From Candidatus Merdivivens pullistercoris (lineage in GTDB: Bacteria > Bacteroidota > Bacteroidia > Bacteroidales > UBA932), in contig JADIME010000033.1 of the NCBI GenBank assembly GCA_017694935.1, forward strand, positions 1 through 36,300: a DNA stretch of 36,300 bases, written 5' to 3'. The notes under the pieces were generated by a model that was given only the letters and a program-made list of their open reading frames with translations, was not told where the DNA came from and ran no database searches. Below are positions 1-36,300 of the stretch, in pieces. Every line of letters starts with the position of its first letter. The stretch's first letter is position 1. A program made the translations under genes and the position numbers.

Positions 1-2
1 TG

Positions 3-92
3 ACATCTTTCCGGCACGTTTTCGCCGTTTTTATCGTAAAATAGCTCTGCTATTCTCCTCAAAAAACGACAAAAACCTGGCGCGGAAGCCTG
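3..92. repeat. Palindromic dispersed repeat, copy 1
   Basis: An imperfect palindrome of about 90 bp. The outer arms (around TTTCCGGCACG and CGCGGAAG) and the inner arms (CCGTTTTT and AAAAACGAC) can pair around a core containing CGTAAAATAGC. A second copy lies at 14447-14535. It resembles a REP-type or MITE-type hairpin; no transposase is nearby. Confidence 0.6.
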
Positions 93-584
93 TCTCAAAT
101 GTTCTGAGAAAAAATTTTAAACAGCTTCTTAGAATTTTTAACGCTTCTAACTTATGGAAAACAGAATTTGCCGGAGCAACAGGACTTAATTTGTTATGCT
201 ATAACGTGGTGATAATGTGCAAATTATAAAATATCAACAATTTTTAGTTGCTCCAGCAGGCATGTAAAAACACATCTGGTGGAGCATACCGGCTTAAATT
301 AAATCCTCACAGCATACTGATTCCCAGATTATTACACAAATATAGCAATTTGCACTTGCTCCAGCAATTTCTGTAATTTCCGTAAATCGCAAACCTCGAA
401 TCGCAAATCGTGAATTCTTTTCTGAGATTTTTCTGTAGATTTTTCTGTAGATTTTTCCAATCGTCTGCTTGGACGGATAACTATTTTTTTTAACTTGCAC
501 CCGTAAATGTAAAAATTTCTAAAACCGAAGACCTGTACTATATCCTATTGACATGAATTATTTAAACCATTAGCAGATACAACT
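93..584. other. Gene-free region with short repeats
   Basis: No credible gene is seen. The stretch is AT-rich and holds a TTTAAACAGCTTCTT motif (116-130), an inverted pair GGAGCAAC (174-181)/GTTGCTCC (248-255), a further GCTCCAGCA copy near 354-364, and a 12-bp tandem repeat at 425-458. The 68-codon minus-strand reading frame here has low-complexity repeat content and is not believed. It ends just before the first gene at 585, for which no clear TAnnTTTG promoter was found. Confidence 0.5.
425..458. repeat. 12-bp tandem repeat, about 2.8 units
   Basis: The unit AGATTTTTCTGT occurs at 425-436 and 437-448, with a partial third copy from 449. It is short and intergenic; no function can be assigned. 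Confidence 0.7.
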
Positions 585-1160
585 ATGAAAAGAATCATCA
601 TTTTATTGGCCTTACTGGCTCTGCCTTTCATCGCTTTTGCACAGACAGATGATGCGGCATCGAAAGACGACCGTCCATCCGTTGCTCATGGTTCAGAGAA
701 GATTAAATACATGGGAAGTGCGACTTTAGGTATTGATTTGTTAGGTTTTTTTCTTCACACATCACACGGAGCATTTTTCCCTAAAGACAATTTATATGCA
801 GGGTTGAGTGTCGAATACTCTATGTTCTTCATAGAGCATCATATAAACATAGCGGCACACGGACGATGGTTTTATCCCGAAAAAAAGAAGGTTCAAGGAT
901 ATATAGGTGTTGAAGCCGGAGTATCAGTGCTGCTTCCGAGCTACATAAATGCGGAAGAACCTACACCGGGAAAGGACACATACGACACATACTATCAGAC
1001 AAATGCCGGATTGCATCTTGTCCCGTCATTGGGAATGGTGATAAATTTCAACAAGGTGTCTCTTGATATCGGTATCAAATACAACGTATCACCGCTAATT
1101 ATCGAACAAAAAGGATTTTGGGCTGCAATACCGGCAGTGGGGATAGGGCTGATTTTCTAA
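585..1160 (+). CDS. Hypothetical secreted protein, predicted outer-membrane beta-barrel
   Basis: The 191-residue product has a clear Sec signal peptide (MKRIIILLALLALPFIAFAQ, cleavage likely after the AFA-Q region near residue 19-20). The mature part is built of alternating hydrophobic/polar stretches rich in Gly and aromatic residues and ends with GIGLIF, a hydrophobic terminal strand ending in Phe as expected of outer-membrane barrels. This suggests an 8- to 10-strand barrel, but no specific family is recognised. Its neighbours downstream are also outer-membrane-type proteins, though about 400 bp separates them and they have their own promoter. A function beyond envelope location cannot be stated. 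Confidence 0.75.
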   Translation: MKRIIILLALLALPFIAFAQTDDAASKDDRPSVAHGSEKIKYMGSATLGIDLLGFFLHTSHGAFFPKDNLYAGLSVEYSMFFIEHHINIAAHGRWFYPEKKKVQGYIGVEAGVSVLLPSYINAEEPTPGKDTYDTYYQTNAGLHLVPSLGMVINFNKVSLDIGIKYNVSPLIIEQKGFWAAIPAVGIGLIF

Positions 1161-1325
1161 AAAAGCTGTTTAAAAGTGAACTGCAGCCCAACAGTTTTTT
1201 GTCCAACTTTTGGGGTGCAATTTAGAAGTGTTGTCTTTCGCCGCTGCGGCCACGGCAGGAATTAACCTCTACCTCGCGAATACACAGAACGTCAAGGAGT
1301 TGCAAAAAAGGCACAAAACACAAGT

Positions 1326-1372
1326 GTGGATTCTGAGCCGTTTATAAGGCATCAGAATCCACGCCAATTTTT
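1326..1372 (+). terminator. Hairpin with following T-run, possible terminator
   Basis: GTGGATTCTGA (1326-1336) pairs perfectly with TCAGAATCCAC (1352-1362), and a T-rich run starts within a few bases. It lies 170 bp after the previous gene, so it could end that transcript or a small RNA. It could also be a repeat element. Confidence 0.45.
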
Positions 1373-1463
1373 TCTTAATATTTTACAATATATTAGCATA
1401 CAGCAAGTTACAAAGCCATGCCTTAATTCCTGCCGTGGCCGTAGCTACAAGGTTCACGCCCTG

Positions 1464-1503
1464 GAAGCCTCGGAGCCGAAGCCTCGGAGCCGAAGCCTCG
1501 GAA
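1464..1503. repeat. 14-bp tandem repeat next to a promoter
   Basis: The unit GAAGCCTCGGAGCC is present at 1464-1477 and 1478-1491, with a third, partial copy from 1492. It directly abuts the porin promoter cassette. Confidence 0.75.
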
Positions 1504-1505
1504 GG

Positions 1506-1546
1506 ACAAATTTATTTGTTCTTCTCTCGGCTTCTTCCTATTTTTG
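1506..1546 (+). promoter_or_regulatory. Porin promoter with palindrome over the -33 box
   Basis: The -33 TTG is at 1516-1518 and the -7 TATTTTTG at 1539-1546, with a 20-nt spacer matching the Bacteroidota consensus. The palindrome ACAAAT-TT-ATTTGT (1506-1519) overlaps the -33 box, and CTCTCGGCTTCT sits in the spacer. The same layout occurs at the pgk promoter. The position supports a porin start at 1570. Confidence 0.75.
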
Positions 1547-1569
1547 CCGCTCACTCAACAACAACACAC

Positions 1570-2673
1570 ATGCATCTGAAGTCCACGGTCATCACTATCA
1601 TACTGATTGCCATAGCAAATATCAGTCTGTCAGCGGCGACAGACACCCTTAACGCAAATACAGACGGCACGAAAGGCGGAAAGCTTCTGGAGTTTCTTTC
1701 CGAGAGAGTCACGGTAACCGGTTACGCCCAGATCGGGTACCATTATGACACATACGACATTGCGCACAACGGGGCTTTCAACCGGTTCAACCTATATCGT
1801 GCAATGATAATTGCCGACATCAAACCTGTAAAGGATCTCGATATCTTCGTCATGGCGGATCTGGCAAAATTCAACCTGCACGAGTTGTACATCAGATACC
1901 GCCCTGCGGATGCGTTCTACATCAGGTTCGGACAGTACAAGACACCGTTTACCATTGAAAGCAACATGTCGCCTTCGGTCTTGGAAATAATAAGAGGCGC
2001 GCAGGCCGTACAGTATCTTGCCGGAATCGACGGTTCCGATGTATGTTTCGGAGCGGGAGCCGGAAGGGATCTGGGACTGGAAGTCGGAGGCGCATTCCTG
2101 AAAACCGGACAGGACAACCACAACCTTTTTGAATACAGGATAGGCGTTTTCAACGGAGAACCGTTCAACACTGCAGAGACCAACAACAGGAAAGACCTGT
2201 CGTCAAGTCTGGCCATAAATCCAATCAGCAACCTCAGACTGCACGGTTCTGTCTATTTTGGAGAAGGGACAGCAAAGAAGGACAGCCCATACGGGAACTT
2301 CAAGGCCGGGGATACATACCGGAGGAACAGATGGAGCGCCGGAATTGAAGCAAAGGCCGGTCCTGTCTATCTTAGAGGAGAATATATGGAAGGGACGGAC
2401 GCTTCGGTAAAAAGCCGTGGCGCATACGCTACGCTGACCGTCCATGCGGCAAGTTTCTTAGACATTGTGGCATCGGTAGATTATCTGGACAGGAAAATCG
2501 TATTGCATGACTGGCAGCGCAACCATATCATAGGGCTAAGCTGGAACTTTTACCGCAAATGCCGGCTTCAGGTACAGTATGCATACCAGCAGCGTTCCCC
2601 TGAAAGCACAGGAATACACAAAGGCATCCCGTCGTCACATCTGCTAATCACCCAGCTTCAGGCCGGTTTCTGA
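1570..2673 (+). CDS. OprO/OprP-like phosphate-selective porin family protein
   Basis: The product is about 367 residues, an outer-membrane porin of the Porin_O_P type. The start at 1570 (MHLKSTVITI...) is chosen because it gives a proper signal peptide, cleaved near LSAA-TDT, and lies about 24 nt after the -7 box; a longer frame from 1435 would run through the 14-bp repeat and the promoter. Family-like features are VTGYAQIGYHYD early in the mature part, RFNLYRAMIIADIKP, FGQYKTPF, and repeated amphipathic strands ending in the C-terminal Phe. The family forms trimeric 16-strand channels for anions such as phosphate or polyphosphate, but substrate cannot be inferred here. The next gene starts 1 nt after its stop, so the two are one transcript. 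Confidence 0.85.
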   Translation: MHLKSTVITIILIAIANISLSAATDTLNANTDGTKGGKLLEFLSERVTVTGYAQIGYHYDTYDIAHNGAFNRFNLYRAMIIADIKPVKDLDIFVMADLAKFNLHELYIRYRPADAFYIRFGQYKTPFTIESNMSPSVLEIIRGAQAVQYLAGIDGSDVCFGAGAGRDLGLEVGGAFLKTGQDNHNLFEYRIGVFNGEPFNTAETNNRKDLSSSLAINPISNLRLHGSVYFGEGTAKKDSPYGNFKAGDTYRRNRWSAGIEAKAGPVYLRGEYMEGTDASVKSRGAYATLTVHAASFLDIVASVDYLDRKIVLHDWQRNHIIGLSWNFYRKCRLQVQYAYQQRSPESTGIHKGIPSSHLLITQLQAGF

Positions 2674-2674
2674 G

Positions 2675-3364
2675 ATGAAAAAATGCAGAACGATACTGAC
2701 GGTTGCCGGCATACTTGCCGCCTGTCTTTTTTCAGCCGATTGTCTAATGGCGGCCGACCCGGGAAATACCGACAAGGAACGTGAGGGAAAACCCGCATAC
2801 GAAAAGAGACAAGGCGGATACAGAGGATTTTCAGGAGGCATGATGCTCCATACCGGATATGTCGGAAGCAAGGATCTGAACATAACCTCCCTGCAAGGTA
2901 CGGTACATAAGCAGAAAGTCGGGGGCGCTCCCGTAGGAATCGGAGGCGCGATAAAATTAATGTTCGGCCGGCATTTCAGGATCGGAGCCGAAGGTTATGT
3001 ATCTACGCTTTACTACGGAAGACATGACAGCCACGCCAAGACCGGATGGGGAGGAATACTTGCCGACTGCGTATGGAATTTAGGCAGATGGAGTCTCTTT
3101 GCCGGAGGGACGATCGGCGGCGGAAGTCAAACCAACATCACCATCATGTCCACAATCGGCGATGACTATATTGCCGAAGAAAACATTTCGTACCGTAAAT
3201 ACGGTTTTGCAGCCATCGCCCCTTTTGTCGGAGCCGAATATGCAGTCACTCCGAGAATCAATATAGTGATGAAGATAGACTATCTCCTCAACGTTACCAA
3301 TCCTGCCGACGACTTCGTCACCGGCCCGCGCATCTATATAGGTTTTATGTTCGGGCACTCCTGA
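2675..3364 (+). CDS. Hypothetical outer-membrane beta-barrel protein coupled to the porin
   Basis: A 229-residue protein starting 1 nt after the porin stop, hence almost certainly co-transcribed and translationally coupled. A signal peptide is clear (hydrophobic core at about residues 8-22, cleavage after LMAA near residue 27). The mature part is Gly-rich with alternating strands, for example GGMMLHTGYVGS, APVGIGGAIKLMFG, FAAIAPFVGAEYAV, and ends IYIGFMFGHS, which looks like a small barrel of about 8 strands. No named family is recognised. The operon with a porin suggests a shared role in the outer membrane, but that is inference. Confidence 0.75.
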   Translation: MKKCRTILTVAGILAACLFSADCLMAADPGNTDKEREGKPAYEKRQGGYRGFSGGMMLHTGYVGSKDLNITSLQGTVHKQKVGGAPVGIGGAIKLMFGRHFRIGAEGYVSTLYYGRHDSHAKTGWGGILADCVWNLGRWSLFAGGTIGGGSQTNITIMSTIGDDYIAEENISYRKYGFAAIAPFVGAEYAVTPRINIVMKIDYLLNVTNPADDFVTGPRIYIGFMFGHS

Positions 3365-3455
3365 CATCCGACATCGTGCAACGTACTTTTCCCCACTTTT
3401 CCCGGCAAGGATCTCTCAAGGATGCCGTAGAATAGATGCAGTTATTTCGCTCCAG

Positions 3456-3497
3456 GGAAAGTGAATCGATTTGCCGTGAAACCGTAGCACTTTCCCC
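3456..3497. repeat. 42-bp hairpin direct repeat, copy 1
   Basis: It starts with GGAAAGTG and ends with CACTTTCC, so its ends can pair; the loop contains TTTGCCGTGAAACCGTAG. It differs from the copy at 3574-3615 at only a few positions. Confidence 0.75.
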
Positions 3498-3573
3498 GAG
3501 GGAGGAATCGCGCTATCGGCCCCTCCGGTCATTCTGCCTGCATTCCCCGCCCGCCCATTGTCCGTCCTGTCGA

Positions 3574-3615
3574 GGAAAGTGAACCAATTTGCCGTGAAAC
3601 CGTAGCACTTCCCCC
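3574..3615. repeat. 42-bp hairpin direct repeat, copy 2
   Basis: This copy has the same TTTGCCGTGAAACCGTAG loop as the one at 3456-3497, starts with GGAAAGTG, and has one mismatch in the closing arm. The copies are 118 bp apart, start to start. Confidence 0.75.
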
Positions 3616-3751
3616 CCCTCGCACAAGACCGAGGCCTCCCGGTTCCAGCACGGTATACTGCGCAATTCTCGGCTTCTGCACGGCAAGCCATGCCTTCCTC
3701 GGCTTCTGCGTATGTTTTGCCTGCGGCACAGATACGGTTCACGCCTCGGCA

Positions 3752-3837
3752 ATGCAAGCCTTACGGCTTGCATGACAGGCTTCGCCCGTCGTGTCCGGAA
3801 GTCCGAGGTCTCCCTGCCCCTCCGGACGAAGCCTGTC
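3752..3837. repeat. Hairpin and nested inverted repeats
   Basis: ATGCAAGCC (3752-3760) pairs perfectly with GGCTTGCAT (3765-3773). GACAGGCTTCG (3774-3784) pairs with CGAAGCCTGTC (3827-3837), and GTCCGG (3793-3798) pairs with CCGGAC (3822-3827) inside it. There is no T-run, so this is not a simple terminator. Confidence 0.6.
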
Positions 3838-3838
3838 C

Positions 3839-3881
3839 ATGCAAATAAATTTGCATTGCTCTCGGCTTCTGTGTATGTTTG
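3839..3881 (+). promoter_or_regulatory. pgk promoter with palindrome over the -33 box
   Basis: The -33 TTG is at 3851-3853 and the -7 TATGTTTG at 3874-3881, with a 20-nt spacer. The perfect palindrome ATGCAAAT-AA-ATTTGCAT (3839-3856) covers the -33 box, and CTCTCGGCTTCT (3859-3870) sits in the spacer exactly as in the porin promoter. Transcription should begin near 3888, leaving a short leader to the ATG at 3908. Confidence 0.75.
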
Positions 3882-3907
3882 CATAGAATTTTCAAAACGA
3901 TGATTGT

Positions 3908-5152
3908 ATGCAAAATATTGACACTTATGATTTTTCCGGCAAGAAAGCCATTGTGCGCGTGGATTTCAATGTCCCGCTCGATGAAAATCTTCAGATAACG
4001 GACGACACCCGCATCAGGGCGGCCATGCCTACGCTAAAAAAAATCATCTCATCAGGAGGATCACTCATAATCATGTCCCACCTCGGCAGGCCGGCCGGAG
4101 TCGATGACCGGCTTTCCCTCAGGCATCTGCTGCCTTGCATAGAGAAATATCTCGGCATACCGGTACAGTTCGCCGGGGATTGCCAGAAGGCAGACAAGCA
4201 AGCCTCGGAACTGAAACCGGGAGAAGCGTTGTTGCTTGAAAACCTGCGTTTCTATGCCGAGGAAGAAGGCAAACCGAGAGGAAAGTTCGGCTCAGACGAA
4301 GAAAAGGCACAGGCAAAAGCCGCATTGAAAGAAAGCCAGAAAGCATTTACCGCAAAACTGGCCTCGTACGCCGACTGCTACGTAAACGACGCCTTCGGAA
4401 CTGCACACAGGGCACATGCGTCCACGGCGCTGATAGCCGCGTATTTCCCGGATGACAAGATGTTCGGCTACCTGATGGAAGCCGAGATCAAGGCTTTGGA
4501 CAAGGTTCTCGGCAACCCGGAACGTCCACTGACAGTAATACTCGGAGGGGCGAAAGTCTCTACCAAGATCGGGATAATCGAGCATCTGCTCGACCTTGCC
4601 GACAATATGATAATAGGCGGCGGAATGGTATATACCTTCAAAAAGGCCATGGGCGGCAGGATAGGAAAATCCCTGTTCGAGGAAGACCAGATGGAGACCG
4701 CGCTGCGCATTCTTGACAAGGCAAAGGAAAAAGGAGTAAAACTGTTCCTGTCCGCCAGCGTAGTTGCCGCACAGACGTTCGACAACGATGCAGCCACACG
4801 CATTTTCCCGTCAGATGACATTGAAGACGGCTGGGAAGGCATGGACGTGAGCGCCGACTGCATTGAAAAATGGAAAGACATCATACTCGGCTCGAAAACG
4901 ATACTTTGGAACGGCCCGGTAGGAGTATTCGAATTGGACAACTTCGCAAAAGGGACCCTTTCGGTGGCAAAACTGATAGCCAAGGCTACAGAAAACGGTG
5001 CATACAGCCTCGTAGGAGGAGGCGATTCCGTGGCTGCCCTGAACAAATTGGGATATGCGGACAAAGTAAGTTACGTATCCACCGGAGGAGGGGCAATGCT
5101 CGAATATCTTGAAGGCATAGAACTTCCGGGGATCAAAGCAATCAGAGGGTGA
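3908..5152 (+). CDS. pgk: Phosphoglycerate kinase
   Basis: A 414-residue glycolytic enzyme that transfers phosphate from 1,3-bisphosphoglycerate to ADP in the cytoplasm. Diagnostic features in order are the N-terminal [11 protein letters not shown], the substrate-loop [19 protein letters not shown], the hinge/nucleotide part [30 protein letters not shown], and the C-terminal GGGDSVAAL and [11 protein letters not shown]. The length is as expected for Bacteroidota. The start follows the promoter at 3839-3881. Its stop overlaps the GTG start of the M64 peptidase by 4 nt, so the two are probably co-expressed, an unusual partnership with no known metabolic meaning. Confidence 0.97.
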
Positions 5153-6084
5153 AACCCGGATTGTCCAATATAAATCAGATACTGCTCCTGTTTTTAACGG
5201 GAGCGGTTATTTTTTCCGCTTCGGCCATACCCCCGACAGACATGAACAAGACTACTGCCTTCAACTGCTTTTTCAGGGACGAAAACCCGGCGAAAGACAC
5301 ATCAGGCAACAGCACTTACACCGCACACATCGACACCCTGCAATATGCAGGGGATGAGGCGATAAACATGGCCATAGCATCGGAGGGATACACGGAGGAT
5401 GAAATGGAGAAATTCAGGCAAGAAGGGGAAAAACTTGTCAAAGGCCTGTTTTCCATTTCCCCCTTCAACAGATTCAAAGGATATTTCAATCTTTTCCTGA
5501 TCCGCATCCCATCGGCACAATCCGGGATTTCCACTCCAAACCATGAAACTGACACACCATTCAAAGTAAGAGCCTCCGGCAACGGGCTGGACAGGCTGCT
5601 CGTCCCGGACGACATTGAAGCATGCAAACGCATTGCCGATTCGTTATTAGGAAAAAAATGCGACATACTGTGCCTCGCGGCCAATTTTCCGGATTACGGG
5701 GGAGCCGGAGGAGAAATAACAGTAGTGTCCGGACATTACATGGCAACGGAGATACTGGCACACGAACTCGGGCATTCGGTAGGAGGGCTCGGGGACGAAT
5801 ACTATTCATGCGAAGAATTCATCGGAAGATTTCCGAACGTGGCTCTCAACGCGCATGACGCTCCATGGATCGGTATTCCGGGCAGCGGGCTATACCCCCT
5901 CTCCCGCCCCGACGGAAGCATCGCCGCCTATATACCATGCCAGACAGACAGTTCCAGCCGGTATTGCAGGATGGCAATGCTCGGAAAAGAGTTCTGCCCT
6001 GTCTGCGAGAAAGCGATCAGCGATGCCATTGAAAAGCTGTCCTCGGAGTGCCGTCTTCAACGTAAATCGTGCCGCAACGGGTAA
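5149..6084 (+). CDS. M64 family zinc metallopeptidase (IgA peptidase M64-like), secreted
   Basis: A 311-residue protein starting with GTG that overlaps the pgk stop (GTGA). Residues about 8-26 are a hydrophobic signal segment ([16 protein letters not shown]), so it is exported. The N-terminal part contains [21 protein letters not shown], typical of the family; the catalytic motif is [14 protein letters not shown] at about residues 205-218, where His205 and His209 bind zinc and Glu206 is catalytic. Several Cys residues (near [14 protein letters not shown] and CPVCEKA) may form disulfides in the periplasm. Some members of the M64 family cleave immunoglobulin A, but in most gut Bacteroidales the substrate is unknown. 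The 3-prime end overlaps the convergent GNAT gene by 68 bp. Confidence 0.88.
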
Positions 6085-6595
6085 AACCCAGCCGGTCGAG
6101 CAGGGAAAGCATGGTAGTGTTATCGGCATGGGTGTCCACCCTTAAATTGCCGCACCTCTCCATGCACCATCCGAACACAGCCCTGCCGACACCTTTCACG
6201 CTTCCATCGGAAGCAAGCCTGTGAATGACGTGATAAGGCCCGTCGTCGAGCCACCTGCCGTTTTCTATGAATGAATAATTAGGCTCGGGCGAAGGCCTGA
6301 GACAAAAGCAACCGACTACATCACGGCGCTCGTCAGTCGTATGCCCTCCTGGAGCATCATGAACATCCTTGCAGGAAAACGGTACCTGCAGGTCCCGGCA
6401 TTCCACCAAGTACAGCCATCCTTGCGCGGCATCGTCCATTATGGTTTCCCGGGACGGATAGCCCCCTGTCCACTGTTCCATATTGCCGGTCGAACGCATG
6501 TACCGTCTCGCCGCCTCATATATTTCCAACAGCCTCGGCATCAGACCGGGCCGCCAGTCAGGGTCGATGCACTTGGTTATTACGAAGTTTTCCAT
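6017..6595 (-). CDS. GNAT-family N-acetyltransferase
   Basis: The 192-residue product has the layout of a small GNAT acetyltransferase, transferring an acetyl group from acetyl-CoA to an amine. The start reads ITKCIDPDWRPGLMPRLLEIYEAARRYM, followed by a WLYLVE strand, VVGCFCLRPSP, and HRLASDGSVKGVGRAVFGWCMERC, where the GVGRAV stretch is the pyrophosphate-binding loop; [22 protein letters not shown] is the usual C-terminal part. It is the last gene of the pyrH-frr-DAHP synthase/chorismate mutase run, 6 nt after the previous gene. Its substrate is not predictable. Its end overlaps the M64 peptidase gene. Confidence 0.85.
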   Translation of the reverse strand: MENFVITKCIDPDWRPGLMPRLLEIYEAARRYMRSTGNMEQWTGGYPSRETIMDDAAQGWLYLVECRDLQVPFSCKDVHDAPGGHTTDERRDVVGCFCLRPSPEPNYSFIENGRWLDDGPYHVIHRLASDGSVKGVGRAVFGWCMERCGNLRVDTHADNTTMLSLLDRLGFTRCGTIYVEDGTPRTAFQWHR

Positions 6596-6601
6596 CTTAA
6601 A

Positions 6602-7675
6602 TCACTCCCTGTTTTCCTGACATTCTATGGAAGCCCTGTGGATCCTGTTGAAAACATCCTGCACGAAACCCGCATCGAGTCCATAACCGGAAGCGGCTTC
6701 CAATACCCTCGCCATCACCGAATCCCAACGTCCTCCCTGAAGTATGGATATGTTGTTTTTCGATTTGTATTCTCCTATCTTTCCGCTTATCTTCATCCTC
6801 TCGGCAAGCAGGGAAACCAAAGCATCGTCTATCTCATCTATTTTCGCCCTGAGCTGTTCCATGCTTTCCTGATATTCCCCGTTTACGCAATCCGGCCTGC
6901 GCGCATGAATCCCGGACAGCAAAACGGAAAGTCCTTCCGGGGACAATTGCTGGCGGGCATCGCTCAAAGCTTCGGAGGGGGATATGTGCGACTCTATGAA
7001 AAGGCCGTCAAAGTCCAGATCCATGGCTTTCCGTGATATTTCTTCTATGTATTTCCTGTCACCGGCGATATGGCTCGGATCGCACAGCATGGGCAAACGG
7101 GGGAAGCGCACCCTCATGTCTATGGCCATCTGCCAATGGGGATCGTTCCTGTACAACATCGGCACGTATGAAGTGACTCCCCTGTGTACGGCAGCTATCA
7201 TTGAAACACCGCTGTTGCAAAGCCTCTCTATCGCCCCGCTCCACAGACCGGTATCCGGATTGACGGGGTTTTTAACGAAAACAGGGACTGACGAACCGGA
7301 CAAGGCTGCGGAAATTTCCTGAACCAAGAAAGGGTTGGCCGTTGTCCTCGCCCCCAACCAGACGAAATCCAATCCCGCGGAAAGTGCGGCTTCCACATGA
7401 TACGGCGAGGCCACTTCCGTTCCCATCTTCATGCCTGTCTCCCTTCCCGCTTCGTACAGCCACTGCAAAGCAGGCTCGCCTGCCCCCTCGAAGCCTCCAG
7501 GCCTTGTCCTCGGCTTCCATACGCCTGCACGGAAGAATCCTATGCCGAGCCGCTTCAACGCACGCGCCGTTTCAAGCACCTGTACACGGCTTTCCGCACT
7601 GCACGGGCCTGCAACCACAAAAGGGGCGTCCCCTTGAACGAGACCGCCCCATCTATCGAATCTTCCCGGGTCCAT
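6602..7675 (-). CDS. Bifunctional DAHP synthase / chorismate mutase
   Basis: A 357-residue fusion catalysing the first step of the shikimate pathway and the conversion of chorismate to prephenate. Residues about 1-265 are a type I beta/alpha-barrel DAHP synthase of the AroF/KDO8P-synthase-like group: GPCSAES at 23-29 (with the metal-binding Cys25), KPRTRPGGFEG, WLGARTTANP, FVKNP, AAVHRG, and CDPSHIAGDR. Residues about 270-357 are an AroQ-type chorismate mutase (MEQLRAKIDEIDDALVSLLAERM, KIGEYK). This arrangement, with the mutase C-terminal, is typical of Bacteroidota, where the mutase also helps regulation. It follows frr by only 3 nt and lies 6 nt before the GNAT gene. Confidence 0.93.
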   Translation of the reverse strand: MDPGRFDRWGGLVQGDAPFVVAGPCSAESRVQVLETARALKRLGIGFFRAGVWKPRTRPGGFEGAGEPALQWLYEAGRETGMKMGTEVASPYHVEAALSAGLDFVWLGARTTANPFLVQEISAALSGSSVPVFVKNPVNPDTGLWSGAIERLCNSGVSMIAAVHRGVTSYVPMLYRNDPHWQMAIDMRVRFPRLPMLCDPSHIAGDRKYIEEISRKAMDLDFDGLFIESHISPSEALSDARQQLSPEGLSVLLSGIHARRPDCVNGEYQESMEQLRAKIDEIDDALVSLLAERMKISGKIGEYKSKNNISILQGGRWDSVMARVLEAASGYGLDAGFVQDVFNRIHRASIECQENRE

Positions 7676-7678
7676 CTG

Positions 7679-8242
7679 TCAGACCGTAAGAATTTCCTTT
7701 TCCTTGGCAGAAAGGATTTCGTCTATCTTCTTTACGAAAGCGTCCGTCTCTTTCTGGATGTTCTGCTCGAAATCCTTCACAAGGTCTTCCGGCATCCCGT
7801 CTTTCTGGGCCTTTTTAAGCAAATCCAGACCGGCCTTGCGTGCCGCACGGATGCTGACCTTAGCCTCTTCGCCTGCCGCCTTGGCTTTCTTTATGAGCTC
7901 TTTCCTCCTCTCTTCCGTAAGAGGCGGCACATTGCAGCGTATCTGCTCGCCGTTGTTCTGCGGCGTAAAGCCTATATTGGCATCGAAGATCGCTTTCTCG
8001 AGTACCGGAATCATCTTTTTCTCCCACGGCTGTATCAGGATAGTCTTTGCATCCGGGACAGTAACCGACGCTACCTGCGGAAGAGGCGTGGAAGAACCGT
8101 AATAATCAACCATTATGTTATTGAACACGGCAGGATTGGCCTTCCCGGCGCGATAGGTTTTCAAATCTTCCTCGAGGAAAACGGCGGCATCTGACATCTT
8201 GGACTTGACACCGGCAAGAATCTCTTTGGCTTTTTCTAACAT
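7679..8242 (-). CDS. frr: Ribosome recycling factor
   Basis: A 187-residue protein that splits the post-termination ribosome together with EF-G. The family layout is complete: the N-terminal helix with FLEEDLKTYRAGKANPAVFNNIMVDYYGSSTPLPQVASV, then TILIQPWEK, IFDANIGFTPQNNGEQIRCNVPPLTEERRKELIKKAK, and the long C-terminal helix. It lies 47 nt downstream of pyrH, the common pyrH-frr pairing. Confidence 0.97.
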   Translation of the reverse strand: MLEKAKEILAGVKSKMSDAAVFLEEDLKTYRAGKANPAVFNNIMVDYYGSSTPLPQVASVTVPDAKTILIQPWEKKMIPVLEKAIFDANIGFTPQNNGEQIRCNVPPLTEERRKELIKKAKAAGEEAKVSIRAARKAGLDLLKKAQKDGMPEDLVKDFEQNIQKETDAFVKKIDEILSAKEKEILTV

Positions 8243-8289
8243 ATCTGTAAAATTATTTGTTTGTATTTTGCAAACTTACGAAATTATTT

Positions 8290-9000
8290 CTACGGATGCA
8301 CCAAAGTGCCTGTTTTTTCACCTCTTAATAATAGCGACTGCAGGTTCCCCACGGCATTCATGTCGAAAACGACGATAGGCAGACGCCCTTCCTTGCATAA
8401 GGCGAATGCCGTAAGATCCATTACTTTAAGGTTTTTCTCAATGGCTTCCCCGAAAGACAGCTCATCATACCTGACGGCCGAAGGATCTTTCTCGGGATCG
8501 GCAGTATACACACCGTCCACACGGGTACCTTTCAGAAGCACGTCGGCACGGATTTCCAATGCCCTCAACGCCGCCCCGGAATCCGTAGTAAAAAACGGGT
8601 TGCCGGTTCCCCCGGCCAGCAATGCCACACCGCCCTGCTCAAGACAGGCCACGGCCGCATCCCTGTTATAATACCTCGCTACCGGCTCCATCGGCGTAGC
8701 CGTGAACACTTCGGCACGCAGTCCCTCCGACCGCAGGGCCATTGCAAGCCCGAGGCTGTTTATCACTGTCGCCAGCATCCCCATCTTGTCTCCGTCCACA
8801 CGGTCGAACCCTTTGCCGGTACCTTGCAGGCCACGGAAAATATTTCCTCCGCCCACTACCACGGCAACCTGGCAGCCGCCCCTGACCACAGGAGCAATCT
8901 CCGATGCGTATTGCGAAAGCCTTGTTTCATCTATGCCGGTACCTCCCGGCCCCCCGAGACTTTCGCCGCTCAATTTCAATAAAACCCGATTGAAATCCAT
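8290..9000 (-). CDS. pyrH: UMP kinase
   Basis: A 236-residue hexameric kinase that makes UDP from UMP. Seen are the N-terminal LLKLSGESLGG phosphate loop, VVGGGNIFRG, the ATP-side motif TGNPFFTTDSGAALRALE, and LLKGTRVDGVYTADPEKDP. It heads the minus-strand group pyrH-frr-DAHP synthase/chorismate mutase-GNAT, driven by a promoter in the short gap shared with sdhC. Confidence 0.97.
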   Translation of the reverse strand: MDFNRVLLKLSGESLGGPGGTGIDETRLSQYASEIAPVVRGGCQVAVVVGGGNIFRGLQGTGKGFDRVDGDKMGMLATVINSLGLAMALRSEGLRAEVFTATPMEPVARYYNRDAAVACLEQGGVALLAGGTGNPFFTTDSGAALRALEIRADVLLKGTRVDGVYTADPEKDPSAVRYDELSFGEAIEKNLKVMDLTAFALCKEGRLPIVVFDMNAVGNLQSLLLRGEKTGTLVHP

Positions 9001-9035
9001 GTCGAAACTATATTTTACGGTTTGAAAATGCCCAA

Positions 9036-9069
9036 CAAAGTTATCCCTATATTATGAAATTTGCAAATT
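9036..9069 (-). promoter_or_regulatory. pyrH promoter with palindrome at the -33 box
   Basis: On the minus strand the -7 box TAACTTTG lies at 9036-9043 and the -33 TTG at 9064-9066, with a 20-nt spacer. The perfect palindrome AATTTGCAAATT (9058-9069) covers the -33 box and is also just upstream of the sdhC -7 box, so one site could influence both directions. Confidence 0.7.
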
Positions 9070-9075
9070 AGAGTT

Positions 9076-9083
9076 TATCTTTG
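9076..9083 (+). promoter_or_regulatory. sdhC -7 promoter box
   Basis: TATCTTTG matches the TAnnTTTG consensus and lies 39 nt before the ATG at 9123. No good TTG is found at the usual upstream distance, so the -33 element is weak or absent. Confidence 0.5.
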
Positions 9084-9122
9084 CAGGTCGAAAACAATGA
9101 TTATTGTAAAATTTGTAAAAAT

Positions 9123-9785
9123 ATGGCTACTATTTTCAAATCATCGATTGGCAAGAAGCTGATTATGAGCATCAGCGGTTTGTTTTTAATCCTGTTCTTG
9201 TTGATTCACGTAACTATCAATTCCTTGTCGCTTATCAGCCCTGAGGCATTCCAGGCAGGGTGCGATTTCATGGCATTACCTATTATTACAGTAATAGTGC
9301 CTATACTTGCGCTGGGGTTCATCATCCACATCGCATACGCATGCGTCCTCACCTTGGGCAACCTTAAAGCACGCGGAAGAGAGCGTTATGCCGTGCCTCA
9401 CAAGGGAGCTTCCGACTCGCTTGCGGCAAAGAACATGTTCGTGCTCGGCGTGATAGTGCTGGGCGTGCTCGCATTCCACCTGACCCACTTCTGGGCAGAC
9501 ATGCAGCTGCAGGAATGGATGGGCGTGGAAGCTGAAGATCCGAACATGCTCCTTGAGCAGACATTCGGCTCTCCTGTAATCACCATCATCTACATCATCT
9601 GGTTTGCCGCTTTGTGGTTCCACCTCACGCACGGATTCTGGAGCGCGTTCCAGACCATAGGATTCAACAACATGATTTGGATCAAGAGGCTTAAAGTCAT
9701 TGCATACATCGTAGCTACCATCATATTCTTAGGCTTCACCGCCACGGCGATAGCTGCCTGCCTCAGGGCCAATGGGATATTGTAA
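9123..9785 (+). CDS. sdhC: Succinate dehydrogenase/fumarate reductase cytochrome b subunit
   Basis: A membrane anchor of about 220 residues that carries heme b and hands electrons between quinone and the catalytic subunits. The start at 9123 (MATIFKSSIGKKLIMSISGL) is the family start; the in-frame ATG at 9081 would fall inside the -7 box. Five membrane segments are visible, with candidate heme-ligand His in LLIHVTINS, IIHIAYAC, FHLTHFW and FHLTHGFW. The length is as expected. In Bacteroidota sdhA and sdhB normally follow directly; here a strong terminator at 9812-9846 and an unrelated gene follow, so the catalytic subunits must be encoded elsewhere. Confidence 0.92.
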   Translation: MATIFKSSIGKKLIMSISGLFLILFLLIHVTINSLSLISPEAFQAGCDFMALPIITVIVPILALGFIIHIAYACVLTLGNLKARGRERYAVPHKGASDSLAAKNMFVLGVIVLGVLAFHLTHFWADMQLQEWMGVEAEDPNMLLEQTFGSPVITIIYIIWFAALWFHLTHGFWSAFQTIGFNNMIWIKRLKVIAYIVATIIFLGFTATAIAACLRANGIL

Positions 9786-9811
9786 AGCGGGCAGCCGCAT
9801 AACCACATACC

Positions 9812-9846
9812 GGAGGACGACTAAAATGGATAGTCGTCCTCCTTTT
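9812..9846 (+). terminator. Intrinsic terminator of sdhC
   Basis: GGAGGACGACTA (9812-9823) and TAGTCGTCCTCC (9831-9842) form a perfect 12-bp stem with a 7-nt loop, followed by TTTT. It ends sdhC as a single-gene transcript. Confidence 0.93.
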
Positions 9847-9875
9847 ATTAAAAGTTGTTTCATAGTTTTTCTACA

Positions 9876-9892
9876 AATCCGCAACGCGGATT
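9876..9892. promoter_or_regulatory. Palindrome upstream of the TPR regulator gene
   Basis: AATCCGC-AAC-GCGGATT lies 42 nt before the ATG at 9934. It is a candidate operator or leader hairpin, but no matching promoter is evident. Confidence 0.35.
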
Positions 9893-9933
9893 CCTTCTGA
9901 ACAGTTTCTGACAATCCCGGATTTTCTCAAACC

Positions 9934-11661
9934 ATGCATACACGAAATCATACCATCCCCGTCCTCGTCAAACTGACATTGGCACTCGTCGCCTCAATTT
10001 TGCCCGTAAAATCCTATTGCCATGATATAGAAGGCGATGAGACTATCTATGATCTATATCTTGACAATCTGGAGAGAGACAGGGACAAAGCCATGGAAAT
10101 ATGCGAAATATATCTGTCGGGCATAGATTCCACCGGAGGGAACCTGCTAACCGCGTCACTATGCGACAGTCTTGCCCAATGGTGGGGAGAAGAAAAATTC
10201 CAGTTCACGAAAGCCATAGATTGGATGGAAAAGGCCCTGCACATTTATGACAAAAAAAACATCCCTCGGGAAATGGCAAACATGAAATATAAACTTGCCA
10301 GAATGTATTTGAAACTGGGACAGTACCACAAAACCCTCGCCTATGCATACGAAGCGGCGAACTACTATGAGGACAAGCACGATATTGCAAGGGCTCTGGA
10401 CTGTTACAATCTGTTGGGCATCGTATTTCATATCTGTATGGATTTCAACCAGTCATCAAGTTATTTTTCTAAAGTTGCAAAAGGTGCGCGAGAAATAAAT
10501 GACACAGCAAGGCTTGCAGGAGCGCTTAACAACTCTGCCCTCCTTGCAGTTACGCTTGGCGATTCACTCAAAGCCGAAAACATGGCCGTCGAATCAATAA
10601 GGTTAAGCCGCGCGATAAACGACACCTCGCTGATATGCCAATGTTACCTCAATATTGCATCACAATACATCGGAAGAGGCATGCTTAGCAAAGCGGAAGA
10701 AAGCCTGCACCATGCGGAAGACTTCATTGACAACATAGACATGGCAGGCGATTGCCACCGTATATGGGGGATGCTGCACATCTCTCAAGGAGACACGCAA
10801 GCCGCTGCCGGACAACTCGAAAAGGCCGTACAATATTATGCCGAAGGGGAATTTTATGCCAAAAGGCTATTCTGCCTGAACATGCTATACACGATATACG
10901 AAGAAAACGGTGCTTGGCGAAAAGCCTACGAAGCCTTGAGAGAGTACCATCGTCTAGACAAAGCCTCTTCTGACAAAAACGTATATTACGAACTCTTCAA
11001 AACGCAAAACGGCATAATCCTCAAAGACGAGAGGCAAAAACTCCAGGAAGCGAAAACAGAGCAACTGCTTGGAGGAATATCCGCACTGTTCGTGCTAACG
11101 GTCTCGACCCTTATCATCTGGTATACCTTCAAACGTAAAAAAATGCACATTTCTCAGAAAGAAGCCGAAATACAAAACCAAAAACTACTAAACGAAAAGA
11201 ACAAACAGGAAATCAGCTCTAAAAAAGAAATTCTCGAAATCAAGCAGATGCAACAATACAAAATAGACAAAATCATTGAAGAAGTGATGGAAAAACTGGA
11301 TAAACTGTCTGCATCCATAGGCAACGGTGCCGCGAAAGACGAGATCAATCTTCTTTGCAATGACCTGAAAAACACGCGGGATGAAAACTCATGGAAAGAA
11401 ATAAGCCTGTATGTCCCTGAATTCAACAGCGATCTTTTCAATGACATCATAAAGTCCTTTCCCAATCTTACCGTCAATGAACGACGTCTGCTAGCACTGT
11501 TAAACATGAACATGACTACAAAAGACATAGCCAAAATAACGATGCAGACCCCGCACAGCATCAATATCGCCCGATACCGGCTGAGGACCAAACTCGGACT
11601 GACAGGAAGCGAAAAGACCATTCAGGAATTTCTTTCCGAATATAAGAAAAAGGAAATATGA
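9934..11661 (+). CDS. Membrane-spanning TPR regulator with LuxR-like HTH domain
   Basis: A 575-residue protein with a N-terminal signal-like segment (residues about 10-28, VLVKLTLALVASILPVKSYC). Residues about 40-360 are helical repeats of TPR type (for example YKLARMYLKLGQYHKTLAYAYEAANYYED, CYLNIASQYIGRGMLSKAEESLHHAEDF). One membrane segment is at about 377-397 (GGISALFVLTVSTLIIWYTF), followed by a Lys/Glu-rich coiled coil (about 398-465). The C-terminal region (513-565) is a LuxR/GerE-like helix-turn-helix: NERRLLALLNMNMTTKDIAKI, then PHSINIARYRLRTKLGL. The topology suggests a periplasmic sensor and a cytoplasmic DNA-binding part, a one-step membrane regulator. The nearest likely targets are the two lipoprotein genes just downstream. 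The signal and target sites are unknown. Confidence 0.85.
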   Translation: MHTRNHTIPVLVKLTLALVASILPVKSYCHDIEGDETIYDLYLDNLERDRDKAMEICEIYLSGIDSTGGNLLTASLCDSLAQWWGEEKFQFTKAIDWMEKALHIYDKKNIPREMANMKYKLARMYLKLGQYHKTLAYAYEAANYYEDKHDIARALDCYNLLGIVFHICMDFNQSSSYFSKVAKGAREINDTARLAGALNNSALLAVTLGDSLKAENMAVESIRLSRAINDTSLICQCYLNIASQYIGRGMLSKAEESLHHAEDFIDNIDMAGDCHRIWGMLHISQGDTQAAAGQLEKAVQYYAEGEFYAKRLFCLNMLYTIYEENGAWRKAYEALREYHRLDKASSDKNVYYELFKTQNGIILKDERQKLQEAKTEQLLGGISALFVLTVSTLIIWYTFKRKKMHISQKEAEIQNQKLLNEKNKQEISSKKEILEIKQMQQYKIDKIIEEVMEKLDKLSASIGNGAAKDEINLLCNDLKNTRDENSWKEISLYVPEFNSDLFNDIIKSFPNLTVNERRLLALLNMNMTTKDIAKITMQTPHSINIARYRLRTKLGLTGSEKTIQEFLSEYKKKEI

Positions 11662-11753
11662 GCATCAAGCCGCTTTACCACGCCACCAGCTTGGAGAAGC
11701 AGTTTCCGAATCGCGACATTAAGATGCCGTTTAAAATACCGGACAGAATATAA
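11658..11753 (+). CDS. Possible 31-residue small ORF overlapping the regulator stop
   Basis: The ATG overlaps the TGA of the regulator gene (ATGA), a classic coupling layout. It encodes MSIKPLYHATSLEKQFPNRD followed by 11 residues, ending at TAA 11751-11753. There is no signal peptide or membrane segment and it is not recognised. It could be a real small coupled protein, the remnant of a longer gene, or chance. Confidence 0.3.
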   Translation: MSIKPLYHATSLEKQFPNRDIKMPFKIPDRI

Positions 11754-11766
11754 CCCGGCCTATGTG

Positions 11767-11856
11767 TATACATAAAGTATATAAAAAACAATTATTAGGT
11801 ATATACTATATATACGAATACAAACACGACTGTCATATACTTTCAAAGTAAATTTG
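11767..11856 (+). promoter_or_regulatory. Promoter region of the first Ig-like lipoprotein gene
   Basis: The -7 box TAAATTTG is at 11849-11856, 27 nt before the ATG at 11883; no good -33 TTG is seen, which fits an activator-dependent promoter. Upstream are AT-rich inverted repeats: TATAC-ATAAA-GTATA (11767-11781) and GTATATA-CTA-TATATAC (11799-11815). These are candidate binding sites for the adjacent HTH regulator. Confidence 0.45.
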
Positions 11857-11882
11857 TAGAGTAATTTTAAAACTTCAAAAAA

Positions 11883-13373
11883 ATGAAAAAGAATCTGCGA
11901 ACTTACTTGTGCCTTACAGCCTCCTTTATAGTGTTATCAGGGGGCGTTTCATGTTGCACCGAAGAGACTGTAATTGAAGTGACCGACATCAGTCTTGACA
12001 AAACGAGCATTGATATCGCCCGCGGAAGTACGATGACACTGCAGGCTACCGTATTGCCTGACAATGCAACCGACAAAACGATAATCTGGGATTCAAAGAA
12101 TCCTGAAATCGCGACAGTTACCCAGGAAGGGGTCGTGGATGCAATCGCAATAGGGACTACGACAGTATCCGCGCAGGCCGGCGGGAAAATTGCCGTGTGT
12201 CGAATCAATGTCATAGGAAAACCGGCGGAAACAGTGACCGTTACGCCTCAGGAACTTTCAATCCTAAAAGAGGAAACATCCCAATTGAATGCGGAAATAT
12301 TCCCGGCCGATGCCGATCAGAAAGATATTGAATGGAGTACGTCAGACTCGACAGTTGCAATTGTGTCACAAGACGGGACAGTGTCAGCAATCAGCGTAGG
12401 CAAATGCACTATATATGCCACCTGCGGAGATGCCTCCGGACAATGCTCGGTAACTGTAGAAGGAATACCTGCCGAAAGCATCGCAGTCACACCTGAGGTT
12501 GCGGAAGTGCTGCTTGGAGGTAGCATTAGGCTCACGGCTTCCGTACAACCGGACAATGCAGATTATGAGACCATACAATGGACAACATCGGACGAAAGCA
12601 TCGCCACGGTGGCACAGGACGGAACCGTTACCGGCAAAGCAATAGGCACGGTGACAATCACCGCAACCACAGGCGACATATCAGGCAGCTCTGAAATCAC
12701 CGTGGTACAGCCTCAGGCCAAAGTAGGAGACTTATACTATTCAGACGGGACATGGTCGACGGAACCAGACCCGCAAAAACAAATCATAGGAGTGATTTTT
12801 TATGTCGGCCAGCACGAAAATGACGCCTCCGATTACAGCGAAAGCGGGATTGGCAAATCGCGCTGCAACGGATACGCCATGGCACTGACAAACGCCACAG
12901 ACCAGTATTGTTACTGGGGGCCTGAAAACGGAGAGGACCTCGGATGCTATCCGATAGACGAAAACGGAAACATCGTGGACAACTACACTAATGGCAAAGA
13001 GTGCGATTGGAGCGGATACAAATACACGCAAATAATAAAAGAGGCCGCACAAAAAAACGGAGGCCCGGCTCCCGATCAGGCAAGTACATACCCGGCTATA
13101 TTCTATACTCTCGATTATGAAAACACCGTGCCTTCACCGGAAAGCAGTTCCGGATGGTTCTTGCCAGCAATAAGCCAGACATACACACTAATCGAAAACA
13201 GTTCACTGCTTGAAAAGGCCGGAGCCAGCCTTCCTACTGACTGGTACTATTCATCTTCCGAAGATTCATGGGCACTCGACATGGTACTTTCAATAAACAT
13301 GAGTACCATGACTGTACGCTCGAACTGGAAAGAAAGCAAGGTAAACCTTATACGCCCTATACTGGCGTTCTGA
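11883..13373 (+). CDS. Lipoprotein with three Ig-like (Big_2) domains and a DUF1566-like C-terminus
   Basis: A 496-residue predicted lipoprotein. The signal peptide ends at a lipobox-like LSGGVSC near residue 24-25, so it is anchored in the outer membrane, possibly facing outside. Three bacterial Ig-like type 2 domains follow at about 33-110, 114-190 and 195-272; each carries the family pattern of a T-L-x-A-x-V-x-P-D-A start and a W-x-S-x-(D/N)-x-x-I/V-A-T/I-V core. Residues about 278-496 form a domain with SGWFLPAISQ and WYYSSSED, which match the WRLP and YWSSSE signatures of DUF1566/FISUMP-type domains (C-type-lectin-like). Adhesion or ligand binding is the usual guess for such proteins; the ligand is unknown. 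The paralogue follows 18 nt downstream. Confidence 0.8.
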   Translation: MKKNLRTYLCLTASFIVLSGGVSCCTEETVIEVTDISLDKTSIDIARGSTMTLQATVLPDNATDKTIIWDSKNPEIATVTQEGVVDAIAIGTTTVSAQAGGKIAVCRINVIGKPAETVTVTPQELSILKEETSQLNAEIFPADADQKDIEWSTSDSTVAIVSQDGTVSAISVGKCTIYATCGDASGQCSVTVEGIPAESIAVTPEVAEVLLGGSIRLTASVQPDNADYETIQWTTSDESIATVAQDGTVTGKAIGTVTITATTGDISGSSEITVVQPQAKVGDLYYSDGTWSTEPDPQKQIIGVIFYVGQHENDASDYSESGIGKSRCNGYAMALTNATDQYCYWGPENGEDLGCYPIDENGNIVDNYTNGKECDWSGYKYTQIIKEAAQKNGGPAPDQASTYPAIFYTLDYENTVPSPESSSGWFLPAISQTYTLIENSSLLEKAGASLPTDWYYSSSEDSWALDMVLSINMSTMTVRSNWKESKVNLIRPILAF

Positions 13374-13391
13374 TAAACGGAGAACAATACC

Positions 13392-14390
13392 ATGAAAACA
13401 ATGAAATTCTTACAAGCGGCACTGATTCCTGTAGCGACATTGCTATATTCATGCAACGGCGATGGCACCACACCATCGGAAATACAGGTAGAAGGCATAA
13501 AACTTGACAAATCAGAAATTTTGGCTTTCGTAGGCGATGAAATAAAACTGGAAGCCATATTGACACCAGCAGATGCAGACAACGCCACGATTGAGTGGAG
13601 TTCGTCAGATGAAAACATAGCCACTGTGGACAGCACAGGACTTGTCGTTCTCCGCATGCAAGGAGAAGCCAGCATATATGCGACATGCAACGGACTATAC
13701 GATCAATGCGATTTGACATCGGTTTTTGTCGAAGTCGGCCAATATTATTGCAGCGACGGGACATTCAGCGATGAATACGATCCTCAAAAGGCCATTGCCG
13801 CAGTCTTTTATACAAGACAGCACCCTAACGATCTTTCGGACTACAGCGGCACAGGAATAAGAAGGCAAAAATGTCACGGGTACGCGGTCGCGCTGCATGA
13901 CGCCATTGACTCTTACTGCATTTGGGGACCTTATGACATTCTTGAATGCTATCCCAAAGATTCTGAAGGAAATCCTATCGACAATTTTTCGGGAAATACG
14001 TCTGACACGGATTGGAGCGGCTATCTCTACACTCAAATGATATATGAAGCAGCGCAAAAGGAAGAGGGACTGTGGGGCAATGACGTATTGAACGACTACG
14101 CGGCTTGTTGGTATGCGATGAACTATGAACAGAAAGCACATGCCCCTGAAAACAGCAGCGGATGGTTTTTGCCGTCCGGCAGCCAACTGTGGGAGATTTT
14201 TGAAAACATAGAAATACTTGACAGACAACAGGAAACGGCTCTGGTTGAAAATGATTGGTATTGGTCATCTTCCGAATATTGCGACATACCTTGGGAAGGT
14301 GCCAACTTCCTGAACACACAACAAGGCAGTATTGAGGCATACGATAAATTCAAAGGCGCGATGCTCGTGCGCTCAGTAATCGCATTTTAA
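13392..14390 (+). CDS. Lipoprotein paralogue with one Ig-like domain and a DUF1566-like C-terminus
   Basis: A 332-residue predicted lipoprotein with lipobox LLYSC near residue 21. It has one Big_2 domain (about 30-112, IEWSSSDENIATVDSTG) and a C-terminal domain (about 113-332) clearly homologous to that of the preceding gene: YYCSDGTFSDEYDPQKAIAA, SGWFLPSGSQLWEIF, YWSSSEY. It begins 18 nt after the previous stop, so the pair is one operon formed by duplication with loss or gain of two Ig-like domains. The shorter stalk would place the same type of head domain closer to the membrane. The ligand is unknown. Confidence 0.8.
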   Translation: MKTMKFLQAALIPVATLLYSCNGDGTTPSEIQVEGIKLDKSEILAFVGDEIKLEAILTPADADNATIEWSSSDENIATVDSTGLVVLRMQGEASIYATCNGLYDQCDLTSVFVEVGQYYCSDGTFSDEYDPQKAIAAVFYTRQHPNDLSDYSGTGIRRQKCHGYAVALHDAIDSYCIWGPYDILECYPKDSEGNPIDNFSGNTSDTDWSGYLYTQMIYEAAQKEEGLWGNDVLNDYAACWYAMNYEQKAHAPENSSGWFLPSGSQLWEIFENIEILDRQQETALVENDWYWSSSEYCDIPWEGANFLNTQQGSIEAYDKFKGAMLVRSVIAF

Positions 14391-14446
14391 CGAAGAAGTG
14401 TCAGTACTTCTTAGAAGCCGTTTGTACTTTATACAGAACTTTGATG

Positions 14447-14535
14447 CATGATTCCGTGCAGGTTTTGGCCGTTTTTTTGAGAAGAGCAGCTATGCTATTT
14501 TACGACAAAAACGGCTGAAAGCTGCCGGAATCATG
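14447..14535. repeat. Palindromic dispersed repeat, copy 2
   Basis: An 89-bp imperfect palindrome starting CATGATTCCG and ending CGGAATCATG. The inner arms are GGCCGTTTTT and AAAAACGGC, and the core has AGCAGCTATGCT. It is homologous to 3-92, but its core (GAGAAG...TTTTACGAC) is the reverse complement of the core in copy 1. Both copies are followed after about 20 nt by AAAAATTTTAAACA. Confidence 0.7.
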
Positions 14536-14586
14536 TCTTTAAGGAATTTTGAAAAATTTTAAACAACTCTGAAAAGCAAGATACAA

Positions 14587-16395
14587 ATGGACACGAAAGT
14601 AAAGATTGACACCTTAAGAAAGTTAATGAAGGACCGAGGCTGGGACGCCGCTGTAATTTCAGGAGGCGACCCTCACTCGGACGAATATGTGCCTGAAAGA
14701 TGGCAGGCAAGGAAATGGCTTTCCGGTTTTACCGGTTCGGCGGGAGATATTGTAGTGACATACGGACACGCAGGTCTCTGGACTGACGGAAGATATTTCA
14801 TCCAAGCATCGAAAGAATTGGAAGGCAGCGGAATAGAAATACACAAAACACGCATTCCCGGAGCAATAGGCATCCCGGAATGGCTTGGCATGGAGGCCAG
14901 TAAGAAACCCGGCTTCAAAATAGGCATCGACGGGCTTACCGTTAATTCGCACGATGCTCTGGAGATAATCAAAAACATCTCTCCACACGGAGGGAGCATA
15001 GATGACGCACCGGATTTCATAACGGAAATCTGGCATGACAGGCCAGAGTACCCGCAAGCGGGTGCAGGCATATTGGCTGACAAATACGCTGGCAGGACAA
15101 GAAGTGAAAAATTGTCATGGTTGCGCGGGAAAATCTCAGAAGCCGGATGCGGTGCAATGCTTCTGTCCTCCCTCGACGAGATAGCATGGTTGCTCAACAT
15201 CAGGGGAGGCGACATTGCCTACAATCCCCTGCTGCTGTCTTACATGGTTGTCACGGAAAACAGATGCATGCTTTTCACGGAAAGCTGTAAATTTTCCGGA
15301 AATGATTTGGAAACACTGTGTAAAGACGGAATAGAAATATTGCCCTACGACAGCATAGACCATGAAATCGTCCTACGAGCTAAAGAAGGCGGGAAGATGC
15401 TTATAGACGGTCAAACGCTTAACTATCACCTGTACGGGAACATCTTGCAGTCTTTCGGGCATGAACGCGTATGCGACAGTCTATCTCCCGTCCCGCTTGA
15501 AAAGGCCGTAAAAAACAAAACCGAAATCAAAGGAATGAAAAAAGCCGCGCTGATGGACGGCATAGCATTGACAAAGTTTTTTATTTGGCTCAACGGGCAA
15601 ATGAAACTTGTAAAAAAAGGCAAAACCTTGATTTCAGAAGCCGACGCTGCGGAAAAATTGAATGAATTGCGTAAAAGTACGGGAGCCTTGGACGAGAGCT
15701 TCGCTACAATCTCTGCATACGGCAAAAATGCCGCACTCCCACATTACAGTGCCATAAAGGGAAAATGCTCATATCTGGAGCCTAAAGGACTCTATCTTGT
15801 AGACTCCGGGGGACAATATCCATACGGCACCACTGACATTACACGGACGATACCTTTAGGTCCGACAAGCAAACGCGAGAAAAGAGATTACACTCTCGTA
15901 TTAAAAGGCATGATATCACTTGCCCTCTCGGTATTTCCACATGGCACCGCGGGGACAAACATAGACGCACTCGCACGTAACCCGCTATGGCAACACAGGC
16001 TTGACTTCGGACACGGCACAGGACATGGAGTAGGACACCGACTCTGTGTCCACGAAGGCCCCCAAGCCATAAGGCACAACTGGATTGACTGCCCGATACT
16101 GCCAGGCATGATCACTTCAGACGAACCCGGACTGTATATTGAAGGTGAATACGGGATAAGGCACGAAAATCTTCTGCTTTGCAAAGAAGCAGGTAAAAAC
16201 AGTTGCGGCGAATGGCTGTGCTTCGAAACCGTTACATATACCTACATAGACACATCCTCTGTACATAAATCTTTGCTGTCTAAGGATGAAATCAAATGGC
16301 TCAACAGGTACAACAGCATGGTATATTCAAAATTGCACAGCTTCCTTGACAAGGACGAGCGCAAATGGCTGGAGAAGCGCTGCCGTCCCATTTAG
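14587..16395 (+). CDS. Xaa-Pro aminopeptidase, M24B family, three-domain type
   Basis: A 602-residue cytoplasmic enzyme that removes the N-terminal residue before proline. Length and layout match the long three-domain form also found in eukaryotes (two creatinase-like N-terminal domains, then a pita-bread catalytic domain from about residue 315). The start is VKIDTLRKLMKDRGWDAAVI, with SGFTGSAGDIVVT and LWTDGRYFIQA in domain 1. Metal ligands are visible as Asp406 and Asp417 (DSGGQYPYGTTD), His480 (GHGTGHGVGH), Glu527 (IRHENL) and Glu547 (CFETVTY). No signal peptide is present. It stands alone between the palindromic repeat and the convergent glutamine synthetase gene. Confidence 0.92.
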   Translation: MDTKVKIDTLRKLMKDRGWDAAVISGGDPHSDEYVPERWQARKWLSGFTGSAGDIVVTYGHAGLWTDGRYFIQASKELEGSGIEIHKTRIPGAIGIPEWLGMEASKKPGFKIGIDGLTVNSHDALEIIKNISPHGGSIDDAPDFITEIWHDRPEYPQAGAGILADKYAGRTRSEKLSWLRGKISEAGCGAMLLSSLDEIAWLLNIRGGDIAYNPLLLSYMVVTENRCMLFTESCKFSGNDLETLCKDGIEILPYDSIDHEIVLRAKEGGKMLIDGQTLNYHLYGNILQSFGHERVCDSLSPVPLEKAVKNKTEIKGMKKAALMDGIALTKFFIWLNGQMKLVKKGKTLISEADAAEKLNELRKSTGALDESFATISAYGKNAALPHYSAIKGKCSYLEPKGLYLVDSGGQYPYGTTDITRTIPLGPTSKREKRDYTLVLKGMISLALSVFPHGTAGTNIDALARNPLWQHRLDFGHGTGHGVGHRLCVHEGPQAIRHNWIDCPILPGMITSDEPGLYIEGEYGIRHENLLLCKEAGKNSCGEWLCFETVTYTYIDTSSVHKSLLSKDEIKWLNRYNSMVYSKLHSFLDKDERKWLEKRCRPI

Positions 16396-16426
16396 AAACC
16401 ATTAACGCGCGTTTCCGGGATTCGTA

Positions 16427-16500
16427 CTCAAAAAGGAATTTTTCCTCTTTGAGAAATGAATATTTGGCTTTATTCGTACTCCATCAGGAGTACGAATAAA
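16427..16500. terminator. Two stacked hairpins between convergent genes
   Basis: CTCAAAAAGGAA (16427-16438) pairs with TTCCTCTTTGAG (16442-16453), with one mismatch. TTTATTCGTACTCC (16469-16482) pairs perfectly with GGAGTACGAATAAA (16487-16500). The first could end the peptidase transcript; no clear T-run follows the second on the plus strand. Confidence 0.5.
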
Positions 16501-16532
16501 AAGAGGGCGAGTCTGGCTTTTGACCCGCCCTC
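16498..16532 (-). terminator. Intrinsic terminator of glutamine synthetase gene
   Basis: Read on the minus strand, GAGGGCG (complement of 16526-16532) pairs with CGCCCTC (complement of 16503-16509), extended inside by GTC/GAC, and is followed by TTTTT. Confidence 0.85.
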
Positions 16533-16568
16533 CAGTTTACAAAAACCCCAATCTTTATGGGAATAGTA

Positions 16569-18071
16569 CTAACCGCAATGCAAATAGGTCTCCACTATCT
16601 CTGACATCAGAGAATGATCTTCTTTGGCTTTTTTCACGAGTTCACGGTCATTGTACGCTTTCAGGCGCGCAACTACTCCGTCAATCATTTCAGGGCTGAA
16701 AATGCCGTATTTTTCATAATAAGCCCTCTGAGCCAAGAGACAATCCGCAGATTCCGAACAATTGGCCGGAAGATGCTCCAGAGCCTCTGCCTTTGCCTTG
16801 TTTTCCTCTTTGTGAATATCCACGTCCACATAACAACGGTCTGCGATTTCAAGGGCATTGTCCAACTCGAAACCGGTACGTACAGCCACGCAAAGGCTTG
16901 CAAGCAACTGGTAAATGTCGGCCGATGCGTCAGGCGAACGCATTTCGACTGTCTGCTTCTCAGGGTGATCCCTATGGTTGGCCTTTTCAAGAGGGTTTGC
17001 TGCAGAACACATGTCTTTCGCCGCAGTCCACCCGAGAGGCACCCTTACAAGCACGGAACGGTTCCTGTCTCCCCAGCAAACATTTGTTGGGGCTTCCTGA
17101 TGAGGGACAAGGCGGAAATATGATGTAGGCACCTTATTGCCAAAAGCCGTAATCGAAGGCGCAAGCACCATCATACCGGCAATAGCCTTGCGGGCATCTA
17201 CTGAAAGTTTGCCGTGATCCAGCATCATATTTACGCCGTTTTTGACAATCTTCATGTGGATATGCATGCCCGAACCGGCCTTGCCTTCGGTTATTTTCGG
17301 AGCGAAAGTAACTTCATAACCGTAGCTGTGTCCGAGATTCCTGATAATCCACTTGGCAAGCATAAGCTGGTCTGCCGCCTGCTCAGCCGGAACCGGGAGG
17401 AACTCTATTTCGTTCTGTTCATATATCATGGAGTCCTCGGTAAAATTGCCGACTTCATTATGCCCGTATTTTATCGAGGCGCCGGTAGATGCTATGCAAT
17501 ACATGCATTGCGTACGGAAATCCTCGAACTTCGAAAACGGAGCGGACTCATGATAGCCTTTCTGGTCCTTTGCCGGATACATGCCGTCGTCTTCCGCAAT
17601 GACATAGTATTCCAGCTCGCCCATGGCGTAAAAATCCATCCCCGTAGTATTCCTGAATGCCTCGCAAGCCTTCCTCAATGTATATTCCGGGCTGCTTGCA
17701 AGCGGCTCGCCGTCTTTATTGAAGAACGAACAAAGCATTGTCACCGTCGGTATTTCCGCAAACGGATCTACAAAAGCGGTACGGAAACGCGGAAGGACAT
17801 ACAAGTCGCTGCTCCCCGCTTCGATAAATGAGAACAGGCTGGAACCGTCCACCCTCTCCCCGCATGTCAGAACAGTGTCGAGATATTCCTCGCTGTTTAT
17901 TACGAAATTCAGTGTCTTCAATCTCCCGTCTTCGGCAGGATACATAAAGTTCACCATCTTGATTTCGTTCTCTTTCACGAACTTGATGATGTCTTCCTTG
18001 GTAAATTCTTCCGAAGGTTTATTGAGAAAAGCCACTATCCTGTTAGGATTCAATGAAATGTTTTTATCCAT
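16569..18071 (-). CDS. glnA: Glutamine synthetase, type I-like
   Basis: A 500-residue enzyme that condenses ammonia and glutamate using ATP. Family landmarks are the N-terminal IIKFVKENEIKMVNFMYPAEDGRLK (beta-grasp part), MGELEYYVI and YEQNEIEF (metal-binding Glu), GSGMHIHM (His at the active site), FRLVPHQEAPTNVCWGDRNR (glutamate and ATP binding) and EMRSPDASADIYQLLASL. The length fits GSI and not the about 730-residue GSIII also common in Bacteroidota. It follows the ribosomal operon but is separated from it by a terminator; a convincing own promoter was not identified in the 92-nt gap. Some divergent family members have other activities, so ammonia assimilation is likely but not certain. 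Confidence 0.85.
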   Translation of the reverse strand: MDKNISLNPNRIVAFLNKPSEEFTKEDIIKFVKENEIKMVNFMYPAEDGRLKTLNFVINSEEYLDTVLTCGERVDGSSLFSFIEAGSSDLYVLPRFRTAFVDPFAEIPTVTMLCSFFNKDGEPLASSPEYTLRKACEAFRNTTGMDFYAMGELEYYVIAEDDGMYPAKDQKGYHESAPFSKFEDFRTQCMYCIASTGASIKYGHNEVGNFTEDSMIYEQNEIEFLPVPAEQAADQLMLAKWIIRNLGHSYGYEVTFAPKITEGKAGSGMHIHMKIVKNGVNMMLDHGKLSVDARKAIAGMMVLAPSITAFGNKVPTSYFRLVPHQEAPTNVCWGDRNRSVLVRVPLGWTAAKDMCSAANPLEKANHRDHPEKQTVEMRSPDASADIYQLLASLCVAVRTGFELDNALEIADRCYVDVDIHKEENKAKAEALEHLPANCSESADCLLAQRAYYEKYGIFSPEMIDGVVARLKAYNDRELVKKAKEDHSLMSEIVETYLHCG

Positions 18072-18107
18072 AATATCGCTGTAAAATGCTAATATGTCCG
18101 GTATTTA

Positions 18108-18146
18108 AGAAAAATTACAGACCGCACACAGGATGCAGCCTGTAAT
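18108..18146 (-). terminator. Terminator after the ribosomal protein operon
   Basis: Read on the minus strand, ATTACAG (complement of 18140-18146) pairs with CTGTAAT (complement of 18114-18120) around an 19-nt interior that can also fold, followed by TTTTTC. It separates rplQ from glnA. Confidence 0.65.
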
Positions 18147-18163
18147 CATTATCATAATTTCTG

Positions 18164-18646
18164 CTATTCTTCCTTGGCGGTCTCAGCAGCCGGAGCGGCC
18201 TCTTCCGGTTTCTCGGCAGCTACTTTCTTGGAACGACTGCGGCGGGTAGTCTTCTTCTCTGCTTTCACAGGTGCAGCCATAGCTGCTTCGTTGAAGTCCA
18301 CCAACTCCATGAGAGCCATATCCGCAGCATCGCCTTGCCTGAAACCTAATTTCAGAATACGGGTATAGCCTCCCGGACGATCCATTATCTTCGGAGCTAC
18401 CACGCGGAAAAGCTCTGTTACGGCTTCTTTCTGCTTCAAATAGCTGAATACCGTACGACGTGAATGGGTCGTATCCTCCTTGCTTTTGGTGATAAGGGGT
18501 TCTACGTACATTCTCAACGCCTTCGCTTTCGCCAAAGTAGTGGTTATCCTTTTATGGAGGATGAGCGAACATGCCATGTTAGAAAGCATTGCCTTACGGT
18601 GCGCGCTTTTACGGCCAAGATGATTGATTGCTCTATTGTGCCTCAT
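18164..18646 (-). CDS. rplQ: 50S ribosomal protein L17
   Basis: A 160-residue large-subunit protein, the last gene of the operon. The N-terminal [23 protein letters not shown] and [16 protein letters not shown] are characteristic. After about residue 125 comes an Ala/Lys/Glu-rich tail ([20 protein letters not shown]...), as is common for Bacteroidota L17. The ATG lies inside the rpoA coding region, with a 14-nt overlap, so translation is probably coupled. Confidence 0.97.
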
Positions 18647-19658
18647 AATTATTATTAATGATATGTTTCTTTACTTCTATGTTATACTTGCTGACGTCCA
18701 TTCCAAAGGAAAGATTCCATTTGTCTACGAGAACATCTATTTCATTCAAAGATTTTTTACCGAAATTCCTGAACTTCATGAGTTCGCTCCTTTGGTACGA
18801 AACCAAATCCGCAAAGGTCTCGATATTTGCCGCTTTAAGGCAATTGAACGCCCTGACGGAAAGTCCCATGTCCGCAAGTTTGGTCAATAACAGATGACGC
18901 ATGCGCAAAGAATCTTCATCAAGTTCCTGATGTTCCTTCTCGACAGCCGTTTCAAAAGCGATCTTTTCATCAGAGAAGAGCATGAAATGATATATGAGGA
19001 TCTTCGCGGCTTCTTTCAGCGCGGACTTAGGAGTAATGGAACCATCAGTTGTCACCTCTAATATAAGTTTGTCGTAATCGGTCTTCTGCTCGACACGCCA
19101 AGGCTCCACTATCCAATTTACATTCTTGATCGGAGTGAAAATCGAGTCTATCGGCAAGGTATCGACAGGAGCTGCCGGATTCCTGTTTTCATCAGCCGGA
19201 ACGAAACCCCTGCCCTTATTGACAGCAATGTCGATCACGAGCTTCACGGAAGGTTCCATCGAACATATATGGAGTTCCGGATTCAAAACTTTAAAAGATG
19301 AAAGAGCATTGGATATATCTTCAGCGGTAAACTCCTGCTTGCCGCTAATAGTAATCGTGGCCACTTCACTGTCTTCCGTCTCAACCATCCTCTTGAACCT
19401 TACCTGCTTGAGGTTGAGAATGATATCCTGGAGACCTTCAATGACACCGGGAATGGTATCGAACTCATGCGTTACCCCGGCTATCTTGATCGAAGTGATA
19501 GCAAAACCCTCTAATGAAGACAATAAGATACGACGGAAAGCGTTACCAATCGTCTGTCCGTATCCTTGCTCCAAAGGACGGAACTCGAAACGTCCGAAGG
19601 TATCGGTTGCGTCGAGCATTATTACCTTATCCGGTTTTTGAAATGCTAAAATTGCCAT
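18633..19658 (-). CDS. rpoA: DNA-directed RNA polymerase alpha subunit
   Basis: A 341-residue subunit that dimerises to assemble RNA polymerase. The N-terminal domain (about 1-235) shows [34 protein letters not shown] and [21 protein letters not shown]. The C-terminal domain (about 255-325) shows [29 protein letters not shown] and [15 protein letters not shown], the region that contacts upstream DNA and regulators. The end ([14 protein letters not shown]) extends over the rplQ start by 14 nt. Confidence 0.98.
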
Positions 19659-19695
19659 ATTATACTTATGATTTAATGTTTTGCCCTTTTATCTT

Positions 19696-20301
19696 CTATT
19701 TAGAGTACAACTCGACTATAAGTTGTTCATTGATATTCTCAGGAATCTCTTCCCTGATCGGGTAATTGAGGTATTTTGCGGAAAGAGCCGTAGGGTCGAA
19801 CTCCAACCATGAATACCTTGTCTTCGAAGATGCCACTGAATCCTGAATCACTTCAAGGCTCTTGGATCTTTCGCGGACAGCAACGATGTCGCCCGGCCTT
19901 ACCAAAGCCGAAGGAATACTGCACACTTCACCGTTCAACGTAATGTGGCAGTGCGATACAAGCTGTCTTGCGGCAGGACGTGAAGGAGCAAGTCCCATAC
20001 GGTAAACGATATTGTCGAGTCTTGATTCAAGAAGAATGATAAGGTTGGCACCCTTGATACCTTCCATCTTCGATGCTTTGTGGAAAAGATTACGGAATTG
20101 CCTTTCGAGAACGCCGTAAGTGTATTTCACTTTCTGTTTTTCCCTGAGCTGGATTCCATACTCCGAAGATTTTTTACGTTTCCTTGCAAGTCCATGCTGT
20201 CCCGGAGGGAAATTCCTCTTTTCAAAATCCTTGTCCGGTCCAAAAATAGGCTCTCCGAATCTGCGGGCTATCTTTGTTTTAGGCCCAATATATCTTGCCA
20301 T
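19696..20301 (-). CDS. rpsD: 30S ribosomal protein S4
   Basis: A 201-residue primary 16S rRNA-binding protein. Seen are [40 protein letters not shown], the S4 RNA-binding domain with [34 protein letters not shown], and the end QLIVELYSK. The N-terminal zinc cysteines of some S4 proteins are absent, as is normal here. It sits in the alpha cluster order rpsM-rpsK-rpsD-rpoA-rplQ. Confidence 0.98.
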
Positions 20302-20334
20302 ATCTAAAACTATCTTTAAAACGTTAAATAAAAA

Positions 20335-20727
20335 CTATACTCTCCTGCGGCCTTTAGGACGGCATCCGTTGTGAGGCATAGGAGTAACATCGATGATCTC
20401 GGTAACTTCAACACCTGCCGTATGTATGGTACGGATGGCCGACTCACGTCCCTGTCCCGGACCTTTCACGTATGCTTTAACCTTGCGCAAACCGAGGTCG
20501 TATGCGACCTTGGCAGCTTCGGCAGCTGCGACCTGCGCTGCGTAAGGGGTGTTTTTCTTCGAACCCCTGAAACCGCATTTGCCGGCCGAAGACCAACTGA
20601 TAACCTGACCCACGCTGTTAGTCAGAGTTATAATCACATTGTTAAAAGTAGAAGAAATATGAGCCTGCCCGTATGCATCTACTTTTACAACCCTTTTCTT
20701 ATTTGATGTTCCTGATTTCTTTGCCAT
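20335..20727 (-). CDS. rpsK: 30S ribosomal protein S11
   Basis: A 130-residue platform protein of the small subunit near the mRNA exit. Diagnostic parts are [53 protein letters not shown], and the C-terminal [18 protein letters not shown]. The gene lies 16 nt after rpsM. Confidence 0.98.
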
Positions 20728-20743
20728 AATAAGCTGCTATTTA

Positions 20744-21121
20744 CTATTTAGTTGCTTTTTTCTTGTTAGCGACGGTCTTTTTCCGGCCTTTTCTTGTACG
20801 CGCATTGTTCTTGGTACTCTGTCCGCGTACCGGAAGCCCTATACGGTGACGTATTCCTCTATAACAGCCAATATCCATGAGACGCTTGATGTTAAGCTGA
20901 ACCATAGAACGGAGTTCGCCCTCGATTTTATACTCCTGGGCAATCTTAGCTCGGATGGCTGCCACTTGGTCATCGTTCCAGTCGCCAACCTTCGTGTCAA
21001 AATCGATGCCGAGTTCGGAAAGGATCTTTCTTGAAGAACTGCGGCCAATGCCGAAGATATAGGTAAGTCCTATCTCTCCCCTTTTGTTTTTAGGTAAATC
21101 TACACCGGCTATACGTGCCAT
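20744..21121 (-). CDS. rpsM: 30S ribosomal protein S13
   Basis: A 125-residue protein of the small-subunit head that contacts the P-site tRNA and the large subunit. Seen are [25 protein letters not shown], the helix pair with [31 protein letters not shown], and the basic tail [15 protein letters not shown]. Confidence 0.98.
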
Positions 21122-21157
21122 AATATTATTTTACTTTAATTTTTTACTGTTAAATTG

Positions 21158-21274
21158 TTATCCCTGGCGCATCTTGAACTTAGGGTTCTTTTTGCAAATA
21201 ATGTACAAGCGGCCTTTACGCTTTACAATCTTACAATCTTCACTGCGCTTTTTAATGGATGCTTTTACTTTCAT
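21158..21274 (-). CDS. rpmJ: 50S ribosomal protein L36
   Basis: A 38-residue protein between infA and rpsM. The start [20 protein letters not shown] and the end NPKFKMRQG are diagnostic. Only two Cys remain (Cys14 and Cys27); the other two positions of the usual zinc site, normally Cys and His, are Ser/Glu and Phe, so a zinc site is unlikely to form. Confidence 0.97.
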
Positions 21275-21285
21275 CGCTCTAAAGT

Positions 21286-21504
21286 TTATTTGTATCTGAA
21301 AGATATTCTTCCTTTTGTTAAATCGTAAGGTGACATTTCGACACGCACCCTGTCCCCGGGCAGAATACGGATATAATGCAATCTCATCTTTCCGGAGATA
21401 TGTGCTATGATCACATGGCCGTTATCCAACTCGACCCTGAACATCGCGTTCGACAGTGCCTCTACGATCACGCCGTCTTTTTCTATTGCTGCTTGTTTTG
21501 GCAT
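21286..21504 (-). CDS. infA: Translation initiation factor IF-1
   Basis: A 72-residue OB-fold protein that binds the A site of the 30S subunit during initiation. The sequence [20 protein letters not shown], then [21 protein letters not shown] and the end GRISFRYK is the complete family pattern. It is placed between map and rpmJ as in most spc-alpha clusters. Confidence 0.98.
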
Positions 21505-21535
21505 ACAAATAAAAATTAATCACTCTTTAATTTAA

Positions 21536-22300
21536 TTATGGTTTTTCTATATAGTCGAAAGTGGACAAGATATCAGCCTGTTCCTTTCGGACAACAACCG
21601 TAAGCTCGAAATGTGCGGCTTTCTTTCCGTCATAGGTATGTACGCTCCACCCGTTACGGTCGAGATATATCTGGCGGGATCCGGCATTTACCATAGGTTC
21701 GATGCATATTACCATGCCGTCTTTGAGTTTTACCCCATTGCCGCGCTTGCCGTAATTAGGCACGCCCGGGGCTTCATGCATCTTGCGGCCTATGCCATGA
21801 CCCTCAAGTTCCCTGACGACTGAATAACCGAATTTCTCTGCATAGGATTGTACCGCGTATCCGATATCACCGGTGCGTTTCCCGTCTACCGCCTGCTTAA
21901 TCCCCTCATACAATGAAGCCTTGGTAACCTCCAAAAGCCTGCGGTCTTCCTCCGATATTTCGCCACAGGCGAAAGTATAGGCGGAGTCGCCGCAATAGCC
22001 TTTGTAATAGGTGCCGCAGTCCACAGAGACCACGTCACCTTCCCGGAGCCTGTACTCCGAAGGAAAACCATGGACTATCACGTCATTGACGGAGATGCAA
22101 AGAGTATTGGGAAAACCCTCGTAGCCAAGAAAAGAAGGCTGTGCGCCATGATCGCGGATGAAAGTCTCTGCTATCCTATCCAACTCTAAAGTGGTCACAC
22201 CAGGGATAACATGTTTTCCGACTTCCGCAAGTGTCCTGGACACGAGCAGCGCGTTCTCACGCATCAGCTCAACCTCTTCCGGACTCTTCAATCTTATCAT
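21536..22300 (-). CDS. map: Methionine aminopeptidase, type I
   Basis: A 254-residue enzyme that removes initiator methionine from new proteins. The five metal ligands are all present: Asp94 and Asp105 (VDCGTYYKGYCGDSA), His168 (EGHGIGRKMHE), Glu201 (ICIEPMV) and Glu232 (AHFELTV). No N-terminal SH3-like extension exists, so it is the short type Ia form. It follows secY by 23 nt. Confidence 0.97.
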   Translation of the reverse strand: MIRLKSPEEVELMRENALLVSRTLAEVGKHVIPGVTTLELDRIAETFIRDHGAQPSFLGYEGFPNTLCISVNDVIVHGFPSEYRLREGDVVSVDCGTYYKGYCGDSAYTFACGEISEEDRRLLEVTKASLYEGIKQAVDGKRTGDIGYAVQSYAEKFGYSVVRELEGHGIGRKMHEAPGVPNYGKRGNGVKLKDGMVICIEPMVNAGSRQIYLDRNGWSVHTYDGKKAAHFELTVVVRKEQADILSTFDYIEKP

Positions 22301-22323
22301 CTTCCTGAAACTATATCAAAAAA

Positions 22324-23664
22324 CTACATACCGGAACGTCCTTGCAGACGACCTGTCTTCATAAGACCGTCGTAATGACGATTCATCAAATGACTCTCGA
22401 TCTGCGTAAGCGTATCGAGGATTACACCTACAAGGATCAACAGCGATGTACCGCCATAGAAACTTGCAAACTGGTTGTTGATGCCCAATATCCTCGCAAA
22501 TGCAGGGAGTATGGCCACCAATGCTATGAATATGGAACCCGGCAAGGTAATGCGGTCCATTATGGAACCGATATATTCAGCCGTCTTCTTGCCCGGTTTC
22601 ACACCCGGTATGAATCCGCCGTTCTGCTTCATCTGCTCGGCCATCATGGTAGGGTTAATGGTAACGGAGGTATAGAACCATGTGAACGCGATTACGAAAA
22701 TCGCGAAAATGAAGTTGTACCAGAAACCGTTATAATCACCCAAAACTGCCGCCAGACCCCTTGTAGCATCGAAACGTCCGAAAATCAACGGGAACAGCAT
22801 CAGCGCCTGAGCGAAGATGATAGGCATGACACCGGCAGCATTCACTTTCAAAGGCAAATACTGGCGGACACCGCCATACTGTTTGTTGCCCACGATCCTC
22901 TTTGCATACTGTACAGGCACCTTCCTTGTAGCCTGAACCAATGCTATCGTCGCGATGAATACGAAGAACAGCAACACGAATTCGACGATCAGCAACAAAG
23001 CTCCGCCCAAATTGGTCGTAGAGAATTTAGAGCCTACTTCCGCTACGAGGGCATATGGAAGCCTTGCTATGATACCAACCATGATTATCAATGAAATACC
23101 GTTTCCTATACCCCTGTCGGTTATCCTTTCGCCCAGCCACATCACAAACATGGTTCCGCCGATAAGGATGAGGGTTGCAAGGAAGTTGTACCAGAATGAC
23201 GACATGCCGAGGTTGTTGATAGCAAGGAATGCGCTATCCGGCACCTGGGTATGAAGGTTCGCCATATATGCGGGGCCTTGGATAAGAAGTATGATTATCG
23301 TCAGTACCCTTGTCATCTGGTTCATTTTGCGGCGACCGCTTTCACCTTCCTTTTGAAGTCTTTGGAAATAAGGTACCATAACTCCGAGAAGTTGAATCAC
23401 GATGGAAGCCGAGATATACGGCATCACTCCGAGCGCAAATATCGAAGCATTACCGAAAGCACCTCCGGAGAACATGTTCAGCAAGCCCACGAGGCCTTCT
23501 GAAGATGTACTTTGGAGAGTTGCCAACTGTGCAGGATCGATACCCGGAAGCACTATGAAACTTCCGAGACGGTAAACCAACAGCAAAAGGAGCGTATAAC
23601 CGATCCTTTTGCGGAGTTCCTCTATCCTGTAGATATTCTTTAATGTCTGGATCAATCTTCTCAT
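22324..23664 (-). CDS. secY: Protein translocase channel subunit SecY
   Basis: A 446-residue inner-membrane protein with ten membrane segments that forms the Sec channel. Landmarks are the N-terminal RKRIGYTLLLLLVYRLGSFI, the plug and TM2 region ALGVMPYISASIVIQLLGV, PYFQRLQKEGESGRRKMNQ, RITDRGIGNGISLIIMVGI, and the cytoplasmic-loop part NGGFIPGVKPGKKT. It is set between rplO and map in the usual order. Confidence 0.98.
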   Translation of the reverse strand: MRRLIQTLKNIYRIEELRKRIGYTLLLLLVYRLGSFIVLPGIDPAQLATLQSTSSEGLVGLLNMFSGGAFGNASIFALGVMPYISASIVIQLLGVMVPYFQRLQKEGESGRRKMNQMTRVLTIIILLIQGPAYMANLHTQVPDSAFLAINNLGMSSFWYNFLATLILIGGTMFVMWLGERITDRGIGNGISLIIMVGIIARLPYALVAEVGSKFSTTNLGGALLLIVEFVLLFFVFIATIALVQATRKVPVQYAKRIVGNKQYGGVRQYLPLKVNAAGVMPIIFAQALMLFPLIFGRFDATRGLAAVLGDYNGFWYNFIFAIFVIAFTWFYTSVTINPTMMAEQMKQNGGFIPGVKPGKKTAEYIGSIMDRITLPGSIFIALVAILPAFARILGINNQFASFYGGTSLLILVGVILDTLTQIESHLMNRHYDGLMKTGRLQGRSGM

Positions 23665-23674
23665 TGTCCGTGAA

Positions 23675-24121
23675 TTATATTGTGGTTACTTTTCCACCAG
23701 CTTTCTCTATCTTCTCTATAGCCGATTTAGAAAAAGCATTGGCGGTCACATCCAACTTGATTGAAATATCGCCGTTTCCAAGTATCTTGACAAGCTGCGT
23801 CTTGGATACCATGCCGTATTTCTTCAGGACATCGAGATCTATCACGGAAAGCTGGTTTTTCTCAGCGAACACCTGCAATTCCTTGACATTTATACCCAAA
23901 TATTCAACCCTGTTGATATTCTTGAATCCAAACTTAGGAAGACGCCTTTGGATTGGCATTTGACCTCCTTCAAACCCGATCTTGCGGGAATAGCCGGCAC
24001 GGGCCTGTGCTCCTTTATGTCCGCGTGTAGCGGTTCCGCCATGTCCGGAGCCTTCACCACGGCCGATGATCTTCTTTTTATGTGTCGAACCTTTGGCAGG
24101 TTTCAGATTGTGTAATTCCAT
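23675..24121 (-). CDS. rplO: 50S ribosomal protein L15
   Basis: A 148-residue protein that helps late assembly of the 50S subunit. Start MELHNLKPAKGSTHKKKIIG, then GRGEGSGHGGTATRGHKGAQARAG, and the C-terminal domain with VIDLDVLKKYG and ANAFSKSAIEKIEKAGG. A strong Shine-Dalgarno sequence (AAGGAGGT) lies 8 nt before the ATG, unusual for Bacteroidota. Confidence 0.97.
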   Translation of the reverse strand: MELHNLKPAKGSTHKKKIIGRGEGSGHGGTATRGHKGAQARAGYSRKIGFEGGQMPIQRRLPKFGFKNINRVEYLGINVKELQVFAEKNQLSVIDLDVLKKYGMVSKTQLVKILGNGDISIKLDVTANAFSKSAIEKIEKAGGKVTTI

Positions 24122-24141
24122 ATTATGGGACCTCCTTCAAT

Positions 24142-24321
24142 TTAGATTTCTTCTATTTTTACCAAATGGCGTATCTTTTCGATCTGTCCTGCCCTTATAG
24201 GAGTAAGTTCAAATTCTACGCTATGGTTTATCCTGCGCAAACCGAGGCTTCTGAGATTGTCTTTCTGCCTTTGGGTCGCACCGTTCTTGCTTCTTACCTG
24301 TGTTATTCTGACTTTAGCCAT
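24142..24321 (-). CDS. rpmD: 50S ribosomal protein L30
   Basis: A 59-residue protein between rpsE and rplO. The translation begins MAKVRITQVRSKNGATQRQK and contains NLRSLGLRRINHSVEFE, the family core; it ends at TAA. An AGGAGG Shine-Dalgarno sequence lies 8 nt upstream of the ATG. Confidence 0.96.
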   Translation of the reverse strand: MAKVRITQVRSKNGATQRQKDNLRSLGLRRINHSVEFELTPIRAGQIEKIRHLVKIEEI

Positions 24322-24334
24322 TTCACATTCCTCC

Positions 24335-24853
24335 TTAACCTTTAAAAACTTTGCTCATAGGGATGCCGCGAAGTCCGGCCACAGTGTAGGCATCGCGCAT
24401 TTCCGTCAATGCCGCAACAGTAGCTTTTACCAAGTTATGAGGGTTGGAAGAGCCTTTGGATTTGGCCAATACATTACGGATACCTACAGACTCGAAAACG
24501 GCACGCATCGCACCTCCGGCCTTTACTCCGGTACCCGGTGCAGCCGGTTTCATGAATACCCTTGCACCACCGAATTTGGATTCCTGCTCGTGAGGGATGG
24601 TACCGTTGAGTACAGGAACCTTTACGAGGTTTTTCTTAGCGTCTTCAACGCCTTTAGATATTGCAGTAGTCACCTCATTGGCTTTTCCGAGCCCGTAGCC
24701 GACTACCCCGTTTTCATCGCCTACTACCACGATAGCGGCAAAACTGAAATGCCGACCACCTTTGGTCACTTTCGTAACCCTTCTGATTGCGACCAACCTG
24801 TCTTTTAATTCAAGCTCTGATGTCTTGACTCTTTTAACATTTGAATTTGCCAT
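24335..24853 (-). CDS. rpsE: 30S ribosomal protein S5
   Basis: A 172-residue protein needed for decoding accuracy. Family parts are [43 protein letters not shown], the loop with [23 protein letters not shown], and the C-terminal domain with [21 protein letters not shown]. The position between rplR and rpmD is standard. Confidence 0.98.
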
Positions 24854-24859
24854 ACTGTC

Positions 24860-25222
24860 TTAGAAAATTAGACCGCCTTCACGGGCAGCATCAGCCAAAC
24901 TTTTTACACGTCCATGATAGAGGTAACCACCCCTGTCGAATGATATCTTATCAATGCCTTTAGCAAGCGCGCGCTCGGCAATGGCCTTGCCTACTATAGC
25001 CGCAACATCCTTACCGCACTTTCCGGAGCATTCCGGAGCCAAAGCCTTTTCGAGGGAAGAAGCAGCCGCAAGCGTAATGCCTTTAGTGTCATCTACCACT
25101 TGCACATATATCTGCTTGTTGCTCCTGAACACAACCATTCTTGGTCTTTCCGGAGTACCATTGACAACTTTGCGGATACGGTAATGTATCCTTCTTCTTC
25201 TTTCTATTTTACTAAGTGCCAT
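24860..25222 (-). CDS. rplR: 50S ribosomal protein L18
   Basis: A 120-residue 5S rRNA-binding protein. Seen are [59 protein letters not shown], and the end [18 protein letters not shown]. An AGGAG sequence lies 8 nt before the start. Confidence 0.97.
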
Positions 25223-25236
25223 AGTCTTATCTCCTA

Positions 25237-25800
25237 TTATTTAGCGCTTGCCGACTTGCCGGCTTTCCTACGAAGTTGTTCACCTACGAACTTGATACCC
25301 TTGCCCTTGTAAGGTTCAGGCTTGCGGAGCGAGCGGATCTTTGCCGCAACCTCGCCCAGAAGCTGTTTGTCATGGCTTCTGAGTATCAATACAGGGTTCG
25401 CACCTTTCTTGACTGCTTCCGCCTCGGCCTTCACTTCCTGAGGAAGCATGAAATGAATATCATGTGAATAACCCAATGAGAACTCAAGGATTTGTCCCTT
25501 GACTTCCACACGGTATCCGACACCGACCAGCTCCTGCTTGATCGTGAAGCCTTCCGATACACCGACCACCATGTTGTGAATCAATGCACGGTAAAGTCCG
25601 TGAAGAGAACGGTGCTTAGGCAAATCGGTAGGACGGGATACTGTAACGACGTCACCCTCGACTTTAACGGTAATGTCCGGATTTACTTGAAGGGACAATT
25701 CCGTCTTGTGAGGTCCTTTAACCTTGACCATGTTGGAGGAGTCTACTTCGACTGTCACTCCGGCAGGTAGGTGTACAGGCAATTTTCCTATTCTTGACAT
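25237..25800 (-). CDS. rplF: 50S ribosomal protein L6
   Basis: A 187-residue protein near the factor-binding site of the 50S subunit. It starts [19 protein letters not shown] and contains [32 protein letters not shown], and the C-terminal signature [20 protein letters not shown]. Two L6 repeats of about 80 residues each can be followed along the protein. Confidence 0.98.
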
Positions 25801-25823
25801 TTTTCTCGATTATTAAATTAATA

Positions 25824-26222
25824 TTAGTAAACGTAACAAATCAGCTCACCGCCGACACCGAGTTCCTTGGCTTTCTTGTCGGTGATTACACCTTTGGAAG
25901 TGGACAGCACAGCGATGCCCAATCCGTTCAGTATCCTCGGAATCCTGTCTACGGAAGCATAACGCCTCAAACCCGGGGTTGAAATCCTGCCTATCTTCTT
26001 GATTGCCGGCTTCTTTGTCTCCGGATGATACTTCAAGGCGATCTTGATGGTATTGAACGGAGTACCTTCAACGAGTTTGTAGCTTAAAATGTAACCCTGG
26101 TCAAAAAGTATCTCGGTAATGGCCATCTTCATTTTTGAAGAAGGTATTTCCACGATCTTGTGACCTGCCATATACGCATTGCGTATTCTGGTCAAATAAT
26201 CTGCAATTGGATCAGTGTTCAT
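25824..26222 (-). CDS. rpsH: 30S ribosomal protein S8
   Basis: A 132-residue primary 16S rRNA-binding protein. The start is MNTDPIADYLTRIRNAYMAG, with the C-terminal GLGIAVLSTSKGVITDKKAK and GGELICYVY. In E. coli S8 also represses its own operon by binding mRNA; no such site was identified here. The 82-nt gap upstream to rpsN is the longest inside the operon. Confidence 0.98.
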   Translation of the reverse strand: MNTDPIADYLTRIRNAYMAGHKIVEIPSSKMKMAITEILFDQGYILSYKLVEGTPFNTIKIALKYHPETKKPAIKKIGRISTPGLRRYASVDRIPRILNGLGIAVLSTSKGVITDKKAKELGVGGELICYVY

Positions 26223-26304
26223 AAAATTTTTTTTCCTTTAATACCGACGCCCCCGCGCCCGATATCCAATATTAATAATTAATAAAAAAGATACGAATAT
26301 TATC

Positions 26305-26574
26305 TTACCAGCTCGCTTTCTTCACGCCCGGGATAAGTCCGTTGCTGGCCATCTCGCGGAACTGTATACGGCTTATGCCGAACTGGCGCATATATCCTTT
26401 AGGACGGCCAGTAAGAGAGCAGCGGTTGTGCAGGCGGCAAGGGGAAGAATTCTTAGGGAGCTTGTCCAAAGCAGCCCAATCCCCTGCTTCCTTGAGAGCC
26501 TTTCTCTTTGCAGCGTACTTAGCAACTAATTTCGCGCGTTTTACTTCGCGGGCCTTCATTGATTCTTTTGCCAT
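26305..26574 (-). CDS. rpsN: 30S ribosomal protein S14, zinc-free long form
   Basis: An 89-residue protein of the small-subunit head. The pattern [40 protein letters not shown], and the end [13 protein letters not shown] matches the long S14 form, with the C-x2-C zinc pairs of the short form missing. It lies between rplE and rpsH. Confidence 0.97.
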
Positions 26575-26582
26575 ATTCCTGT

Positions 26583-27179
26583 TTATTTATTGTTTTTCTT
26601 GAAAGGAATTCCGAATTTGCGGAGAAGGGTACGTGCCTCCTCGTCCGTATTGGCAGAGGTAACGAAAGTGATTTCCATTCCGAGCACTTTTGTTATCTTG
26701 TCTATATCTATCTCCGGGAAGATAATCTGCTCTTTTATTCCGAGAGTATAGTTTCCTCTTCCATCAAACTTCTCCTCGACACCGTTGAAGTCGCGGATAC
26801 GAGGCAGGGCCACTGCGATGAGTCTCTCAAGGAACTCGTACATCTTCTTTGAACGAAGCGTGACCTTCACACCGATAGGCATGCCTTTACGGAGTTTGAA
26901 GTTGGATATATCCTTTCTTGAAAAAGTCTGCACGGCTTTCTGGCCGGTTATCTGAGTCAGTTCCTGCTGTGCGACCTCGACGAGCTTCTTGTCGGACGTA
27001 GCCGAGCCTATACCCTGGTTGATGCTGATTTTTACCAGTTTCGGGCACTGCATGATTGTCGAGTACGAAAACTCTTGCATCATGGCAGGAACGATTTCTT
27101 CCTTGTATTTTTTCTGCAATGTAGGGACATAGCCTTTTGCAGGCGCCTGCTGTTGCGCTACTGTATTTTTCTTTGCCAT
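26583..27179 (-). CDS. rplE: 50S ribosomal protein L5
   Basis: A 198-residue 5S rRNA-binding protein at the central protuberance. It contains [59 protein letters not shown] and [21 protein letters not shown] short extension of about 16 residues precedes the conserved part ([20 protein letters not shown]). Its ATG shares one base with the rplX stop (TAATG), and GAGGAG in the last codons of rplX can serve as ribosome-binding site. Confidence 0.97.
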
Positions 27180-27496
27180 TATTTGATCTCCTCACCTGAT
27201 TTTTTAGCGTAACGAACGAGTTTGCCATTCTCCAAACGACGGCCGATCCTTGTAGGAACGCCTTTCACAGGATCCAATGGATTGAGGTTGGAAATATGTA
27301 TGCTTGCCTCTTTCTTTACTATGCCGCCCTGCGGGTTCTTTGCATTCGGTTTTGTCCTTCTGCTGACGAAGTTCACGCCTTCTACGATTGCACGCTCCTT
27401 GTCAGGGAACACCTCAAGCACTTTTCCTGTCTTTCCCTTGTCATCTCCGGAATTGACATATACCATATCGCCTTTCTTAATATGCAATTTTCTCAT
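27179..27496 (-). CDS. rplX: 50S ribosomal protein L24
   Basis: A 105-residue assembly-initiator protein with a KOW motif at the N-terminus: [34 protein letters not shown]. Next is [20 protein letters not shown] and [14 protein letters not shown]. An AGGAGGT Shine-Dalgarno sequence lies only 4 nt before the ATG. Confidence 0.97.
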
Positions 27497-27513
27497 GATT
27501 ACCTCCTTGACGA

Positions 27514-27879
27514 TTACAGCACTTCAGGTGCCAATGAAACTATTTTCATGAAATTTTCCCTAAGTTCCCTTGCAACCGGCCCGAAAATACGTGTACCGCG
27601 TACCTCGCCCTGATTGTTAAGAAGAACGCACGCATTGTCATCGAAACGGATATACGATCCGTCCGCCCTGCGGATTTCTTTCTTTGTGCGGACAACGACA
27701 GCCTTGGAAACGCTTCCTTTCTTCGCGTCTCCACCCGGTATCGCACTCTTCACTGCAACGACAATCATGTCGCCCACACTTGCATAACGGCGGCGGGTTC
27801 CACCCAAGACACGGATACAAAGCACTTCCTTTGCACCGCTGTTGTCAGCCACCTGTAAACGTGTTTCCTGTTGTATCAT
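27514..27879 (-). CDS. rplN: 50S ribosomal protein L14
   Basis: A 121-residue protein at the subunit interface. Family sequences are [60 protein letters not shown] and the end IVSLAPEVL. It lies 2 nt after rpsQ. Confidence 0.98.
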
Positions 27880-27881
27880 TG

Positions 27882-28136
27882 CTACTTAACTTTTTCAACG
27901 ATTTCTACTAACCTCCACCTCTTGGTCTTGCTCAAAGGGCGAGTCTCCATAATGCGAACAGTGTCGCCTTCGCTGCACTCGTTCTTTTCGTCATGCGCAA
28001 CGAACTTTGTGGTCTTATTAACGAATTTGCCATAAATCGGATGCTTCACTTTCCTGTGGACAGCTACTACAATCGATTTATCCATTTTGTTGCTGACAAC
28101 CAAACCTATCCTTTCTTTACGAAGATTTCTTTCCAT
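27882..28136 (-). CDS. rpsQ: 30S ribosomal protein S17
   Basis: An 84-residue primary 16S rRNA-binding protein with an OB fold. The start at 28136 ([20 protein letters not shown]) is preferred because it is the usual family start; a frame from 28151 would add five atypical residues (MGDSN). Further parts are [19 protein letters not shown] and [20 protein letters not shown]. Confidence 0.96.
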
Positions 28137-28152
28137 ATTTGAATCTCCCAAT

Positions 28153-28347
28153 TTAGTTCTGTTTTTCTTTTTCGGTAAGAATCGTCAACATGCGCGCGAT
28201 ATCTTTCCGCGTTTTCCTAATCTTAGAATTGTCCTCTAACGGAGAAATAGCGTGGTTCATAACCATGGTGGCAAGCTCTGCGCGTGTAGCCTCGATACGG
28301 TCACGGAGATCAGCCACGGACATTTCGCGAATTTCTGCTGGTTTCAT
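28153..28347 (-). CDS. rpmC: 50S ribosomal protein L29
   Basis: A 64-residue two-helix protein near the peptide exit tunnel. The start at 28347 ([20 protein letters not shown]) is chosen over an upstream ATG at 28368 because a GGAGG sequence lies 7 nt before it and the family starts this way. The end [20 protein letters not shown] is typical. Confidence 0.96.
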
Positions 28348-28367
28348 CTTGTTTCCTCCATCAATCA

Positions 28368-28787
28368 TTATTCAACATAATCCCTGCGAACCACGAACTT
28401 CGTGAGCACCGGCAACTTCTGCGCGCCAAGACGAAGAGCCTCCTTGGCTACTGCCATAGGAACGCCTTCCGCCTCGATGAGCATACGTCCCGGGGTCACA
28501 GGAGCAACGAATCCCTCCGGATTACCTTTACCTTTACCCATACGCACCTCGGCAGGCTTCTTAGTGTAAGGCTTGTCAGGGAAGATCCTGATCCAAATCT
28601 TACCTTCACGTTTCATATAACGCACTACAGCCTGACGGGCAGCCTCAATCTGCTGTCCGGTCAACCAGCAGCTTTCGAGGGTCTTAATGCCGAAAGAGCC
28701 GAAAGCAAGTTGGTTGCCCCTCTGGGCCATTCCTTTCATGCGGCCTTTCTGCTGCCTTCTGAACTTAGTTTTCTTCGGTTGTAACAT
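28368..28787 (-). CDS. rplP: 50S ribosomal protein L16
   Basis: A 139-residue protein of the 50S subunit near the A site. Seen are [60 protein letters not shown], and [20 protein letters not shown]. It is the first gene of this 22-gene run; rpsC, which normally precedes it, is absent, and a good promoter lies directly upstream. Confidence 0.97.
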
Positions 28788-28859
28788 TTTCTTATTACTT
28801 ATAAATTAACTTTCACTATATCAACGAATTACGTATATCAACACACAATTCGAGGGTTG

Positions 28860-28888
28860 CAAAGGTACAAAAAAATCCGGACATGCAA
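28860..28888 (-). promoter_or_regulatory. Promoter of the rplP-rplQ operon
   Basis: On the minus strand the -7 box TACCTTTG is at 28860-28867 and the -33 TTG at 28886-28888, with an 18-nt spacer. It lies 73 nt before the rplP ATG and shows that the operon truly begins at rplP. Confidence 0.8.
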
Positions 28889-29088
28889 ACTTTTTTATGA
28901 AAATTTTCACTTTTTTAGTCCAAAAAAATCAAACATTAAAAAAACTATTTTCAATAAGTTATAACAGTCAAAAGAAAAATTATGGTACGGTTTTGGCTCA
29001 AAAAGCGCAGATCCGTCAAAGCGGGATGCAAGCTATTCAAGAAGCTGTTTAAACATTTTATAATTTTGCAACCGATGCAAAAAGGAAA
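28889..29088. other. AT-rich gap between divergent rplP and DUF4294 genes
   Basis: No gene is seen. It includes an AAGAAGCTGTTTAAA motif (29039-29053) and a -7-like TAATTTTG (29061-29068), 21 nt before the start of the plus-strand gene at 29089. No good -33 box is seen for that direction. Confidence 0.5.
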
Positions 29089-29769
29089 ATGAAACGATAC
29101 CTTATAATATTAATTACTGCAACGGCATTCCTCACATTCGCGCCCGGAGTAACCGAGAGCGCCGCCCAAAACGTCGAGAACGACTCGTACATGCCTTATT
29201 ATGTCACGGGCGACGGAGACACGGTGTATTACGGGAAACTGGAAGCGGCAAGGGTATATGCGAAACTGCCGAGACAGAAAGGCTCATACTGGAGAAAATA
29301 TTACCGGGACGTGGAAAATTTCGGCAAGACATATCCGTATGCATTGATGGCCAAGGAGATCCTGATGGAAACCGACAGCACGATTTTCGCCGAGGGATAT
29401 TCACGCCTCAAAAGGGAAAAATTCATCCGGGGCGTGGAAAAGGAATTGTTTGCAAAATTCGAAAAGCCGCTCAGGGGGATGACCGTCAATCAGGGGAAAA
29501 TGCTGATGAAGCTGATCGACAGGGAAGTCGGCATCACCTCTTATAATATAATAAAAGACTACCGCGGCGGGATCGCTGCCGGATTCTGGCAAGGAGTCGC
29601 AAAACTGTTCGGTTCCGACCTCAAAAGGCCGTATGACCCGGACGGCGAGGACGCAAGGATAGAAGAACTCGTGGAAATATGGGAGGCAGGCGAATATGAA
29701 GCCCTGTACTACTCCTTGTTCTGGAAATACCCGGACTTCATTCCGGAACCTTCCTCAAACCAAAGATAA
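29089..29769 (+). CDS. DUF4294 domain protein, exported
   Basis: A 226-residue protein with a signal peptide (IILITATAFLTFAPGVTESAA, cleavage near residue 26). The mature part begins with YMPYYVTGDGDTVYYGKLEAARVY and continues with YWRKYYRDVENFGKTYPYALMAKEI and LRGMTVNQGKMLMKLIDREV, the pattern of the DUF4294 family found in Bacteroidota. The mature protein is basic and mostly helical; its role is unknown. Its 3-prime end overlaps the convergent lpxH gene by 61 bp. Confidence 0.85.
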   Translation: MKRYLIILITATAFLTFAPGVTESAAQNVENDSYMPYYVTGDGDTVYYGKLEAARVYAKLPRQKGSYWRKYYRDVENFGKTYPYALMAKEILMETDSTIFAEGYSRLKREKFIRGVEKELFAKFEKPLRGMTVNQGKMLMKLIDREVGITSYNIIKDYRGGIAAGFWQGVAKLFGSDLKRPYDPDGEDARIEELVEIWEAGEYEALYYSLFWKYPDFIPEPSSNQR

Positions 29770-30455
29770 TTGCGGGTGTGTATCCAGTCCCCGAGGATGA
29801 ACAGCTCTCCGCCGCTTTCCACGGGCATCCTCGTCTGACAATGATAGTGGCCGAATACATAGTAGTCTATGCCTCCGTTCATCGTCCCGAAAGCATTCGC
29901 GAATTTATAAACAGGCTCCTCCTTGCCCTTGAACACATAGCTTGCGCCCCGGGCAAGACGGTTGTGTCTCGACCATGCGTTTCCGAAACGGAACGCCACC
30001 CACGGATGCAGCATTGAAAACAGAGACTGGGCCACCTTATTGTGGAACAACGCCCGAAGGAATTTGTATCCCCTGTCCCCCGGCCCCAGCCCGTCTCCAT
30101 GGCCTATGCAGAAGTTTTTCCCTCCAATATTGACGATGAAAGGCTGGTCCAGCGGAATCATCCCTATCTCGTCCCTGAAGTAACTGTAGGTCCATACATC
30201 ATGGTTTCCCTGAAAGAAACTCACCTTGACCCCTCTGTCTGTCAAATCGGCCAATGCGCCGAGCAACCGCACATACCCCCTCGGGACGACATCGCGGTAT
30301 TCATACCAGAAATCCCATATATCCCCAAGCAGATACAAGGCCTCCGTGTCCTCAGGCAAGGACCTCAGGAATGCGGTAAAATCCTCTTCCCTTTTCCGGG
30401 GAGAAGCAACATCCAATCCCAGATGCACGTCGGCGACAAAGAATACCTTCCCCAT
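29709..30455 (-). CDS. lpxH: UDP-2,3-diacylglucosamine diphosphatase
   Basis: A 248-residue calcineurin-like phosphoesterase that makes lipid X from UDP-2,3-diacylglucosamine in lipid A synthesis, acting at the inner face of the inner membrane. Metal-binding motifs are complete: ADVHLG at about 8-13, LLGDIWDFW at about 42-50, QGNHD at about 76-80, GHGDG near 118, and FGHYHCQ near 200. This layout fits the LpxH-like family of Bacteroidota. It follows uppP by 1 nt, so it belongs to the ftsX-DUF3098-uppP transcript. Confidence 0.88.
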   Translation of the reverse strand: MGKVFFVADVHLGLDVASPRKREEDFTAFLRSLPEDTEALYLLGDIWDFWYEYRDVVPRGYVRLLGALADLTDRGVKVSFFQGNHDVWTYSYFRDEIGMIPLDQPFIVNIGGKNFCIGHGDGLGPGDRGYKFLRALFHNKVAQSLFSMLHPWVAFRFGNAWSRHNRLARGASYVFKGKEEPVYKFANAFGTMNGGIDYYVFGHYHCQTRMPVESGGELFILGDWIHTRNYLWFEEGSGMKSGYFQNKE

Positions 30456-30456
30456 T

Positions 30457-31254
30457 TTACATCAGGAATTCGTATATGAAACAAAAGGCAGCCGCAATGA
30501 TGCAGTACAGCGAGAACCATGACAGGCGCGCCTTCTTGACAACGGAAATCATGAATCTGCATGCGAACAGCCCCGACAGGAACGCGGCAAGGAATCCGAC
30601 GGCCAGGGGCAACAGGCCGACGGACGAACCGGCGACTTCGCCTTTTACGACCGACAGGAACGCTTCCCCGAGTATCGGTATGATCACCATCAGGAAGGAA
30701 AACTTTGCTACCTGCGACCTGTCCGCCCCGGAAAACAGACCGGCGGCTATCGTAGTACCGGAGCGCGAAAGCCCCGGCAACACAGCAACGGCCTGGGCAA
30801 GTCCCATTATTATGGCATCCTTGTAACCCATGTCGTGCGATTTGAACGTGCTACGGCGCGACAGCCTTTCGGATACGAACAGCAATAACGCCGTAAGAAG
30901 CAACATGGAACCCACGACCGCGAGTCCCGCGCCGAAAACCGCCTCTACCTGCGACTTGAAAAAGAACCCCACTATCATGACAGGGATCAACGACACGCCG
31001 ATCATGGCGGCATATCGCATCTCGTTGTTGTATTTGAATCTGAATACGCCCTGCACCAGCGATGCTATCTCCCTCCAAAAAACGACTATCGTGCTCAACA
31101 CCGTCGCCGTATGGACAGTCACCTCAAAAAGCAGATCGCTGCTCTCTATGCCGAACAATGCCTTTCCTATGGCAAGGTGGCCGCTGCTGCTTATCGGCAA
31201 AAACTCGGTCAGGCCCTGCACGAGCCCCAAAACCAATGCTTCGAACCAATCCAT
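30457..31254 (-). CDS. uppP: Undecaprenyl-diphosphatase
   Basis: A 265-residue inner-membrane enzyme with about eight membrane segments that regenerates the undecaprenyl phosphate carrier for peptidoglycan and O-antigen building. The two catalytic regions are present: GLTEFLPISSSGHLAIG at about 14-30, and LPGLSRSGTTIAAGLFSGADR at about 160-180. It sits 3 nt after the DUF3098 gene. In related genomes truB often follows uppP; here lpxH does. Confidence 0.96.
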   Translation of the reverse strand: MDWFEALVLGLVQGLTEFLPISSSGHLAIGKALFGIESSDLLFEVTVHTATVLSTIVVFWREIASLVQGVFRFKYNNEMRYAAMIGVSLIPVMIVGFFFKSQVEAVFGAGLAVVGSMLLLTALLLFVSERLSRRSTFKSHDMGYKDAIIMGLAQAVAVLPGLSRSGTTIAAGLFSGADRSQVAKFSFLMVIIPILGEAFLSVVKGEVAGSSVGLLPLAVGFLAAFLSGLFACRFMISVVKKARLSWFSLYCIIAAAFCFIYEFLM

Positions 31255-31257
31255 CTG

Positions 31258-31545
31258 TTACTGATCCTTCCCTTTACGTACGGGACGCCCCATGATTGCG
31301 ACTATCTCGATGACTATTCCGGCCACTATCAGTATCGGGGCGGCAGTAAGCCTTGTGAAATTGAACATGCTCCAATTGAAATAGTCAGGGTCGTCGCTTC
31401 CGCCTCCGGCCAAAAGTATGAACCCTGAAACAATAACGGCCAGTCCCACCAATAGCAGGCGTATCCCCTTTGCGGACATGGGCATCCTGCCCTCATCCTG
31501 TTCTTTCTTCCCCTTTACGGAATATCTATCCGGTTGTTTCGACAT
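31258..31545 (-). CDS. DUF3098 membrane protein
   Basis: A 95-residue protein with two membrane segments: about 26-46 (IRLLLVGLAVIVSGFILLAGG) and about 66-86 (TAAPILIVAGIVIEIVAIMG). The intervening GGSDDPDYFNWSMFNFTRLT is the recognisable DUF3098 core. The gene lies between ftsX and uppP, its regular place in Bacteroidota, which suggests a role linked to division or envelope building. No function is established. Confidence 0.88.
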   Translation of the reverse strand: MSKQPDRYSVKGKKEQDEGRMPMSAKGIRLLLVGLAVIVSGFILLAGGGSDDPDYFNWSMFNFTRLTAAPILIVAGIVIEIVAIMGRPVRKGKDQ

Positions 31546-31596
31546 ATATCTTTCTGTTTATGTTAATGTTTAAATATCAGCTTCCGCGATTTCAGA

Positions 31597-32475
31597 CTAC
31601 AAATATAAATCATCCTTGGAAAATCCCACCAATTTATTTATGACCGCCGCCGTGGATACCATGCAGATAAAAATGCCCAGCACGGCCACAAAGACCAGCG
31701 ACCCCATGACAGCTTCGGGATCGACGGCTTCCAGAATGCCCGAGAAATCGTTTTTCACCACGATCAGGGCGGCTATTATGCCGAGCACGGCCACCATTCC
31801 GGCTATGAGCCCCTGAAAGAAGGCCTGTATCATGAAAGGCTTCCTGATGAACCCTTTGGTTGCCCCCACGAGCTGCATGGCATATATGGTGAATCTCTTG
31901 GAATACAAGTTCAGACGCACCGTATTCCCTATCAGCACGAATGATATGAAAAGCAACAGCAATATGAAGAACGCCAATACCGCCCCGGCCTTTTCTATGT
32001 TGTCGTTTAACGAATCGAAAAGCGACTGCTGATAGTACAGCCCGTCCACCCCGGGAATGTCGGTTATGCGCTCTTCAATGATCTTCAGACTATCCGCCTC
32101 TACATAAGCCGCATCGAGCGAGATTTCAAGCGAGATGGGGATAGGCGGGGTCTCGAACACATCCAGAAAACCGCTGCCCAGCTGCTCTTCCATTTCACGT
32201 ATCCCCTGTTCCCTGGATATGTATTCCACCGACTTGATCCCGTCCATGCCTTCTATCTTCTTGGCAAGGGAAAGCGCCGAAGTCTCATCCGCCGAAAGCG
32301 AAAGCTCGGCGGAAATCTTCATGTTTTCCCTGAAATAATCAGACACCGACTTCGCATTCGAAATCACCATCGCCGCCCCCCCGACGAGGAACAGCACCAG
32401 GCTTATGCTTATCACGGACGACAGGTACGATTGGGCTATTCGCCTCGATATGATTCCTTTTTCTCTTACAGACAT
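31597..32475 (-). CDS. ftsX: Cell division permease-like protein FtsX
   Basis: A 292-residue inner-membrane protein that works with the ATPase FtsE to activate cell-wall hydrolases during division. Four membrane segments are seen: about 20-42 (VISISLVLFLVGGAAMVIS), 165-187 (AGAVLAFFILLLLFISFVLIG), about 215-240, and about 260-282. The extracellular loop between TM1 and TM2 contains the usual EKIEGMDGIKSVEYISREQG and EVFETPPIPISLEI-like region. ftsE is not adjacent. The gene starts the envelope transcript and shares a short gap with the divergent GT5 gene. Confidence 0.93.
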   Translation of the reverse strand: MSVREKGIISRRIAQSYLSSVISISLVLFLVGGAAMVISNAKSVSDYFRENMKISAELSLSADETSALSLAKKIEGMDGIKSVEYISREQGIREMEEQLGSGFLDVFETPPIPISLEISLDAAYVEADSLKIIEERITDIPGVDGLYYQQSLFDSLNDNIEKAGAVLAFFILLLLFISFVLIGNTVRLNLYSKRFTIYAMQLVGATKGFIRKPFMIQAFFQGLIAGMVAVLGIIAALIVVKNDFSGILEAVDPEAVMGSLVFVAVLGIFICMVSTAAVINKLVGFSKDDLYL

Positions 32476-32498
32476 GCCTCAACGATTGCAACAATTTT

Positions 32499-32506
32499 CA
32501 AAGATA
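32499..32506 (-). promoter_or_regulatory. ftsX -7 promoter box
   Basis: Minus-strand TATCTTTG, 24 nt before the ftsX ATG. No TTG is seen at the normal -33 distance. Confidence 0.5.
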
Positions 32507-32527
32507 GTTATTTTCAAAAATATTCAC

Positions 32528-32535
32528 TACCTTTG
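32528..32535 (+). promoter_or_regulatory. -7 promoter box of the GT5-domain gene
   Basis: TACCTTTG matches the consensus and lies 21 nt before the ATG at 32557. The -33 element is weak. Confidence 0.6.
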
Positions 32536-32556
32536 TAGGAAATTTGTTATTGAATC

Positions 32557-33393
32557 ATGCAAAAAATCGAGCCTACCAGAATCCTGTTCGTGAATTCGGA
32601 GATATTCCCCTATCTTCCCGAGTCGTATATTTCCAAAATAGGCAGGTTCCTTCCGCAAGGTATTCAGGAATGCAAGAGGGAAATCCGTTCTTTCATGCCC
32701 AAGTACGGATGCATAAACGAAAGAAGGAATCAGCTCCATGAAGTCATAAGGCTGTCGGGCATGAACATAGTCATAAACGACGTGGACAGGCCGCTTGTCA
32801 TAAAAGTAGCATCAATACCGGCCGCACGAATGCAGGTCTACTTCATAGACAACGAGGACTATTTCCAGCGCAAGCAGGTTTTCCGCGACGAGGCCGGCAA
32901 ATTTTTCGAAGACAACGGCGAACGTGCAGTATTTTTCGCCCGGGGAGTACTTGAAACGGTGAAAAAACTGAGATGGAAACCGGATATCATGCACTGCCAG
33001 GGATGGATTTCGCACATCCTCCCGATATATCTGAAAAAATGCTACAAGGACGACCCTATATTTTCAGAAACGAAGGTCGTGCTATCCCTGTACAATGAAA
33101 TAATGGACGAGCGGTTCAGCGACGACATTGCCGAAAAGGCGTGCCTGCCGGGAATAACCGAGTCCGACTTCGACATCATGTCCAAGCCTGACGGCATGAA
33201 TCTTGCTAAATTGGCTTCGCTCTATTCCGACGGGATAATAATGGCTTCGGAAGACATCCCGGAAGAACTGAAAGGCTTCTGCGAGGGATTGGGACGCGAG
33301 ATCATGCCATATTTCAGAATAGAGGACGGGGACAATGGCTACATTGACACGTATAATGATTTTTACGACAGGATTTTAAACAGACAAAAATGA
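32557..33393 (+). CDS. Glycogen/starch synthase-like protein, N-terminal GT5 domain only
   Basis: A 278-residue protein that resembles only the first Rossmann domain of GT5 glycogen synthase: RILFVNSEIFPYLPESYISKIGRFLPQGIQECKREIRSFMPKYG, KPDIMHCQGWISHILPIYL, and TKVVLSLYNEI. The usual KxGGL sugar-nucleotide loop near the N-terminus is replaced by YISKIGRFLPQ, and the second (GT1-like) domain is lacking, so full synthase activity is doubtful. Such short forms next to DUF4270 genes are common in Bacteroidales. It overlaps the DUF4270 gene by 4 nt (ATGA). Confidence 0.85.
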   Translation: MQKIEPTRILFVNSEIFPYLPESYISKIGRFLPQGIQECKREIRSFMPKYGCINERRNQLHEVIRLSGMNIVINDVDRPLVIKVASIPAARMQVYFIDNEDYFQRKQVFRDEAGKFFEDNGERAVFFARGVLETVKKLRWKPDIMHCQGWISHILPIYLKKCYKDDPIFSETKVVLSLYNEIMDERFSDDIAEKACLPGITESDFDIMSKPDGMNLAKLASLYSDGIIMASEDIPEELKGFCEGLGREIMPYFRIEDGDNGYIDTYNDFYDRILNRQK

Positions 33394-34973
33394 AAATGAA
33401 CAGGCTGCTATCATATTGCGCGCTGTTATCGGCCCTGATCGTCTTGGCTTCATGCATCGAGACGAATCCGGACTTGGGCTACGGACTGATACCGGACGGG
33501 CAACTGTTGCGGACAAAACAGGACACCATGGACCTGCCGGTAGGACTTAAAATGGCCGACAGCATCGCCACTACCAGCAGCACGTCGATAGTATTCGGAG
33601 CCATCAACTCCCCGGAATACGGTCTGTCGGAATTCGGGTCGGCAACCACGTTCCCTCCGCTTTACGACTCTACCGTAATAGATGTGGGGACCAACAGGAG
33701 GATAAGCGAATTTTACCTGAATCTCGAACTTCGGCGCACGGAAATCATGGACGGAGGCAGCGAGGGCATCCTCCAGCACATAAACGTCTACCGTCTTGTC
33801 AAGAGTTTCGACTCCACCTCCGTATACAACTGCTCCCTGAGCGAAGAATATTACGACAAGAGCTCCACGATATCGGTAAACGGGGCGGTATACAACGGCT
33901 CGGACACCTTGCATTTGCTGCTTTCCAACGACTATGCAAAGGAAATCCTGGACAGCCTTGCCCTGAATCCGGACCTTGCAGACACGGTCAATAACTACAA
34001 CAAAGTATTCCCGGGACTGTACTTTACCGTAAACGCACCCGCCACAGGAATTGGCGAAGGACGCATAAACAACTTTAAGATACAGAGTTACGGAAGGATT
34101 AAATATACAGCCGATTTCGGGGACAGAAAAGACGTGGACACCTCAATAATCTTTACCACCGGGCTGATAGACGGAGCCAGCGGTTACAGATTCGCGCTCA
34201 ACACGAGCGAATTCAACTCACAGGCATTCGAAACGCCTGAAGCGGACGGCTACATACTCGTAGAAGGCAACGCCGGCATAAAACCCGTAGTAAGTTCATC
34301 CTATATAATGTCCGCCATGGAACAGCTGGCAGCAGACGAGGGTGTCGGCATAGACAGGCTGCTCATATCACGGGCAACGCTCCGTTTCCCGTTCGAGTTC
34401 CCGTCCGACTACAAGCAAGTCGATGACCTTTACCCTGTCATACTCAGCCCGAGCATAAAGATGCACACAGAAGAAGGGCGCGTGCTGTACAGCTGCATCA
34501 CGGACGTCAATATTTCCGATGAAGACCCGGGAAACATAAACAGGTCGCTGGCCTATTATTCCCCTGACATAACCCATTATCTTCAAAGGCTGCTGAAAAA
34601 GAAGACCGACGAGTTGTCCGAAGATGATGATATATGGCTGATACCGACCACAAAGGACAAAGACACAAACGAAGACGAAGACAGCGACGATGACTCCAGC
34701 AGCTATTACAATTACTACAACCCTTACCTCTACTATGATCCTTACGGATATGGCGGATATTACGGGTACGGATACGGTTATGGAGGATATTACGGATACA
34801 ATCCATACGGGTATTACGGGTATTACAACTACGGGCAGTCCGAGGAAAGCGACACCGAAACCATTACCCTCGACAGCGTATCGCATTTCAGCGCGGTACT
34901 GAACGGATGCTCATCCGACAACCCGCCGAAACTGATCGTAACTTACAGCATCATCCCGACAGAAGAAAATTAA
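33390..34973 (+). CDS. DUF4270 lipoprotein with a Tyr/Gly-rich segment
   Basis: A 527-residue predicted lipoprotein; the signal peptide ends in LIVLASC near residue 22, followed by IETNPDLGYGLIPDGQ, the DUF4270 opening. The ATG at 33390 overlaps the previous stop; MNRLLS at 33396 is an alternative start. The body is beta-rich. Near the C-terminus an acidic stretch (DTNEDEDSDDDSSS) leads into about 45 residues made almost only of Tyr, Gly, Asn and Pro (about 438-482), before the conserved end HFSAVLNGCSSDNPPKLIVT. The function of the family is unknown; the pairing with the GT5-like gene suggests polysaccharide-related surface work, which is inference. Confidence 0.88.
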   Translation: MKMNRLLSYCALLSALIVLASCIETNPDLGYGLIPDGQLLRTKQDTMDLPVGLKMADSIATTSSTSIVFGAINSPEYGLSEFGSATTFPPLYDSTVIDVGTNRRISEFYLNLELRRTEIMDGGSEGILQHINVYRLVKSFDSTSVYNCSLSEEYYDKSSTISVNGAVYNGSDTLHLLLSNDYAKEILDSLALNPDLADTVNNYNKVFPGLYFTVNAPATGIGEGRINNFKIQSYGRIKYTADFGDRKDVDTSIIFTTGLIDGASGYRFALNTSEFNSQAFETPEADGYILVEGNAGIKPVVSSSYIMSAMEQLAADEGVGIDRLLISRATLRFPFEFPSDYKQVDDLYPVILSPSIKMHTEEGRVLYSCITDVNISDEDPGNINRSLAYYSPDITHYLQRLLKKKTDELSEDDDIWLIPTTKDKDTNEDEDSDDDSSSYYNYYNPYLYYDPYGYGGYYGYGYGYGGYYGYNPYGYYGYYNYGQSEESDTETITLDSVSHFSAVLNGCSSDNPPKLIVTYSIIPTEEN

Positions 34974-34989
34974 GGAGGGTGACCCTCCT
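34973..34989. repeat. 8-bp inverted repeat with one-base centre
   Basis: AGGAGGGT-G-ACCCTCCT lies directly at the DUF4270 stop. It has no T-run and a loop too short for an RNA hairpin without opening, so it may be a protein site or part of a terminator. Confidence 0.5.
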
Positions 34990-35035
34990 AGCAGACCGCT
35001 TCATGCGGAACGCACCCCGCCCGTGGCGGAGACCC

Positions 35036-35082
35036 AAATAAAAGAGGCTGTGACCGAATCTTCGACCGCAGCCTCTATATTT
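35036..35082 (-). terminator. Intrinsic terminator of acpP, possibly bidirectional
   Basis: AGAGGCTG (35043-35050) pairs with CAGCCTCT (35069-35076). On the minus strand it is followed by TTTTATTT, and on the plus strand by a weaker T-rich stretch, so it can end both acpP and the DUF4270 transcript. Confidence 0.85.
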
Positions 35083-35120
35083 TACAGCCCTAAAGCTGAA
35101 AAAATCATTTCGCAAACTTG

Positions 35121-35360
35121 TTATTTGAGCCTTTCTTCGATGTATTTTATAGCATCGCCTACAGTAGATATCTTTTCTGTAGCATCTTCGTCAGGTATCT
35201 GGATACCGAATTCATTTTCAAATTCCATGATCAAACCGACAGTATCCAAAGAATCTGCTCCGAGATCATTTGTGAAACTTGCTGTCGGGGTTACCTCCGC
35301 AGCATCAACGCCCAATTTGTTTACGATGATTTCTGTAACTTTTGAAGCAACGTCTGCCAT
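35121..35360 (-). CDS. acpP: Acyl carrier protein
   Basis: A 79-residue, strongly acidic four-helix protein carrying growing acyl chains in fatty acid synthesis. The phosphopantetheine attachment site is Ser37 in [31 protein letters not shown] and [17 protein letters not shown] frame it. A terminator follows directly, so acpP is alone; fabF and rnc, its usual followers, are not here. Confidence 0.97.
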
Positions 35361-35547
35361 TGTGTTTACTGTTTAATTAATAATATAAGTTTAAGTATAT
35401 TCCACGAAAAGCCGTAAAATCAAAATGCAAAGTAAGTAGAAATTTCCTAAAAACGGAAAGAAAAATTTGGTTTTCTGCAAATTTGCCACCGCATGCGAAG
35501 CTTTCACCTATAATATAAAGGATTTTTTCACAATTTTGACGGCCTCC

Positions 35548-35580
35548 TTGACTGCTTGTCAAAAAAAATGAGTATTTTTG
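35548..35580 (+). promoter_or_regulatory. tRNA-Leu promoter
   Basis: The -7 box TATTTTTG is at 35573-35580, 13 nt before the tRNA; TTG at 35548-35550 gives a 22-nt spacer, slightly long. Confidence 0.65.
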
Positions 35581-35593
35581 CGCCGTTTACGGA

Positions 35594-35679
35594 GCTTTGG
35601 TGGTGGAATAGGTAGACACGCAGGACTTAAAATCCTGTGGACAGCAATGTCCGTACGGGTTCGATTCCCGTCCGAAGCA
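35594..35679 (+). tRNA. tRNA-Leu (anticodon TAA)
   Basis: The acceptor stem GCTTTGG (35594-35600) pairs with CCGAAGC (35672-35678). The anticodon arm CAGGA-CTTAAAA-TCCTG carries TAA; a long variable arm (TGGACAGCAATGTCC region) and the T arm CGGGTTCGATTCCCG follow. The discriminator is A. CCA is not encoded (the sequence continues CAA), so it must be added after transcription. Confidence 0.95.
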
Positions 35680-35910
35680 CAAACGGTTGCTTGGGTCACA
35701 CCCCAGGGCTTACTTTCCCGGGGCCGTGTTTACTTCTTACACACCAATCCGCCCTGCAGGCGTCCGGTTTTCCCATACAGATATCCTGTTTCCCCGTACA
35801 GACGACTGGATTTCATCGCCTCGCTATCAGTGGATGATGCATCTGTAACATTGATCCTGCCTGTCCATGAACCCTTGAAATTTTACATTGGAAAAAAAAT
35901 CGAAAAAATA
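35680..35910. other. Gene-free region between the two tRNAs
   Basis: No credible gene is seen. A frame of 128 codons runs through the tRNA-Leu and is rejected. The stretch near 35700-35725 holds CCC/GGG pairs that could fold, without a T-run. No repeat of either tRNA end is seen, so there is no sign of an integrated element. Confidence 0.5.
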
Positions 35911-35944
35911 AAAAAACCTCGTAACCGGTCTTCCGATTACGAGG
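35911..35944 (-). terminator. Terminator of tRNA-Gly
   Basis: On the minus strand CCTCGTAATCGG and CCGGTTACGAGG form a 12-bp stem (one mismatch) with a 4-nt loop (complement of 35917-35944), followed by TTTTTT. Confidence 0.88.
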
Positions 35945-35979
35945 CAAAAAATTTCATATTATGAAAAAAACTAAACATC

Positions 35980-36055
<76 letters not shown>

Positions 36056-36065
36056 ATTGGGATTG

Positions 36066-36095
36066 CAAAGGTAGGAATAAATTTTGATTCAGCAA
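36066..36095 (-). promoter_or_regulatory. tRNA-Gly promoter
   Basis: On the minus strand the -7 box TACCTTTG is at 36066-36073 and the -33 TTG at 36093-36095, with a 19-nt spacer; it lies 10 nt before the tRNA. Confidence 0.8.
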
Positions 36096-36148
36096 ATAAT
36101 TTTTCAAATATTTTAAAAAATTTGTTGATTATCCGCAAAATTACCCCT

Positions 36149-36300
36149 ATGAAGATGAAAGCAGTAATTGCCACGGACAGTATATCCCTCAGGTCTCGTA
36201 AAATGCTGCTCACTTTCGAATGTCCACAGGACATTCTCATAAACCGTTCACGACCCGTTCACGAGGCCACGGGCGGCCACGCTGTCCGTGACAATTACTG
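36149..36300 (+). CDS. Open reading frame cut by the window end, doubtful
   Basis: From the ATG at 36149 the frame stays open for 50 codons to the end of the window (MKMKAVIATDSISLRSRKML...). It shows no recognisable domain, and both inverted-repeat arms (36162-36180 and 36282-36300) lie inside it, so it may be chance. More sequence to the right decides. Confidence 0.2.
   Translation, partial: MKMKAVIATDSISLRSRKMLLTFECPQDILINRSRPVHEATGGHAVRDNY
36162..36300. repeat. Inverted repeat pair at the right edge
   Basis: CAGTAATTGCCACGGACAG (36162-36180) and CTGTCCGTGACAATTACTG (36282-36300) are inverted copies with 18 of 19 matches, around 101 bp. Inside are GAATGTCC-ACA-GGACATTC (36218-36236), two CCGTTCACGA and two GGCCACG direct repeats. 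Confidence 0.75.

Follow-up and report, generated by a model that had tools for sequence, protein, structure and literature searches.

Surface lipoproteins and fimbrillins are numerous in gut Bacteroidales, and what selects those that are made is mostly not known. A locus in the genus Candidatus Merdivivens (Bacteroidales) poses this question on a small scale: a gene for a membrane-tethered regulator precedes two lipoprotein genes, which raises the issue of whether its product controls them. The window, by which we mean the whole 36.3-kb stretch of DNA analyzed here, corresponds to contig C12 of a genome of 2.12 Mb that is assembled in 95 contigs and is 98% complete. An earlier sequence-only reading of this DNA had reported a regulator followed by two lipoproteins. 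This observation was confirmed, with three open reading frames on the + strand at 9934–11661 (575 aa), 11883–13373 (496 aa), and 13392–14390 (332 aa), all correctly placed by that reading. Among named records, the closest is Candidatus Merdivivens pullicola, in which the orthologous regulator is 66% identical. In the nearest relative (G001, locus L019), the three-gene set is intact at the same position and between the same flanking genes, with identities to the window of 91% for the SdhC-like protein, 65% for the regulator, 71% and 65% for lipoproteins 1 and 2, and 68% for the aminopeptidase.

The regulator (9934–11661, +; open reading frame, Pfam, and AlphaFold) starts with a hydrophobic signal segment, followed by a periplasmic TPR solenoid at residues 36–345 (10039–10968). 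The Pfam match to TPR_12 (E 1e-8) is above the family cut-off and TPR_MalT is also matched; a Foldseek search returned TPR proteins, among them Rap peptide receptors, and a sequence search of the PDB returned nothing at E 0.01. The AlphaFold model, which was built on a two-sequence alignment and has low confidence in the HTH part, contains a solenoid of helical hairpins at residues 36–345 (pLDDT mostly 75–95) and one helix spanning residues 351–460. By hydropathy, a single membrane helix covers approximately residues 377–397 (11062–11124) and is followed by RKKK, which by the positive-inside rule places the HTH in the cytoplasm. Residues 398–460 (11125–11313) form a cytoplasmic helix, probably a coiled coil, in a part of the model with low confidence. 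The LuxR-like HTH occupies residues 509–567 (11458–11634), with TPHSINIARYRLR as its recognition-helix region. The match to GerE (PF00196, residues 511–559) is weak and below the cut-off (E 0.039); conservation and predicted helices in this region agree with it. Among 10 genus members the HTH is the most conserved region (68% mean identity), whereas the sensors diverge to 34%. The sequence-only reading had proposed a periplasm-to-DNA architecture in a single chain, and each part of it (TPR region, one membrane helix, long helix, and LuxR-like HTH) was located. With sensor, membrane helix, and DNA-binding domain predicted on one polypeptide, the protein has the make-up of a transmembrane one-component regulator.

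Both downstream proteins carry a lipobox. Lipoprotein 1 (11883–13373, +) has three Big_2 domains (E 1e-50) and lipoprotein 2 (13392–14390, +) has one (E 6e-10), in each case followed by the same kind of Lcl_C-like C-terminal domain; the two C-terminal domains are 45% identical. No Pfam match of the window lipoproteins reached Lcl_C. The C-terminal domain of lipoprotein 1 has a relative (E 3e-12) in a paralogue, and it is this paralogue, not the window proteins, that has a weak, below-cut-off match to Lcl_C, so that a C-type-lectin-like tip is reached through a chain of weak links. An AlphaFold model of the C-terminal domain from four sequences was unusable (mean pLDDT 32). On these domain assignments, the two lipoproteins are probably surface adhesins with an Ig stalk and a C-type-lectin-like (Lcl_C-like) tip. 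The cargo of paralogous cassettes varies, with Big_2 stalks, fimbrillin-like Mfa_like_1 or BACON domains, and C-terminal ends that are Lcl_C-like, FGE-sulfatase, or Fib_succ_major. The Fib_succ_major cargo adjoins a sixth, distant regulator (L011), and the C70 array includes at least one lipoprotein with an FGE-sulfatase domain at its end, a fold that known variable proteins have. A diversity-generating retroelement cassette was considered and rejected: the window genome (G000) gave no match to RVT_1 (reverse transcriptase), and control genomes did.

How general is the arrangement? A search of the window genome with the regulator gave four strong paralogues (36–40% identity), and the genome encodes at least 18 TPR-membrane regulators, five LuxR-like and 13 intact AraC-like. 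The latter have an AraC-type HTH (HTH_18 in 9/9) and constitute a second class that heads many lipoprotein clusters. The genome contains 61 Big_2 domain hits; about 10 of the Big_2 clusters have an adjacent regulator and about eight do not. Other copies of the unit are present in the window genome, in the two other genomes of the genus, and in further genera. We then counted next genes on the same strand within 400 bp, taking controls from the same loci. A lipobox protein was next for 32 of 43 intact regulators compared with 34 of 278 control genes (Fisher p 8e-17), counts that depend on a simple longest-ORF caller with some miscalled starts and on dropping genes shorter than 150 aa without a lipobox beforehand. 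For the LuxR type alone the number was 13 of 20 (p 3e-7), made up of 8/10 in the genus and 5/10 outside; for the AraC type it was 18/22 in the genus and 1/1 outside. Further LuxR-type loci had a lipobox gene next in 9 of 14 cases, and loci found later in one of two. Misses include C18, which has no lipoprotein, and C81, in which the lipoproteins lie upstream of the regulator. C43 was scored as a miss on account of a spurious opposite open reading frame that intervenes before its Big_2 gene. At C4 and its relatives a TonB-receptor-like gene comes first and then the lipoprotein. The proposed pairing of regulator and lipoproteins thus holds as a linkage above background, with the amendment that the unit belongs to a large group of paralogues in which two kinds of HTH occur. 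Homologues not linked to lipoproteins, which the earlier reading had named as evidence against it, were found in part: 7/20, 5/14, and 1/2 LuxR-type loci within the GTDB family have another kind of next gene, and outside the family a lipoprotein is next in only 2 of 29 loci.

We next turned to the gap between the regulator and lipoprotein 1, which had been described as an activator-type promoter with a good −7 box, no −33 box, and two AT-rich palindromes. Bacteroidales promoters have TAnnTTTG and TTTG as their −7 and −33 elements. The promoter part of the description was borne out: a −7 element of the TAnnTTTG type, TAAATTTG, is present at 11849–11856 (+), and TTTG is absent from the 40 bp upstream of it. 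The −7 box and two AT-rich blocks (11766–11781 and 11799–11815) are conserved in the orthologous locus in an alignment of the gaps. The blocks exist, therefore, but they are not well described as palindromes. Their best inverted repeat is no better than expected by chance in DNA this rich in AT (p 0.21 for the window and 0.13 for the ortholog), and in most of the regions examined the best inverted repeat per gap is not above shuffled sequence. Hence, we replaced the palindromes with helically phased direct repeats of GTAYA. Pair 1, GTATA-N6-GTATA, is an 11-bp direct repeat at 11766–11781 (+) and pair 2, GTATA-N6-ATATA, lies 33 bp after it at 11799–11814 (+); both are putative operators. Half-sites begin at 11766, 11777, 11799, and 11810; the one at 11810 reads ATATA and starts 39 bp before the −7 box. 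Including reverse-strand readings, the two pairs are the only such sites in the window. LuxR-family proteins usually bind inverted repeats.

The same repeat was found in other regulator gaps. Of 18 LuxR-type gaps, 11 contain the word TGTATA/TATACA, compared with 1/22 AraC-type, 2/28 other lipoprotein, and 7/64 other gaps. After removal of 5 of 32 LuxR-type gaps as near-copies, a non-redundant set of 27 was used. Sense-strand GTAYA pairs spaced by exactly 11 bp number 12 in 11 of these gaps (shuffle mean 0.04, reached in 0 of 500 shuffles) and zero in the 114 control gaps (22 + 64 + 28), statistics that do not amount to an independent test because the spacing was noticed after all regions had been viewed. 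Further excess was seen at 22, 33 (and 32), and 44 (and 43) bp. The cruder half-site TGTA gave 13 pairs in 11/27 gaps versus 4/123 control gaps. An EM search on 17 gaps to which the spacing was not supplied produced a motif of the type TTGTATA-N4-TTGTATA; at 6 bits or more it was found in 6 of 10 held-out gaps, 0/22 AraC-type gaps, and 7/64 and 4/28 controls. With starts anchored on the lipobox, 12 of 27 LuxR-type gaps and none of 23 AraC-type gaps contain the repeat. The 15 LuxR-type gaps that lack it include those of the paralogues C70a, C70b, and C18 in the window genome. For C81, the region upstream of the lipoprotein operon has no repeat; a single match, on the opposite strand, falls within a lipoprotein gene.

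We searched 398 genomes of the GTDB family for the composite pattern GTATA-N6-RTAYA-N32-35-TAnnTTTG, which was found 26 times, in 23 genomes; a reversed control pattern was found about 22 times. Eighteen of the 398 genomes have a strong regulator match, and seven of these contain one composite hit each, always directly downstream of a LuxR-type regulator; the other 380 genomes account for 19 hits. Five of the seven hits come from the set that had suggested the pattern and G220 is a near-copy of G085, leaving G182:C1, which adjoins a broken regulator gene, as the only new and non-duplicate hit. The presence of the repeat also follows the recognition helix. The repeat is found with 0/11 regulators in which the recognition-helix region reads ART or PES and with 12/16 of the others (p 2e-4), a split that was drawn post hoc among related and hence not independent regulators. 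Of two loci found later, both without the repeat, the one with PES and ART is as predicted; the other, which has no lipoprotein next, is contrary to prediction. In the regulator tree the repeat is scattered over several clades (seven label changes, at least four of them forced), which argues that it does not stem from one copied locus.

These data bear on the question of which protein would use the repeat. The putative operator could belong to another regulator, perhaps a global one for surface genes, with the TPR-HTH gene merely traveling with the lipoproteins; this would account for the roughly half of LuxR-type loci that lack the repeat and for the 11-bp GTATAACC arrays that precede unrelated genes in another genus. 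The restriction of the repeat to LuxR-type as opposed to AraC-type gaps (12/27 versus 0/23), the position of all seven composite hits at regulator genes, and the tracking of the recognition helix speak against it; we regard it as unlikely. The direction of control is a separate matter, and the regulator might instead repress the lipoprotein operon and free the promoter upon a periplasmic signal. Ten of the 12 repeat-bearing gaps have TAnnTTTG, at 38–39 bp from the second half-site in eight and at 48–49 bp in two. Sites that lie upstream of the promoter at such fixed, helix-phased distances, where the −33 element is absent, have the geometry of an activator, and we therefore favor activation and consider repression unlikely. 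The suggestion that an activator controls the lipoprotein operon fits the −7 box with putative sites upstream of it.

The distribution of the regulator was examined beyond the genus. It is patchy within the GTDB family (18/398 genomes, and 2/400 in genus g22), and a contig search with the single regulator protein gave one close relative. At the level of the order, 40 of 198 genomes have a match at E 1e-30. At the 29 loci outside the family the repeat was found once, which, with the two linked lipoproteins, indicates that the cassette with its putative operator belongs to this GTDB family. A signal-peptide-like start was observed in 11 of 25 next genes outside the family compared with 64 of 306 control genes, and the wider regulator family may thus be located beside secreted proteins in general. 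The patchiness, and arrays that expand and shrink (L029 versus L024), would suit a genomic-island effect in which lipoproteins and TPR regulators gather in variable regions with no functional pairing, an account that we find highly improbable given that the regulator lies directly before the lipoprotein gene, on the same strand and a short way off, much more often than background, that identical housekeeping genes flank the ortholog pair, and that the phased repeat is common to loci.

Collectively, we consider it likely that the regulator acts as a one-component activator in the membrane, binding the GTAYA repeat and switching on the adjoining adhesin operon. In this activation model, the periplasmic TPR sensor would relay its signal via the single membrane helix and the long cytoplasmic helix. 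A dimer or higher oligomer of the LuxR-like HTH domains would sit on the 11-bp GTAYA repeats at 11766–11814, which recur on a single face of the DNA at intervals of one or more helical turns just upstream of a −7-only promoter, and the bound regulator would recruit RNA polymerase for transcription of the two lipoprotein genes. The window unit would then be one of many cassettes in the genome that combine a regulator with lipoproteins, each cassette having a sensor of its own. The ligand is possibly a protein or peptide, as suggested by the likeness of the sensor to FimS (10/10 genus regulators, see below) and to TPR receptors of peptides and proteins. A bolder proposal, which we put forward tentatively and with more doubt than trust, is an adhesin switchboard of about 18 private one-protein circuits from envelope to DNA with interchangeable LuxR-like and AraC-like ends, in which the TPR domain of each regulator reads the state of that regulator's own lipoprotein, or a peptide derived from this lipoprotein, and the regulator adjusts the operon accordingly, with the phased repeat as operator in the LuxR class. 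If activation is correct, one gene per surface-protein cassette performs both envelope sensing and DNA binding. The geometry of the putative operator is defined well enough for direct testing.

Several known systems resemble parts of this unit. In a literature search of titles and the openings of abstracts, with subscription papers and preprints outside its scope, no TPR-membrane-LuxR regulator with lipoprotein cassettes and no GTAYA operator were found; as far as that search shows, the new parts are the many paralogous regulators of two HTH classes and the putative operator made of phased direct repeats. TIGR04094, a family of YSIRK-adjacent AraC proteins that by its name regulates surface antigens, is weakly matched by 9/9 AraC-type paralogues, in member 1 by the HTH only; YSIRK-adjacent AraC regulators are Gram-positive, the similarity is confined to the HTH, and the window regulator is not AraC-type. 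The RRNPP/Rap receptors share the TPR solenoid fold, and in RapF-ComA (Foldseek 3ulq, E 1e-6) ComA, which is LuxR-type, is bound by RapF at its DNA-binding domain. However, Rap receptors are cytosolic and Gram-positive, and at 15–19% identity the match is one of generic TPR fold. CadC and ToxR are one-chain membrane regulators with a periplasmic sensor, one membrane helix, and a cytoplasmic HTH that activate target genes, and the second periplasmic subdomain of CadC is TPR-like (PMC9214523). They differ from the window regulator by the opposite domain order (its HTH is C-terminal) and another HTH family, and no sequence relation was found.

Two systems come near enough that the claim of an undescribed combination stands only in part: no such unit was found in the titles and abstract openings searched, but the BT_3442 operon (PMC2954219) and FimS (PMC5706477) approach it. 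BT_3442 of B. thetaiotaomicron is a TPR protein with a putative lipoprotein-rich operon that includes the MACPF protein BT_3439 (PMC2954219). An adjoining lipoprotein operon is common to BT_3442 and to the window regulator and its paralogues, and the BT3442 family (NF053779), with the Bacteroides DUF6377 proteins, consists of TPR proteins of similar length; window residues 98–568 align to 85–560 of 563 with E 3.5e-7 and 29.3 bits, below the curated cut-off of 940 bits. The cargo of BT_3442 is pore-forming proteins, and the available part of the source gives no regulatory role or operator (PMC2954219). The sensor also resembles that of FimS/FimR of P. gingivalis, in which an eight-TPR periplasmic sensor with a membrane helix activates FimA fimbrillin, a surface lipoprotein (PMC5706477). 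The sensor part of the NCBIfam model HK_Porph_FimS is matched by 10/10 genus regulators; in the window protein the match covers the TPR region, membrane helix, and linker (residues 86–476, E 1e-14, 53.5 bits versus a cut-off of 600). No kinase domain was found in the window regulator in Pfam or in NCBIfam beyond the sensor part, and its C-terminus is the HTH. FimS is a histidine kinase that works with a separate response regulator, whereas the window regulator carries a DNA-binding domain on the same chain; if the activation model is correct, it would be a one-chain counterpart to FimS/FimR and a route to finding out what such a TPR sensor responds to in the periplasm.

A number of lipoprotein clusters in the source genome (G000) and in a second genome, G002, are headed by a second class of TPR-membrane regulator, in which the C-terminal HTH is of the AraC type. 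These regulators are located in G000 at L057:4001-5704, L058:6015-7718, L060:3005-4642, L061:4715-6517, L063:2882-4645, L064:8129-10042, L069:4355-6109 and L071:2489-4273, and in G002 at L024:3254-4957. A variant of the AraC type is conserved in all three genomes of the genus; here a TonB-receptor-like gene comes directly after the regulator, and a lipoprotein gene comes after that (L024:3254-9007, L073:5515-7203 and L084:5040-6731). The other flank of these loci carries a lipoprotein gene in the opposite orientation, again in three of three genomes.

The size of the lipoprotein arrays varies. About nine lipoprotein-like genes are arrayed on a single strand after one regulator (L007:8333-13900 and L029:103-7428), whereas the related G002 locus L024 has about three, which suggests that lipoprotein genes are rapidly gained and lost. 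Broken members were also found. One regulator contains two in-frame stops (G000:C53:14843-16516), one Big_2 lipoprotein is interrupted by an in-frame stop (G000:C43:15450-15638), and another regulator is split in two (G182:C1:42505-43287) but retains the candidate operator downstream.

Units of the GTATAACC type occur in 11-bp tandem arrays upstream of unrelated genes at four loci (L140, L141, L147 and L148) from genomes G169 and G078 of genus g19. No TPR-HTH regulator adjoins these arrays, which are possibly sites of another regulator.

Outside the GTDB family of the source organism, the gene downstream of LuxR-type TPR regulators often encodes a signal peptide instead of a lipobox (L154, L155, L157, L159-L162, L164-L166, L168, L171, L173, L176 and L177). 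Judged by eye, the neighbours at locus L027 end in a way that resembles type IX secretion cargo.
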